Of a stretch of DNA of 51,379 nt, positions 1-51,379 are shown in pieces. Source of the stretch: a virus; the IMG/VR virus record IMGVR_UViG_3300048834_000363, positions 1 through 51,379 of that record, one strand, 5' to 3'. The translations under genes were made by a program, and so were the position numbers. Under the pieces are notes generated by a model. The model saw only the letters and a list, made by a program, of their open reading frames with translations. It did not search any database and had not been told where the DNA came from. Within the stretch, counting starts at the first letter, position 1. Every line of letters begins with the position of its first letter.

Positions 1-47
1 CTGTCGGCTTAGGACGGACCTGCTCTATCCAGCTGAGCTACGGGGCC
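1..47 (-). repeat. attL core, 47-bp direct repeat
   Basis: The first 47 bases recur exactly at 50641-50687, 40 bp beyond the second arm site that follows the integrase gene, so the two copies are the attL and attR cores of the prophage. Read on the minus strand the core is the 5' half of a tRNA gene. The window starts on the first repeat base, so I cannot tell whether the identity extends further left. Confidence 0.92.
1..47 (-). tRNA. 5' half of a tRNA gene, possibly tRNA-Arg(CCT)
   Basis: On the minus strand the core begins GGCCCCG (acceptor 5' strand), then TA, then a D arm GCTC-AGCTGGATA-GAGC, a textbook tRNA start. A TCCTAA string follows where the anticodon loop should lie, suggesting CCT (Arg). 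The five bases on either side do not form a proper anticodon stem within the visible sequence, so the isotype is uncertain. The 3' half would lie to the left of the window. Confidence 0.5.
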
Positions 48-58
48 TGCGCGCAGAA

Positions 59-87
59 TGCGTAGTGAAATCAGCGCGTCGGCGCAA
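59..87 (-). promoter_or_regulatory. Candidate phage-supplied promoter for the tRNA at attL
   Basis: On the minus strand TTGCGC (87-82) and TACGCA (64-59) are 17 bp apart, ending 11 bp before the tRNA 5' end at 47. The chromosomal side of attR has TTGCGG and TAGCTC, also 17 bp apart and 12 bp before the tRNA start. The matching geometry suggests the phage replaces the promoter it displaces. The hexamers are weak matches to consensus. Confidence 0.4.
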
Positions 88-122
88 CGCTGGAAGAGAA
101 CGAAAAGAGACGCTCACGGCAT

Positions 123-144
123 GGTTTGCAACGCGGTTTGCAAC
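123..144 (+). promoter_or_regulatory. Two arm-type integrase sites, left end
   Basis: GGTTTGCAAC occurs at 123-132 and 135-144. Near-identical GGTTTGCATC occurs twice at the other prophage end (50555-50564, 50607-50616). In circular attP all four copies would lie in the same orientation around the core, as expected for arm-type binding sites of a tyrosine integrase. Inferred from repetition and position only. Confidence 0.6.
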
Positions 145-182
145 TCTGTTCGCCGACCGTTCGATTTGAGGCTTAAGGAAAC

Positions 183-212
183 GAGAGGGGGCAGCCGAAG
201 CCGCCCCCTCTC
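183..212 (-). terminator. Rho-independent terminator of the late operon
   Basis: GAGAGGGGGC (183-192) pairs perfectly with GCCCCCTCTC (203-212). On the minus strand the loop region contains TTCG, and the hairpin is followed by GTTTCCTT. It lies downstream of the last minus-strand gene and before the attachment site, the expected place to end the long late transcript. Confidence 0.75.
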
Positions 213-223
213 TTCCCCGCACA

Positions 224-239
224 CCGCCCCGAAGGGCGG
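224..239 (-). terminator. Second hairpin of a tandem terminator
   Basis: CCGCCC and GGGCGG form a 6-bp stem, with a TTCG loop on the minus strand, a few bases after the stop of the last late gene. There is no T-run of its own; it precedes the stronger hairpin at 183-212. Confidence 0.5.
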
Positions 240-246
240 ATTCTGT

Positions 247-600
247 TTACTGGGCAGGCGGCTCGTCTGCCGGCGGCTCGGCCGGAGGTTCAGCCGCCGG
301 GGTGTTCGCCGTGATCGCGGCAGCGATCGCTTCCTGCGTGTTGTTCAGGCTGGTGATGACTTCATCGACCGTGCCTTCGCCGGCCAGCACGCCTTGCAGC
401 TGGCCGTTGATGCCGTTCAGCAGCGCGATGATCGAGCCCGCGACGGTTTGCGTCTCCTGCGCCTCAGCGAGCGCGGTGTTCAGTTTCTCTTGCAGGGACA
501 TTTTCAATTCCTCGATTGCCGCCAGGAGGAGGGCAACACCCGAAGCGCCTGGCTCGCCCGCGGGGTGGATGTGGTGGTGAACTTGGATGGTGATTTCCAT
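247..600 (-). CDS. Small phage protein, lysis-region end
   Basis: 117 aa and the last gene of the late operon. A histidine-rich N-terminus (VHHHIHP, residues 7-13) leads into an alanine/leucine-rich helical region, and the tail is built of proline-alanine repeats such as AEPPAEPPADEPP. The part reading VAGSIIALLNGINGQL resembles small helical proteins found near phage lysis or decoration genes, but I cannot assign a function. The His cluster could bind metal; that is only a guess. Confidence 0.65.
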   Translation of the reverse strand: MEITIQVHHHIHPAGEPGASGVALLLAAIEELKMSLQEKLNTALAEAQETQTVAGSIIALLNGINGQLQGVLAGEGTVDEVITSLNNTQEAIAAAITANTPAAEPPAEPPADEPPAQ

Positions 601-605
601 GTGCG

Positions 606-773
606 TCAGGCCTTCTGCTTGGCGCGCACGGACGGCGCTTTGGGGCGCACGCTCGGCATCACCTGCGCCAGCACGCAGCCGGCGAGGCGCTTGGCCTCAG
701 CGGGCGTGCAGACGCCATCCTTCACGACGCGGCCGGCGAGTTTCGCCAGCCGCACCGACGTGCGCTTATCCAT
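606..773 (-). CDS. Small basic phage protein
   Basis: 55 aa starting MDKRTSVRLAKLAGRVV. The start is the ATG at 773 because GAGG lies 6 bases upstream; a longer reading from 839 would overlap the previous gene with low-complexity sequence. It is very basic and ends in a Lys/Arg/Pro-rich tail. No known domain recognised. It sits between two small late genes in the lysis region. Confidence 0.6.
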   Translation of the reverse strand: MDKRTSVRLAKLAGRVVKDGVCTPAEAKRLAGCVLAQVMPSVRPKAPSVRAKQKA

Positions 774-786
774 TGTGATCCTCGTT

Positions 787-1116
787 TTAGTTCGCGCGGG
801 GCGGGGGCCACCGCTCTTTGATTTCCTCGGAGAGCTCATCGAGCCGCTTCATGATGCGCTCTTCCGATTTCTCCATGGCCTTTTCGACGTCGGGCTTTCG
901 CGCATACGTCTCCGCCGCATAGAGCTGGTGTTTGGCCAGCGAGCCCGCGACGTCGTCGGCGCTCTTCTGCGCTTTTTCGGATGCGGTTTTCAAATCGTCG
1001 ATCTCCCGGCGATGACTGAGGTGCAGCCAACCCAATACGATCGTGAAGAGGGTGAGGATTGCACCCCACGCATGGTCGAACGTGAACACCGGCGGCGGGA
1101 CTCCATCTGCGCTCAC
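787..1116 (-). CDS. One-pass membrane protein with coiled coil, lysis cassette
   Basis: 109 aa. One hydrophobic helix (about residues 15-33, GAILTLFTIVLGWLHL) is followed by a long charged coiled coil with the pattern KHQLYAAETYARKPDVEKA. Proteins of this shape are common in alphaproteobacterial phage lysis cassettes. It could be a holin, antiholin or extra spanin-like factor. Its start overlaps the stop of the upstream lipoprotein gene by 4 bases (ATGA), so the two are probably translated together. Confidence 0.7.
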   Translation of the reverse strand: MSADGVPPPVFTFDHAWGAILTLFTIVLGWLHLSHRREIDDLKTASEKAQKSADDVAGSLAKHQLYAAETYARKPDVEKAMEKSEERIMKRLDELSEEIKERWPPPRAN

Positions 1117-1367
1117 GGCGCGTCGTTTCCGCAGAAGCGATCGAACACGGCGTTGTGCTCGATCGCCTGCGCGATGGTTTCATCGGTGTCTTGGCGTGAC
1201 GGCCTGAACCGCTCCAGCGCGTCACACGGCACGCTGGAGGGTTCGGGCTCGCTGGCGCCTCTAATCCCGGAAATGAGCGTCGGGATGCTCGCGCAGCTTC
1301 CCAGGATCAGCGTCAAGCTCAGCGCGAACGCGAGCGCGAATTTCCTTCGCTTCGAAGACGGCTTCAT
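1113..1367 (-). CDS. Rz1-like o-spanin lipoprotein
   Basis: 84 aa. A basic start and hydrophobic core are followed by a lipobox (ILGSC, Cys about residue 25), indicating an outer-membrane lipoprotein. The mature part has the pattern DTDETIAQAIEHNAVFDRFCG seen in Rz1-type proteins encoded next to phage lysis genes. It begins inside the preceding Rz-like gene in the +1 frame and overlaps it by 107 bases, the same nested design as lambda Rz/Rz1. Expected role: joining inner and outer membranes for final disruption during lysis. Confidence 0.72.
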   Translation of the reverse strand: MKPSSKRRKFALAFALSLTLILGSCASIPTLISGIRGASEPEPSSVPCDALERFRPSRQDTDETIAQAIEHNAVFDRFCGNDAP

Positions 1368-1494
1368 TGTGTTTTCTCACCCTCTCGCGAAAGAGTTCGC
1401 GCTCGATGTCGGAATGCAGCTTCTCGCGCTCGATCCAGCGGACGATTGAGCCCGCCAGATCGACGACGAGAAGCGCAAGCTGTAGCCAGTTCAC
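1261..1494 (-). CDS. Rz-like i-spanin
   Basis: 77 aa. An N-terminal membrane helix (NWLQLALLVVDLAGSIV) is followed by a strongly charged helical region suited to a periplasmic coiled coil. The last third overlaps the Rz1-like lipoprotein gene in another frame. The ATG overlaps the stop of the holin-like gene by 4 bases. It is short for an i-spanin, so the assignment leans on topology and on the overlapping partner. Confidence 0.65.
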   Translation of the reverse strand: MNWLQLALLVVDLAGSIVRWIEREKLHSDIERELFRERVRKHNEAVFEAKEIRARVRAELDADPGKLREHPDAHFRD

Positions 1495-2147
1495 GACGCT
1501 GCGGCCGGGGCGACCGGCGCGACCGGCGAGGTGGTTTGGAGTTCGACAGGACGCAGCACCACCGGCGCCATGAAAGCGACGTGCTCATTCGCCGGCAGCC
1601 GCATCAAGGACCAGATGCGGCGGCGCTGGGCATCTTCGCCGCCGACTGGCTTCAGCATGCCGCCGAAGAGCGCGATGCTCTGCTCAAGCGCACGCTCCAC
1701 CCATGCTTGAGCGACGGGAAATGAGACCTCGCGCGGCTTGCCGTCCGGGCCGATGGCCGCGCCCTCGACGTAATTCGCCGCGGCCTGCACCGCCCGTTCC
1801 GTCCATTCGGCGATCATCTCAGCACGCTTTGCGTCGGCATTGCGGTTGAGCACCTTGTTGACGGCTGCGGTGATTGCGGCCGTAGCGCCCAGCAGCGCCG
1901 TAGCGAGCAGAGACAGCACGCCCTCCAGAAGGGGCGAAAGGTCCACACGCCCGTCCGGCGCATACGTCGTGAGATCGGCCGATTGCTCGCCGTTGAACTC
2001 CGAGCCAGCCGCCGGCATCGGGGCGACCAGATCAGCGACAACGCCAGTGTTGGCCGCGATAGTTTCAGCGGCGGCCGGGGTGGCGAGCGCAAGCACGCCA
2101 AAGGTTGCCGCCGCCGCGAGCGCGGCGACGATCGATGACAGTTTCAT
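1491..2147 (-). CDS. Holin-like membrane protein with signal sequence
   Basis: 218 aa from the ATG at 2147, chosen because GGAG lies 5 bases upstream; the frame is open further up without support. A signal-peptide-like N-terminus ends near TPAAAE. A second hydrophobic segment (LEGVLSLLATALLGATAAI) is followed by NKVLNRNADAKRAEMIAEW, which recalls LL-H-type phage holins. The C-terminus is Pro/Val/Ala rich. It is translationally coupled to the spanin pair. The holin role is inferred from membrane segments and neighbours. Confidence 0.6.
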   Translation of the reverse strand: MKLSSIVAALAAAATFGVLALATPAAAETIAANTGVVADLVAPMPAAGSEFNGEQSADLTTYAPDGRVDLSPLLEGVLSLLATALLGATAAITAAVNKVLNRNADAKRAEMIAEWTERAVQAAANYVEGAAIGPDGKPREVSFPVAQAWVERALEQSIALFGGMLKPVGGEDAQRRRIWSLMRLPANEHVAFMAPVVLRPVELQTTSPVAPVAPAAAS

Positions 2148-2296
2148 ATTAGCTCCGTGGGTTCCAGGCGTGCGGGATTTGCGGCGGCGTCGGCCTGGAT
2201 GCGACACCGTCGACAAGGGGGGCTGCCTTGCCGGGACATTGGGTCAGGTCATTGACCAGCTTGGCTTAGGGGCTGGCGCTGCATTATGGTCAGCCG

Positions 2297-2941
2297 ATGG
2301 TCGACAAAGCTTATTCCGAGCGCCCAAATTTTCGTCCGTTCAGATGGGCGCTCGACGGCGGCGGGCGACGTCTGGTGATTGATCTCATCCGCACGCGCGG
2401 GCTGAAGGTTATGCTTGAAGTTGGGGTCTACGTAGGCGGATCAAGCCTGCAGTGGCTTGAGGCCTGCCCTGATCTGCATGTGATCGGCGTCGATCCGTGG
2501 CCCGCGGATATGGATGTCGGCGGGTATTTTGAACGCAATGCCGACTTCTACCGTGCGCATGTCGACCTGTGCGGCATGAGCGAGGCGGAGTTCATCGCGC
2601 AGATGAAGCGCCCAGACGCCGGATTCCTCGCGACGATTTCCAACCTTTGGGATTATCGAGGCCGCTTCACTCCGGTTCGTGGCTATGCGCCGGCGGCTTT
2701 GCATGAGCTTAAGGCGCGTGGTGCAAAGCCCGACATCGCGTTTCTCGACGCCATGAAAACCGGCGACGAAATGAATGTCATCCGCGAACTATGGCCAGAC
2801 TGCATCATCACAGGCGACGATTGGTGCTGGCGTGACCACGCCGGCAACGCACCCATTCGAGCTCCGGTGCTGGATTTTGCAGAGCGCCACGATCTGCGCC
2901 TCACCGTGGAGCGCGCGACCTGGATGCTGACGCCGCTTTAA
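2297..2941 (+). CDS. Class I SAM-dependent methyltransferase (moron)
   Basis: 214 aa on the strand opposite the late operon. A glycine-rich SAM-binding motif (LEVGVYVGGSSLQWL, about residues 40-54) is followed by an acidic strand end (VIGVDPW), then PDIAFLDAM and IITGDDW. This order fits the Methyltransf_24-like small-molecule or glycan methyltransferases rather than DNA methylases, since no NPPY or DPPW motif is present. Its stop overlaps the tailspike stop in a shared TTAA. Position and orientation mark it as an accessory gene probably expressed in the lysogen; the substrate is unknown. The promoter is unclear: TTGGCT (2261) and CATTAT (2282) are only 15 bp apart. Confidence 0.75.
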   Translation: MVDKAYSERPNFRPFRWALDGGGRRLVIDLIRTRGLKVMLEVGVYVGGSSLQWLEACPDLHVIGVDPWPADMDVGGYFERNADFYRAHVDLCGMSEAEFIAQMKRPDAGFLATISNLWDYRGRFTPVRGYAPAALHELKARGAKPDIAFLDAMKTGDEMNVIRELWPDCIITGDDWCWRDHAGNAPIRAPVLDFAERHDLRLTVERATWMLTPL

Positions 2942-5238
2942 GCGGCGACGCGGTAGCGGCCGCGAATGCGGAGGATGGCGCCGCTCCCGCTGGCTTTGTC
3001 CGTAATCGCCAGCTCGCTCGGGCTCACGCCCGATCCAAGCGCCTGGATCGTAATGTAGCTCTGACCAGAGTTCGCGACCGGCACAAGTTGCGTGCGTGAC
3101 GCTGGCCAGTTGAACGCCGTGATGTCCGTCAGCACAAAGTCGCTCGGATTTGCCGACGCAACCGCCGCAAGCGGCAATCCGCCGATCCGCACAGCGCCGG
3201 TTGCCGTGGTATAAGTTGGGGTGAAGTTCAGATTGATCTCGATCTGAACCCATTTGCCAACGCGCTGATAATTGCCGACCTGCGTCGTGTACGACACTGA
3301 CAGGTCGCCAGGCGTGGAGCTCGTCACGGTCGGCGTGAACGTGCCAGCCTGATAGAGCGGTAGCAAGTTGGCGAAGTCGACGTAGTCGGTGGCGCCTGGA
3401 TTGCCCAAGACCTTTACGTTTGAGCCGATCGTTGCGCCGCCAGAAAGCGTGGTCGTGATGGCGGCGCCGTTACCCTTGAACGTGTTGCCGACGATTGCGA
3501 TGTCATCGATCGTAATCGCGCTGGACGCCGTCAGAAGAACGCCGTTGGTGGCGAAGTTTTGGATCAGGGTGCCGTAGATCGTGCCTTCGCCAGTTGAGCC
3601 CGATATAACAACGCCGTTTGTTGCTGTCGGCGTATCGCCGCCATCGAGCGTACTGCCTCCAATCGCCCAGCCTTCTTGCTCTTGTATATAGACGGCGTCG
3701 CCGCCAACCATTTTGACGGTGACATTGGAGAGAACCATGCGCTCTGAGGCATACCCGTAAACGCCTCGCGTATCGCAGCCGAGGATGGTGGTGCCGTCGA
3801 CACTCACGTCGTCGTTCGTGCCCGTGGCGCCCTGAATAGCGACTCCGGTTGTCCCGGTGACGCCATCAGCATCAATTGTACCCCCTGAGACAGAGGCCCC
3901 ATCCGAGCTGTTAGCTATCTCAATGCCGTTTATAGCGAAGCCCTTAATAGAACAATCGCTGGCGATGGCGCTGGGGCAATGATCCAGGCTTACCCCCATT
4001 GAGCCGCCAAACGTCGTGCACCCATCCGCCTTAAAACCAGGCGCATTTCTAACCTCGATGCAGAGATTGGAGCTGTCATTCGGCGAGGTTGGCATGCGCA
4101 CTTCGACATTGCGCACATAGCCGCCCTTGAGCGGGTAGGACGATGACCCGCGAATTTGGATGCCACCTTGCGTGAGGCTCGCAGGCATTGCCGAGCGATC
4201 GACGCGGCCGCCCTCGATGCGAGGGCCGTTCTTTGTGGCGGTGTTCGTGCCGCCGTCCAGGAAGATGCCGATATTGCCAACCGTGCCGCCAATGTCTTTA
4301 TCGATGATGTAAGTATCGTCCGTGTTGGCGCCGAGATAGATTCCGTAACCATCGACGTCGCGCACCTTCGGGCGGATCAGAACGCAACGATCACCATACA
4401 CCGTGATCCCGCCGCAGCTTGTCGTGTTGGCGGCGTTCCCATCGACATAAGCGTCAATAAGCGTCACATCGTCAGCGCTGGCGCCGATGCGGATCGCATC
4501 CTTGCTGGATGTGCCGCTGGCAAACTTCAACTTAGCGCCGCGGTCAAAAATCCAGACCTGGTTGGCCAGCGGTTCCAAATTGTCGGAGATGATATAGGTT
4601 CCGTGCGGGAAATAGATCGTGGCGCCGGACGCGCCTCCCGCTGTGATCGCCGCTGCGATCTCTGCGGTGTCGTCATTGCTGCCATCGCCCAACGCGCCGT
4701 AAGTCGGATTCTTGACGTTGATCCAGTTCGGCCCACCCAACCGCGCCATGGCTCTGGCTACAGTTGTCTCCTCCAACACAGGCGTCATGGCTTCGGACGC
4801 AGGCGAGCCCGAAAACACCAGCAGCCAGCGGCCAGCCCCTGTTGATGCGGCCCCTACAGAGGGGCGTAAAACCGTTGTGCCATTATGTGCGTCCTCGGAT
4901 GCTGGATCATAGCGATAGAACGCAATCTCCGTTTCGAGGAGAAGCGCAATAGCGCCGCTCGGAACGTGCGCTGCAGCATCGATCGCACGCAGGACGGTGG
5001 CAGTCAGCGCGTTGATGAACGTCGGCTGCTCAACCCAAATCGGCCCCGTCGCTTCACGGCACTGGTAGAGCTTCTTTTCGTCGGTTCTGAAGCAATATTG
5101 CCCGACGACTGGCGCTGGATCAGTCGGGAATGCCGTGCCGGAAAAGCAGCTCCGCAACGCCTCATCACGCGCAGCGATTTTCGGCCGGCTGTCCCGGATT
5201 TTTTGGGTTGCAGGAAAATCTTCGAACGTTTGAACCAT
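2938..5238 (-). CDS. Tailspike/tail fibre with pectate-lyase-type beta-helix
   Basis: 766 aa. The N-terminal ~170 residues probably attach to the tail. Then comes the Pectate_lyase_3 opening (VKNPTYGALGDGSNDDT) and IYFPHGTYIIS, followed by several hundred residues of short Gly/Asn/Asp-rich strands (ISGSTGEGTIYG and similar) typical of a right-handed parallel beta-helix. The C-terminal ~120 residues are beta-rich and may trimerise. Role: recognition and possibly depolymerisation of a surface polysaccharide. It is the last structural gene before the lysis cassette. Confidence 0.85.
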   Translation of the reverse strand: MVQTFEDFPATQKIRDSRPKIAARDEALRSCFSGTAFPTDPAPVVGQYCFRTDEKKLYQCREATGPIWVEQPTFINALTATVLRAIDAAAHVPSGAIALLLETEIAFYRYDPASEDAHNGTTVLRPSVGAASTGAGRWLLVFSGSPASEAMTPVLEETTVARAMARLGGPNWINVKNPTYGALGDGSNDDTAEIAAAITAGGASGATIYFPHGTYIISDNLEPLANQVWIFDRGAKLKFASGTSSKDAIRIGASADDVTLIDAYVDGNAANTTSCGGITVYGDRCVLIRPKVRDVDGYGIYLGANTDDTYIIDKDIGGTVGNIGIFLDGGTNTATKNGPRIEGGRVDRSAMPASLTQGGIQIRGSSSYPLKGGYVRNVEVRMPTSPNDSSNLCIEVRNAPGFKADGCTTFGGSMGVSLDHCPSAIASDCSIKGFAINGIEIANSSDGASVSGGTIDADGVTGTTGVAIQGATGTNDDVSVDGTTILGCDTRGVYGYASERMVLSNVTVKMVGGDAVYIQEQEGWAIGGSTLDGGDTPTATNGVVISGSTGEGTIYGTLIQNFATNGVLLTASSAITIDDIAIVGNTFKGNGAAITTTLSGGATIGSNVKVLGNPGATDYVDFANLLPLYQAGTFTPTVTSSTPGDLSVSYTTQVGNYQRVGKWVQIEINLNFTPTYTTATGAVRIGGLPLAAVASANPSDFVLTDITAFNWPASRTQLVPVANSGQSYITIQALGSGVSPSELAITDKASGSGAILRIRGRYRVAA

Positions 5239-5259
5239 CTTGCGTTTGCGTCCTTCAGC

Positions 5260-6726
5260 TCAGTAGCCGGTGGCGATCCACTTGATTTTGCCGTCGACGC
5301 TGTCGTCGAGATCGTCGCCGAAATGGATTGTTGCGAAGAAGCGGCCGGTCTCGATGTCGTCGCGCACAGTCACGCGCGGCACCGTGATGACGCCATCGGC
5401 GGCGACGACTTGGGCGACGACTTCGGGCGGCTGATAGAAGCCGCGGTTGAACGTGACGTACTGCCCGCCTTCGGCGATCTCGGCTTCGCCACGATCGATG
5501 ACGTCAGGCACATCGATGTTCAGCTTGGCGCGCGTGATCGCGAAAATGCGCTCGACGGCCTCGACGGTGAGGCGCATCCAGATCACGGCGCTCTGAAACT
5601 CGTATTCACCGGCCACGAATGGGGCGAAGTCGCCGAAGCCGACAGGCCCGCGGATGTTCCAGCGGGTTTGAAACGCGGCGCCAGCCGATGAGCCCTGGAT
5701 CAGTTCGACGTCAGCGACGGCGCCAGGGAAGGGGCCGATCGACACCTTGTCGAACACTGGCGTGACGCGCGTGCCGCCGGTGACTAGGGGCCGGCGCAGC
5801 TTCACCTCGATGTCGAGGCGCGGCGGCTCAACGTTGTGCAGCTCGCGCCGCACCTCTGGCGCATAGACTTGCAGGTCGATCAGTAGCGGCGGCGGGCCGA
5901 CGCCTGTGATGATCTTGGCCTGCGGAAACGTGAGCTCGATTTCGAGCAGCGGCGCTTCGAGCTCTTGATCGTACCCAACCGATGGCGCCAGCGGCGTCAC
6001 GGCGATGTCGAGGCGCGGCGCCGCGAGCGCCAAGTTCAGCTGCGGCGCGCGCGGCGTCACCGCAATGTTGAGGCGCGGCGGCTGCAGCGCGACGATGCCG
6101 CCCCTGATCGCGTAGGTGTTGGTGATGAACCGCCGCGAAGTGGAGAACGGCGACAGCGTCCAGTCACCGGGATTCTGGCTGCTGGCGTTCAGCGAGCGCC
6201 GCGCCGATGCGAGGCCGAGATTGCCGCCAGTGTCGTCGTATTGGCGGTTGTCGTAATTCGATGGCGTCGATGGCGTGGCTGTGGGATCGCGGATCGCAAC
6301 CGTCGTGATCCATAGAACGTCGTCGGCGCCCCAGGGCGGCGCGCAGTTCGGGGGATTGGCGACTCGGTCGTTTCCGGTGACTGCGGCGCCAGCAGCGATC
6401 TCCCCCGTCGCTTCGCTCAGCCGATAGATGTGCCAGACAGCGCGCGTCGCGATGTTGGTGTTGATGCTGAGCGAAAGCCCGCTCTCGCTGCCGTCGCAAA
6501 TCTTCTTGAAGACGTGCAGGCCGACATAGCTGCTGTACGCTGTGGAATCGACGGGGCTCCATTCGCCCGCGGTGTCGTTATCCCAGGTAACGGTGGCGCC
6601 GCTGCGAACCGCGAAGAAGGCGAGCAGGGTCTGCCCGGCCGTGACCGTCGGAAGCTGAACGCTGCGTGCCAGCAAGTCGCTGTTGGACTGCCCGCGCTTG
6701 ACCTCGACAACAGTGGGGAACGTCAC
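5260..6726 (-). CDS. Phage tail-associated structural protein with proline-rich repeats
   Basis: 488 aa. The N-terminal ~210 residues look like a beta-sandwich (TLLAFFAVRSGATVTWDND). A mid-region repeats a short motif of the form PRLDIAVTPLAP / PQLNLALAAP at least six times between about residues 210 and 320. The C-terminus is again beta-rich. Position between the tail tip and tailspike genes suggests a fibre or baseplate part. No enzyme motif seen. Confidence 0.7.
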   Translation of the reverse strand: MTFPTVVEVKRGQSNSDLLARSVQLPTVTAGQTLLAFFAVRSGATVTWDNDTAGEWSPVDSTAYSSYVGLHVFKKICDGSESGLSLSINTNIATRAVWHIYRLSEATGEIAAGAAVTGNDRVANPPNCAPPWGADDVLWITTVAIRDPTATPSTPSNYDNRQYDDTGGNLGLASARRSLNASSQNPGDWTLSPFSTSRRFITNTYAIRGGIVALQPPRLNIAVTPRAPQLNLALAAPRLDIAVTPLAPSVGYDQELEAPLLEIELTFPQAKIITGVGPPPLLIDLQVYAPEVRRELHNVEPPRLDIEVKLRRPLVTGGTRVTPVFDKVSIGPFPGAVADVELIQGSSAGAAFQTRWNIRGPVGFGDFAPFVAGEYEFQSAVIWMRLTVEAVERIFAITRAKLNIDVPDVIDRGEAEIAEGGQYVTFNRGFYQPPEVVAQVVAADGVITVPRVTVRDDIETGRFFATIHFGDDLDDSVDGKIKWIATGY

Positions 6727-6739
6727 GTCAGCGGCTCAA

Positions 6740-7141
6740 TCAGACGAGCGCCAGCACGCCCGACACGTTCCACTGGATCGTGATGTTGCCGCCATTCGGC
6801 GAGACCGGCAGGCCGGTGACGCCTGTATCGAGGTAAGCGATCAGTGGCGACGTCGCCGGATCGCCGGTATCCTTGAAGAGGATCAAGGCCTCGCAGGGAT
6901 CGCCGCTGACCGTCGGGATCGTGACGTCGGCTGCATCGAACACCCCAGCCGTGAACGTCTTCGACGTGAGCGCCGTCGGGGTGCCGACTGCGCCGGCAAC
7001 GGCATCGTTCCAGAAATCGTGCGCCGAATCGAAGCTGTAATCCGCGGTGTCGATCAGCGCGACCTTGATGGTGTCATTCTCAAGATCGATGTCGCCTTTC
7101 CACAGCAGATTGAGAAAGCTCGTGTAGGGAGCGTTTGCCAC
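6740..7141 (-). CDS. Small phage structural protein
   Basis: 133 aa. It resembles a widespread small virion protein that starts NLLWKGDIDLENDTIKVALI and continues with a DYSFD..HDFWND segment. It is beta-rich with few charged residues. It follows the large tail tip gene, so it is probably a tail or fibre component. Confidence 0.7.
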   Translation of the reverse strand: MANAPYTSFLNLLWKGDIDLENDTIKVALIDTADYSFDSAHDFWNDAVAGAVGTPTALTSKTFTAGVFDAADVTIPTVSGDPCEALILFKDTGDPATSPLIAYLDTGVTGLPVSPNGGNITIQWNVSGVLALV

Positions 7142-7159
7142 GTCGTTCAGTCTCCGGTG

Positions 7160-10100
7160 TCAGATCAATTGCGCCGAGCCGGTGACCGGGTCGGGTTGGC
7201 GGCGTGAGGCCAGCATGCCGCCGCGTGCATCGGCGCTTTGCCAAATCGAAAGCGAGAGCGTGTCGTCGTCGATCCACTCGACCCCAGCGAAGCGGACCTC
7301 GGCGCCGAAGTTTCCTTCCAGCACGAAGGACTCATCCTCGGCCCGCCATGCGAAGCGAAGCCAGGCGCCGGAGCTGTTCGAGAACTCGACCAGCACCTTG
7401 TCGGTGGTTGGCGCTGGCCCGATGAGCCGCACGTCCTGCAGCGACGAAAACGCCACGGGCAGGTCGATGTCGTATTCGAGCGAGCCGGCCACCACGACGC
7501 CGTTCGCCGCCTTCGCCGGGGCGTAGGTGATCGAGCTCGACGCCGTCGGTGTCTCACCCCGGGCGCCGGTCAGAGAATCGTTGAAGCGGAAGCCCTCGAT
7601 CAGCGTCGACGACAGGTCGACATTGAGCGCGATGAACGCATCGATCGCGGCGTCGCCGCCAGCGTCGGCGATCTCAGGGGTCCAGTCGTCGTCGCCGAAA
7701 TCGTCCCAAGTCTCCTCGGTGCCTTCCCAGGTCGGGACGTCATCGACGGAGGCCGAGGCGCGGTACTCCAGCCAGGTGCGCGCACTGAACGAAGCGATCA
7801 GATCGACGCTGGTGTAGTAGTCGCCGCGCGTCTGGCTGTAGCCGGTCCCTTCCTCGCTCAGCAGTTCGAGCACGGTCTCGCCGCCGATATTTGCGACGCT
7901 CAGAGAGTGCAGCACCCCCGGAAAATTCTGCGCCTGGAAGTCTTCGGCGAGCACGTAATTGCGCGTGCCTTCGACAACGGCGGCCACCCACAGCGAAGCG
8001 TTCGTCGAATAGACGCCGCTCCGGTGGACCGTCTTGATCCAGAAGAGCAGGTCGTCGTTTTCGTCGACGATCGGCCAGTTCACGTTGGCGGCGCCGCCGC
8101 TGCCGCGCCAGACGAAGCGGCCTAAGTCGAACGTGTTGCCGCAGCGGATCTCGTACTGCAGCGTCGTGTCGACATATTGGGTCCAGACGAAGCGGATCTG
8201 ATCGCCTTGCTGGTAGCCGACGAAATTGAGCGGCGGCTCCGGATCGTTGAAGGGCGCCGAGAGCGCGACCTCGCGCCAGGCCGTCGTCAAGACGGTGCGG
8301 CGCGGCGACACCACGGGAGTCGCCCTGACCTCGTAATCGACGTCGACCACCGGCAGCGCCGCGATGACGTATTCGCCCAGCAGAACGATGTCGCGCGGCA
8401 CCGTGACCGAGGTCGCGGCGGCGCCGCCCTTGGGGCGATACTCCAGGCGGATGCCGGTGACGGTTACATCAGCCGGCGGCGTCCAGGTTGCGCGGATGGC
8501 GCCGCCGCTGATGCCGTCTTCCGACGTGATCTCGATCGGCTCCGCGTCGAAGTCTTGCACTTCCGCCGCCGGCAGCGCCGCAGGCGGTAGGTAAGCCGGT
8601 TGGTTCGGATCGAGCTCATCGGTCGCCGGGTTCCAAGTGAACACGCTGGCGGCGATCTCTTTCAGCGGTACGCGCACATTGCCGGAATCGTCGTGCGCGA
8701 CGCCCTGGGCTTCGAACGTGCGCGTCTCGCCACCGAAGCGGCGGGCGCTGGTCCATTCCATCCAGTCGCCGTCTTCGACGCGCATATAGGATGGGCCAAG
8801 CGCCACAACGGCGGTGGCTTCGAGCCGGTTCTTGCGGCGCTTGATCTCGGCGATGCGCTGCGCCTGCGTGCCGCTCTGCACAAGCACGAGATCGATCGTT
8901 TCGTCGCGGACTTCGCCGTCCGCGGCGATGTCTTCGAGCGAACGGCGCATCGGCGCCGAGGTCTGTTCGTAAAGCTGGTTCGGGTCAGCGTAGCGCGCGA
9001 TCACGGTGTTGACGCGCTTGTCGCGGCCGACGCGCTCGCGATAGGTCAGATCGATTCCGCGCAGCAGCTGGTCGTCGGTGAACGTGAAGTCCGCCGCCTT
9101 GGCGACGCCGGGGTCGATGCCGATCGTGCCGGCGCGCTCCACGAGCTGACCGCCCATCGCTGCTGCGAAGTGTTCTTCTTCGTCAATCCACGGCGAGTCC
9201 GCGCGGATGACGCCGCCGCAGCGATAGCGCTTCTCCGTACCGCCGGCCTTCAAGGCGACGTCTTCGTCGCAAAGGTTCATCGCCGCGATCTGGTCGGCGG
9301 CGGGATGCTCCTCGAACGACTTGCCGGGCCCAACCATCAGCTGCGGCGGGTCAGCCGCGTAATTCCAGACGCCCCAGATGTAATTGGAGTGGCAGACCTT
9401 CGCGTTATCGGTCCACTCGTAGGTGGTGGGCTGGCCCCAGCGGTGCGCACCGGAACCGCCCGTCACCGTGCTGTCCTTGCGCGGGTCGTAGCATTTCAGC
9501 CCCTTCACCACCCAGCGGAAGCGCGGGCGGCCGTTCGACCAGACCTCGTCGTCGCGGCGATAGCGCGCCACCACGATCGTTTGGCCCGCGAAGGCGGCCG
9601 CGGCTTCCGTCGGCGTCCACTCGCCAGCGGCGACGCCTTCGCTCGTGATGTAGCTTGGGTTCACCGCGCCAGGCGCGCCGAGCTTCCACTGAATGAAGAG
9701 CTTGTTGGGATTATCGCCGGCTTCGTCGATGAAGTCGGGGTTGAGCTGCACGCCCTGAACGGTGAGCGCGTAATATTTGTCGTCGAGATAGAAGCCCTCG
9801 ATCGCGGTGCACTCGTGGTCCGCCAGCACGATGACGAGCGTCTCGAAATCGTTGTCGGGCCCGTCGTTCCAGGCGTTCGCGAGCGAGCCGCCGGTGGCGC
9901 AGCGTCCGAAGATGGCCTCGCGCGGCGTCTCGCCGAGCGACATTTCGAGCACCAGCGCCTGACGCTCCGCCACACTGGAGCGCTTCGGGGCAAAGAGCTC
10001 CTGCAGCGCGAGCTGGAGCCCGACCTGCAGCAGGATGCGGCCAAACGTCGACGCCGCGAGGAATGCGCTTGCCGCCGCGATAGCGCTGCCGATCGTCGAA

Positions 10101-10210
10101 GCGATCGCCGACACCACCGTGATGACGGCGCTGATTGGGTCGGCCGCCGCCGGCGTGCTGGTCAGCAGCGCACACAGCACTGTCGCCAAGAAGAGGCCGA
10201 GGCGCTTCAT
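7160..10210 (-). CDS. Tail tip / host-specificity protein (gpJ-like)
   Basis: 1016 aa. The ATG at 10210 overlaps the upstream stop (TGATG); a TTG at 10222 is the alternative. The size, the position after tape measure and baseplate genes, and blocks such as GETPREAIFGRCATGG and RRKNRLEATAVVALG match GTA/lambda-J-like central tail fibre proteins. Fibronectin-III-like stretches occur in the second half (ISGGAIRATWTPPADVTVTG). The N-terminus looks like a signal peptide (ATVLCALLTSTPAAAD) followed by a hydrophobic Ala-rich region, which is unexpected for a virion protein. Confidence 0.85.
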   Translation of the reverse strand: MKRLGLFLATVLCALLTSTPAAADPISAVITVVSAIASTIGSAIAAASAFLAASTFGRILLQVGLQLALQELFAPKRSSVAERQALVLEMSLGETPREAIFGRCATGGSLANAWNDGPDNDFETLVIVLADHECTAIEGFYLDDKYYALTVQGVQLNPDFIDEAGDNPNKLFIQWKLGAPGAVNPSYITSEGVAAGEWTPTEAAAAFAGQTIVVARYRRDDEVWSNGRPRFRWVVKGLKCYDPRKDSTVTGGSGAHRWGQPTTYEWTDNAKVCHSNYIWGVWNYAADPPQLMVGPGKSFEEHPAADQIAAMNLCDEDVALKAGGTEKRYRCGGVIRADSPWIDEEEHFAAAMGGQLVERAGTIGIDPGVAKAADFTFTDDQLLRGIDLTYRERVGRDKRVNTVIARYADPNQLYEQTSAPMRRSLEDIAADGEVRDETIDLVLVQSGTQAQRIAEIKRRKNRLEATAVVALGPSYMRVEDGDWMEWTSARRFGGETRTFEAQGVAHDDSGNVRVPLKEIAASVFTWNPATDELDPNQPAYLPPAALPAAEVQDFDAEPIEITSEDGISGGAIRATWTPPADVTVTGIRLEYRPKGGAAATSVTVPRDIVLLGEYVIAALPVVDVDYEVRATPVVSPRRTVLTTAWREVALSAPFNDPEPPLNFVGYQQGDQIRFVWTQYVDTTLQYEIRCGNTFDLGRFVWRGSGGAANVNWPIVDENDDLLFWIKTVHRSGVYSTNASLWVAAVVEGTRNYVLAEDFQAQNFPGVLHSLSVANIGGETVLELLSEEGTGYSQTRGDYYTSVDLIASFSARTWLEYRASASVDDVPTWEGTEETWDDFGDDDWTPEIADAGGDAAIDAFIALNVDLSSTLIEGFRFNDSLTGARGETPTASSSITYAPAKAANGVVVAGSLEYDIDLPVAFSSLQDVRLIGPAPTTDKVLVEFSNSSGAWLRFAWRAEDESFVLEGNFGAEVRFAGVEWIDDDTLSLSIWQSADARGGMLASRRQPDPVTGSAQLI

Positions 10211-10608
10211 CAAACGATCCAAGCGATTTCCATTGCGGTGCGCGGCAGACGCACTAACCCGCGCAGATCGGGCGCAACGACTTCGGCGCCGAGCACGATC
10301 ACGACGGTCGCGCCTCGATCGGTGCGCACCATTCCGAGATCTCCGCGCTGCGCCATCGCGGGGCTTTCGCGCCGCTCCAGCCTTGCATCGATCAGGTCTT
10401 CGAGCGGCGTCTCCTCAAGGATCGCCATAGCCTCGGCTTCCGACGCGTAGTCCGGGATGTCGGCGAGGCCGTCCTTGTCGATCGCCTCGATCAGCCAGCC
10501 ATTGGCGAAGCTGCAGCAATCGTGCGCGCACTTGCCCCACTCGAAGACGCGGCGCTCTCGCGCGCGCAGGTAGGCGAACAACCGTTCGGGCCAGTCGTGG
10601 CGGCGCAT
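10210..10608 (-). CDS. DUF6950-like tail assembly protein
   Basis: 132 aa. The N-terminal motif FEWGKCAHDCCSFANGWL with paired Cys and His resembles the DUF6950 phage family. It sits where GTAs and lambdoid phages carry an NlpC/P60-type tail hydrolase, just before the tail tip gene. The Cys-His arrangement could be catalytic, but the usual spacing of NlpC/P60 is not obvious. Family assignment from memory of the motif. Confidence 0.65.
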   Translation of the reverse strand: MRRHDWPERLFAYLRARERRVFEWGKCAHDCCSFANGWLIEAIDKDGLADIPDYASEAEAMAILEETPLEDLIDARLERRESPAMAQRGDLGMVRTDRGATVVIVLGAEVVAPDLRGLVRLPRTAMEIAWIV

Positions 10609-10610
10609 GA

Positions 10611-11273
10611 TCAGTACGACCTCGACTGCAGGCCGCCGTGGCCGCTGCCGCCGGTTGAGCCGCCGCCGTGCACGCTGCCCGCGGTCTCAGGCTTCTGGCC
10701 CCAACGCAGCGTCTTGCGCGCCACCGTCGAGACGTATTTCAAACCGCCGTCATTGACGCCGCCAAGCACGCGCTGGTCCGCGTTTGAACGGATGCGGGCG
10801 CCGCGCCGGCTCATGTCGCGCCGCGGCCCCTCGATGTGGAATTCGATCGAGGCCTGCCCGCCGACCTTCTCCGTCACGGTGACGTAATCGAGCCGCCCGC
10901 GCATGAAGACCATGGCGCCCAGCAAGATGCTCGGCGCATCGGGGGTGAAGACGAGGCGCCAGATCGTGAACGGCTTGCCGGCGTAATCGACGCTTTCGAT
11001 GGTTGCCGCGATGTCGGGGTCGAGCGCCGACAGCGTGATCGTGACGCCCTCTGCGGCGCCGCCGATCTGCGAGCTGATCGGGACAATAAGCGCTCGCGAG
11101 CCGACGCCCTTGAAGATGTCGGTTTCGGGTTCGCCAGGCAGCAGCATTTTGCCGACGCCGGAGAAGAAGCAATAGCGGTGGTCGTCGTCGATGATCAGCC
11201 GAGCGGCGCCGCCGATGACAGGTCTGCGCCCCGCGAGTGCTGCAATCGCCTCACTCGCCAGCTGCTTCGACAT
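10611..11273 (-). CDS. Baseplate/tail protein, unknown family
   Basis: 220 aa. Beta-rich with RGRLDYVTVTEKVGGQ and ends in a Gly/Ser/His-rich tail (GGGSTGGSGHGG). In phages with this gene order the slot is a baseplate hub or distal tail component, parallel to GTA g13. It starts right after the preceding gene's stop. Confidence 0.65.
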   Translation of the reverse strand: MSKQLASEAIAALAGRRPVIGGAARLIIDDDHRYCFFSGVGKMLLPGEPETDIFKGVGSRALIVPISSQIGGAAEGVTITLSALDPDIAATIESVDYAGKPFTIWRLVFTPDAPSILLGAMVFMRGRLDYVTVTEKVGGQASIEFHIEGPRRDMSRRGARIRSNADQRVLGGVNDGGLKYVSTVARKTLRWGQKPETAGSVHGGGSTGGSGHGGLQSRSY

Positions 11274-11957
11274 CTACTCGAACTCAAGGTTTTGCTTGGC
11301 CTCGAAGGCGACGCGGCGACTCTTGTGTTCGGCGTCGCGATCGCGGCCGGTGACCACCATCCGGCAAGAGGCCTTGATCAGGTTGACGGTCCAATCGGCG
11401 GCGACGTCGGGATGGATGTACGGGCGCACCGTCCAGATGCCGACGCCGCTCGAATTGGCGCTGTAGGATTCCATGCAGCGGTGCAGTGAGCGGAAGTTGT
11501 TCTTCCGGAGCTCGATGTAGTCACCCTCGATCAGCTGGAGGCCGACCGGCAATTGCTGGCCGCTGCCATCGCCGATCGTGATCTCATCGCGCGCCGTGTT
11601 CGCTTCCCATGCCGTCGACGTGCCGTTGAAGGCGCCGCCGCTGACGGCGCGCGTCAAGGCGTTGCCGTTGGCGTCGACGAAGCCGCGCCGATAATTCCAG
11701 GGCAGGGGCCGGCGCACATCGTAGGCGAAGAACTCGCGGCCCGATCCGTCGAGGCTGTCGAGCCAGGCGCGCCAGCGCGAGAACTCGACCTCGGACGCGC
11801 ATTCCGTCGAGAACTTCGCAGCCCAAAGCGTCGGCCCCAGCATGGTGGAGATGAACCGCCCGCCTTGCTCGCCAGAATTCGCTTCCTGCGGTTCGGGCTC
11901 GAAATAGACGGAGCTGATGCGCGTCGATGGAATCGTACGCGGGTACGTGATCGCCAT
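11274..11957 (-). CDS. Minor tail / distal tail protein
   Basis: 227 aa. It begins with a beta-rich part containing RFISTMLGPTLWAAKF and a W-R-A-W-L-D segment typical of phage minor tail proteins that follow the tape measure gene; the slot equals GTA g12. No enzymatic motif. It probably links the tail tube to the baseplate. Confidence 0.65.
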   Translation of the reverse strand: MAITYPRTIPSTRISSVYFEPEPQEANSGEQGGRFISTMLGPTLWAAKFSTECASEVEFSRWRAWLDSLDGSGREFFAYDVRRPLPWNYRRGFVDANGNALTRAVSGGAFNGTSTAWEANTARDEITIGDGSGQQLPVGLQLIEGDYIELRKNNFRSLHRCMESYSANSSGVGIWTVRPYIHPDVAADWTVNLIKASCRMVVTGRDRDAEHKSRRVAFEAKQNLEFE

Positions 11958-11964
11958 CAGCCGC

Positions 11965-14900
11965 TTACCTCAAAATCTGACGGCGCGAGAATTGGTCATT
12001 CACCAAGGCGCGGACCTGCAGATCGCGGGTCGCCTGATCCTCGGCGAGGATCTGACGCAGCTGGCGCATCTCCTCGCTGGTGCCCGTGAAGTTGATCGTC
12101 TTCTTGTCGACGATCTGGATCGTGGCGCCGCCGAAGCCGCCGTTGGGGATGATCGTGCCGGGTTGCTTCGGGACGAAGAATTCGGGGCCGCCTTCACCGA
12201 CGAGATAGGCCGCGCCGCCCATGACGGGCCCGCCTGCCATCCGGGCGCCGCCGAAGCGCAGAAAGCTTGAAGCGATCGTGCTCAGGATCGTGCTGGAGCC
12301 GCCACCGCCTTGCGTCGCGACCTGGCCCAGCGCGTTCGCTGCAGCAAGCGCCGCCTTCGTGAGCGCGTTCATCGCGAACACTTCGGCGGTGACAGCCGTG
12401 CCCTTGATAGTTGCGTTCGCCGCATCCTTGGCGGCGGAGGCCGCGGCAACGGCGCTGCCTAGGGCAAGCTTGCTCGCGGCATCGGCTGCGGCTGCACTCA
12501 GCACGGTGCCGAGGGCTGACGCGGCATCGGCGGCCGACTTGTCGAGCTCGATCATGCCGCCGCCGAATCCTGGAACGGAGGTCGGTGAGAAGATCGAGGC
12601 AATGGCGCTGCCCAGGCCTTCGCTGCCGGATTGCATGACGCCGCTCAGCACGTCGCGGAAGGCGTTGAAGAGCAGATCGGCGACGTCGTTTAAGGCGCTT
12701 TCCAGCCCAGCGGCGGCGCGCTCACGCAGCCAGTTCTCGAAGAACTCGCCGAGGTCGCCCTCGATCGCTGCACTGACGCCGCCCCGGAACCATTCGCGGA
12801 ACTTGCCTTGCATGTCCGCTTGTTCGAGGGCGGCGACCTCATCGCGGGCGCGTGCGGTGGCGGCCTCTTCCGACAGTCCGAACTGGCGCAGCTCCGCGAT
12901 GCGCTCTTCGAGTTCGAGGCGACGTTCGATCGCACGTTCGGCACGTTCGTCGCCGCGGGCGCGGGCGATGTCGAGATCGTCTTCGAGCGCGCGGCGTTCC
13001 AGCGCCTGCGCACGATCGAGCTCGCGCGCCTCGCGCATGAGCTGCACCCATTCGGTGGCGATGCGCAGCGCCTCCTCTTCGGAGAGCGCCATCTGGTCGA
13101 CCAAGTCGCGGGTGCGGCGTCGGATCTCCAGCTCGTCGCTGAGCTGATCGGCGAGCCCGATATTGTTACGCAGGCGCGCCAGCTCGATCTGATCCTGCGC
13201 CTGAGAGATTTCGAGGCTGCGCAGCGCCTCGGCGTTCATGGCCTCGCGTTCGGCGCGGACCTCGGACTCGGCCTGCACGCGGGCGTCAGCCAGTGCGAGG
13301 CCCGCCGAGACGTAGGCCGTGGTGCGCTTCTCGATCTGCTCCGCGTCTTCCAGGACTCGGATGCGCGCTTCTTCGTGGCGCAAGCGGGCGAGATTCAGTT
13401 CGGCCTGGCGCTGCAGGTCTTCGATGGTCTGCCGGCGGGTGCGAGCGCCGGGGTCCGTTGCTCCAGCGCCAGCGGCACCGCCTGCGCCACCGGCGCCGGC
13501 CTCATCGGAGGGCCGCACCAATTGGCCGCGCTCCAAGCGCTCCAGCACGCCGCGCAGGAAGTCGATGCGCTCCTGCTGACGCTCGATCTCGGCCTGGCCT
13601 TCGCGGTTCAGGCGGTCGTTCTGTTCGAGCCGCAGGTCTTGTTCGGCGGGGTCGCCGAGGGCCCCAAGGATGTTGGCAAGGCTGCGGACGCGCTGCGCAC
13701 GCTGCTCCGCCGCGACCAAGGCTTCGCGGTCCGCGATGGCCTGCTCGATGGTGCGAAGTGTGTTCTCGCGCTGAGCTTCGGAGAGGTCGCGGGCGGCGCG
13801 CTCCTGCACCGACATGCCTTCGGCGACGTCGTCGGTGGAATCGGTCAGATCGTCGAGATAACCGGCAGCGCGGTTCGCCTCATCGGCGACACGGCCCGTT
13901 TCATCGGCGGCGCGGCCGATCTGATCGGCGGCGTCATCGGATGCGACTTCGAGCCCAGCGATGATCTGCAGGGCAGAGTAGAGGCTGTCTTCGGCGCGGC
14001 CGAGCAATTCGGCGCGCGAGGCGAAGACATCGGTCTGCGTCGCCAGATACGCCATGCCGGCGCCGGCAGCCGTCAGCGCGATGCCGAGCGGGCCACCGAA
14101 GAAGGCGAGGCCTCGGCTCAGCGCCGCCGCTGCGCCGCCTGCTGCGGTCATGTTCGCGGTCAGAGCGGCGACAGCGGTGACGGCGCGCGCCACGGCCTGG
14201 CCCGCGAAGGCGCCGCCGATCACGGTCGCCGCGATGATGGCGGCGTCCGCCAGCATCTCGAAATTGTTGGCGGCGTAATCGATGAGGCGCGTCAGCGCGC
14301 GGGTCGAGGAAGAGGTTTGCTCATTGGTGCCGACGAAGCGAGCCGCCTCGGTGCGGAGGCGAGTGAACGAATCCGCCACCGTGAACGTGGTGCGGGCGTA
14401 GGCCTCCTCGATGTCGGCCCCGGCATTGCGGATCGCTTCGAAGACGCGGCGGCTTTCGAGCCGGCCTTCCTGACCGAGCTTGCGCAGGTTGCCGACAGTG
14501 GTTTCGAACTCACGCGCGATCGCTTCCGAGATCGGGCGGGAGTTTTCCAGGATCGAGCGGAGTTCGTCGCCTTGGAGTCGGCCCGAACCTAAACCCTGAC
14601 CGAGCTGGCGGATGGCGCCAGCGCGTTCAGACTGCGATGCGCCAGCCAGCGCCTTCGACACGATCTCGGTGACGGCCAAGACGTCGGCCATCGAGGCGCC
14701 GAGGTCTTCGCTCGATCGATACATCCGCGCGAAGAGGTCGGCGGTGGCCTCGAGGTCGGAACGCGTGCGCGACGCGATGTCGGCAACAAGCTGTTGCGTA
14801 TCGGCGAGATCGCCTGACTTGACGCCAGCGAACGCCAGCGCGTTGCCGACGCGGATCCAGACGTCGCCGAGTTCGGTGACGTCTCGAACAACGACACCGA

Positions 14901-15102
14901 CGCCGATCGCGGCCAAGACGCCGCGCACGTCGTTGGAGAAGTTGTTGAAGTCGCGCGTGATCTGCCGGTTCATTTGCTGGAACCGGCGTTCGACACGCTG
15001 CGCTGCGCGGTCGGCTTCGCCCGACGCCCGCAGCATCTCCTTTTGGAATGAGCGCAAGTCAGCGCTCAGCTGGAGAACCAGCTGCTCGGTGTCACGCGCC
15101 AT
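11965..15102 (-). CDS. Tail length tape-measure protein
   Basis: 1045 aa. The N-terminal half carries the classic tape-measure domain (GVKSGDLADTQQLVADIA, GRLQGDELRSILEN, EGRLESRRVFEAIRNAG, about residues 90-230). Hydrophobic segments follow (about residues 265-350), then a long charged coiled coil (about 450-800). The C-terminus has AYLVGEGGPEFFVPKQPG, a frequent tape-measure ending. The length sets tail length, roughly 150 nm by the usual rule of 0.15 nm per residue. It is the longest gene in the window. Confidence 0.93.
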   Translation of the reverse strand: MARDTEQLVLQLSADLRSFQKEMLRASGEADRAAQRVERRFQQMNRQITRDFNNFSNDVRGVLAAIGVGVVVRDVTELGDVWIRVGNALAFAGVKSGDLADTQQLVADIASRTRSDLEATADLFARMYRSSEDLGASMADVLAVTEIVSKALAGASQSERAGAIRQLGQGLGSGRLQGDELRSILENSRPISEAIAREFETTVGNLRKLGQEGRLESRRVFEAIRNAGADIEEAYARTTFTVADSFTRLRTEAARFVGTNEQTSSSTRALTRLIDYAANNFEMLADAAIIAATVIGGAFAGQAVARAVTAVAALTANMTAAGGAAAALSRGLAFFGGPLGIALTAAGAGMAYLATQTDVFASRAELLGRAEDSLYSALQIIAGLEVASDDAADQIGRAADETGRVADEANRAAGYLDDLTDSTDDVAEGMSVQERAARDLSEAQRENTLRTIEQAIADREALVAAEQRAQRVRSLANILGALGDPAEQDLRLEQNDRLNREGQAEIERQQERIDFLRGVLERLERGQLVRPSDEAGAGGAGGAAGAGATDPGARTRRQTIEDLQRQAELNLARLRHEEARIRVLEDAEQIEKRTTAYVSAGLALADARVQAESEVRAEREAMNAEALRSLEISQAQDQIELARLRNNIGLADQLSDELEIRRRTRDLVDQMALSEEEALRIATEWVQLMREARELDRAQALERRALEDDLDIARARGDERAERAIERRLELEERIAELRQFGLSEEAATARARDEVAALEQADMQGKFREWFRGGVSAAIEGDLGEFFENWLRERAAAGLESALNDVADLLFNAFRDVLSGVMQSGSEGLGSAIASIFSPTSVPGFGGGMIELDKSAADAASALGTVLSAAAADAASKLALGSAVAAASAAKDAANATIKGTAVTAEVFAMNALTKAALAAANALGQVATQGGGGSSTILSTIASSFLRFGGARMAGGPVMGGAAYLVGEGGPEFFVPKQPGTIIPNGGFGGATIQIVDKKTINFTGTSEEMRQLRQILAEDQATRDLQVRALVNDQFSRRQILR

Positions 15103-15125
15103 GGTTTAGGTGATGCCTCTTGGGT

Positions 15126-15353
15126 TCAGTCGAGGTGTTTGAAGCGCTCGACGAGGGCGTCGTGCTCTTCGTTGCTGGGCGGTTCAGGCTTGCCGCCGCC
15201 TTGGGCCTTCACCCAGCCGTCGACGCAGGCCTGGAATTCCCACAGGCTCATTTCGCCTACTTCGGCGGGGGTGAATCCGATTGCTGCGCCGAGTCCGTAT
15301 ATGGCGGCGAAGGCGACTCGGCCGTCGCTTCTGGGCTCTCCGCCGCCGGTGCT
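15126..15353 (-). CDS. Tail assembly chaperone, -1 frameshift extension (GTA g10.1/lambda T-like)
   Basis: This frame has no start codon near its beginning. It opens just after a TGA (ending at 15366), 6 bases before the slippery heptamer at 15359-15353. It encodes about 75 aa including YGLGAAIGFTPAEV and MSLWEFQACVDGW, the hallmark of the small GTA/phage tail assembly chaperone. The expected product is a 191-aa fusion: 116 residues from the upstream gene plus 75 from here. An independent start at the ATG at 15251 would remove part of the conserved domain. Confidence 0.8.
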   Translation of the reverse strand, partial: STGGGEPRSDGRVAFAAIYGLGAAIGFTPAEVGEMSLWEFQACVDGWVKAQGGGKPEPPSNEEHDALVERFKHLD

Positions 15354-15700
15354 TTTCCCACCGGTTCATCCGGCACGCCCACGATCACCGCGAGCAGGAT
15401 AGCTTGCGCGACAGGGACGTTCTCGCCGAGCGGCTGATCGTCGACGTAGCGCTGCACCATGGAGAGCGCTTTCGTCGCCGGCATGCCGCCGCCGATTAAT
15501 CCAAGCCTGATCGTCTCGCGGATGTCGTTGACGTACCAAGCGCCCGAACAGATGCGCTGGAAGATCGTCGCCGGGCCAGCGTTGCACTTTTCCTGCAGCT
15601 CTTCGAGGCGCGCGATCGGCAGGCGGAAGGTGTATTCACCATCCGCCCACGTAAGATCGACTTTAGCCTTTCGGCTGGGCTTAGGGATCGCTTCGCTCAC
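15257..15700 (-). CDS. Tail assembly chaperone, upstream frame (GTA-gp10/lambda G-like)
   Basis: 147 aa. DLTWADGEYTFRLPIARLEELQEK matches the GTA-gp10 family. The core domain ends about residue 112, followed by a low-complexity Pro/Ser/Ala tail that overlaps the second chaperone frame. In lambda and GTAs this gene pair binds the tape measure protein while the tail tube is laid down. The start overlaps the stop of the tail tube gene by 4 bases. Confidence 0.85.
   Translation of the reverse strand: MSEAIPKPSRKAKVDLTWADGEYTFRLPIARLEELQEKCNAGPATIFQRICSGAWYVNDIRETIRLGLIGGGMPATKALSMVQRYVDDQPLGENVPVAQAILLAVIVGVPDEPVGKAPAAESPEATAESPSPPYTDSAQQSDSPPPK
15353..15359 (-). promoter_or_regulatory. Programmed -1 ribosomal slippery site GGGAAAA
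   Basis: On the minus strand the zero frame reads GTG GGA AAA GCA, so the heptamer is G GGA AAA, an X XXY YYZ slippery site. A slip of one base back gives GGG AAA AGC and enters the frame holding the conserved chaperone domain. Lambda G/GT uses GGGAAAG at the same position in the operon. Confidence 0.8.
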
Positions 15701-16146
15701 GTGTTATTCGCGAACGTGATGGCGCCCGTCGATTGCAGCGTGATCGAGCAATTGCACTTCTCGCCGCGGTTGCCGCTGATCTCGAAGTTCGTGCAGTGCC
15801 AGGCGCCGGTGAAAACGCGGCCGCCGCTGGCGCCAGAGATGTCGGTGACGACCTTGACGTTCTTCGGATCGGCCGAGCTGAACCATTCCCAGAACAGGTC
15901 TTGGTCTGGCGCGTTCAAGGTGCCGGCGCCGTTGATCGTGCCGGAGAGCGAGACCTTCTCGCGCTCAACCCACGCCATCAGGTCGGGGTCGTCGCAGTCC
16001 GGCACGTTGACGTCATTGGTCTGCGCGCTGAGCTGGATGCCGCGTTCGGCGTTGATCGAGCAATTGTGCGTAAACGCTTCGGGATCGCCGCCGTCGCCGA
16101 CTTTGATCAGAAGGCTCCTGCCCGGGACTGTAGTGGCCTGCGCCAT
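15697..16146 (-). CDS. Major tail tube protein
   Basis: 149 aa. GRSLLIKVGDGGDPEAF, a VPDCDDPD segment and the ending GEKCNCSITLQSTGAITF match phage tail tube proteins of the TP901-1/GTA g9 kind. It lies immediately upstream of the chaperone pair, the canonical position. Forms the hexameric tube rings. The ATG follows AAGGAGAG about 10 bases upstream. Confidence 0.85.
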   Translation of the reverse strand: MAQATTVPGRSLLIKVGDGGDPEAFTHNCSINAERGIQLSAQTNDVNVPDCDDPDLMAWVEREKVSLSGTINGAGTLNAPDQDLFWEWFSSADPKNVKVVTDISGASGGRVFTGAWHCTNFEISGNRGEKCNCSITLQSTGAITFANNT

Positions 16147-16235
16147 TTGCGTGCTCTCCTTGAACGCAAGAAGCCGCCGTCACGGGTTCGCACCCATGCG
16201 GCGGCGGAAGCTGGTTTCGTTTGGGTTGGGGCCGA

Positions 16236-16682
16236 TCAGGCCGGGTCGATCAGGTAGCGAAAGACGATGACGCCGTGCGTCGTTTCACCGTCGGGGTCAG
16301 TGGGGTAGCGTGCGTCGCGGAGCTCGTGCTCTTTGACGACGAAGCCCTCGATCGTCAGCACGGAGTCGAGTGCTTCCTCGATGGCGCTGCCGATCGCCTT
16401 GGCTTCGATGCGGCCGACCGCGCGCGACCAGACGTGCACCGTGACGAACACTTCCCACGCTTTCTCGCAGGTCGTGCTGTCGTCGATGATCTGGTCGTCG
16501 CCGATCGTGATGTAAGGCATGCGTACGCGCCTGCGATACGCCGCCTCGGTCTCGTTTGGTTCGGGTTGCGGGATCGCATCGTAGACACGCGGGCGCTCCG
16601 AACCAAACGCCGCCAGCAATGAGGAGCTGTCGCGGAGCGCCGAGAACACGGCGCGTTGCAGCGCGCCGGCTAAGTCCGCCAC
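16236..16682 (-). CDS. Tail terminator / completion protein (DUF3168)
   Basis: 148 aa. The pattern MPYITIGDDQIIDDST followed by FVTVHVWSRAVGRIEA is typical of DUF3168 tail terminators. It caps the tail tube so the head can join. The ~90-bp gap downstream to the tail tube gene start contains no gene. Confidence 0.85.
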   Translation of the reverse strand: MADLAGALQRAVFSALRDSSSLLAAFGSERPRVYDAIPQPEPNETEAAYRRRVRMPYITIGDDQIIDDSTTCEKAWEVFVTVHVWSRAVGRIEAKAIGSAIEEALDSVLTIEGFVVKEHELRDARYPTDPDGETTHGVIVFRYLIDPA

Positions 16683-16704
16683 GGCGTCAGCTCCAGGTCA
16701 GAGA

Positions 16705-17199
16705 TTAGGCGCTGCGGCCGATGACGGCGATCCGATAGGTCGCAGAGCCGCCAGCTGCGTTCTCGATCCTGAGATCGTCGGCGGTGGTTGCGGTGATCGC
16801 CCAGCCGGCGGGAGCAAACGCGAATAGGAAGCCGCCCGGCTTGATGACCGCCTTATCGCCGGCAGCGGCGAAGAAGAGCTGCGCCTCAGCAGAAGCGCCG
16901 CCCACGGTCAGGTTCGTCGTGTTGGCCGCGTCTGCCTCGATCAGCACCGCCACGACCTCAGCGACCGTGATGGTGTTGCCGAAGGCGTCGATCAGCGCGC
17001 CAGCCAAGTCGAGGTCTTCAGAGGCCTCCGCAGCCAGCGTTCGCGAGTCGCTGAACGCCAGGTCGGCCTGGGCGTTGCCCGTGCCGTGAGAGAGCGTCTT
17101 GGCGATCGAGAGGGCCAGTTCCGCTTTCGCGCTGCCGAGGTCGGGGCTCGCGGTTTGTGTAAACGCGATCGCCGCGTTGATGCGCGTCGACAAACTCAT
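16705..17199 (-). CDS. Unknown phage head-tail region protein
   Basis: 164 aa. Alanine-rich with alternating beta strands (RIAVIGRSA at the end). It begins with MSLSTRINAAIAFTQTASPDLGSAKAEL. I do not recognise a family. It lies between the neck protein and the tail terminator, so it is probably a minor virion protein. Confidence 0.65.
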   Translation of the reverse strand: MSLSTRINAAIAFTQTASPDLGSAKAELALSIAKTLSHGTGNAQADLAFSDSRTLAAEASEDLDLAGALIDAFGNTITVAEVVAVLIEADAANTTNLTVGGASAEAQLFFAAAGDKAVIKPGGFLFAFAPAGWAITATTADDLRIENAAGGSATYRIAVIGRSA

Positions 17200-17214
17200 G
17201 TGCTCTGCTCCTGC

Positions 17215-17667
17215 TTAGGCGCCGCGCGATGCGGCGATTGCTTTTCGAAACGCGCGACGCTGCCGCGACTTGAAGGCTTTCTTCTTGGCTCTGTATGCCG
17301 GATAGAAGAACGGTTGCGCAGGCGCGCCGGGGTGCTTGGCACCCTTGAAGATGCCGCCGGCGACGTGCGGCGCGGCGCCGAATTCGACGATATGGGCGTA
17401 ACGCACGCGCGTGTTGCCCGCCGAGATCCGGATCGAGAGCGGCCCGCCTGCGCTGTCGCCCTGGCTGTAGGCGATCTTCTTGGCGTCGCCCCAGTTCCAG
17501 GTGATGGAGTCGCGCAAGTCGCCGCCGTCGACGGCCACAAGCCGCTTCTGCATCGCCACGATGTCTTGCGCGCCTGCCGCGAACTCAGTCCGCAGCTTCT
17601 GCTGCGCCTCCTGCGGAAGCTTCAGCAGCCGGCGCTTCAGCTTCTCCCGTCCGATCCATCTCGTCAT
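17215..17667 (-). CDS. HK97 gp10-like neck / head-tail joining protein
   Basis: 150 aa. An N-terminal helix pair, GDLRDSITWNWG, and YAHIVEFGAAPH with PAQPFFYPAYRA are signatures of the HK97-gp10 family. It takes part in joining the tail to the completed head. Its 5' end overlaps the upstream small gene by 83 bases. Confidence 0.85.
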   Translation of the reverse strand: MTRWIGREKLKRRLLKLPQEAQQKLRTEFAAGAQDIVAMQKRLVAVDGGDLRDSITWNWGDAKKIAYSQGDSAGGPLSIRISAGNTRVRYAHIVEFGAAPHVAGGIFKGAKHPGAPAQPFFYPAYRAKKKAFKSRQRRAFRKAIAASRGA

Positions 17668-17854
17668 TGGCGCTTAGAGCCTCGCTGCGCGGCGACACAC
17701 ACCGCTTCGCCGCCCCTGCAGCGATCGCGGCCTCACCACACGCGCGCGTCACGCTGTAGCGGCCACCATCACCACCGGTCGGCGAGTAATTGAACGAACG
17801 CCGCCGATCGATGTCGGGCGTCCACATGAACTCGCTATGAAATTTCACCCACAT
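17585..17854 (-). CDS. Small phage protein overlapping the neck gene
   Basis: 89 aa. It begins MWVKFHSEFMWTPDIDRRR and contains RYSVTRACGEAAIAAGAA, a motif shared by small phage head-region proteins. The last third (Glu/Ala-rich) overlaps the neck protein gene in another frame. Its start overlaps the stop of the head closure gene by one base. Confidence 0.7.
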   Translation of the reverse strand: MWVKFHSEFMWTPDIDRRRSFNYSPTGGDGGRYSVTRACGEAAIAAGAAKRCVSPRSEALSANDEMDRTGEAEAPAAEASAGGAAEAAD

Positions 17855-18288
17855 CAGTCAGCTGCTCCGGCCTGGCACTGCAGCAGAACGAACTGCGTGT
17901 GCGCATCGATGCTGCCGGCCCAGCGGATGTTGAAGATGCGGGCCTCGTCGCGCGCATCGATGACGCGATCGCCGGGGCGAATCTTCGCGGTCTCGACGTC
18001 GCGGCGCAGCCAGATGTCGAAGGCCTCGACCCCGGCCAGCCTGCCGGCGATCACTTGCTCGCTGCCGCTGGTGGCCTGGATACGCGCGCGGCGAGACTGG
18101 ATCAGCGGCAACCAGGTCGTCTCGTAATTGCCGGCGCCGTCGCCGTCGTCGGAGAGCCACGCGTCGCCTTCTTCCCAGTTTTGCTCGGTGTCATCCCAGT
18201 CGATGTCCTGGCCCGTCGGCAGGCGGCCGCGACGCTCAACGCGCACGCGATCGCGAAGATCGCCGATGCGTTGCACTCCTTTCGCCAT
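17854..18288 (-). CDS. Head closure / head-tail adaptor protein
   Basis: 144 aa from the ATG at 18288. A GTG at 18345 would add a membrane-like leader unlikely in this family. GDLRDRVRVERRG at the N-terminus and RPGDRVIDARDEARIFNI near the C-terminus fit the SPP1 gp16/phage head-tail joining family. It closes the portal channel after packaging. Confidence 0.8.
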   Translation of the reverse strand: MAKGVQRIGDLRDRVRVERRGRLPTGQDIDWDDTEQNWEEGDAWLSDDGDGAGNYETTWLPLIQSRRARIQATSGSEQVIAGRLAGVEAFDIWLRRDVETAKIRPGDRVIDARDEARIFNIRWAGSIDAHTQFVLLQCQAGAAD

Positions 18289-18348
18289 GCGTGATCCGCC
18301 TAACAATGCGACGATAAAAGCGATGAAGCGGGCAAGCGCGGCCACCGT

Positions 18349-18915
18349 TCATGCCCACAGCCTGAACGGCATCAGCAGCGCCTGCACCGTCGGCGGCATC
18401 TCTTCGGGCACGTCGCCCCTATGCTGATAGAGGTGGGCGGTGAGCTGCAGGATGCCCTGCTTGATGGGGCGGGGCAGCGCATCGGCGGCGTAGCCCGCGA
18501 CGTACGCGATCCGCACCGCGCTGGGGCGGTCATAGATGGCGGGCTCGTTGAAGCTCGCCGTCCATAACACCGTGGCGCCATCCAGGAAGTAGGCGCCGGG
18601 ATCGAGCGTCTGCTCGACGTTGTCGGTGTCGAAATACTTGATCGAGCTGATCGACGCCACTGGCCCCGCCGGCAGTTCGAGCGGCGTCAGATGCCAGCCG
18701 GCGAGATCGAGACGCAGCGTCTGCGTCAGCACTGACCGACCAAGCCAACCCGTCGGCGGCTGCAGCCATTCGAACGCGGCGCGGACGTAGCCCTTGATCT
18801 CGGCGTCGTCCTCGGTGTGCTCGACGTGGCAGGCCTTGCGCGCCTCCTCGATCGTGACCGCTTGCTCCAGCAGAGCATCGGTCGTCGCGGTCACGACGGA
18901 GGGAGCGAGGCGCAT
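18349..18915 (-). CDS. Head-tail connector (HK97 gp6 / phiE125 gp8-like)
   Basis: 188 aa. VTIEEARKACHVEHTEDDAEIKG, the AFEWLQPPTG helix, RLDLAGW and VRIAYVAGYA define the gp6-like connector family, which forms a ring under the portal. It is followed by the adaptor gene 60 bp downstream. Confidence 0.88.
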   Translation of the reverse strand: MRLAPSVVTATTDALLEQAVTIEEARKACHVEHTEDDAEIKGYVRAAFEWLQPPTGWLGRSVLTQTLRLDLAGWHLTPLELPAGPVASISSIKYFDTDNVEQTLDPGAYFLDGATVLWTASFNEPAIYDRPSAVRIAYVAGYAADALPRPIKQGILQLTAHLYQHRGDVPEEMPPTVQALLMPFRLWA

Positions 18916-18927
18916 GCGGGGAGGGCC

Positions 18928-19179
18928 TTACGGCTTCTCTGTGGTCTTCGCCGCTGGCGCGGTCGGTGCAGCCGGGGGCTTTTCCGGCGGCTTCTCTGTG
19001 GTCTTCGCCGCTGGGGCCGGCGCTTCGGCCTTGCCGTTGAATTGGACGGCGACGCCGCGATTGATGAAGCGCTGTGCGATGTCGTCGCGGAATTCCTTGA
19101 CGTCTCCGCTCTTGAAGCTCGGACCTTTGCCGCGGCCTTCGCTCTCGTACAGAAAATCCTCGGTGAATTTCACGCGCAT
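18928..19179 (-). CDS. Small head-region protein with repeated Pro/Ala/Lys tail
   Basis: 83 aa. The start is the ATG at 19179 with GGAG upstream; the ATG at 19191 would place that site inside the gene. The N-terminal 47 residues (MRVKFTEDFLYESEG) resemble the other small head-region protein at 17585-17854. The tail contains AAKTTEKP twice, encoded by an exact 27-bp direct repeat. Confidence 0.7.
   Translation of the reverse strand: MRVKFTEDFLYESEGRGKGPSFKSGDVKEFRDDIAQRFINRGVAVQFNGKAEAPAPAAKTTEKPPEKPPAAPTAPAAKTTEKP
18931..19014. repeat. 27-bp direct repeat pair
   Basis: The same 27 bases occupy 18931-18957 and 18988-19014 and encode the two AAKTTEKP blocks in the small head-region protein. 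The spacing makes a recombinational copy-number change possible. Confidence 0.85.
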
Positions 19180-19260
19180 GTCGCTCTCCATTGGCGGTGC
19201 ATAGCGAACGGGGCTGGGTCATGAACCCAGCCCCGTGAACAATGCATCGTCAGATCAGGT

Positions 19261-19776
19261 TTAGTCCGCGATCGGCGAAAGCATGACGCCGCCGCCGCCG
19301 TACTTCGGACCGTAGAGGATGTAGCTGGCGCTCAGCAGTTGCGCGCCGGCCGAGCCCGTGTCGGCGATGTCGAGACGGATACAGTCGTAACCGTTGTCGG
19401 TGTCGAGGTCTTCGGCCTTGACGTCGATCGCGATGATGCCGGCCTTCTCCGCCGACGTAAGGTCGGTGTAGCTGTCGGCGGCGCTTTGGGTCACTTCGGT
19501 GAAGAGCCCAGGCACCGTCGTCGCATGCAGCTTTTGGCGAACGGTGTCGATCTGCAGCGCCTTGTTGGTGCTGAAAGCGACGCTCGTGCCCTGGAGCAGC
19601 GAGATCGCGGGATCGTCACCGGCGACGCCAGCCTTCTTTTGGATCACGACGAGGCAGCCCTCGTAACCCTTCATGCTGACAGCGAGACCGGTCATGGCGC
19701 CGCCGTTGGAGTCGACGGGCAAGATCGCCGGATGGATGTTAAGCCAGTCCAGCGGATTGGCGTTGAGGTTCAACAT
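19261..19776 (-). CDS. Unknown capsid-associated protein
   Basis: 171 aa located directly after the major capsid gene. LDIADTGSAGAQLLSASYILYGPKYGG-type endings recur in phages with HK97-fold capsids, where the protein is uncharacterised and may decorate the head. No enzymatic motif. Confidence 0.7.
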   Translation of the reverse strand: MLNLNANPLDWLNIHPAILPVDSNGGAMTGLAVSMKGYEGCLVVIQKKAGVAGDDPAISLLQGTSVAFSTNKALQIDTVRQKLHATTVPGLFTEVTQSAADSYTDLTSAEKAGIIAIDVKAEDLDTDNGYDCIRLDIADTGSAGAQLLSASYILYGPKYGGGGVMLSPIAD

Positions 19777-19872
19777 TTTCGAGTGCCTCCTCAGAGGAAA
19801 TTTTCGGTGGAAAGAGGAAGCGGCGAAGCCGTTTAGACCTCGCCGCTCAGTTCACTCCTTGGGGAGGAGGGG

Positions 19873-21351
19873 TTAGCGCGCGGCGAGCGCCACGAACGGC
19901 GATTGCGTGTGCGAGCCGTTTTGCGCGCTGATCGGGCCCGACCACCACGGCTGACCAGCCAAGCGGAAGGTGAACTTGAACGCCGTGAGGTCTTGGTCAA
20001 ACCACAGGTGGATCGACGTCGACGACTTCACGCCGCCGGCCTTCTTGATCGCGAGGTACTGCTTCAAGTCGACCAGCAGAATGTCGCCGACATCCCCGAC
20101 GGTCTTGCAAACCTGGTGGGGAATGACAGGACGACCGCGCAGGCGACCATATGGCGAGTCAGCGTAACCGCCCGGCGGCAGGTAAGCCGGATATTGGCCG
20201 ACGGTCAGCACATCGAGCTGCGGCTCAGCATCGGGATGGATCAGCCACACCGATGTCGCGCGGCTCGACGCCGGCATGCGCGACCACATCTTGGAGATGT
20301 TGGCGGCGACGATCGTGTCGGCCGTTTGCGGACCGGACTCGATCGCGACCGTCGCCAGCGCCGGCGAATTCATGAAGCCAAGCGGTTGGCCGACGCCGTT
20401 ACCCCACACGATCGCATTGCTGACCTTGAAGTCGATCTTTTCCGGCGCCTTGCGTTGGACGTAGGAGCCCAAGGCCGGCGCATCTTCGAGCAGCTCCTCG
20501 CTGACCGGTACGAGCGCGGCGAGCTTGTGCAGCCGCATCGTGACGTTCTGCAAGACGACCTTCGATTGAGAGATCGCGGCGGCTTCGCCCTCCCAGTAGG
20601 CCTGGATGCCGCCAGAAGCATCCCACGGCGTGGTCATGTCCGATGGGAACGTCATCGAGTTGCTGGACGAATCCAGCACATCGCAACGGCTGAGCAGGCT
20701 GTCTTGGCCGGTGACGCGCTCCATGATGGCGGCGCGATAATCCGGCGGAACGGCGAAGCCGCCATCGGGGCCGGCACCCTCCGTCGAGACGGACGTGGCC
20801 GAAGCCGCCAATAGGCGCGGATCGACGTCTTGGTTGCGCGAGAGCGAAGCACGGGCGACGGCGTGGAAGAATTCGCCTTGATGGCGGAAGCCAAAGGTGC
20901 CGGAGCGTGCAGCGACGGGGCCGCTGACGGAGGCACGCGGACGCGTGTCGTCATCGAGCGGTTCCGGATTCGCGGAGGCGCTGGTGCGGCGGCCGCGCGG
21001 GGCCGCGTTGCGCGCATTGACGCCACGCTCGCGCGCAAGCACGCCGGCGCGGCGGTTGATCTGCTTTTCGAGTGCATCGAATTCATCTTGCAGATCGTCA
21101 AGCTGACGGCCTTCTTCGTCCGTCGGATCGCGGTTCGCGGCCTGCGCCGTGTTCAGGATCGCGCGCGATTGTGCGAGGATCTCTTCCTGGCGCTCGCGAT
21201 GGCCGTTGATGATGTCGTCGGTAAGCTCGACGTCATCGGGCGCGGCGGGATTGCCGTCAGCGAAAACCTTGCCCGCCGAAGCGAAGGCAAAGATCGCCGC
21301 GAGCGTGGACGCGGCCAAGAGCGCCGCGCGGTTGGTCGCGTGCTTAGTCAT
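19873..21351 (-). CDS. Major capsid protein, HK97 fold
   Basis: 492 aa. After the N-terminus a charged coiled coil (about residues 45-105, RQEEILAQSRAIL, LQDEFDALEKQI) acts as the delta/scaffold domain removed by the prohead protease. The shell domain starts about residue 170. IPHQVCKTVGDVGDILLVD and WFDQDLTAFKFTFRLAGQPW are typical of the family. The first 31 residues look like a secretion signal (ASTLAAIFAFASAGKVFAD), which is unusual; no alternative start codon is obvious, and GGAG lies about 11 bases upstream of the ATG. Confidence 0.92.
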   Translation of the reverse strand: MTKHATNRAALLAASTLAAIFAFASAGKVFADGNPAAPDDVELTDDIINGHRERQEEILAQSRAILNTAQAANRDPTDEEGRQLDDLQDEFDALEKQINRRAGVLARERGVNARNAAPRGRRTSASANPEPLDDDTRPRASVSGPVAARSGTFGFRHQGEFFHAVARASLSRNQDVDPRLLAASATSVSTEGAGPDGGFAVPPDYRAAIMERVTGQDSLLSRCDVLDSSSNSMTFPSDMTTPWDASGGIQAYWEGEAAAISQSKVVLQNVTMRLHKLAALVPVSEELLEDAPALGSYVQRKAPEKIDFKVSNAIVWGNGVGQPLGFMNSPALATVAIESGPQTADTIVAANISKMWSRMPASSRATSVWLIHPDAEPQLDVLTVGQYPAYLPPGGYADSPYGRLRGRPVIPHQVCKTVGDVGDILLVDLKQYLAIKKAGGVKSSTSIHLWFDQDLTAFKFTFRLAGQPWWSGPISAQNGSHTQSPFVALAAR

Positions 21352-21437
21352 GTGTGCTTGTCTCCAGACAAAGAAAAAGCCGCCCGGTGAGGGGCGGCTT
21401 GGGTCAGCGCCTTCCGGCGCGGGTTCAGGCGCGGGAC

Positions 21438-22220
21438 TTAGCCGCGACCGGAAGTTCGTTTGCGCCGTGCGTCGGCCATGCGGCCTTCCATCGAGGCGAT
21501 GCCGTCAGCGTAAGAGCGCATGCGCTCACTGCGCGGCGGCTCCGGCAGATTGCGGAAGGGACGCTTCTCTGCGGCGATGCCGTCGAATTCGCGGATGTAA
21601 TTGACGAAGCCGGGAACGGCGCGGGCGGCCGCGCGCTGGAAGTCGACGACCTTGTCAGCGAAGCCGCGGTCGACGGCCTCCTGCGCCGTCATCCAGGTCT
21701 CTGCGCGCATCCAGTCGCGCACCTCGGTCTCGGTGCGCTTCGTGCGCGCCGCGTAAAGCTTCGCGAGCTCTTGGCTCGTCATGTCGACGCGGTCGGCGGT
21801 GGCGCGCAGCTCTTCGGCGTTGCCCATGCCGATCGTCCAGGCGTCGTGGATCATGATCTGCCCGCCATTGGCGACGTGGATCGTGTCGCCGGCCATCGCA
21901 ACAACGGAGGCAGCGGAGGCCGCGATGCCATCGACGTGCGTCGTGACCTTGGCCTTGTGGTCGACGAGCTGGCGATAGATCGCGAGGCCGTCGAAGACGT
22001 CGCCGCCATAGCTGTTGATGTGCACCGTGATCTCGGTGACGTCGCCGCCAAGCGCTTTCAGCTCGTCTGCGATCTTCTTGGCCGTGACGCCGTCACCCCA
22101 CCAGGATTCGCCGATGTCGGAGTAAATGTAGATCTCGGCGGCGGTGGAGCCTTTGAGCTGCACGCGAAAGCCAGGGTTCGCGTCAGCGTAGATGCCGATC
22201 GCGTTGCGGTTCAGGTTCAT
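21438..22220 (-). CDS. ClpP-like prohead protease (S14 family)
   Basis: 260 aa. The serine box GIAASAAS and histidine box MIHDAW follow INSYGGDVFDGLAIYR, the order of ClpP proteases. It sits between portal and capsid, where it would mature the capsid by cutting off the scaffold domain. The C-terminal ~60 residues are Arg-rich and may target the protease to the prohead. Confidence 0.92.
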   Translation of the reverse strand: MNLNRNAIGIYADANPGFRVQLKGSTAAEIYIYSDIGESWWGDGVTAKKIADELKALGGDVTEITVHINSYGGDVFDGLAIYRQLVDHKAKVTTHVDGIAASAASVVAMAGDTIHVANGGQIMIHDAWTIGMGNAEELRATADRVDMTSQELAKLYAARTKRTETEVRDWMRAETWMTAQEAVDRGFADKVVDFQRAAARAVPGFVNYIREFDGIAAEKRPFRNLPEPPRSERMRSYADGIASMEGRMADARRKRTSGRG

Positions 22221-22227
22221 GGATTCC

Positions 22228-22473
22228 TCAGTCTGGAAGCAGGCCCTGGAAGACGGCGGCCTTCACGCCGCCGGCGGCTTCGAAGCTTTTGAAAACGGCG
22301 GTGCACTTGCCGCTTGGCACTGAGTCGCCAAGCAGCTCGAGCACGATGACGCCAGTGTCGGGGTCGACGCTGGCGCCGACGATTTTGGCCGATGTCACTG
22401 CATGCTTCTCGCGCCCGAAGACGTGGTCGCGCAGCAGCGTCGGATCGATGCGGACAAGGGCGCGCTTTGCCAT
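22228..22473 (-). CDS. Small protein between portal and protease
   Basis: 81 aa starting MAKRALVRIDPTLLRDHVF. The ATG overlaps the portal stop (TGATG); the longer open frame upstream is an antisense-like extension. Unknown family. The slot corresponds to GTA g3.5. Confidence 0.7.
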   Translation of the reverse strand: MAKRALVRIDPTLLRDHVFGREKHAVTSAKIVGASVDPDTGVIVLELLGDSVPSGKCTAVFKSFEAAGGVKAAVFQGLLPD

Positions 22474-23771
22474 CACCGCACCCGGTTCATGAAGCCGCGC
22501 GCACCGCGTGGCGCCGGCGGTGTCGGCTCGCCTTCCTCGCCGCTGTCGTCGGCGCCATCGTCTGGCGCGTCCTTCTTCGCCGTCGGCTGGTACTGCACCT
22601 GCATGACGCGGACATCGCCCTCGGGGCCAATCGTGCTTTCGTCTTCGAGCTCCAGGATGCGGTTCACGGTGTAGACGCCCATGTTGCGCATCGCCTGATA
22701 GAAGGCGGTGCGCGCCGCGAGATCGCCGCGAACGATCGCGTTCGTGTTCATCTTCGAGAAGAGCCCGCCCCAATTGTCGGAGAGCAACTTGATGTCGGCC
22801 TCTTGCTCCATCGGCACGATGCGCGGCAGCAGGGCGTAGGTCAGGAAGTCCTGGCCTTGGTGCTCGATGTTTGAGAACGTCGCGCGGTCGAGGTCAAACG
22901 CCATGTGCGGCGGGACACCGAACCAGCGGCAGATGTCGAGCACACCGAACTTGCGCAGGTCGATGTATTGGGCATCACGGAACGTTGAGCCCGCGGCCTG
23001 GAATTCCATGTCGTTATCGAGCGGGATCGGCATCTCGAAGTTACGGACGCCGGTAAACTCTTCCTTGATCAGCTTCATCACCGACTTCAGCGCCTCGGGC
23101 GACATCTTGCCCTTGGTCTTGATGAAGCCCGGCGTGCGCATGCCTTGGCGGAAGTACACCGGCAGCAGCTCTTCGAGCGCCAGGTTGGAGCCCATCGAGC
23201 GCGCCGCGACCTCGAGAAGCGAGAGCCCGACGATTCCGTCGGTGCCGAGCCCCTTGATGTGGAGCATGTCTTCCGCCGGCAGGATCACTTCACCGCCGTC
23301 GGCCTGGCGCACCGCGTAGGCGATCTTGCCGTTGCTGAGACGGCCCGGCGTCACGCGATCGGGATCGTCGATCAGCCAGAGTGCGTAGGGACGGCCGGCG
23401 ACATCGCGCTCGATCTCGGCGTAGCCGTTGCCCTGCAGCATGGAATGCACGAGCAGCGTCTGCTTCAGCGTGAACGCGCTCATGTCGCGCGAGGCGCGGC
23501 GATGCAGCAGCCAGCTTGCCTTGTTGTCGGTTGCGATCGAGCGCTTGCCGTCGGACCCTTCGCGGAAGACGCGCCACGGCAGCGTCGCCACCGTGTTCGC
23601 AACAAGCGAGACGCAGCGATAGACCGCGGGGATCTGAAGCGGCTGGCGCCAGTCGTAGAGGCGCACGCCCGGGATCCGCGTTCCCGTCGGCAGCAGCCAG
23701 CCACCGACAGGCTGGTCCTTCGTGCGCCGCGCGCCGAACATTCGGCCGATTGCGCCCCAAATCCCAGCCAT
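22473..23771 (-). CDS. Portal protein, HK97 family
   Basis: 432 aa from the ATG at 23771. PAVYRCVSLVANTVATLPW, VHSMLQGNGYAEI, GVPPHMAFDLDRATFSNIE and the tail MGVYTVNRILELED are diagnostic of HK97-type portals. It forms the dodecameric DNA channel and docks the terminase. The C-terminus is acidic and proline rich. Confidence 0.93.
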   Translation of the reverse strand: MAGIWGAIGRMFGARRTKDQPVGGWLLPTGTRIPGVRLYDWRQPLQIPAVYRCVSLVANTVATLPWRVFREGSDGKRSIATDNKASWLLHRRASRDMSAFTLKQTLLVHSMLQGNGYAEIERDVAGRPYALWLIDDPDRVTPGRLSNGKIAYAVRQADGGEVILPAEDMLHIKGLGTDGIVGLSLLEVAARSMGSNLALEELLPVYFRQGMRTPGFIKTKGKMSPEALKSVMKLIKEEFTGVRNFEMPIPLDNDMEFQAAGSTFRDAQYIDLRKFGVLDICRWFGVPPHMAFDLDRATFSNIEHQGQDFLTYALLPRIVPMEQEADIKLLSDNWGGLFSKMNTNAIVRGDLAARTAFYQAMRNMGVYTVNRILELEDESTIGPEGDVRVMQVQYQPTAKKDAPDDGADDSGEEGEPTPPAPRGARGFMNRVR

Positions 23772-23779
23772 GATGCGTG

Positions 23780-25375
23780 TCAGCCTTTCAGTGCGGCGCG
23801 GAGCGCGTCGGGGTCGTCGTAAATGCTGCCGGTCGGTTCCGGCTCTTCCTGTGGCGCATGCGATATCGCGTTCGCCATTGTGAGCGCGACGTAGGGGTCG
23901 ATGCGGCCGCGCGCCTTGTTCTTTGCGAGCCGGCGGTTGCCGGTGTGATCGCTTGAAGTCACCGCGTTCGATGCGGCCCAAAACAGAACGGGGTGCATCG
24001 CATGCGCGAAGGCATGCTCCATGACGTCGATTTCCATGAACTCGATCGCCGGGCTCATGTCGCGGAAGCCTTGACCGAATTTCACGAAGCGCAGCGCGCC
24101 CTCGATGGCGTCGTCGTCGCCCTCGACATAATATTCGACGCCTTCGGCATCGAGCGCCGCACGCAGATGCGTGAAGCCCCAGCGGTCGAACGCGATGCCG
24201 CGAATGTCATAGAGACCGTTCAAACGCGCGATCTCCTGCGCGACATATCCGTAATCGATCGCCTTGCCGGGGACCGCGACGAGCTTGCCTTCCTCGATCC
24301 AGCGTCGGTACGGCGCCTGATCGCGCTCGGCGCGATCGTCGAGATTGTGTTCCGGCGTCCAGCAGCGCACCAAGACGCGCTTCTTGATGCCGGGGAACAC
24401 CAGAACCAGCGCCGTTAAGTCGACGCGGCGCGACAAGTCGAGGCCGGCGTAGCAGGGCTGGCCGATCAGCTCTTCCGGATCGAAGTCGTCGCCGCAGGCA
24501 ACCCAATCCTCGCGGAGATGGATTTGTTTAACGAGGTCGTCGACCTGCTGGTTGAGCTGCAGGTTCTTGAAGCCGCTGAGGCGCGACGGATTGCGTTCGG
24601 CCTCACGCGCGGCGGTGCGCATCTCTTCGAGCGATTTGAAGTCGCCCAAAGCTGGGTTCGCCAGATGCCACATCGCTTCATCGAAGGGATCGGCATCCTC
24701 CGGCACCTCGAAGATGGCGACGACCCACGCCGGATCGACGAGCTCCCCGCTTAATAGCTTGCGCGCGAACCGCACCAGCTCCGACATGATCATGTGCGGG
24801 CTGCGCGCCTGCACCGAGATGATGAAGCCGATCGGCTCTTCCCATGCGCCGGTGGCGTTCGAGAGCGAGTCGAACAGGCCCGTCCGCTTCGTGCGGCCAA
24901 GCTCGTCGTAAATCCAAACCGTCGGGCTGATGCCTTCCTCGACGTCGCCGTCGGCGCTCAGCGCTTGATAGAAGCTGCCGAACATCAGGCACACCAGCCG
25001 CTTCTGGCTGGCGATCGGCGTGATGAACTGCGCCAGATCGGCGCTCATCCGCACCATCGCGGCCGCGGCCTTGTAGATCAGCGCGGCCTGGTTCTTCGAG
25101 TTCGCGCCCGAATAGATTTCGGCCTGCGGCACCGCTTCGGGCCCGATTAGATGCACGAGCACGAGCGCCGCGATCAGCGCGGTCTTCCCGTTCTTCTTCG
25201 CCATCGTCCAGAGAACGCGGCGCGTCAGCAGTTTGCCGGCCTCGTCGACGTTGTCATAGACGTCGCGCAGCAGCTTCTTCTGCCACTCACGAAGCCTGAG
25301 CGGTCGGCCCGCGTACTTACCGCCTGGCGTCCTCAGCTTCTCGATGAAGCGGATGACGTAATCGGAGCGCTTTAG
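23780..25375 (-). CDS. terL: Terminase large subunit, start uncertain
   Basis: About 531 aa if counted from the end of the small subunit gene. The conserved N-terminus DYVIRFIEKLRTPGGKYAG is followed by a Walker A-like motif (AKKNGKTALIAAL), Walker B (TVWIYDELGR), and a C-terminal nuclease with YAGLDLSRRVDL and GRIDPYVALTMANA. It packages DNA into proheads. No ATG, GTG or TTG exists between the small subunit stop and the conserved region. The frame stays open into the small subunit gene as non-coding-like sequence, so translation must start at an unusual codon (for example the CTG at 25336) or by coupling or frameshift. Confidence 0.88.
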   Translation of the reverse strand, partial: LKRSDYVIRFIEKLRTPGGKYAGRPLRLREWQKKLLRDVYDNVDEAGKLLTRRVLWTMAKKNGKTALIAALVLVHLIGPEAVPQAEIYSGANSKNQAALIYKAAAAMVRMSADLAQFITPIASQKRLVCLMFGSFYQALSADGDVEEGISPTVWIYDELGRTKRTGLFDSLSNATGAWEEPIGFIISVQARSPHMIMSELVRFARKLLSGELVDPAWVVAIFEVPEDADPFDEAMWHLANPALGDFKSLEEMRTAAREAERNPSRLSGFKNLQLNQQVDDLVKQIHLREDWVACGDDFDPEELIGQPCYAGLDLSRRVDLTALVLVFPGIKKRVLVRCWTPEHNLDDRAERDQAPYRRWIEEGKLVAVPGKAIDYGYVAQEIARLNGLYDIRGIAFDRWGFTHLRAALDAEGVEYYVEGDDDAIEGALRFVKFGQGFRDMSPAIEFMEIDVMEHAFAHAMHPVLFWAASNAVTSSDHTGNRRLAKNKARGRIDPYVALTMANAISHAPQEEPEPTGSIYDDPDALRAALKG

Positions 25376-25914
25376 TTCGGCCGGCGGTTCGCCTTGCCCA
25401 GCAGGCCCGCGAACTCGCCCGCCGGCGCCGGATCGACTGGCGGCAGTTCCTCGTCGTCCTCCGCTTCGGGGTTTGGCGGCGGCGGCGTCCCCGCGCCGAC
25501 CAGGCGCGACCGAGAAACAGCCGTCATGCCGAATTCGGTCAGGTAGCTTTTCATGAGCTCTGCGTGCTGCTTTGCGATCTGAATCCACGGGTTGGGCTGC
25601 TTTCGATCGGTCGGCGTCTTGATCACACGCGGTTCTTTGTTCAGGCGCTCCGTGGCCTCCTCCCACAATCCGTACGCCGCGCAGTAAGCGGCGAATGCAG
25701 AGAGGTCGATTGAAGTCAGGACGCCGATGCGGCGAAGGGGTTCGTAGAGGCGATGCCATTCCGCCTTCGCGCGCGCCGACAGGAACTTTGGCGCCGACTT
25801 CGCGCTGGGCGCGGCATCAGGAATCGGCTCGCCACTGTTCAGCGGCCTCTTCCCAGGATTGCCCTCCAAAATCTTAAGTGCCGTCGGTTTCGGCGGTCTT
25901 CCGCGCTTGGCCAA
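25372..25914 (-). CDS. terS: Terminase small subunit, P27 family
   Basis: 180 aa starting at a TTG (25914) with MAKRGRPPKPTALKILEGNPGKR, the P27 family opening (RGRPPKP..LK.L.GNPGK). AEWHRLYEPLRRIGVLTSID and LTEFGMTAVSRSRL complete the family pattern. It recognises the packaging site. The C-terminal tail is Pro/Glu-rich and runs up to the large subunit. Confidence 0.9.
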   Translation of the reverse strand: MAKRGRPPKPTALKILEGNPGKRPLNSGEPIPDAAPSAKSAPKFLSARAKAEWHRLYEPLRRIGVLTSIDLSAFAAYCAAYGLWEEATERLNKEPRVIKTPTDRKQPNPWIQIAKQHAELMKSYLTEFGMTAVSRSRLVGAGTPPPPNPEAEDDEELPPVDPAPAGEFAGLLGKANRRPN

Positions 25915-25930
25915 AAAACAAACCCCCGAA

Positions 25931-25940
25931 TTTCGCGAAA
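25931..25940. other. 10-bp palindrome upstream of terminase
   Basis: TTTCGCGAAA is a perfect palindrome 17 bp upstream of the small terminase start, in the 158-bp space between the HNH and terminase genes. This space is where a cos or terminase-binding site would be expected in HK97-like phages, but I cannot identify the cut site. Confidence 0.3.
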
Positions 25941-26072
25941 ATTACTCTTTGAGTGCCCGCGCCGTTCCGGGGATCGAGGCCCTGCAGGTCTTGACCTACC
26001 CCCCATCCCTCAGATCGGCCCACGCTGGGCGAGATTTGACCGATGAGCGGGGTCGAGAGGGCGGGGAGCCGA

Positions 26073-26414
26073 TCAGGCCCATGGATGGTTGGGGTCCGTT
26101 GGCAGGCCAGCCTCGTCGCATCCTGCCCGGTTCGATCGCTCGATCGATTGCTTGATGCTGTCGTGGTGGTGCTTGCAGAGGGACTGCAGGTCGCCGCGCC
26201 AGAACTTGGCCCAGTCACCGGCGTGTCGATCGACGTGGTCGGCGATGACGGCTGCGGTGCGGACGCCTCGGTTCAGGCACATCGCACACCAGGGGTGAGC
26301 CTTGAGCTGGCGGGCTGCTTTGATCCGCCAGTCCTTCGTCTTGTACCAGCTGACCCAGGGCGGGCGCTTAGCGTTGTAGCGCCTGTCGCGCTCGCGTTTG
26401 CCGGGGTCGCTCAT
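26073..26414 (-). CDS. HNH endonuclease next to terminase
   Basis: 113 aa from the ATG at 26414. CAMCLNRG, then IADHVDRHAGD, then DLQSLCKHHHDSIKQS give the HNH core with a CxxC/CxxH zinc site. In cos phages of the HK97 type this gene works with the terminase in DNA cleavage during packaging. It is the first gene of the late operon. Confidence 0.88.
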   Translation of the reverse strand: MSDPGKRERDRRYNAKRPPWVSWYKTKDWRIKAARQLKAHPWCAMCLNRGVRTAAVIADHVDRHAGDWAKFWRGDLQSLCKHHHDSIKQSIERSNRAGCDEAGLPTDPNHPWA

Positions 26415-26692
26415 GTCTTGCCCCGCTGGTTCCCTGGGCCGTCGAGCGCTCAGTGAGCTGGTGCACGAGCATCCCAAGGGGTCAGGACGATGGGTCGTGC
26501 TGGCTTGGGCAGGGGGAGGGCGCTCACTTCAGGGACACGAACGCTCGACGCCCAGGGTGCTGCTGGTGGGTGCCAGCAACGCGAGAGGTTTGGAACCCCT
26601 TGCTGCAACGAAACCATGGAAGGTCTAGGAGGCGGTATCGACTAAACGCAGTGGCCTCGATGCCTTGATACACAAGGGGTAGGGGCTGGTTC
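26415..26692 (-). other. 278-bp gap between early and late genes
   Basis: No convincing gene on either strand. It separates the left early operon from the packaging/late operon and is the natural place for a late promoter. I see no clear hexamers and no strong terminator. A 13-bp sequence GGAAGGTCTAGGA at 26618-26630 is repeated at 26700-26712, inside the end of the adjacent gene. Confidence 0.4.
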
Positions 26693-27169
26693 TCACGCCG
26701 GAAGGTCTAGGAATTTTTCGAGCGCATAGCTGATCGCTTGCGAATAGTGCTTTCGGGCGTTGGTGTGGCTCAATCCGCAGTCCGCGCCGATGGCCCGCCA
26801 GCCGCCGGGGAGGTCGTACCATTCCTGATGCGCCCGGGCTGAAACGATGCGCCGCCATTGTGGTGGTACACCGTCCAGCAGCGCCAAGGTGGGCAAACAA
26901 TCGTCGATCTGCTTCGCCGTCGGGAAGAAGCGGGGCGGCGTCATCAGGCGGCGGGTGATGTCGGCGGCGGAGAGCTTCGAGTTCTCGTTGCCCTCATCCC
27001 ACCATGTGTGCCGGTACGCCGGCCACAGCGTGTAGGTGCCTTTGGGGCCGTCGCCCGGCAGGCATTGCACGGTCAGACAAGCGATGTGGATGCGGTCGAT
27101 CAGCTGCGCCTTCAGGATGGCGGGATCGATCTGCGCCGGTTTAGCGATGGGGTAGACGGCAGTCCTCAA
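26693..27169 (-). CDS. DUF6362-like phage protein
   Basis: 158 aa from a TTG at 27169 that overlaps the previous stop (TTGA). SAADITRRLMTPPRFFPTA, the central VPPQWRRIVSARAHQEW and the ending GLSHTNARKHYSQAISYAL suggest a DNA-binding helix-turn-helix C-terminus of the DUF6362 type. The open frame extends further upstream, but that part is Arg/His-rich and looks out of frame. Possibly a late-gene or packaging regulator because it is the last gene before the late operon; that role is inference. Confidence 0.7.
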   Translation of the reverse strand: MRTAVYPIAKPAQIDPAILKAQLIDRIHIACLTVQCLPGDGPKGTYTLWPAYRHTWWDEGNENSKLSAADITRRLMTPPRFFPTAKQIDDCLPTLALLDGVPPQWRRIVSARAHQEWYDLPGGWRAIGADCGLSHTNARKHYSQAISYALEKFLDLPA

Positions 27170-27433
27170 GGGCGAACCTGCTGGCTGTCGATGACGGTGA
27201 TCTCGCGAAGCAGCGCGCCGTTCGGTGTAGCCACAACCTTTGCCATGGCGGTGAAGCTCTCCCTGCTGCCGAGGTCGAACCCCGATGAATGTAGGCCCGC
27301 GTTCGCCAACCAAGCCCCAGCGGCCCGGGCCGACATAGCCACCCGTTGTCATTGGCCGCGCCATTGGCTGCGCCGGCGGCGCAATCGCTGCCGCCGCCAC
27401 ACCAGCAAACAGTGCGCGTCTCGTGATCTTCAT
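27166..27433 (-). CDS. Small gene with apparent +1 frameshift
   Basis: It starts at the ATG at 27433 (ATGA overlap with the upstream gene) as MKITRRALFAGVAAAAIA, a twin-arginine-like signal, continuing to RWGLVGERGPTFIG. A run of four G (27280-27283) follows. After skipping one base the frame gives FDLGSRESFTAMAKVVATPN and ends at 27166, overlapping the next start. Without the skip the frame becomes Arg/His-rich. It may be a homopolymer sequencing error, a real mutation or programmed shifting; alternatively the second part is a separate 56-aa gene from the ATG at 27336. Confidence 0.5.
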
Positions 27434-27687
27434 AGCGTGTACCTCGATAGCTTGCCATGCTGGATAGTGCGCTGCGCCAGCACCGTACCAGGGCCGGATT
27501 CCACGAAGCGCAGCACATGCACGGTGTAGGCCTTGGCCAAACCGTCGAGGCCGGCCTGTTTGAACACGGCTTTGGCCGCAGCCTTCTCGATGCGGCGCCA
27601 CAGCGCGTCGCTGGTTTGGAGATCGCGGGGATCGACGTGCGCCGGCAGCACGACCTTGACGACGTCCTGTTCGGTGGGGGCGCTCAT
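27430..27687 (-). CDS. Small hypothetical phage protein
   Basis: 85 aa, MSAPTEQDVVKVVLPAHVDP. Mixed alpha/beta, no family recognised. Coupled by 4-bp overlaps on both sides to neighbouring genes of the left early operon. Confidence 0.7.
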   Translation of the reverse strand: MSAPTEQDVVKVVLPAHVDPRDLQTSDALWRRIEKAAAKAVFKQAGLDGLAKAYTVHVLRFVESGPGTVLAQRTIQHGKLSRYTL

Positions 27688-28091
27688 TCGAGCCCCAGCT
27701 TCTTCAGGACGTCGGCCGCAACGGCTCGATACCGCTTCGTGAGATCCAGCGTGACGGGATCGATCGCCAGCACAGTGCGTCCATCGAGCATGAAGTGAAC
27801 TCCGGGCTTGAAGTTCAGGTGCAGCGAAATGCGATCACGCTCGCAGAGCGAATCCTCGATGACATGGATGGCGCGCCACTTGCAGGTCCAACCGGACTCA
27901 TACGGCCCACGCAGAACGACGTCCCCAGGCGTCTTGCCAGCCTCGATTGCGAAATGCCGCATCGGTGCAGGATGAGCGAAGATCGCGAGATGAACGCCTG
28001 GATCGACAGGCAGTCCGGCTTTTTCCGCCGCATTGATCACCTCAGAAGTGACCTCGACAATGCGCTGGAAGAGGGTGGCTGAATCGATCAT
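27684..28091 (-). CDS. Hypothetical phage protein
   Basis: 135 aa. An N-terminal helical part is followed by beta-rich sequence (RISLHLNFKPGVHFMLDG). No recognised family. Overlaps both neighbours by 4 bases. Confidence 0.7.
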   Translation of the reverse strand: MIDSATLFQRIVEVTSEVINAAEKAGLPVDPGVHLAIFAHPAPMRHFAIEAGKTPGDVVLRGPYESGWTCKWRAIHVIEDSLCERDRISLHLNFKPGVHFMLDGRTVLAIDPVTLDLTKRYRAVAADVLKKLGLE

Positions 28092-28282
28092 CGTGTTGTC
28101 TTTCGATCATCTTGGTGCATGAGCTCGCGCACCATTTTGCGGACTGAGAGCAGGGCGGCGGCGACGTCGTTCCAGCGCGCCTTGCCGCTTCGGTTCGCGG
28201 CGCCATTGGCCTCACGGGCCAAACGTTCGAGGTCGCAATCGACGTCGTTTGCGGTCTTCTCGGAATCGGTGCGGCGGCTCAT
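28088..28282 (-). CDS. Small charged phage protein
   Basis: 64 aa, helical and highly charged (MSRRTDSEKTANDVDCDLERL). Unknown function. Its start overlaps the stop of the upstream small membrane protein gene. Confidence 0.6.
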   Translation of the reverse strand: MSRRTDSEKTANDVDCDLERLAREANGAANRSGKARWNDVAAALLSVRKMVRELMHQDDRKTTR

Positions 28283-28446
28283 CGTTCGCTCTCCGGGCAG
28301 TGTTGACGCAATTCGGCGCGGCTGGGCTCAGCGCTGTCGGCGGCGGCGTATTCGGCTCTAAGACGCGCCTCGCAGCGCTCCTGCCGATCGATGTTCGCCC
28401 AGTACGCCCACCAGGTCAGAACGATTAGGATCACGCCGGCCTTCAC
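28279..28446 (-). CDS. Small one-pass membrane protein
   Basis: 55 aa starting at a GTG (28446) that overlaps the stop of the upstream gene (GTGA). One hydrophobic helix VILIVLTWWAYWANI is followed by a charged tail with two cysteines. A longer open frame upstream is antisense-like. Unknown function. Confidence 0.6.
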   Translation of the reverse strand: MKAGVILIVLTWWAYWANIDRQERCEARLRAEYAAADSAEPSRAELRQHCPESER

Positions 28447-29144
28447 TGAAAAATCTCCGGATGCAGCTCGCGCTCGATCGCTGCGGCCTCGGCCTCGCGA
28501 TTGCCTTCGATGATCGCTTGCATGATGCTCGGTTCGGCCTTTTTCGGCTTTCCGCCGCCACCACGAAGCACCGCAACGGTGCGGTCGTGGATGGCCTGGA
28601 TCTGGGCGCGTTCTTCCTCGGTGGGCGGCGGATATTCGCGCTCCGGCGGTTTTGGCTTCTCGATGGTTTGGAGTGCCGCCAGCAGCGTACGGCGGCGGGC
28701 GAATTCCTTGTCGAGCAGGTCTTGCAGCTCTTTCCACTGCGGCCAGAATTTCGAGGTGCGATGCCAGCCGCCGACGACGTGCAAAGCGATGTCGGCGGGG
28801 TAGCGCCGCAGTTCGGCGACATAGGCGAGCATCTGCAGCTCTTCGCTGCCGTCGTCGCCCTCACGCCTCGCCACGAGCTGCGAGAGCGTGGCCAGGGCTC
28901 GCGTCAACTCGCTCTCCGTCGCCGGTTGGAGCATTTTCTTGGCCTGCGTCACCGCCAGATCGATCTTCGGCGAATCCGTGATCGATACAAAAACCTTCTT
29001 CGTTTGGTGTGGCGCGTTCGAGCTGATCGGCCGCTCTTCGAGCCTCAATCCGCAGCGCTGCTCGAACCAGGCCGCCGCGCGCTGGTCGCGCTCCGCTGGC
29101 GTCAGAAGGGCGGCTTCCTGGGACGTGGCGATCAGGTCTTGCAT
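28443..29144 (-). CDS. Hypothetical phage protein of the replication region
   Basis: 233 aa. The ATG at 29144 has an excellent ribosome site (CCGGAGG, 6-base spacing). A central region contains LTRALATLSQLVARREGDDG and ADIALHVVGGWHRTSKFWPQW, a pattern found in phage proteins next to DUF1376 replication proteins, possibly a helicase-loader partner. The C-terminus is helical and Glu-rich. Confidence 0.75.
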   Translation of the reverse strand: MQDLIATSQEAALLTPAERDQRAAAWFEQRCGLRLEERPISSNAPHQTKKVFVSITDSPKIDLAVTQAKKMLQPATESELTRALATLSQLVARREGDDGSEELQMLAYVAELRRYPADIALHVVGGWHRTSKFWPQWKELQDLLDKEFARRRTLLAALQTIEKPKPPEREYPPPTEEERAQIQAIHDRTVAVLRGGGGKPKKAEPSIMQAIIEGNREAEAAAIERELHPEIFQ

Positions 29145-30096
29145 GGTTGGCCTCCGGGTTGAGGCGACGATCGCGATTAGCGCGCGCCGTTTCGGAAATT
29201 GCGGGATGGGTGAACGAATGCAGCGGTTTCGGCCCCGCTGCGCAGGAAGCGGCGACGGCGCGCACTGCGGGCTCGACGTCGAGTTCCCAGTCGCACGGCT
29301 GGTCGCCATTGGTCGGTTCGCAGAGCGAGCGCAGTGGCGCGATATTGGCGAGCCCTGTCGTGGTGCGGTTGATGCCCGGCAGCGTGTCGACCAGCGCTTT
29401 GACGCGAACAAACCATTCGGTTGCGCTGAGCGCCGCAGGCCCGCCGCCGCTGCTGTCACGCTCAGGACCAGTCACAGGTGGAGCAGGTTTAGCTATATCC
29501 TCTCCTGTCCTGTCACTGTCCTTTCCCTGTAACTGTCTAGCCGTGACATTGGCCTCACCTGTCACGCCACCTGTCACGTTTTCTTCGTGACCGGTTTGCG
29601 TGACGTGTTTAGCGTGAAGCGCCCGCAAATCGGTGGTTTTGATGTTCCACGACGGCGTAACCCCTTGTTCTGAAAGCTCCGAGAACATGCGCTGACGATC
29701 GTCGCGCTCGCGCTTCTTGCGATCGTTTTCGGTGCGGCTCTGTTTTCGGCCTGACCACGACTCCAAAGCGATCTCAGCGACGGTCTTGTGATAGAGCCGC
29801 CCATCGCTGCACTTGATCCAGCCGCGCAGCGCCGCCGCTTTCACCTTGCGCCACTGCGAAACGGCGACGCCGTAGCCCGCATATTCGGACAGCAAAGCGT
29901 CGTCGTCGGGCAGGCTCGCAGCCGGCACTTCCTTCGCATAGCTGTGCCACCACAGCCGCAGCGCCGCGATCTTGGCGTCAGGCTTCGCGCCGATCCACGT
30001 CGCCGACGTGAACAATCGATCGCCGAAAAGCGGCATGAATTCGAAGCCGCGCAGGTCGCAGTCTGGAGGCGTCAAGGGGGCGGGAAGGTCGCTCAC
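28861..30096 (-). CDS. DUF1376-type phage replication protein
   Basis: 411 aa as read, starting at a GTG (30096) overlapping the upstream stop. The N-terminal ~125 residues match the DUF1376 style (KIAALRLWWHSYAKEVP.ASLPDDDALLSEYAG, GWIKCSDGRLYHKTVAEIA), as in primosome or helicase-loader proteins. A low-complexity linker rich in Thr/Gly follows, then a second domain to about ETARANRDRR. The last ~95 codons overlap the next gene in another frame and look like spurious read-through: the natural stop appears lost near 29150. Confidence 0.75.
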   Translation of the reverse strand: MSDLPAPLTPPDCDLRGFEFMPLFGDRLFTSATWIGAKPDAKIAALRLWWHSYAKEVPAASLPDDDALLSEYAGYGVAVSQWRKVKAAALRGWIKCSDGRLYHKTVAEIALESWSGRKQSRTENDRKKRERDDRQRMFSELSEQGVTPSWNIKTTDLRALHAKHVTQTGHEENVTGGVTGEANVTARQLQGKDSDRTGEDIAKPAPPVTGPERDSSGGGPAALSATEWFVRVKALVDTLPGINRTTTGLANIAPLRSLCEPTNGDQPCDWELDVEPAVRAVAASCAAGPKPLHSFTHPAISETARANRDRRLNPEANHARPDRHVPGSRPSDASGARPARGGLVRAALRIEARRAADQLERATPNEEGFCIDHGFAEDRSGGDAGQENAPTGDGERVDASPGHALAARGEA

Positions 30097-30911
30097 GCGC
30101 TCGCCTTTCCATCGGTTAGGATAGCAGGCGGCTTCGGTTTCCACTTCTCAAAATCGGCCTCGATCTCGGCGTAGTTGCGCGGGTGCTGCGCCTTGAAGTC
30201 GGGCATCTGCGCAGGCACTAAGCGACCGCGATCGCTGGCGTGATGGGTCAACCATTTCAGTGTGAGCCACCGGTGGATCGAAATCTTGAGGTCGGCGAAA
30301 TCCTGCCGCGTCACGTAGCCCTGGCGTTCGGCCAAGATCGCAATCTTTATTGCCCGCACCTTCCAGTCCGTGAGCTGGACCGGCCCTGATGCGCCAGCGA
30401 CGACATCGGGCACATATTCCGGCAACATGTGCCGCTGCGCGGTGCATCGATCGAACCAGTCGCGCATTTTCCAGGGGTCCGAACCGCTCGGCAGATCGGG
30501 CTCAAAGGCGGCGCGGCGAACGCGCCCGAAGCCTTTGACCTCCATCGATAGCTGGCCATGCTTCGTGATTGGCCCAGGCCCAGCGGCGCGGATCACGGTG
30601 ATCCCAAGCGCGGCGCAAATCGTGACGAGACCGTTCTGACACTTCGCCCCCGGCACAAGCACGGCGCGGCAGTCCGGACCAACAGGCTCGGCGCCAAGCC
30701 AGCCGTCGCTTTCGATGGCCTGGCACACCACGGCCGGGTTCAACAACAGCTTGGCCTGGACGCCGATCTGGAAGCCGTCGGGGGCGACGCACAAGACATC
30801 CCAGCCCGCGGTTTCAGGGTACGGAGTCCAGCCCTTGAGGCGCACCCATTCACAGAATTGGGCGCACATGGCGGCTTCGGAATCGTATGGGGTGGCGACG
30901 CTCTTTTTCAT
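30093..30911 (-). CDS. PD-(D/E)XK-like nuclease
   Basis: 272 aa. Glu12, then GWDVLCVAPDGFQIGVQAKL gives Asp38 and Gln52-x-Lys54, resembling a PD-(D/E)XK core in which Gln replaces the acidic residue. The C-terminal half (WKVRAIKIAILAERQGYVTR) may be a winged helix. Likely acts on phage or host DNA during replication or recombination. It overlaps the replication protein by 4 bases. Confidence 0.6.
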   Translation of the reverse strand: MKKSVATPYDSEAAMCAQFCEWVRLKGWTPYPETAGWDVLCVAPDGFQIGVQAKLLLNPAVVCQAIESDGWLGAEPVGPDCRAVLVPGAKCQNGLVTICAALGITVIRAAGPGPITKHGQLSMEVKGFGRVRRAAFEPDLPSGSDPWKMRDWFDRCTAQRHMLPEYVPDVVAGASGPVQLTDWKVRAIKIAILAERQGYVTRQDFADLKISIHRWLTLKWLTHHASDRGRLVPAQMPDFKAQHPRNYAEIEADFEKWKPKPPAILTDGKASA

Positions 30912-31241
30912 TCAGCGCGGCCCGCTTTGTTTAGGGGGGGGGGATTTCAAGGCGCCGTCGATTTGGGCGGCCAAGGCGCGGCCTTCGGCGGTGATCTGCA
31001 CGTCGCGACGTTTGCTGCCGCCGCCGCGACAAACGCGCTGCACATAGCCGCGCGACTCCAGCGCATCGGTAAGCCGCGACACCACCGGCGCTGAGGCCTC
31101 AATTCGCCAAGCCAGATGCTTGAACGAAAGGCGGCCATCCTTGGCCGCGTCGAGCGCGCTTATCGCGGCAGCAGCGCGCACGGTCAGCGGGGCGGGAATG
31201 AGCCGCGCCAGCGCGACAAGGGATGCTGTGGCGCCGCTCAT
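30912..31241 (-). CDS. MarR-type winged-helix regulator
   Basis: 109 aa. LSFKHLAWRIEASAPVVSRLTDALESRGYVQRV followed by KRRDVQITAEGRAL is a MarR-like winged helix: recognition helix, then wing. The C-terminal tail is coded across a run of ten C (minus strand), a slippage-prone tract. Confidence 0.75.
   Translation of the reverse strand: MSGATASLVALARLIPAPLTVRAAAAISALDAAKDGRLSFKHLAWRIEASAPVVSRLTDALESRGYVQRVCRGGGSKRRDVQITAEGRALAAQIDGALKSPPPKQSGPR
30934..30943. repeat. G10/C10 homopolymer
   Basis: Ten consecutive G on the plus strand (C on the coding strand) encode Pro codons near the end of the MarR-like gene. Length change would only alter the last residues and the join to the next gene. Confidence 0.9.
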
Positions 31242-32083
31242 GCCGCGCTCGCTTGCTGCGCCGCCAGCGCCCCCTTGATCTTATCCCTGAGCCGGGCGCG
31301 CGCGGTGTCGCCTTGGTGGCGGGGCTTCTCGCCGCGCGCATCGCTGTCGAGCTGGTCGAGCTCGATCGCCTCGAACTGGGCGATGAAGGGCTTCGCCAGC
31401 GGCAGCTTGGGATATTCCGCGATGATCTCGCACAGCGACTGGATCGCGTTGGCGTGCACGGCCCCGGGGACGTTGTTTGACGTCTCCGTGATGCAGCGCA
31501 GCGCCAGTTTGAGCGTGTCGGCGCTGTAGCGCTTGATGCAGTTCTTGAGCGTGCCGATGGCACTGGTTTCGCCGGGTTTCAGCGACGAATTCTGGATCGG
31601 GTACGGCGCGATCGAGACGCCGGCCTCACGACAGATATTGACCAAGGCGAGCGCCGAGGGATCGCCCGACACAACGGCGGCGCGGAAGGTCGTCAGCGCC
31701 AAGACGCGCACGACGTTGCCGTTGATCGCGGCAAAGGCTGCGGCTTGCTCTGCCTCGGAGGCGTCGGAGATCAGGCAAGGCGCCGCAGTGATGTCGAGCA
31801 GCGCAAGCGCGGTGGCGCGGTGCTGGCCGTCGATGACGGCGTATTGTTGCGGATCGGTGCTGGCGATCGGCGCCACGCGCAACGCCCCGAACTTGAGCCA
31901 AGAAAATTCCGAGGCGATGCGCCGGATCGCGGTGATGCTGTCGCGGCCAAGCGGGCGCTGATAGGCTTCGTTGACGCGCAAATTCGCGATCGGAATCCAG
32001 TCGAAGGTCGGCTTCGGCCCCCGATTGAGCGGGGTGTGCTCAGGCTGGATCATGTCGGCGGCGGTGATGCGGCGGTAGGTCAT
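31238..32083 (-). CDS. ParB/sulfiredoxin-domain phage protein
   Basis: 281 aa. DWIPIANLRVNEAYQRPL, then YAVIDGQHRATALALL, is the ParB-N fold with the GxHR-type motif, as in phage DUF6551-like proteins. The rest is helical. Such phage proteins may bind nucleotide and act on DNA; no separate centromere-binding HTH is evident, so plasmid-type partition is not supported. Confidence 0.8.
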   Translation of the reverse strand: MTYRRITAADMIQPEHTPLNRGPKPTFDWIPIANLRVNEAYQRPLGRDSITAIRRIASEFSWLKFGALRVAPIASTDPQQYAVIDGQHRATALALLDITAAPCLISDASEAEQAAAFAAINGNVVRVLALTTFRAAVVSGDPSALALVNICREAGVSIAPYPIQNSSLKPGETSAIGTLKNCIKRYSADTLKLALRCITETSNNVPGAVHANAIQSLCEIIAEYPKLPLAKPFIAQFEAIELDQLDSDARGEKPRHQGDTARARLRDKIKGALAAQQASAA

Positions 32084-32580
32084 CGATAATAACTCGCTGC
32101 GCGGATGAATTGACGGACGATGGAGCCGGGGCGGTGGTAGCGGCCGCCCTGGTAGGCGAGGGCGGTGTGCTCGGCGCAGTAGGGGAGCTTTGCGGCCTTT
32201 GGCCGGCCGCAGCAGAGCTGCTGCTTTGGATCGTATTCACCGATCGGCCACATGCAGGAGGTGCTCGCCGTATCAAGCAGCGCGACGGGCTCGGCCTCAC
32301 CGATCGGCTTCCACGCATCTTCACGGGCGGGAGGCGCCACACCGAACATCGGATCGCCTTCCTCGACGATAGGTGAGGCGTCACGGCGCGGTCGGCCCTT
32401 TGGTTTCGATGGCGGCGTCACACCGAGCGCGATGTTGAGCCGTGCGCAGCGGCCGACGACGGCGAGCTCGGTGATGTGCATGCGGTGCGCGATCTGGCTT
32501 GGGCGCAGACCTTCAGCCGCAAGCGTGCGCAGCTGCTCGATGCGCTCTGGCGTCCAGGATGAGGCGACAACAGCGTTCAT
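32080..32580 (-). CDS. GcrA-like cell-cycle regulator
   Basis: 166 aa from the ATG at 32580. The N-terminus SSWTPERIEQLRTLAAEGLR followed by PSQIAHRMHITELAVVGRCARL is the GcrA helix-turn-helix. The C-terminus has CMWPIGEYDPKQQLCCGRP and LPYCAEHTALAYQ, the Cys-containing sigma-70-interacting domain. Host GcrA binds m6A-marked GANTC promoters and stimulates sigma-70 transcription. The phage copy could redirect this to phage promoters or change host cell-cycle expression. It lies next to an adenine methyltransferase and a DnaA-like protein. Confidence 0.85.
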   Translation of the reverse strand: MNAVVASSWTPERIEQLRTLAAEGLRPSQIAHRMHITELAVVGRCARLNIALGVTPPSKPKGRPRRDASPIVEEGDPMFGVAPPAREDAWKPIGEAEPVALLDTASTSCMWPIGEYDPKQQLCCGRPKAAKLPYCAEHTALAYQGGRYHRPGSIVRQFIRAASYYR

Positions 32581-32855
32581 GCCGGCGCCTGCTGTTGCTT
32601 GCGCGGCAAGCCGTTGATCATGTTGCTGCGGATGTCGCAGCGCGCCGATCGCATCGCGGCAACAAAGCTGGCGTCGACGAGCTTGACCTCGACGGTTTCG
32701 CCACGATCGGCCCAGAACGCCTCGATGCGCGCCTTCAAGCGCTTGGCGCCCTCGACGGTGCACCAATCGCGCGGTTCATCTGGATGGCGCACCGCGGCCT
32801 GCACTTCGGCCTCGCGGTCGCCCATGTAGAAACGCTGTGCGCGGTCACGTGGCAT
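32577..32855 (-). CDS. Small phage protein between GcrA and methyltransferase
   Basis: 92 aa from the ATG at 32855. It contains YMGDREAEVQAAVRHPDEPRD and a C-terminal segment MRSARCDIRSNMINGLP typical of small phage accessory proteins. No function recognised. It overlaps both neighbours (4 and 11 bases), so it belongs to the GcrA/methyltransferase block. Confidence 0.7.
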   Translation of the reverse strand: MPRDRAQRFYMGDREAEVQAAVRHPDEPRDWCTVEGAKRLKARIEAFWADRGETVEVKLVDASFVAAMRSARCDIRSNMINGLPRKQQQAPA

Positions 32856-33546
32856 CGCTGAACTCCGTCTCCTGATGTGGCTCGACCTCATTCCCCCAGG
32901 CGTCCCAGCCGGGCGCTGCGGTGCGGGCGAACAGTTCGAGGTATGGGCCCGCGACCTGGCGCTCGATGTCGGCGCGGACGCTGGCGGGCTTTTCGGAATG
33001 GCGCCCACGCGGGGCGATGATCAGTGCGCGCGGCGGATCTCGGAAGCGCGGGGCGCCGCGTGTCGCGATGAACAGGATTTCGGGATTGCCGCGCGCGATG
33101 TAGCCGGTGCCCATCGGGAAGTTCTGATCGAGAGAGAGCGTCGGATCGAAGCCGGCCTTGCGAGTCTTCGCCCAGATGCGTGCCGTGTTTTGCTTGAAGC
33201 CCCAGGCTTCGATCACCTGCAGCGCCTGCGGGATCATGTTCAGCACGCCCCAGAAGAAAAGCACGCTGTCGCGCGCGGCGAGCTGGCCGACATCGAGTGC
33301 GCACATCTCGTCGACCGCCATCGTGGGATAGTGGTTGAGCTCGTCGGCGAAGCCGCCCTCGTTATCGAGCAGCGGAGCGGGTGCGACGTAGTCTTGACCG
33401 TCGGGCGATCGACCGCGCCCCTTGCGCGAGTGCGTGCTGAAGCGCCAAGGATTGTCGGCAAGGATCGCGCCATAGCCAGACACGCCGGAGATCCAATCGC
33501 GCTGCACATCACGCGCGCCACGAACGAAGGTGCCGCCGGCAAGCAT
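32845..33546 (-). CDS. MT-A70 family adenine methyltransferase
   Basis: 233 aa from the ATG at 33546. The catalytic motif reads ADNPWRFSTHSRKG, so the usual DPPW is DNPW. Later blocks NPEILFIATRG, SEKPASVRADIERQV and LELFARTAAPGWDAWGNEV are strong MT-A70 signatures, the last two including the SAM-binding part. Predicted to make N6-methyladenine in DNA. The immediate neighbours are the GcrA-like and DnaA-like genes, which suggests a link to methylation-dependent regulation or to protection from restriction. Confidence 0.88.
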   Translation of the reverse strand: MLAGGTFVRGARDVQRDWISGVSGYGAILADNPWRFSTHSRKGRGRSPDGQDYVAPAPLLDNEGGFADELNHYPTMAVDEMCALDVGQLAARDSVLFFWGVLNMIPQALQVIEAWGFKQNTARIWAKTRKAGFDPTLSLDQNFPMGTGYIARGNPEILFIATRGAPRFRDPPRALIIAPRGRHSEKPASVRADIERQVAGPYLELFARTAAPGWDAWGNEVEPHQETEFSDAT

Positions 33547-33641
33547 CAGACCGCGCACTCCAGCATGATCGCATAAACCTCAGCGGCGATGCCGACGAGC
33601 GCGATCGCAATGAAGGCGGCGCCGATAATGAGCCCGATCAT
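33546..33641 (-). CDS. 31-aa membrane peptide
   Basis: A single hydrophobic helix, MIGLIIGAAFIAIALVGIAA, with a short tail. Its start overlaps the stop of the DnaA-like gene and its stop overlaps the methyltransferase start (TGATG on both sides), which supports it as a real coupled gene despite its size. Confidence 0.5.
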   Translation of the reverse strand: MIGLIIGAAFIAIALVGIAAEVYAIMLECAV

Positions 33642-33937
33642 GATGCCTGCTCCAGCTTGTGCGCTTCGCGGAAGGCGGCGATTTGTGCGGCGTGGCGTTG
33701 TGCGGCGGCACTCGCTGTCTTGGCCGAGACCCCCAGCGCTTGCGCTGCGCGCTCCGCCGACCATTTGCGCTGCACGATGAGCTTCCAGAACAGCGCATCC
33801 CGCGCCGCCGCGATGTGCTCGCCGTGGCGCGCATCCTTGCGCTTCAGCGAGCGCGTACGGATGCCGTAATGCGCTGCGATCTCGCGCATCTCGACTGAGA
33901 GCGTGTGACCGGGGAGGGCGCCGAAGGGAACGATCAT
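33638..33937 (-). CDS. DnaA domain IV-like DNA-binding protein
   Basis: 99 aa. EIAAHYGIRTRSLKRKDARHGEHIAAARDALFW followed by WSAERAAQALGVSAKTASAAAQRHA follows the helix pattern of the DnaA C-terminal DNA-binding domain, without the ATPase part. The DnaA signature D-H-(S/T) is replaced, so DnaA-box binding is uncertain. Possible roles are binding the phage origin or competing for DnaA-type sites. Confidence 0.65.
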   Translation of the reverse strand: MIVPFGALPGHTLSVEMREIAAHYGIRTRSLKRKDARHGEHIAAARDALFWKLIVQRKWSAERAAQALGVSAKTASAAAQRHAAQIAAFREAHKLEQAS

Positions 33938-34476
33938 TCACGCCGCGCCCCGCGTGCTGCGAACAGCGGATCGTAGAGCGGCGCATGTTCGGGGAAGAAA
34001 TGGGTGACGCCATGCACGAAGCAGCCGAGCGCGTCGGCCTCGTGATCGTTGGCGGGGGAGAAGCCGCGCCGCTTCGCTGCGGCGATCATGTCGTGCTTCT
34101 GCGCGCGGCCGCTGCCGGCGAATTCCTTTTTGAGCGTGACGGTGACGACCTCGAGAACGGGGATGTCGCGCGCGAAGCAAATCTCTTCACACACCGCTGC
34201 GGCCCCGAAGGCGCGGCGGATTTGGTTCGGGCTTTCGTGCCAGCGGCCGTCGGCGCCCTTGTGCCTCGCGACGTACGGAGCTTCGAAGACAACGAGCGTG
34301 ATGCCGCGCATCAGGCGATCATCGAGCTTGTTGCGCAGCGCATGCATGAAGGCGCCGACTTCGTCGCCGTCGCCGCTGGGCATCGTCCAGGTCTCGGTGA
34401 TGATGCGATGCGGAGGGGCGCCGGCGTCGCCATAAGCGACACCGGTCTTGGTTGCGAAATCCAATCCAAGGATCAT
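33934..34476 (-). CDS. RuvC-like Holliday junction resolvase
   Basis: 180 aa. The RNase H-like acidic residues are seen in MILGLDFATKTGVAYGD, VVFEAPYVAR and DHEADALGCF, in the right order for RuvC-family resolvases. Predicted to resolve replication or recombination junctions before packaging. It overlaps the DnaA-like gene by 4 bases. Confidence 0.85.
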   Translation of the reverse strand: MILGLDFATKTGVAYGDAGAPPHRIITETWTMPSGDGDEVGAFMHALRNKLDDRLMRGITLVVFEAPYVARHKGADGRWHESPNQIRRAFGAAAVCEEICFARDIPVLEVVTVTLKKEFAGSGRAQKHDMIAAAKRRGFSPANDHEADALGCFVHGVTHFFPEHAPLYDPLFAARGARRE

Positions 34477-34501
34477 GTCAGCCCCCGCCGATCAGCCGCG
34501 T

Positions 34502-34897
34502 TTAGTTCAAGCCCGGCGCCGGAGCGCTGGCGCGTTCGGTGAAGACGAGCTCGCCTTGCTCGGCGCGGCCCAAGGCGACACGCATGTCGTCGAACGCCTT
34601 GAGGAATGCGTCGCGTGCTTCGTCTTCCATGCGTTCGAGCTTGATCCACAGCGCGGCGGCGCCGCGATGAATGCCGTGATCTTCTTCCGCCGCCTTCACC
34701 GCCGCGCCGATCTCGCCGCGAATGGACGCGGCTTTCGATTTCAGCGTGTTGATGTTTTTGACGTGGCCGACAAACTTCTCCGGATCGAACTCGGAGATGT
34801 CGTCGTCACGCTCGACGTCGGACGCGCGGCTCGATTGCGCAGCCTTCGCCGTCGGCTTCCTGATCTCGCTCTTCTTGCTGCCTGCTTTCGCCGCCAT
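34502..34897 (-). CDS. Coiled-coil phage protein, GapR-like shape
   Basis: 131 aa. Strong ribosome site (AAGGAG) before the ATG at 34897. A Lys-rich N-terminus precedes FVGHVKNINTLKSKAASIRG and KLERMEDEARDAFLKAFDDM. The helix order and spacing recall GapR (DUF2312), a nucleoid protein of Caulobacter, but identity looks low. It could instead be an unrelated nucleoid-type coiled coil. Confidence 0.6.
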   Translation of the reverse strand: MAAKAGSKKSEIRKPTAKAAQSSRASDVERDDDISEFDPEKFVGHVKNINTLKSKAASIRGEIGAAVKAAEEDHGIHRGAAALWIKLERMEDEARDAFLKAFDDMRVALGRAEQGELVFTERASAPAPGLN

Positions 34898-35171
34898 ACT
34901 CGGCTCCTTTTTGCTTTCGGGGGATGCGCGTGCGGGGACCGCCGTTTTGGAGCGCGCGAAGGCGCTCCCAGGCCGCGCGCAATCGGCCTGTGGTCAGGTC
35001 ACAACCGGATTCGAGCCGGTGGATTTGCCGGCCGTGGTTGAAAATGATGGAGCTCACCGTCGCGGGTGAGATTTTTGGGGTGCGGCTGTTTGCGTACGCA
35101 TGCGCTGCGACGAGAAATTCGCGCACCTCGGGTGACACGGCCTGTGGAAAGGGGATTTCTTGTTCCGACAT
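34806..35171 (-). CDS. Cro-like/HTH first gene of the left early operon
   Basis: 121 aa, divergent from the repressor gene across the operator region. VREFLVAAHAYANSRTPKISPATVSSIIFNHGRQIHRL fits a helix-turn-helix used for binding, so it may act as Cro. The last ~30 codons overlap the next gene in another frame and look out of frame, so the functional protein probably ends near residue 90. No clear ribosome site. Confidence 0.6.
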   Translation of the reverse strand: MSEQEIPFPQAVSPEVREFLVAAHAYANSRTPKISPATVSSIIFNHGRQIHRLESGCDLTTGRLRAAWERLRALQNGGPRTRIPRKQKGAEYGGESRQQEERDQEADGEGCAIEPRVRRRA

Positions 35172-35185
35172 GCGCGCATTGGGTG

Positions 35186-35228
35186 CGTCAGATTTGACGG
35201 AGACGTCAAGCCCATTAATGACGCGTCA
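35186..35228. promoter_or_regulatory. Operator cluster: five TGACG half-sites
   Basis: CGTCA or TGACG occurs at 35186, 35195, 35204, 35219 and 35224 between the divergent Cro-like and repressor genes. Neighbouring pairs form inverted repeats with 4-bp centres (CGTCA-GATT-TGACG and TTGACG-GAGA-CGTCAA), and TGACGCGTCA (35219-35228) is a perfect palindrome. This is the expected place for the repressor operator. I could not fix the promoter hexamers. Confidence 0.65.
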
Positions 35229-35262
35229 AAGATTACGCTCACAGATTTTTTGAGATGGAGCG

Positions 35263-36033
35263 ATGACGTTCGTCATGAAGCTCGATCTTGCGCGCCTCCG
35301 CGAACGCCTTGCCGTCATGGAGGAAAAGGGCGTGAAGCCGCGCCAAATCTCCATGCGCGTTGCTGGCACACCCGATCTGGTGCGTCACATTCTGAAGGGT
35401 AGGCAGTCCAGTACCGACGGAGTGAAATTGCTGCGCCTGGCGAAGGCGTTGGAGGCGTCTGTTGAGTACCTGCACGGCGAATCGGATGAGGTGGGCAAGC
35501 CGCCCGACGTGGAGCTTTTGGCGGAGCGCACGACTGTGCGGCGCAAGTCAGCCCGGCCAAGAGATGTCAGGATACCGTTGGCCGCTGGTGTCGGCCTTCA
35601 TGTGCGCCATGTCGTACAGGCGGGCGCATGGATTGAGGTCGATGAAGCGGCGAGTGAGCGGATCGTTGCCCCGCCAGTATCAGCCAGCTCAGCATTTCCA
35701 GCGGAAATGCAGTGGCTTGAGCTGGTGCGCGGGGACAGCGCTGACCTCTATTATCCAGAGGGCGCCTTCGTTCATGTCGTCGGCGCGATCGATATTGGTT
35801 ATGCACCTCGCGACAAGGATTTTGTTGTCGTTGAACGGCGTCGAGAGCAGGGCGGGCTGATCGAGCGCTCGATAAAGCAAGTCGAAAGGCGCGGTCGAAA
35901 AATCGAACTGTGGCCGCGATCCCGAAATCCGAAATGGCAGCGCCCCCTTGATCTAGGCGATGGCGCTGACGATTCCACAGAGGTGGAGATCGTCGCGCTG
36001 GTGCTTGGGGCGCATTTGCCAGCGCCGCAATAG
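35263..36033 (+). CDS. CI-like repressor with S24 peptidase domain
   Basis: 256 aa. An N-terminal HTH (about residues 8-70, PDLVRHILKGRQSSTDGVKLLRL) is followed by a LexA/S24 domain with VRGDSADLYYPEGAF (catalytic Ser159) and LIERSIKQVERRG (Lys205). AlaGly at PLAAGVGLH or QAGAW could be the self-cleavage bond. Predicted to maintain lysogeny and to be inactivated by RecA on DNA damage. Start ATG 35263; ATG 35275 is possible. Confidence 0.85.
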   Translation: MTFVMKLDLARLRERLAVMEEKGVKPRQISMRVAGTPDLVRHILKGRQSSTDGVKLLRLAKALEASVEYLHGESDEVGKPPDVELLAERTTVRRKSARPRDVRIPLAAGVGLHVRHVVQAGAWIEVDEAASERIVAPPVSASSAFPAEMQWLELVRGDSADLYYPEGAFVHVVGAIDIGYAPRDKDFVVVERRREQGGLIERSIKQVERRGRKIELWPRSRNPKWQRPLDLGDGADDSTEVEIVALVLGAHLPAPQ

Positions 36034-36050
36034 TTCACCGGAGGTCAGGA

Positions 36051-36542
36051 ATGGCGGATGTCAGTGTTCTAGCGGGCGACTTCAATGGCGCCGTCCCAGG
36101 GGCTTACGTATTTGGGAGCCTTCATTTGGCGCGTCCTGGCGCGTGGTCAACGACCGACGTGTACGTGATCCGAAACGACGCCGTGACGCTGGAGATCGCT
36201 AGCGAGGAAACCGTAACCAAGGTCGGCGGCGCAATAGGATGGGGCGCGGTGGGCGGCTTGGTCGCCGGCCCAGTTGGGCTCTTGGCTGGTGCGATGCTTG
36301 GCGGAAAAGGCGAGAAGGTCGCGTTTGTTGCGGAATTCATCGACGGCAAGAAGCTGATGGCGATTTGCGACAAGGCGACATGGACGAAGATGCTTGCCGA
36401 TAAATTCAGAGGTCCAGACCCCAAGCTTCCGCCGCGAGAGCAGCGGCGCGGCGCGAGTAGAGGTGGCAGCTTTGCGCTGAACCTGATCGTCGGCTTGGTC
36501 GTGCTTGGTTTTCTTTTTTACGGCTGCGCCAGCCTCGGTTGA
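36051..36542 (+). CDS. Glycine-zipper membrane protein co-transcribed with the repressor
   Basis: 163 aa, 17 bp after the repressor gene, with GGAGG before the ATG. A glycine-zipper hydrophobic segment (GWGAVGGLVAGPVGLLAGAMLGG, about residues 64-86) and a C-terminal membrane helix (LIVGLVVLGFLFYGCA) flank a KKLMAICDKATWTKML region. Same strand as the repressor, so it is likely expressed in the lysogen; a superinfection-exclusion or other membrane role is possible but unproven. Confidence 0.7.
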   Translation: MADVSVLAGDFNGAVPGAYVFGSLHLARPGAWSTTDVYVIRNDAVTLEIASEETVTKVGGAIGWGAVGGLVAGPVGLLAGAMLGGKGEKVAFVAEFIDGKKLMAICDKATWTKMLADKFRGPDPKLPPREQRRGASRGGSFALNLIVGLVVLGFLFYGCASLG

Positions 36543-36601
36543 TCCGCGCCACGAAAATAAAGTTCCGAGCCGCGTCAACGGTCTAGAAAGAAATCCCCAG
36601 G

Positions 36602-36635
36602 CAGATTTTACGCACCGATTGACGCGTAAAATCTG
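36602..36635. promoter_or_regulatory. 12-bp perfect inverted repeat, right operator
   Basis: CAGATTTTACGC (36602-36613) and GCGTAAAATCTG (36624-36635) are perfect inverted repeats around a 10-bp centre. The second arm overlaps the -35-like TTGACG at 36619-36624. It contains TGACGCGT-A-AAA, closely similar to TGACGCGT-C-AAA in the operator upstream of the repressor gene, so the same repressor may bind both. Confidence 0.6.
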
Positions 36636-36645
36636 ACGCTATAAC
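36619..36645 (+). promoter_or_regulatory. Candidate promoter of the right early operon
   Basis: TTGACG (36619-36624) and TATAAC (36640-36645) are 15 bp apart, slightly short, and drive toward the first right-operon gene at 36671. The inverted repeat overlaps the -35 element, so a bound repressor would block it. GGAGGGG at about 36658 is the ribosome site. Confidence 0.45.
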
Positions 36646-36670
36646 GCTTCTCATACCGGAGGGGCGTTAC

Positions 36671-37606
36671 ATGAACACGCATACCGCAGACGAAAACATC
36701 GATCCGACGGCGCCGCTCGCGCCATCTGGTCGGCCCTGGGCTTACGGGCTGCGCACATGCGGGCCAAAAGGCGAGGCCTACAACGGTTTCACCTGGCCGA
36801 CCGAAAAGGGCGCAGTTGTTTCAGCGCCGGATTTTGATCCATCGCCAACCTGCGGCGGCGGCCTGCACCTCAACCCGTGGGGCATGGGCGACTGGTCGCT
36901 GCATTCGTATCACGCGTCCGCCCTGTGGATGGTGGTGCGGTACGACCCCGCGCTGGCGGTCGAACTCGACGGCGGTGAGCGTGGCGGCAAGATCAAGGCC
37001 CCTTGGGCCATCGTTGAGCAGGTCGAAACGCGGGAAAACCTTGCGCGCCTCCTCGGTCCGCTGGCGGTTCGGCGCATCGCTCGCATCAAGGAAATCACCT
37101 GTGACGCTGCGACGACCGGCTACGCCGCGCACGCTGCGACGACCGGCTACGCCGCGCACGCTGCGACGACCGGCTACGCCGCGCACGCTGCGACGACCGG
37201 CGACGCCGCGCACGCTGCGACGACCGGCGACGCCGCGCACGCTGCGACGACCGGCGGCCGCGCGCACGCTGCGACGACCGGCGGCCGCGCGCACGCTGCG
37301 ACGACCGGCGGCCGCGCGCACGCTGCGACGACCGGCGACGCCGCGCACGCTGCGACGACCGGCGGCCGCGCGCACGCTGCGACGACCGGCGACGACGCAA
37401 TCTCGGCAAGTCTCGGAATCGATGCACGGGCCAAGGCTGGCGCGGGCGGCGCAATCATGCTCGCCGAATACGGTTGGCGACCAGCGCTCGGCAAATACGA
37501 GCTCGTCGCCGTGTTCGCCTCCAAGGTGGGCGAGGGCGGCATTGAGCCCGACACCTGGTACAAGCTCGAAGGTGGCAAGCCTGTGGCGATCGAGGTGTCG
37601 CCATGA
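36671..37606 (+). CDS. DUF7666-like protein with 9-residue tandem repeats
   Basis: 311 aa. An N-terminal domain (WPTEKGAVVSAPDFDPSP, GGGLHLNPWGMGDWS) and a C-terminal segment (YGWRPALGKYELVAVFASKV) flank ten near-identical units AATTG-(YA/DA/GR)-AH, plus a partial eleventh. The repeats may form a beta-solenoid rod as in related phage/plasmid proteins. It is the first gene of the right early operon. Function unknown. Confidence 0.75.
   Translation: MNTHTADENIDPTAPLAPSGRPWAYGLRTCGPKGEAYNGFTWPTEKGAVVSAPDFDPSPTCGGGLHLNPWGMGDWSLHSYHASALWMVVRYDPALAVELDGGERGGKIKAPWAIVEQVETRENLARLLGPLAVRRIARIKEITCDAATTGYAAHAATTGYAAHAATTGYAAHAATTGDAAHAATTGDAAHAATTGGRAHAATTGGRAHAATTGGRAHAATTGDAAHAATTGGRAHAATTGDDAISASLGIDARAKAGAGGAIMLAEYGWRPALGKYELVAVFASKVGEGGIEPDTWYKLEGGKPVAIEVSP
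37106..37393 (+). repeat. 27-bp tandem repeat array inside a gene
   Basis: Ten full 27-bp units from 37106 to 37375 and a partial eleventh. The first five codons and the last are constant, while codons 6-8 vary as a cassette (TAC-GCC-GCG, GAC-GCC-GCG, GGC-CGC-GCG). This suggests expansion by recombination or slippage (VNTR). All three forward frames stay open across it. Confidence 0.95.
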
Positions 37607-38025
37607 ACGCCGCCGCCGCTCCGCTCACACTCACCCGGCGCTTTGACGGGCCATGGCTTGCGATCCGCCGCGTCAGCGTCGCCGAGATCCATTCCATCGT
37701 TCTGGCGGGCGATCCGCGCGCGCCTGACATCTGGCGCCGCATCGATGCTGATCAGCCTGTGGAGACGGGCCGTGTCGCCGAGGCGCAGCTCACCCCGCTC
37801 GCCGACTTCGGCGTGTTCTGCTCGCTCTATCCGCACAGCCGCGTGCTGTCTGTTTACCGCGCGACGATCTCGCGCGCGCATCGGCCTGGACTGCCATCCG
37901 GCCACGGCGCGCACTGGCCGTGGGAGGGCAAGCGCTGCGACCGCATCAAGATCGAGCGGTCGATGTGGGACCTGGTCGCCGCCGCCGCGAAGGACTGCAA
38001 CACAATCGGTCGGGTGCGGGCCTAA
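37603..38025 (+). CDS. Hypothetical phage protein
   Basis: 140 aa, overlaps the repeat-protein stop (ATGA). Contains LTRRFDGPWLAIRRVSVAEI and a His/Trp-rich middle (SGHGAHWPWEGKRCD). No recognised family. Confidence 0.65.
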   Translation: MNAAAAPLTLTRRFDGPWLAIRRVSVAEIHSIVLAGDPRAPDIWRRIDADQPVETGRVAEAQLTPLADFGVFCSLYPHSRVLSVYRATISRAHRPGLPSGHGAHWPWEGKRCDRIKIERSMWDLVAAAAKDCNTIGRVRA

Positions 38026-38240
38026 TGTCGGCGCCCTCACTCCAAGCCACGGTTGCGCTCGACGACGTCGTCGCCTCGATCGATGAGGCCGCTGATCTGA
38101 CCATCGCGCTGCGCATCGCGGTGCGCATGAACACGCAGGCCTCGCGCGCCTTTTCGCGTGAGCTGATGGTGGAGATGGCGAAGCGGCACTCGCAGGTGGT
38201 CGACGAGCTCGTCGCCGTCAACGAAGCGATGGAAGCGTGA
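38025..38240 (+). CDS. Small helical phage protein
   Basis: 71 aa from an ATG overlapping the upstream stop (TAATG). Entirely helical (ALDDVVASIDEAADLTIALR). Unknown function. Confidence 0.65.
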   Translation: MSAPSLQATVALDDVVASIDEAADLTIALRIAVRMNTQASRAFSRELMVEMAKRHSQVVDELVAVNEAMEA

Positions 38241-38587
38241 TGCGTAAGCCGACCGACCGCACCGAGGCTTGGTCGCGCTGGCGGCAGCGTGTCGAAGGGC
38301 GCGCGCTGGCGATCACCACAACGCCGGAGTGCGGCTTCTACCGCGCCAAGCGCAAAGGCCAGTACGTCGGCGTGCAGATCGATCTGCTGCAGGAGATCGA
38401 CGAAGAGACTGGCGAGCTCCGCAGCGAAGAGCAGCTGATCGCGATGATCGGCGACGACACGTTCATCGGCGATCGCGTCGACGCGATCTGGGTCGCGTGC
38501 GGCGGCAACCCCATCAGTGAGCAGGAATTCGAGCGGCTGCTGCGCATGCCGGCGGTGTCGGACCTGTCGCGCCAAGTCATCACCTAG
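38240..38587 (+). CDS. Hypothetical phage protein
   Basis: 115 aa, start overlaps the upstream stop (TGATG). Mixed alpha/beta with ETGELRSEEQLIAMIGDD; no known domain recognised. Confidence 0.65.
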   Translation: MRKPTDRTEAWSRWRQRVEGRALAITTTPECGFYRAKRKGQYVGVQIDLLQEIDEETGELRSEEQLIAMIGDDTFIGDRVDAIWVACGGNPISEQEFERLLRMPAVSDLSRQVIT

Positions 38588-38597
38588 GAGGAATTAC

Positions 38598-39140
38598 ATG
38601 GGCCTGGACATCACCGCTTATCGTCAGCTGAAGCCCTGCGCCGCACCGGAGGGAGCCGCGACAGGCGATTACGACTACGAACGATTCTTCGCGCCGTTGA
38701 ACAACGACCACTTCCCAGGACGCGCCGCTGGGCTCGACAGTGAGTGGTACGAGTTCTCACGCCTCGATGGGGCCGTTCTTGGTTTCAGAGCCGGAAGCTA
38801 CAGCGGCTACAATAATTGGCGCGAATGGCTCGCAAAGCTCGCCGGGTACCCGGAAGACCCTGCGGAGGATTTGCGGCATCGACATTCTGGCGGGGCGTGG
38901 AAAGCGGACGGCGGGCCGTTCTGGGAGCTGATCTACTTCGCCGACAATGAGGGCACGATCGGCCCCATCGTCAGCGCGAAGCTCGCGAAGGATTTCGCCG
39001 AGTGGGATGAGCGCGCGAAGGCATTCAGCGAAACCATCGACGCAGATGCTGAGAGCCGCGCTTGGTTCTACCGGCAATATCAGACGTGGCGGCATGCGTT
39101 TGAAATGGCGGCCGACAACGGCGCGGTCGACTTCCATTGA
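38598..39140 (+). CDS. Hypothetical phage protein
   Basis: 180 aa preceded by a near-perfect ribosome site (AGGAGGAATTAC-ATG), suggesting high expression. It is aromatic-rich (GSYSGYNNWREWLAKLAGYP). This type of sequence, starting MGLDITAY, is found in phages and bacteria without known function. Confidence 0.75.
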   Translation: MGLDITAYRQLKPCAAPEGAATGDYDYERFFAPLNNDHFPGRAAGLDSEWYEFSRLDGAVLGFRAGSYSGYNNWREWLAKLAGYPEDPAEDLRHRHSGGAWKADGGPFWELIYFADNEGTIGPIVSAKLAKDFAEWDERAKAFSETIDADAESRAWFYRQYQTWRHAFEMAADNGAVDFH

Positions 39141-39148
39141 GGCCCGCC

Positions 39149-39913
39149 ATGACCGACACAGCAACCATCGGCCATAACAGCGGGGCGCAATTCGCCGACG
39201 TGCGCCGCGACATCGAGCAGCGCATCGCCGCGTTCCTGAAGGGCGGCGACGTATGGGCGAAGCGCGAGAAGCTCGACGACGCGGACGCCGCGAAGGCGAA
39301 CGACTTCATCACCGGGGTGAAGAAGCTCGCCAGCGACGCGGAGAAGGCGCGCGTCGCCGAGAAGGAGCCGCACTTAGAAGCGGGCCGCGCCGTCGACCGC
39401 GAGTGGAAGCAGATCGCCGAACGCATCGACGCCATCGCGGCGATCGTGAAGCCGAAGCTCGACGCGTACCTGCGCGCCAAGCAGGAGGAGCAGCGCAGGG
39501 CGGAGGCGGAGGCCCGCCGGCTCGCCGCTGAGGCCGAGGCCAACGCCCGCGCGGCGGCGGCTGATGCGGCGGCAGCTGAGACGCCGTCGGCGCAGATCGA
39601 GGCCGAGGCGCGGGCGCGGGCGCATCAGGAGGCGGCGGACGAAGCGGCGCGACAAGCCGAACGCAACGCAGCGCCCGTGCGCGTGGGTTCCGCAACCGGG
39701 CTCGCGCATCAGCGCGGTTTCAAGACGGTGCGCAAGCCCTCGATCAAATCGATGCCGCAGGCGCTCGCGCACTATCGCGACGAACCCGATCTCGAAGCGC
39801 TGATCTTGAAGCTGGCGGCGCGCGATCTGCGCGAAGCGCCGACGCGGCGGGGCGTGAAGCAAATCCCCGCCATCCCCGGAATTGAGTTCGTTGAGACACA
39901 GGAGCTTGCATAG
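39149..39913 (+). CDS. Coiled-coil phage protein of the recombination region
   Basis: 254 aa from the ATG at 39149. It opens with the IGHNSG motif common in alphaproteobacterial phage proteins, then has a long Ala/Glu/Arg coiled coil (residues ~100-175, EEQRRAEAEARRLAAEAEA). The C-terminal domain contains GFKTVRKPSIKSMPQALAHY. Similar proteins stand upstream of phage annealing or exonuclease genes, suggesting a DNA-recombination role. Confidence 0.7.
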   Translation: MTDTATIGHNSGAQFADVRRDIEQRIAAFLKGGDVWAKREKLDDADAAKANDFITGVKKLASDAEKARVAEKEPHLEAGRAVDREWKQIAERIDAIAAIVKPKLDAYLRAKQEEQRRAEAEARRLAAEAEANARAAAADAAAAETPSAQIEAEARARAHQEAADEAARQAERNAAPVRVGSATGLAHQRGFKTVRKPSIKSMPQALAHYRDEPDLEALILKLAARDLREAPTRRGVKQIPAIPGIEFVETQELA

Positions 39914-40035
39914 CTATCGCAGCGCGACGCGCCGCAACACATCACGCCGCAACACATCACGACACAGCGCTCCGCGCCGCTGCTCGTCACGGCACAACAC
40001 CCCGCAACGCAACGCTTACCCAATGGAGAATAGCA
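39914..40035 (+). other. Low-complexity leader with 15-bp tandem repeat
   Basis: No gene. The plus strand is rich in C and A and poor in T, built of short repeats of CGCAACAC type, including an exact tandem 2x15 bp (39931-39945, 39946-39960, GCCGCAACACATCAC). It ends in ATGGAGAATAGCA before the next start. A second leader of the same style lies at 40603-40715. Confidence 0.7.
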
Positions 40036-40602
40036 ATGCCCAAGATCGCAAGCTGCACCCTCAAAGCCATCTCGCCGTATTCGCAATCGCGCGCTCACGA
40101 GTCTCCGAAGAAGGAGAAGGAAACGCACGACGCCTATGAGCAGCGCACTTGGCGCGAGAAGGCGCACTTCGATGCAGATAGCGCAGTTTTCATTCCACCG
40201 ATGTCGCTGAAGATGGCGCTCGACGCGGGGGCGAAGTACCTACAGCTGCAAATTCCCGGCAAGGGCAAGTCGACGTACACGAAACACTTTGCATCCGGTT
40301 GCTTGGTGCTGGAGCCAGCATTCGTCGGCGTCCACAAAGACAATCTGCTCTGCGACCGCATCTATGCGAACGCTGACGGCGTGCGCGGTTCAGGCAAGCG
40401 TGTGTGGAAGTATTTTCCGCGCGTCGACAATTGGAAGGTCGACGTCGACTTCCACGTTTATGACGACGCCATCACCCGCGAGGTGTTCGAGAAGGTGCTC
40501 GGTGAAGCGGGGCGCTTCATCGGCATCGGCAGATTCCGTCCGCAGAACGGTGGGTTTTACGGTCGCTTCGCCGTCGAAAAGGTGAAGCGGCAAGAGGCTT
40601 AG
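40036..40602 (+). CDS. Conserved phage protein of unknown function
   Basis: 188 aa. The pattern SPYSQSRAHESPKKEKETHD, FIPPMSLKMALDAGAKYL, IPGKGKSTYTKHF, GVRGSGKRVWKYFP and FIGIGRFRPQNGG recurs in many unrelated phages. I recall no proven function. It could be RAMP-like (the gene is short and Gly-rich near its end), but this is only a possibility. It shares the early recombination region. Confidence 0.8.
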   Translation: MPKIASCTLKAISPYSQSRAHESPKKEKETHDAYEQRTWREKAHFDADSAVFIPPMSLKMALDAGAKYLQLQIPGKGKSTYTKHFASGCLVLEPAFVGVHKDNLLCDRIYANADGVRGSGKRVWKYFPRVDNWKVDVDFHVYDDAITREVFEKVLGEAGRFIGIGRFRPQNGGFYGRFAVEKVKRQEA

Positions 40603-40715
40603 ATTGCCGCGTCGCATCGCAGCGCGTCGCCTCGCGTCGCCCCGCGCCATTTCGTAGCGCCACGCCCCACGCCGCACCACACCACAGCACAACGTCTACT
40701 CGCCAGGAATCGTAC
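40603..40715 (+). other. Second low-complexity leader
   Basis: No gene. Short repeats of CGCATCGC and CACGCC type; G becomes scarce towards the end (CACACCACAGCACAAC). Resembles the leader at 39914-40035. GCCAGGAATCGTAC precedes the next ATG. Confidence 0.65.
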
Positions 40716-41219
40716 ATGTTCACCTCAAGCGCAGAAATCGCCGCGACCGCCGAGACATTATCCGATGCGCTTTGCGCGCTCTCGCCTGGCGAAATCGCCA
40801 CGTACACGCAACTGAGCAAGCTCGCCGGTGAGTCGCTATCTGGAGCCTCTTACGTTCTTCGTCGCGCGCTCAAACTTGCCGAGGAGCGCAGTGGCGCGCT
40901 GTTCGAGAACGTCACCGGGCGCGGATACAAGCGCCTGGAGACGACCGCCATTCCTGCCGTCGGGAAGAAAGCTAACGGGCGCATTCGTGGCGTCGCTCGG
41001 CGAACGCGCAAGCGGTTCGAGAGCGTGCGCGCAAACGACATGAACCAGAGCGATCTCGCCACGGTGGCCGCCTATCGCTCGCACTTCGGAATGATCGAAG
41101 GTATGGCGCGCGAGAACAACATCAAATCCCAGGCTCGTCAGATCGCTGCCGCAAGCGTGTCGGTTGCCGACGCGGCAGCGGGGCTGATGGGCTCAGAGAA
41201 AAAGGAGCAGACGAAGTGA
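40716..41219 (+). CDS. Putative winged-helix DNA-binding phage protein
   Basis: 167 aa. IATYTQLSKLAGESLSGASYVLRRALKLAEER followed by FENVTGRGYKRL has the spacing of a winged helix, but the family is not certain. The C-terminal half is helical and Lys/Arg rich. Confidence 0.6.
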   Translation: MFTSSAEIAATAETLSDALCALSPGEIATYTQLSKLAGESLSGASYVLRRALKLAEERSGALFENVTGRGYKRLETTAIPAVGKKANGRIRGVARRTRKRFESVRANDMNQSDLATVAAYRSHFGMIEGMARENNIKSQARQIAAASVSVADAAAGLMGSEKKEQTK

Positions 41220-41482
41220 CGACCGAAGCAATTGAACTCCTCCGCACACGCGTGTTGCAGGCGCGCGAGATCGCGAAGGAGGCCATCACCGAATATCACG
41301 CGATGCATGCGCGGATTCAGGAGAAATACAAAATCTGGAGCGAGGCCACCTCGCAGGAAGAGGGCTTCATTTACGCCATACGTGAACTCGGTGGTGAGAT
41401 CGATGATCCGAAGGCTCACGGGTTCTTTCTGAAACCGACGCTCGACGCGCTCTCAGCTGCGCTCACTGAGGAGAAGAACTAA
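41216..41482 (+). CDS. Small coiled-coil phage protein
   Basis: 88 aa from a GTG overlapping the upstream stop (GTGA). Helical throughout, ARIQEKYKIWSEATSQEEGF. Unknown function. Confidence 0.65.
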   Translation: MTTEAIELLRTRVLQAREIAKEAITEYHAMHARIQEKYKIWSEATSQEEGFIYAIRELGGEIDDPKAHGFFLKPTLDALSAALTEEKN

Positions 41483-42670
41483 ATGAACGCGCCCGCACCC
41501 CGCGTGATCGACCTCGACCAAGACGGTCAGGAGATCAGCGTCAACCTCGAACAGATGGGCGTCTCCGCCGCCGAGGTGAACCAGCAGATCGCCACCGCCA
41601 AGAAGTACCCGCGCTCGCTTGAGCAATTCCGCAAAGAGCTGATCGGGCAGGTGACGCTGTCGGAGTCCATCGCGCGCAGCTGCATCTATGCGCTGCCACG
41701 CGCCGGCAAGAAGATCGAAGGCCCCTCGATCCGCTTCGCCGAGATGGCCATGGGCGCCTGGGGCAATTGCCGCGCCACCGCCCGCATCGTGGCCGAGACG
41801 GAGAACTTCGTCATCGCGCAAGGCATCTTCATCGACCTGCAGCGCAACGTCGCCGTAGGGATCGAGGTCGGGCGTCGCATCATCGACTCCGAGGGCCGGC
41901 GCTTCAATATCGATATGATCGGAGTCACTGGCGCCGCGGCCTCGTCGATCGCGCTGCGCAACGCCATCCTGCGCGGCATCCCGCGTGCGCTCACCGATGA
42001 AGCCTACGTCAACGCGAAGCGCACCGTCGCCGGCACGCTGGCCACGCTCGCGGATCGGCGCAACCGCGCGCTCGAAGCGTTCAAGCCGTACGGCGTGACG
42101 GAGCAGCAAATCCTCGCCGCGCTGGGCAAGCAAGGCCTGGTCGAGATCGGGCTCGAAGACCTGGTCACGCTCGGGGGCTTCCTCACCGCGATCCAGCAAG
42201 AGGAGCGCGATCCCGAAGAGATTTTCCCGCCGGCCACGAACGCGGCGACGCGCCGTCAATCGGCGCCGCCTCCGGCTGCGGAGAAACCGCAACAACAAAC
42301 CAGTTCCCCCAGCGGCGGGGGCTCCGCAGGCGCCGACGCGCCAAAGGCTGATGGTGGTGACGGGGGCGAAGGCCAAGCCCCGCCTGCGGAGAAGCCGAAG
42401 CCGGAGCCGAAGCCGAGGAAGGCGGCGCGTGAGCCCAGCGAACTCGAACAGTCGATCGCCAACACCTTGGCCGACTGCAAGACGCTGGCCGATTGCGACG
42501 GCGTCCGCTCGCTCTTCCAGCGCGAGCTGATCGATGCGTCCCCGGAAGTGCGCGCCGCCGTCGAGCTGCTGATCGATGACGCCAAGGCCGCGATCCAGAA
42601 GCGCCTCGAAGCCGACGATGATTTCCCCGGCGATCGCCCACCGAACTCAGTGTCGGGGAGCCTGGTCTGA
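41483..42670 (+). CDS. Phage protein, possible single-strand annealing/recombination protein
   Basis: 395 aa, the largest right-early gene apart from integrase. The N-terminal ~235 residues carry KKYPRSLEQFRKELIGQVTL, RAGKKIEGPSIRFAEMAMGAW, VGIEVGRRIIDSEGRRFN and IALRNAILRGIP, a widely conserved phage family. A Pro/Glu-rich linker (about 255-325) and a short helical C-terminus follow. Its order after a coiled-coil protein and near small DNA-binding genes fits a recombination gene set. I cannot name a proven function. Confidence 0.7.
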   Translation: MNAPAPRVIDLDQDGQEISVNLEQMGVSAAEVNQQIATAKKYPRSLEQFRKELIGQVTLSESIARSCIYALPRAGKKIEGPSIRFAEMAMGAWGNCRATARIVAETENFVIAQGIFIDLQRNVAVGIEVGRRIIDSEGRRFNIDMIGVTGAAASSIALRNAILRGIPRALTDEAYVNAKRTVAGTLATLADRRNRALEAFKPYGVTEQQILAALGKQGLVEIGLEDLVTLGGFLTAIQQEERDPEEIFPPATNAATRRQSAPPPAAEKPQQQTSSPSGGGSAGADAPKADGGDGGEGQAPPAEKPKPEPKPRKAAREPSELEQSIANTLADCKTLADCDGVRSLFQRELIDASPEVRAAVELLIDDAKAAIQKRLEADDDFPGDRPPNSVSGSLV

Positions 42671-42888
42671 TGCAGCGCCGCACCTTCTACCAAGCTGTTG
42701 ACATCAAGATCACGGGACGCCTGCAGCGTGTCGAGGTCAACGCTGACGGCGAGATCAGGCTGTCGGGCTGCGACGGCTGCATGACGCCCGTGCAAGCCGC
42801 AGCCGCCCGCACGCTGCTCGATGAAGCGCTGGCGCATGTCGCCAGCCTCGATGGCGGCGCGCCCTATCCAGAACGCAAGCAGGAGTGA
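42670..42888 (+). CDS. Small phage protein with Cys pair
   Basis: 72 aa. Start overlaps the previous stop (TGATG). Contains a beta segment and SGCDGCMTP, a CxxC that could bind zinc. Unknown function. Confidence 0.65.
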   Translation: MQRRTFYQAVDIKITGRLQRVEVNADGEIRLSGCDGCMTPVQAAAARTLLDEALAHVASLDGGAPYPERKQE

Positions 42889-42893
42889 GCCCA

Positions 42894-43118
42894 ATGCGTT
42901 ACGTGCAAGTCTTATTCAATCCGTGGGATCAGCGCTCCTACACCTACGCCGTGCCTGAAGGCGTCGAGGTGAAGGAGGGCGACAAGGTCGAAGTCGATAC
43001 GCAGCGCGGCATCCGCGAGGTCGAAGTCGTCAGCGTCCTTGACCAGCGCCCCAGCAACACGCCGGCCCACGTCGAGATCAAGCCGTTCATGCACGTGCTG
43101 CCACGAGCGGAGGCCTGA
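42894..43118 (+). CDS. Small protein resembling the PriA 3'-binding domain
   Basis: 74 aa from the ATG at 42894 (AGGAG 8 bases upstream). YAVPEGVEVKEGDKVEVDTQ with a following V-E-V-V strand recalls the N-terminal 3' DNA-binding domain of the primosome protein PriA and related small phage proteins. No helicase part is present. Confidence 0.55.
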   Translation: MRYVQVLFNPWDQRSYTYAVPEGVEVKEGDKVEVDTQRGIREVEVVSVLDQRPSNTPAHVEIKPFMHVLPRAEA

Positions 43119-43123
43119 TCGCT

Positions 43124-43522
43124 ATGTCCAGAGCAGCGACCCCCGACGACAAAACCATCGGCGCCCGCGTGCGCATGAAACGCATCAGCCTCGGCATGAG
43201 CCAAGAGATGCTGGCCGATTATCTCGGACTCACCTTTCAACAGGTGCAGAAGTACGAGATCGGCAAGAACCGCATCGCGGCGAGCAGGCTGATCGGCATC
43301 GCCAGTGCGCTTGGCTGCTCGATCGACGAGCTGATCGGCGGCATCGGCGCCACATCGAACCAAGCCGCCGACGATCTCCTGCGTACCCCAAACGGGCAGG
43401 CCTTGGCGCTTGCCTTCCGCTCGATCGAAAGCCCCGCGCTGCAGCTCGCCGCGATCGAGGCCGTGCGCGCAATCGCCAAGGGCGCCGGCGCTGCCGACAC
43501 CGCCGCGAAGAAGCGGAGCTGA
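43124..43522 (+). CDS. XRE-family HTH regulator
   Basis: 132 aa. RVRMKRISLGMSQEMLADYLGLTFQQVQKYEIGKNRI is a clear HTH_3 domain, and the phrase LGLTFQQVQKYE is typical of alphaproteobacterial regulators. The C-terminal ~60 residues are helical. It could control the right operon during lytic growth. Confidence 0.85.
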   Translation: MSRAATPDDKTIGARVRMKRISLGMSQEMLADYLGLTFQQVQKYEIGKNRIAASRLIGIASALGCSIDELIGGIGATSNQAADDLLRTPNGQALALAFRSIESPALQLAAIEAVRAIAKGAGAADTAAKKRS

Positions 43523-43526
43523 GCCG

Positions 43527-43835
43527 ATGCACATGGCGGACCAAGATCACTCCGAGGCCACGAACACCCGCGTCGCGCAGGGCGTGGTCTCGCTCATCAA
43601 TGCGGTCGCAATCATCGAGGGCTGCACGCGAGAGAACGCGCTGGCGATGGTGATCGGCGCGACGACGTCGATCATGATGACAATGCAGTTCCGCACCGAA
43701 GGCGCCGCATTCTTCCGGGCCGCAGCGGATTGCATCGAGCGCGGCGATGGCCATGACGACTCGGTGCGTGCGCTGGAGCGCGCGTCGATGGCGTGGATTC
43801 TTGCGCACTTCCCCAGTGAGGGGGCAAGCAATTGA
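43527..43835 (+). CDS. Hypothetical helical phage protein
   Basis: 102 aa. Two membrane-like or buried helices (LINAVAIIEGCTRENALAMV, TTSIMMTMQF). No family recognised. GGAG 7 bases before the ATG. Confidence 0.6.
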   Translation: MHMADQDHSEATNTRVAQGVVSLINAVAIIEGCTRENALAMVIGATTSIMMTMQFRTEGAAFFRAAADCIERGDGHDDSVRALERASMAWILAHFPSEGASN

Positions 43836-44419
43836 CCCAAGCTTACCCGCTCCAATGGCCGCACGGCTGGCCGCGCACGCCGATCCATCGGCAAGGCCGC
43901 TCGCGCTTCAAGGTCACGCCCGATCGCGCACGTCGCAATCTGCTTGACCAAATCCGCATGCTGGGCGCGCGCAACGCCGTGATCTCGTCGAACGTGCCGA
44001 TCCGGCAAGACGGCCAGCCCTACGCCGATGCGTCGCGGCGCGTCATCACCGACGCTGGGGTCGCCGTCTATTTCGAGCTCGACGGCAAGGCGATGGCGAT
44101 GGCCTGCGATCTCTACCAGACGCCGCACGAGAACATGCACTCGCTGGGTCACGCCATCGAGCATCTGCGCGGGCTCGATCGGCACGGCGGCGGTCACATG
44201 ATCGAGCGCGCCTTCACCGGCTTCACGGCGCTGCCGTCACCGCAGCAACCGCAGCACTGGTACGAAATCCTCGGCGTCTCGCGCGACGCCACGAAGGAAG
44301 AGATCGAAGCCGCGTTCCGCGAGCGCGCCAAGACGGCTCACCCCGACACCGGCGGTTCACACGAAGCGATGGCCGCACTCACCGGCGCCCGACGCGCCGG
44401 CCTCTTGGCGCGCGGCTAA
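43832..44419 (+). CDS. J-domain (DnaJ-like) protein
   Basis: 195 aa from a TTG overlapping the upstream stop (TTGA). The first ~140 residues are unrelated to J proteins. The C-terminus is a J domain: HWYEILGVSRDATKEEIEA and AKTAHPDTGG with the HPD motif needed to stimulate DnaK. It probably recruits host DnaK to a phage-specific client through the N-terminal part. Confidence 0.85.
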   Translation: MTQAYPLQWPHGWPRTPIHRQGRSRFKVTPDRARRNLLDQIRMLGARNAVISSNVPIRQDGQPYADASRRVITDAGVAVYFELDGKAMAMACDLYQTPHENMHSLGHAIEHLRGLDRHGGGHMIERAFTGFTALPSPQQPQHWYEILGVSRDATKEEIEAAFRERAKTAHPDTGGSHEAMAALTGARRAGLLARG

Positions 44420-44447
44420 CCGATCAACGCAAAGGACACCGACACAC

Positions 44448-44672
44448 ATGCCCACGCACTACCTCGAAAAGCGCTCGATGCGCATCGCCGGCAAACGCAC
44501 CAGCGTAGCACTTGAACCTGAGTTCTGGCGCTCGATCGAAGCTTCGGCGAAGGCGCAGAAGTGCACGCTGCCCGTGCTGATGGCCAAGCTCGATGCGGCC
44601 AAGCGACCGGGCCAAACGCTCGCCAGCGCATGCCGCTGCCACGCGCTCAACATGGCGGAGGTGAACTTCTGA
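44448..44672 (+). CDS. Ribbon-helix-helix DNA-binding protein (RHH_4)
   Basis: 74 aa. SMRIAGKRTSVALEPEFWRSIEA followed by VLMAKLDAAK fits the RHH_4 family common in alphaproteobacteria, a small DNA-binding dimer. Probably a local regulator. Confidence 0.8.
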   Translation: MPTHYLEKRSMRIAGKRTSVALEPEFWRSIEASAKAQKCTLPVLMAKLDAAKRPGQTLASACRCHALNMAEVNF

Positions 44673-45208
44673 TGCCGGAAGGTTTCGCAACCCTCGCCGC
44701 GTTCGTCGCCTATGGCGGCGTCTCGAACTGGTTGGCCGGCGGACAGAAGCGCTGGCGCAAGCGCCTCGGTCTGCCGGGCCGCAGCATCTACTACATGGGC
44801 TTGCTGGCGATCATCGTCGGCTGGTTCACGTACGGCGGCATCGGCGCGCTCGCCGGGCTCACCTTCCTGCTGTGGCGCTTGCCGGGCTGGTACGGCGCGC
44901 TTGACGCCGGCGTCTCGCCGCTCGCCAAACCAGGCGAAGGCAAAATCTTCGGCCTCGATGTGCGCCCGCTGCGGCTGCGCGACTTCATCGTGATGAGCTC
45001 GCGCGGGCTCCTCGCGTTCCCGCTCTTCGTGTTCGTCGCGTGGCGCGATCAAACCGCGGCGCCGCTCTTCGTGCTGGTCGTCGCCTCGCTCGCCATCGGC
45101 GGCGCGTACGACCTGGCCTGCCGCTACTTCAAGAACAACACCGGCCTTGCCGAAGCCCTGACCGGCTGCGTGTGGGGCATCGCTTTCTTCATGATGCTGG
45201 AGGGCTGA
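44672..45208 (+). CDS. Multi-pass membrane protein
   Basis: 178 aa from an ATG overlapping the upstream stop (TGATG). Four or five hydrophobic helices (YYMGLLAIIVGWFTYGGI, GLLAFPLFVFVAW, LFVLVVASLAIGG, GCVWGIAFFMMLEG). Unknown function; may affect entry or the membrane state. Confidence 0.7.
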   Translation: MPEGFATLAAFVAYGGVSNWLAGGQKRWRKRLGLPGRSIYYMGLLAIIVGWFTYGGIGALAGLTFLLWRLPGWYGALDAGVSPLAKPGEGKIFGLDVRPLRLRDFIVMSSRGLLAFPLFVFVAWRDQTAAPLFVLVVASLAIGGAYDLACRYFKNNTGLAEALTGCVWGIAFFMMLEG

Positions 45209-45212
45209 GCCG

Positions 45213-45533
45213 ATGCAGGTGAAGGTTTGGGTGTCCGTCGCCGCCGCTGTTGTGACCTCGCTGCTGCTGTGGGGCGTGATCATCGCGACGACGATCTGGT
45301 CGTGGACCAAGCTCACGAACGCGCAACCCGATGGGCTGCTTGCGCTGCTGCTGCTGGGCGGCGGCGGCGTGATCCTGCTTACCGGCGTTTGGCTGGTCGG
45401 CACGGCCAAGCGCGCGATCGAGACCGAGGCCTTCATGCCGCTGCTGCAGTCCGGTCGTTACGTCGTCGCCGTCGGTGCGCTGGTGCTGTCGGCTGGCGCC
45501 GGCTCGCTTCTGACGATTGAGGTGGCGCGATGA
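45213..45533 (+). CDS. Three-helix membrane protein
   Basis: 106 aa, 4 bp after the previous membrane gene. Three hydrophobic helices (WVSVAAAVVTSLLLWGVII, LLALLLLGGGGVILLTGVW, VVAVGALVLSAGAG). Unknown; same small membrane cluster. Confidence 0.7.
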   Translation: MQVKVWVSVAAAVVTSLLLWGVIIATTIWSWTKLTNAQPDGLLALLLLGGGGVILLTGVWLVGTAKRAIETEAFMPLLQSGRYVVAVGALVLSAGAGSLLTIEVAR

Positions 45534-45598
45534 GCGCTCTGTTCCTCGCGCTGGCTCTGCTCTTTGCGGCGTTTGTTGCGCCGACGGGGAGGCGCTGA
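45530..45598 (+). CDS. 22-aa membrane peptide
   Basis: MSALFLALALLFAAFVAPTG. The ATG overlaps the stop of the preceding membrane gene (ATGA). A single hydrophobic helix ending in Arg residues. Coupling supports it as a real tiny gene, but it is below usual annotation limits. Confidence 0.35.
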   Translation: MSALFLALALLFAAFVAPTGRR

Positions 45599-45603
45599 CG
45601 GCA

Positions 45604-45861
45604 ATGAAGAACAAGATAGGCGACCTGAACAATCACCTTTTCGCGCAGCTCGAGCGGCTGGGCGACGAGGATCTGACGGGCGATGCCCTAGAGGCCGAGT
45701 GCAAGCGCGCCGAAGCCATCGCGGAGATCAGCGAGCAATTGATCCGCAGCGCGAACGTGTCGCTGAATGCGGCCAAGCTCGTCGGCGAATACGGCGCCAG
45801 CGTGCGACAAGGGCTGCCGCTGCTGGAGTCGCCGCGCCATATCGCGAGCGACGACGAATGA
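45604..45861 (+). CDS. Small helical phage protein
   Basis: 85 aa, MKNKIGDLNNHLFAQLERLG. Helical and charged (CKRAEAIAEISEQLIRSANV), a type often seen in phage early regions. GGGGAGG lies upstream of the ATG. Unknown function. Confidence 0.7.
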   Translation: MKNKIGDLNNHLFAQLERLGDEDLTGDALEAECKRAEAIAEISEQLIRSANVSLNAAKLVGEYGASVRQGLPLLESPRHIASDDE

Positions 45862-46700
45862 GAGGCAAGGCCATCTCTTACAGCGCCGCCGAAATGGCGT
45901 GGCTCAAAGCGAACCGCTCGCTGGTGATGAGTGATTACGCCGCCGCGTTCAATGCGGAGTTCGGGCGTGACCTCACGCCGGAGAACCTGAAAGCCTTGCG
46001 CGTGCGCATGGGTTGGCGCGTCGGGCGCGCCGCCAGTCGTGCGAAGATGAAGGGCGCCGCCAAAGCGTATTCCGCAGAGGAAATGGCCTGGCTTGAGACC
46101 AACCGCCTGCTGCCAATCGCCGACTACACGGCGCAGTTCAACGCGGCGTTCGGTCGTGATGTCTCGGCTGAGAAGCTTCATGCGTTGCGCAAGCGGCGCC
46201 GCTGGAAAACTGGCCGCACCGGCCAATTCGAGAAAGGCCAAACGTCGCCGAACAAAGGCAAGAAGATGCCGCCCGGTGTCGGCGGCAACCACCCCAATGC
46301 GCAGCGCACGCAGTTCAAGAAAGGCGGCTTGCCGCACAATACGAAGCACGCCGGCCACGAGCGCATGACGAAGGACGGCTACGTCATGATGAGCGTTGAC
46401 GAGACGAACCCGCACACCGGCTTCGAGCGCCGCTACGTGCTGAAACACAAGTGGCTTTGGGAGCAGAAGAACGGCCCGCTCCCGGATGACCATGCCTTGA
46501 AATGCATAGACGGCAACCGAGCGAATGCGGACCCGTCGAACTGGGAAGCGATTCCGCGCGCGATGCTGCCGCTGCTGACGAAGGGCCCGCGTGGCCGTGG
46601 CCTCGATTACGACGCCGCGCCCGATGAGCTGAAGCCCGCGATCATGGCGGTGGCGAAGCTGAAACACACGGCGAAAGCAAAGCGGAAGGCGACGCGATGA
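45858..46700 (+). CDS. HNH homing-type endonuclease with duplicated DNA-binding repeats
   Basis: 280 aa. Two ~50-residue repeats (SYSAAEMAWLKANRSL; AYSAEEMAWLETNRLL) each end in a V/W-K-TGR element and probably bind DNA. A QTSPNKGKKMPPG linker is followed by an HNH domain with VLKHKWLWEQKNGPLPDDHA and NWEAI. This is the layout of free-standing phage HNH endonucleases. The ATG overlaps the upstream stop. Confidence 0.82.
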   Translation: MRGKAISYSAAEMAWLKANRSLVMSDYAAAFNAEFGRDLTPENLKALRVRMGWRVGRAASRAKMKGAAKAYSAEEMAWLETNRLLPIADYTAQFNAAFGRDVSAEKLHALRKRRRWKTGRTGQFEKGQTSPNKGKKMPPGVGGNHPNAQRTQFKKGGLPHNTKHAGHERMTKDGYVMMSVDETNPHTGFERRYVLKHKWLWEQKNGPLPDDHALKCIDGNRANADPSNWEAIPRAMLPLLTKGPRGRGLDYDAAPDELKPAIMAVAKLKHTAKAKRKATR

Positions 46701-46960
46701 GTGAGCCCGCCACCTACACAGTCTGGAGCGAACACCTCGATGGTGAGCACGAGGGCGTTGAGTGCGTCGCTTACAGCGCGTTCGGCGCCGTGCTGTTTGC
46801 CGTCGCCATGTTCGCTGATGACGCGGATGCTGGGGCGGAGCAGGGTTACCTTCTGCCGTTCGCCGGAGAGACTTGGTTCGTCAAGTCGCCGAGCGGGGAG
46901 GTCATCGCATTCCGGCAGCGCGATGAGCTCAACACAATCTTCGAACGGGTAGGGACATGA
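46697..46960 (+). CDS. Hypothetical phage protein
   Basis: 87 aa, acidic, GEHEGVECVAYSAFGAVLFAV. Overlaps both neighbours (ATGA type). No family recognised. Confidence 0.6.
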   Translation: MSEPATYTVWSEHLDGEHEGVECVAYSAFGAVLFAVAMFADDADAGAEQGYLLPFAGETWFVKSPSGEVIAFRQRDELNTIFERVGT

Positions 46961-47310
46961 ACCTCACACCCCGCCAGCGCGACCTGATGCTCTACGTGCA
47001 GCGCTACGTCGATGAGTTCGGCTGTTCGCCGACGAACCAGGAGATCACGGACGCGCTGCAGCTCAAATCGAAGGCCGGCACACAGCGCATGCTGAACGGG
47101 CTCGAGGAGCGCGGTTGGCTGACCCGCATCCCGCACCGGGCGCGCGCGATCACGATCTTGAAGCGCGTGCCTGATCCAAAGCGCGGCGACGCAGCGCGCG
47201 AAGCTTACCGCAGCACGCTGCAGGAGATCGCTGCCGGCGACGGCGTCTATGGGCAGCAGGCCTGGGAATACAAATCGAAGGCGCGCCAAGTGTTGAAGGA
47301 TTTTCCATGA
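46957..47310 (+). CDS. LexA-type winged-helix protein without peptidase domain
   Basis: 117 aa. LTPRQRDLMLYVQRYVDEFGCSPTNQEITDALQL and RMLNGLEERGWLTRIPHRARAI match the LexA DNA-binding domain. No Ser/Lys peptidase domain follows, so it cannot self-cleave. It could bind LexA-type operators or act as a stand-alone regulator. Confidence 0.8.
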   Translation: MNLTPRQRDLMLYVQRYVDEFGCSPTNQEITDALQLKSKAGTQRMLNGLEERGWLTRIPHRARAITILKRVPDPKRGDAAREAYRSTLQEIAAGDGVYGQQAWEYKSKARQVLKDFP

Positions 47311-47708
47311 TGAACGCACCCGGCCAGACGCCAAACGGAAAGCGCGTGAGCGCGCTCCTCATCGAGCTGGGCTTCGCCGACATCAGCGCGCTGCAAATGA
47401 ACGCAGCGTGCGGCATGATCGCGGAAGCGCTGGAAGAGCTCAAGCGCGCACGCGAGGCGCTGCAGATGGCGCGCCAATTCGCCGAGGCCGAAGCGGAGCT
47501 GCGCGGCGTCGTCGATGAACGCTACGACCCGCCGGCGGCGGTGATGATCGAGAAGATCGACGGCGTGCGTGCTCCAGGCGTCGCAACCAGCGGCTACGTC
47601 GCGATCGCCGGCGAGGAGCGATTGCCTGGCCTGACAAAGGGGCAAACCGACGAGCGCTGGCAAGGCGTGTTCGATCGTATGGACTCGGAAGGGAAGGCGG
47701 ATGGCTGA
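47307..47708 (+). CDS. Hypothetical coiled-coil phage protein
   Basis: 133 aa. The middle (EALEELKRAREALQMARQFA) is a coiled coil. Unknown function. Starts at ATG 47307 or 47310 at the upstream stop. Confidence 0.6.
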   Translation: MMNAPGQTPNGKRVSALLIELGFADISALQMNAACGMIAEALEELKRAREALQMARQFAEAEAELRGVVDERYDPPAAVMIEKIDGVRAPGVATSGYVAIAGEERLPGLTKGQTDERWQGVFDRMDSEGKADG

Positions 47709-48213
47709 GCAAACCTCGATCGAATGGGCCGCCAACGCCGACGGCACGTCCGGCGCGACCACGCTGGCCTACCTCGCGGGTGTCATCGACAGCGACGGCT
47801 ACATTTCAATTCAGCGCGTGGTGCGCAAAGGGAAGCGCTATCACTGCGCGATTGTAGGGATCGCTGGAACGCGGCGCGAGCCGCACGATTTGGCCGCATC
47901 GATCTGGGGCGGGAAGATCATTCCTTACACGCCAAAGAATCCGCGCCACCGCACGCAATTTCAATGGCAACGTTCAGGTCGATCGGCTGTGCCGGTGATC
48001 AACGCGGTGCTGCCTTATCTTCTGGTCAAGGTGCAGCAGGCGCTTCTGGCCCTGGAGTGCGAAGCCAACCTCGAAGAAGAACGCGCTGGCGGGGATGATC
48101 CTTTTCCATGGTGCGGGCCGGATTATGATCCGCGCGATCATCGCGACGAGATGCGAGAAGAGATCATCACGCACCTAAACCAGGGGCGGCGCATGCCGTT
48201 CACCAGAGCATGA
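47701..48213 (+). CDS. LAGLIDADG-type homing endonuclease-like protein
   Basis: 170 aa. LAYLAGVIDSDGYISIQRV contains one LAGLIDADG-type motif, with the expected beta strands after it. The first ~15 residues (MAEQTSIEWAANADG) resemble the start of Gp37/DUF5131 proteins, so a homing gene may have landed in such a gene and replaced the rest. A single motif means it would act as a dimer. Confidence 0.72.
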   Translation: MAEQTSIEWAANADGTSGATTLAYLAGVIDSDGYISIQRVVRKGKRYHCAIVGIAGTRREPHDLAASIWGGKIIPYTPKNPRHRTQFQWQRSGRSAVPVINAVLPYLLVKVQQALLALECEANLEEERAGGDDPFPWCGPDYDPRDHRDEMREEIITHLNQGRRMPFTRA

Positions 48214-48686
48214 GCGATCGGGTCAACTACCTCACCGTCGCGCAGAACTTCGCGCTCGAAGCGGCGTGCGCGGTGCTGAATGATGCCGGCTTCGACGCTT
48301 ACCTTGTCGGCTCATGCATGGAGCGCGCGACCTATCGAGACGTCGATATTCGCTGCATCCTCAGCGACGACGAGTTCGATCAGCGCTTCAAAGGCCAGCG
48401 CGTGCGGCTGCGGCTGCTGAACGCGGCGCTCTCTGAATGGATCTCGGCGCGCACCGGTTTGCCGATCGACTTTCAGTTTCAGCCGATGACGGAGGCGCAG
48501 AAATACAAAGGCCGCCCGCGCAACCCGATGGGCATCCTGATCGAGTGCGAGCGAACGCGCGACATGAGCGATGCTATCACAATAGCGCAGACGATTTGCG
48601 CGCACGAAGGCGAATACACCGATCACGGTGACCACTTTACATGCGACGATTGCGGGAAGGTCTTGCCGAAGGACGCGCAGCCATGA
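48210..48686 (+). CDS. Nucleotidyltransferase-fold phage protein
   Basis: 158 aa. YLVGSCMERATYRDVDIRCIL has the GS...DxD pattern of nucleotidyltransferases, and GLPIDFQFQPMTE adds a third acidic position. The C-terminus has H/C residues (ICAHEG, FTCDDCGKV) that may form a zinc ribbon. The substrate is unknown; the fold includes toxins, tRNA/antibiotic nucleotidyltransferases and regulators. Confidence 0.7.
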   Translation: MSDRVNYLTVAQNFALEAACAVLNDAGFDAYLVGSCMERATYRDVDIRCILSDDEFDQRFKGQRVRLRLLNAALSEWISARTGLPIDFQFQPMTEAQKYKGRPRNPMGILIECERTRDMSDAITIAQTICAHEGEYTDHGDHFTCDDCGKVLPKDAQP

Positions 48687-49129
48687 CGAAAACGATCGAA
48701 CAGCACTTCACCGACTGGGAATCGCACGTGTTCGGCTACGGATATGGCACCGGCGAGGAGTTCATCATTCCGGCCTTGCGTCAGTTCCTCGAACTGTGCG
48801 CTCGGACTGAGAATGGCGGATACCATCACGAAAAACTCAGCGCGGTGCTGACGCCCACCGTGGCGTGGCTTCTGATCAACATACTCTGCGACGCCGACAT
48901 CATCGAGTACGGCACGTCCCCGCGCGGCGGATGGCTGACGTCGAAGGGCCAGCGCCTAAAAGAGTTCGTTCTCGCGCGCACCGTCGACGAGCTCCTAGAA
49001 CTGACGTGTCGAACGATGGAGGACGACGGCCACGATCACTGCTCGCCAGATTTCTGCAATTGCGGCCCTAACGGCTACGAGCCGAACAAACGCTGCCCAA
49101 ATCCGTTTTGGACCGGCGGCGATGCCTGA
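48683..49129 (+). CDS. Hypothetical phage protein with Cys/His C-terminus
   Basis: 148 aa. A helical N-terminal part with HTH-like spacing (HEKLSAVLTPTVAWLLINILCD) and a C-terminus HDHCSPDFCNCGPNG with closely spaced Cys/His, perhaps metal-binding. Unknown family. ATGA overlap with the upstream gene. Confidence 0.65.
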   Translation: MTKTIEQHFTDWESHVFGYGYGTGEEFIIPALRQFLELCARTENGGYHHEKLSAVLTPTVAWLLINILCDADIIEYGTSPRGGWLTSKGQRLKEFVLARTVDELLELTCRTMEDDGHDHCSPDFCNCGPNGYEPNKRCPNPFWTGGDA

Positions 49130-49361
49130 GCCCCGCCGCCCCCGCTGCCGCTACGCCTCTGACGCCGAGGTCAAGCGCGCCTTCAAGCTGGCGCGCGAGG
49201 AGGGGCTGAACCCGACCGGCTTCACTTTGCAGCCCGACGGCGGGGTGACAGTGCTTGACTCCAGCGCAGCTGCGGCGCCTGGGTTGGCCGAGGGGGAAAC
49301 TTCAGCCGATGCCGCGCTCGCCGCCTGGAAAAAGACGCATGGAACTCCCGGGCGCCAATAA
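49122..49361 (+). CDS. Small protein upstream of integrase
   Basis: 79 aa. Small proteins in this slot (RYASDAEVKRAFKLAREEGL, PTGFTLQPDGGVTVLD) commonly precede integrase in alphaproteobacterial prophages; a role in excision is possible but unproven. Its end overlaps the integrase start. Confidence 0.6.
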   Translation: MPEPRRPRCRYASDAEVKRAFKLAREEGLNPTGFTLQPDGGVTVLDSSAAAAPGLAEGETSADAALAAWKKTHGTPGRQ

Positions 49362-50553
49362 GGTCTGGAAGCGGCTGGCAGGCGGCCGCTGGGCGCGCCT
49401 CTGGTACGCCTGGCGCGGGCGCGGTGCGCCGCTGCTGGCGCGCTTCGAGGGCGACACGCGCGCCGATGTCGAAGCCCAGGAGGCCAGCGACGAGGGCGCC
49501 AAGAAGCTCGCGCTCGGCTTCGCGAATTCGACCAACCCGAAGATCGACACGCGCACCGTCGGCGGAATCGTCTCGGCATGGAAGGCGAGCCCCGCCTTCA
49601 AGAACCGCTCGGACTCGACGAAGAAGAGCGAGATGAAGCCGGTCGATGATGTGATCGACAGTCCGATCGGCCAGATGCCTGCGTCGCTGCTGACGGCCAA
49701 GCGCGCGCAAGCGAAGATCACGGAATGGCTTGAACACATCGCGGCGACGAATGGACCAGCCGCCGCCGACAAGCGGCAAGACGTGATTTCGAAGGCGCTG
49801 AACTGGGGGAAGAGCAAGGGCCATTGCGCGGCGAACCCGGCCGAGGGGATCAAGAACTTCGCCAACGCCGATCGGTCCGACATCATTTGGCTCAGCGAAG
49901 ACGTGCGGGCGTTCGAGGCGTCGGCGCGTGCGGCGTGGGCGGTGAAGCGCAAGGCGGGAACACCGCAGCCGAACACGCCGCCCCTGATCGTGCTGGCGCT
50001 CATGCTGGCCTGCTACACGGGCCTGCGGCGCGAAGACTTGGTCAACCTGACTTGGCGCGACGTCGGTCCCAACGCGATCACGCTGCGCGCGCGTAAGTCC
50101 GCACGCCGCGCCCGCACCGCCGGCAAGAAGGCGCCGCCGCCGGTGATTATCCCGCGCACGCCGGATCTCAACGCCGTGCTTGAGCTGCTCGATCCTGGTG
50201 AGGAGAAGCGCGCTGAACGGCCCTGGGTGCTGGTGAACACGCGCGGCAAGAAGTGGACGCCTGACGGGCTGTCATCGACGTTCTTCAAGGTGCGCGATGC
50301 CGCGAACGGTGGCGCAGGAATCAACTTCTATCCGACCGAGCCCGACGATGCGGCGCCGATCGCGAAGACCTTACACGATGCGCGGGGGACGTTCGTCACG
50401 CACATGCGCTGCCTCGGCTTCGCCAAGGAAGAGGTCGCGGAGATGGTGGGCTGGACGACGGAAGACGTCGATCGCGTCGCCAAGCGCTATGCCGACGCGG
50501 AGCGGATCGCGCTGGCGTGGCTGGAACGGCTGAAGCGTCGCAGCGGCGGCTGA
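49339..50553 (+). CDS. int: Tyrosine-family site-specific integrase
   Basis: 404 aa from the ATG at 49339 (the longer frame starts at 49255 inside the previous gene). Catalytic residues are visible: Arg in YTGLRREDLVNL (~229), HDAR (His/Arg ~345/348), and the Tyr of VAKRYADAE (~383), with VGWTT between them. An N-terminal core-binding domain precedes these. It sits beside attR with arm sites just downstream, so it should drive integration and, with an excisionase, excision. Confidence 0.92.
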   Translation: MELPGANKVWKRLAGGRWARLWYAWRGRGAPLLARFEGDTRADVEAQEASDEGAKKLALGFANSTNPKIDTRTVGGIVSAWKASPAFKNRSDSTKKSEMKPVDDVIDSPIGQMPASLLTAKRAQAKITEWLEHIAATNGPAAADKRQDVISKALNWGKSKGHCAANPAEGIKNFANADRSDIIWLSEDVRAFEASARAAWAVKRKAGTPQPNTPPLIVLALMLACYTGLRREDLVNLTWRDVGPNAITLRARKSARRARTAGKKAPPPVIIPRTPDLNAVLELLDPGEEKRAERPWVLVNTRGKKWTPDGLSSTFFKVRDAANGGAGINFYPTEPDDAAPIAKTLHDARGTFVTHMRCLGFAKEEVAEMVGWTTEDVDRVAKRYADAERIALAWLERLKRRSGG

Positions 50554-50554
50554 C

Positions 50555-50616
50555 GGTTTGCATCAAAACAAAAAGCTGAATGACAACAACGACCGTTTTC
50601 GGGCGCGGTTTGCATC
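50555..50616 (+). promoter_or_regulatory. Two arm-type integrase sites, right end
   Basis: GGTTTGCATC occurs at 50555-50564 and 50607-50616, between the integrase stop and attR. It pairs with GGTTTGCAAC at 123-144. Consensus GGTTTGCAWC. Confidence 0.6.
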
Positions 50617-50640
50617 TAAGCGATTGATTGCTGCACGGTC

Positions 50641-50687
50641 CTGTCGGCTTAGGACGGACCTGCTCTATCCAGCTGAGCTACGGGGCC
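50641..50687 (-). repeat. attR core, 47-bp direct repeat
   Basis: Exact copy of 1-47. To its left is phage DNA; to its right chromosomal DNA. The tRNA 5' half here lacks a tRNA 3' half: no T-loop (GTTCGA) follows on the minus strand, so this copy is a truncated duplicate. Confidence 0.92.
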
Positions 50688-50699
50688 ACGCAGGCGCCA

Positions 50700-50728
50700 G
50701 AGCTAGGCAAAAGTGTCGATCCCCGCAA
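50700..50728 (-). promoter_or_regulatory. Probable native tRNA promoter, now beside attR
   Basis: On the minus strand TTGCGG (50728-50723) and TAGCTC (50705-50700) are 17 bp apart, ending 12 bp before the tRNA 5' end at 50687. It should be the original chromosomal promoter, separated from the tRNA 3' half by the prophage. Confidence 0.4.
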
Positions 50729-50802
50729 CTGGTTCACGCTGGACCCCGGCGCTTCGGCGCAGCATCATGGCGCTCGCTGGGGAGCGGGGGAGAGTGCACG
50801 CC

Positions 50803-51379
50803 ATGGCCCATACCTACGCCAATGCCCGTTCGCGGGCGGCCGCCTGGTTGACCGCGATCTCACACACCCGGGCCGGGGCGTTTCGTTGGGGGGTCGTGAT
50901 CCTCCTGACGCTGATTTGGATCGGCGGCGGTCTATTTTTGTGGCGTGACCAAGGCCTGCTTGAAGCCTTCTATCGGACGCTCAGCGCCGTTTCGATGTGG
51001 GACGAATACTTCGACGCGCGAGAGCCTTTGCGCGAACTCGTGCGCTTCGCCGCTATCGCCGCGCCTGCCGTTGGTCTGTTGTTTGCTTTCTCAGGCCAGC
51101 TCGGCCGCTCTCTCGCGCGAATCTTCAATCTCGGCGCCAGGCGCCATGTCGTCATCGCGGGCGACAGTCCGGCCGCGCTCTCCCTGGCGCTCGATTGCCG
51201 CAAGCACAAGGACGCGGTGATCTTGATCGCGCAGGACTTGCCGGACGAAACCGCGCTTGGCCTGCGTCGCAAAGGCGTGATCGTGCTGGAGGGCGACGCC
51301 ACGCATCTGGAGACGTTGCGCACCGCGCGCGCGCATCACGCGGCGCATGTTGTGGCGTTCGAGCCTGAGGACACCGCGA
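50803..51379 (+). CDS. TrkA-N/RCK-type potassium channel protein, partial
   Basis: Chromosomal gene running off the window end; at least 192 residues. The ATG at 50803 follows GGGGGAGAG; an in-frame GTG lies at 50794. Membrane helices (VVILLTLIWIGGGLFLW, FAAIAAPAVGLLFAF) are followed by a Rossmann-like RCK/TrkA-N domain (HVVIAGDSPAALSLALD, GVIVLEGDATH). It probably regulates K+ flux by NAD(H) binding. It is unrelated to the phage and marks the host side. Confidence 0.75.
   Translation, partial: MAHTYANARSRAAAWLTAISHTRAGAFRWGVVILLTLIWIGGGLFLWRDQGLLEAFYRTLSAVSMWDEYFDAREPLRELVRFAAIAAPAVGLLFAFSGQLGRSLARIFNLGARRHVVIAGDSPAALSLALDCRKHKDAVILIAQDLPDETALGLRRKGVIVLEGDATHLETLRTARAHHAAHVVAFEPEDTA

What the first reader, a model, noticed from the sequence alone, without database searches (positions are those of the whole stretch)
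32080..33937. Phage block with GcrA homologue, adenine methyltransferase and DnaA-like protein
Within 1.9 kb the early operon carries a full GcrA-like regulator (N-terminal HTH and C-terminal Cys-containing sigma-interacting domain), an MT-A70 adenine methyltransferase and a stand-alone DnaA domain IV-like protein, separated only by a 92-aa and a 31-aa gene and all coupled by overlaps. In Caulobacter-type hosts GcrA, the methylase CcrM and DnaA are three of the master cell-cycle regulators, and GcrA reads N6-methyladenine. The phage may carry its own reader, writer and origin-binding factor to retime host or phage transcription. Seen: the domains and coupling. Known: the GcrA/CcrM/DnaA circuit. 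Inferred: joint function.
Basis: partly seen in the sequence, partly recalled or inferred. Interest (0 to 1): 0.82.

Follow-up and report, generated by a model that had tools for sequence, protein, structure and literature searches.

The report
Phage GcrA regulator beside adenine methylase
This temperate phage of an alphaproteobacterium carries its own copy of the host's RNA-polymerase helper GcrA close to a DNA adenine methylase; such phage GcrA genes prove common and are somewhat more often beside a methylase than chance predicts, but the third gene is only doubtfully DnaA-like, and this GcrA has lost residues of its DNA-reading helix that its relatives keep.

Summary
Confirmed: a GcrA homologue (PF07750, 76.6 bits) with an intact sigma-binding Cys/His domain, and an MT-A70 adenine methyltransferase (PF05063, 64 bits), in one translationally coupled early operon. 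The coupling runs through about eight genes, so it is not special to these three. The 99-aa "DnaA domain IV" protein has no DnaA_C match; it shows only a weak colinear resemblance and lacks the GRDHTT signature.

I collected 203 non-redundant phage GcrA loci. A DNA methyltransferase of one of three families lies in the same operon in 53 and next to GcrA in 24, against 13.6 expected (P about 0.001). Replication and resolvase genes show no such excess. The effect is modest and is lost under strict de-replication. Genuine stand-alone DnaA-domain-IV proteins occur in 21 of the 203, always on the same strand; nine phages hold all three. The triad is therefore real in other phages, less so here.

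In the window GcrA the recognition-helix pair R33-N34 (R/K at 33 in 99/99 aligned phages) is E-L, so m6A/GANTC reading is doubtful. Best reading: a phage sigma70 co-activator for phage promoters plus an orphan methylase. The best precedent for small DnaA-like proteins is GafY, which binds sigma70, not an origin binder.

The parts
32080..32580 (-). GcrA homologue, 166 aa: N-terminal HTH with altered recognition helix (TELAVVGR for TRNAVIGK), C-terminal sigma-interacting domain with intact C/C/C/H set
   Evidence: PF07750 76.6 bits; PDB 7ye1, 5yix, 5yiu; residue comparison with 86 host and about 250 phage GcrAs
32577..32855 (-). 92-aa protein of unknown function; a relative lies 241 bp downstream of GcrA in another phage (L094:8808-9062)
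   Evidence: no Pfam or PHROG match; phmmer E 2.9e-7 to L094
32845..33546 (-). MT-A70 family adenine methyltransferase, 233 aa, motif IV DNPW instead of DPPW
   Evidence: PF05063 64.3 bits, phrog_359 190 bits, motif survey
33546..33641 (-). 31-aa ORF, one hydrophobic stretch; not shown to be a gene
   Evidence: no relatives
33638..33937 (-).
33934..34476 (-). RuvC-like Holliday junction resolvase, coupled upstream gene of the same operon
   Evidence: phrog_159 E 1.2e-17
31238..32083 (-). ParB-like / DUF6551 protein, coupled downstream gene of the same operon
   Evidence: PF20188 39.2 bits; phrog_1033 E 1.2e-13
30912..31241 (-). MarR-like winged-helix protein of the same operon
   Evidence: PF12802 29.7 bits
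35263..36033 (+). S24/HTH repressor-like gene, divergent from the early operon
   Evidence: phrog_4 transcriptional repressor E 3.5e-11

Best explanation
The window GcrA is most likely a phage-encoded sigma70 co-activator. Its intact C-terminal domain should bind the host's housekeeping sigma factor, while its altered HTH brings that polymerase to phage promoters (middle or late genes, or its own operon) rather than to the host's methylated GANTC promoters. The MT-A70 protein is most likely an orphan adenine methylase of the phage; its marks may protect phage DNA or tune promoters, in other phages possibly those read by GcrA. The 99-aa protein is a small DNA-binding protein of uncertain kind; if it is DnaA-domain-IV-like, the best functional precedent is GafY, a phage-derived activator that binds sigma70, not an origin binder. 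Shown here: the GcrA and MT-A70 families, the operon, the preserved sigma-domain residues, the altered recognition helix, and the statistical link of phage GcrA to methylases. Inferred: sigma binding, promoter targets, methylase activity, any joint action.
For: Both GcrA domains match by profile and PDB. GcrA is described as a sigma2-binding activator (PMC7403470), and the residues of that domain are kept here, the C/C/C/H set also in 207 of 212 phages. E33/L34 replace residues that are R/K in 99/99 aligned phages and N in all hosts. A GcrA-dependent prophage structural operon exists in Brevundimonas (PMC7987155). GcrA loci are common in phages and methylases of three families are enriched next to them. 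GafY binds RpoD (PMC11150451).
Against: No binding or expression data. The meaning of E33/L34 rests on invariance, not on a structure read here (the structural paper was not held). No GcrA-type site could be identified upstream of the late genes; GANTC sites are not concentrated between genes. The phage could equally act on host promoters.
Confidence: 0.5

Rival explanations
1. One reading: a self-contained writer (methylase), reader (GcrA) and DnaA-like origin or promoter factor that retimes host or phage transcription in a methylation-dependent way.
For: Methylase adjacency above chance with three families; nine phages hold GcrA, methylase and a true DnaA_C protein, some as overlapping genes (L510, L005); host GcrA prefers m6A-marked DNA (PMC3667746); alphaproteobacterial phage methylases with GANTC specificity exist (PMC5537653).
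Against: Window recognition helix altered; MT-A70 motif IV altered and target unknown; 99-aa protein not demonstrably DnaA; methylase and DnaA_C occur independently of each other (P 0.32); adjacency not significant after strict de-replication; none of 59 MT-A70 loci in alphaproteobacterial genomes has GcrA nearby.
Confidence: 0.2
2. Mosaic early operon: GcrA, the methylase and the HTH protein are independent accessory genes (transcription, anti-restriction, regulation) that share an operon only because early genes of alphaproteobacterial phages cluster.
For: Overlaps run through the whole operon; in two related phages the slot upstream of GcrA holds RusA in one (L092) and a methylase in the other (L094); only 53 of 203 loci have a methylase in the run and 24 next to GcrA; DnaA_C not closer to GcrA than a random operon gene.
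Against: Methylases are the one major class with an excess of direct adjacency to GcrA (1.76-fold, P 0.0006), in both gene orders.
Confidence: 0.25
3. A sigma-binding decoy: with its recognition helix changed, the phage GcrA mainly competes with host GcrA for sigma70 and damps the host cell-cycle programme.
For: Sigma domain kept, recognition helix charge-reversed.
Against: Other HTH residues (SWTPER, hydrophobic positions, R42) are kept, so binding to some DNA is likely; no example of such a decoy GcrA was found.
Confidence: 0.05

Closest known systems
phiCbK gp222, GcrA homologue of Caulobacter phages (PMC3556154)
   Same: Phage-borne GcrA-family protein, thought to act on host sigma70 transcription
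   Different: phiCbK is a 200-kb lytic phage; no coupled methylase or DnaA-like gene is described for it; the window copy has an altered recognition helix
Host GcrA/CcrM pair of Alphaproteobacteria (PMC3667746, PMC7403470)
   Same: GcrA-family protein and adenine methylase; GANTC-depleted genome
   Different: The methylase is MT-A70 rather than CcrM; reader residues R33/N34 changed; genes in one phage operon
CcrM-like phage methylases of phiLM21 and relatives (PMC5537653)
   Same: Orphan adenine methylases near the replication module of alphaproteobacterial temperate phages
   Different: Those have NPPW/F/Y motifs and GANTC specificity; the window enzyme is MT-A70 with DNPW and unknown specificity
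GafA / GafYZ activators of gene transfer agents (PMC9638019, PMC11150451)
   Same: Small DnaA-like DNA-binding protein in a phage-derived system; GafY recruits RNA polymerase through sigma70
   Different: No GcrA or methylase described with them; the window's 99-aa protein is not demonstrably of this family and no GafZ partner was found

Membership tests
GcrA (PF07750) | Whole-length match above the curated cut-off | tested here: met
   76.6 bits vs cut-off 26.9, profile 2-148 of 155
GcrA (PF07750) | C-terminal sigma-interacting domain with conserved C/C/C/H and WPxG | tested here: met
   C118, W120, P121, G123, C133, Y142, C143, H146 equivalents present
GcrA (PF07750) | Conserved recognition helix TRNAVIGK | tested here: not met
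   window has TELAVVGR; position 33 is R/K in 99/99 aligned phages. Family membership stands by the whole profile; identical reading specificity is not claimed
GcrA (PF07750) | Binding to sigma70 and to m6A DNA | not testable with these tools
   needs biochemistry
MT-A70 (PF05063) | Match above the curated cut-off | tested here: met
   64.3 bits vs 23.9
MT-A70 (PF05063) | Catalytic motif IV DPPW | tested here: not met
   DNPW; first D, third P and W kept, so activity is possible but must be tested
DnaA domain IV (PF08299) | Match to Bac_DnaA_C | tested here: not met
   no match at E up to 1 in the record
DnaA domain IV (PF08299) | GRDHTT DnaA-box recognition motif | tested here: not met
   window has GVSAKTASAAAQ at that place
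DnaA domain IV (PF08299) | Remote profile similarity | tested here: inconclusive
   hhalign score 18.2, above 60/60 shuffles, but two of 120 other small phage proteins score higher
GafYZ-type activator | Small DnaA-like gene directly followed by a DUF6456/GafZ gene | tested here: not met
   next genes are a 31-aa ORF and MT-A70; no DUF6456 among the ten operon-region proteins scanned
CcrM-like pair | Methylase specific for GANTC | not testable with these tools
   no specificity can be read from an MT-A70 sequence

The most novel reading that the evidence does not exclude
Alphaproteobacterial phages have repeatedly assembled a portable mimic of the host cell-cycle circuit: an adenine methylase from any of three families, a GcrA that recruits sigma70, and often a DnaA-domain-IV activator, working as a methylation-timed switch for phage gene expression. 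The window is a diverged member with its own recognition specificity.
Probability: 0.18. Interest if true: 0.85.

Novelty: new variant of a known kind. Interest (0 to 1): 0.5.

Why it matters
Phage GcrA was described from phiCbK and a few prophages. If writer and reader act together, this would be a phage-borne epigenetic transcription switch and a natural test of GcrA/CcrM logic outside the host. The altered recognition helix in this copy offers a direct way to learn which residues set GcrA's DNA and methyl specificity.

Tried and rejected
Terminase-anchored searches for close relatives in the viral and genome collections found none, and a DNA search of the phage collection found none, so there is no close synteny set for the window. 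tblastn of two phage GcrAs against the phage collection found one record each, so that collection was no use for counting. PF07750 over 387 alphaproteobacterial genomes listed mostly chromosomal-type copies and was cut off before the weaker second copies. A YqaJ-anchored neutral sample was too small (18 of 385 genomes). DnaA_C adjacency to GcrA by gene rank is not significant (7 vs 5.4), though all 21 cases are on the same strand. Rejected: that overlaps by themselves link the three genes; they span the operon. Rejected: concentration of GANTC sites between genes. An alignment carrying a hand-made pattern (A3) was made but used for no search; a plain IUPAC pattern was used instead. The first DnaA_C profile had wrongly oriented seeds and was replaced.

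Full report
THE OBSERVATION. The window is a 51,379-base viral record, 64.6% G+C, with terminase, portal, major head protein, integrase and an S24-type repressor: a temperate tailed phage or prophage. The block lies in a leftward early operon. In transcription order: RuvC-like resolvase (34476-33934), a 99-aa protein (33937-33638), a 31-aa ORF (33641-33546), MT-A70 (33546-32845), a 92-aa protein (32855-32577), GcrA (32580-32080), a ParB-like protein (32083-31238) and a MarR-like protein (31241-30912). All these junctions overlap, so the overlaps are a property of the operon, not of the three genes.

IDENTITIES. GcrA matches PF07750 at 76.6 bits over nearly the whole profile and matches Caulobacter GcrA in the PDB in both the DNA-binding and the sigma-binding parts. 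The methylase is MT-A70 (64.3 bits; phrog_359 190 bits). The 99-aa protein is not a recognisable DnaA domain IV: no Pfam hit, no hit in a dedicated PF08299 search at E up to 1, none in the PDB, no relative in the phage collection. Against a profile of 19 real DnaA_C domains it aligns colinearly over 52 residues with a score above all 60 shuffles, but two of 120 other small phage proteins scored higher and the GRDHTT signature is missing. Its single-sequence model is poor and matches only generic HTH folds, without significance. I call it a putative HTH protein.

THIS GcrA HAS A CHANGED READING HEAD. Aligned to 86 host GcrAs and about 250 phage GcrAs, the window keeps the sigma-domain residues, including the C118/C133/C143/H146 set that is intact in 207 of 212 phages. 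In the recognition helix it has TELAVVGR where others have TRNAVIGK. Position 33 is R in all hosts and R or K in all 99 aligned phages of the sample not selected on that motif; the window has E. Position 34, N in all hosts, is L. So sigma70 binding is likely kept, but reading of methylated GANTC cannot be assumed. The structural paper that would show which residues touch DNA was not held, so this is inference from invariance.

HOW COMMON, AND WHAT SITS NEXT TO IT. With ten loci from earlier work (the window among them) and de-replication at 60% identity this gave 203 loci. Genes were called with a codon-usage model. Frequent neighbours within 6 kb are DnaB, replication proteins, VRR-NUC, MT-A70, YqaJ, ERF, RuvC and several DNA methyltransferases (names other than those checked by Pfam are my reading of the sequences). 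In a test that keeps each operon fixed and moves only the position of GcrA, methyltransferases (MT-A70, NPPY type, N6/N4 type) are immediate neighbours in 24 of 53 loci against 13.6 expected (P about 0.001). The same test gives no excess for DnaB (3 vs 6.4), replication protein (7 vs 8.4), RuvC (2 vs 3.5), RusA (2 vs 3.0) or HNH (1 vs 1.5); only a small Mu gp16-like set is also raised (4 vs 1.1, P 0.013). The limits are plain: sample 1 P 0.004, sample 2 P 0.2, and with one locus per 40% single-linkage cluster 6 vs about 4.3, not significant. Starting instead from MT-A70, a handful of the best 80 viral relatives have GcrA within the fetched flanks: L005, L010, L031 and L047 within about 1.1 kb, L082 3.2 kb, L020 6.5 kb; none of 59 MT-A70 loci in alphaproteobacterial genomes do. 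The link is real but modest.

THE TRIAD EXISTS ELSEWHERE. A PF08299 search of GcrA phage records found true stand-alone DnaA-domain-IV proteins in seven of 42, and none in the window. Among the 203 loci, 21 have one in the available stretch, all on the GcrA strand, 16 within 1.2 kb. Eight also have a methylase, and L005 makes nine. Clear cases are L510 (DnaA_C, GcrA, N6/N4-type methylase, each overlapping the next) and L005 (MT-A70, GcrA, tandem DnaA_C). But methylase and DnaA_C occur independently of each other (P 0.32), DnaA_C is not closer to GcrA than a random operon gene (7 vs 5.4), and DnaA_C also occurs near MT-A70 without GcrA.

WHAT THE DnaA-LIKE PROTEINS MAY DO. The characterised small DnaA-like proteins of phage origin in this class are the GafA N-terminus and GafY. 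In Hyphomicrobiales a small DnaA-like gene precedes the gafA-like (DUF6456) gene near mucR (PMC9638019); I see what looks like the same arrangement in chromosomal loci L530 and L534 (read from the sequence, not by a family search). GafY binds sigma70 and recruits polymerase (PMC11150451). Transcription activation is therefore at least as likely as replication control.

HOST AND METHYLATION CONTEXT. GANTC is depleted to 0.32 of expectation (83 vs about 263), the lowest of all 16 palindromes of that form; phage GcrA loci overall give 0.30 and alphaproteobacterial chromosomal loci 0.34, while viral MT-A70 loci without GcrA give 0.50. This fits a phage of a CcrM/GcrA host. GANTC sites are not concentrated between genes (5 of 83 in 8% of the sequence). 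The MT-A70 motif IV is DNPW, seen in no other sequence compared; near phage GcrA only 5 of 16 readable MT-A70 motifs are DPPW, against 53 of 56 in alphaproteobacterial genomes (several of the 16 may share ancestry). Catalytic activity should be tested, not assumed. Known alphaproteobacterial phage methylases with GANTC specificity have NPPW/F/Y motifs (PMC5537653).

MECHANISM AND VERDICT. Best supported: the phage uses its GcrA to bring host sigma70 polymerase to phage promoters; the methylase is an orphan modification enzyme that may or may not act with it; the small HTH protein has an unknown target. A GcrA-dependent prophage structural operon in Brevundimonas is a precedent (PMC7987155). 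Phage GcrA is known from phiCbK (PMC3556154) and phiLM21-like prophages (PMC12429752). I found no paper in the library describing the linkage with methylases or DnaA-domain proteins. New here: how widespread phage GcrA is, its modest link to methylases of three families, the DnaA_C-GcrA-methylase groupings, and the altered recognition helix of this copy. Interest 0.5.

Noticed in passing
L510:3973-5749; L005:2746-4453; L366:7234-9994; L452:2127-3629: Other phages with GcrA, a DNA methyltransferase and a genuine DnaA-domain-IV protein as near neighbours; clearer examples of the proposed triad than the window.
   Followed up: partly
L409:6574-8439: Four consecutive ORFs each with a DnaA_C-type domain, 3.7 kb downstream of a phage GcrA.
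   Followed up: no
L092:1-2804 and L094:6771-8567: Two related phages share HNH and GcrA, but the slot upstream of GcrA holds a RusA-like gene in L092 and an N6/N4-type methylase in L094.
   Followed up: partly
MT-A70 genes in L307, L336, L369, L469 (DPPT); L303, L391, L393 (DPEW); window 32845-33546 (DNPW): MT-A70 proteins near phage GcrA often have an altered catalytic motif IV (11 of 16), unlike those in alphaproteobacterial genomes (3 of 56); they may be inactive or altered.
   Followed up: partly
window 32577-32855 (-) and L094:8808-9062: Small protein family ending in RSNMxNGLPR found close to GcrA in two otherwise different phages; function unknown.
   Followed up: partly
window 36671-37606 (+): 311-aa ORF with tandem AATTG(Y/D)AAH-type repeats in its middle.
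   Followed up: no
whole window: GANTC is depleted about threefold, the strongest depletion among the 16 palindromes of that form; the window has no tRNA gene.
   Followed up: yes
L529, L530, L534: Chromosomal small DnaA_C genes beside a MucR-like gene; in L530 and L534 also followed by a DUF6456-like gene, the arrangement described for gafYZ-type activators.
   Followed up: partly
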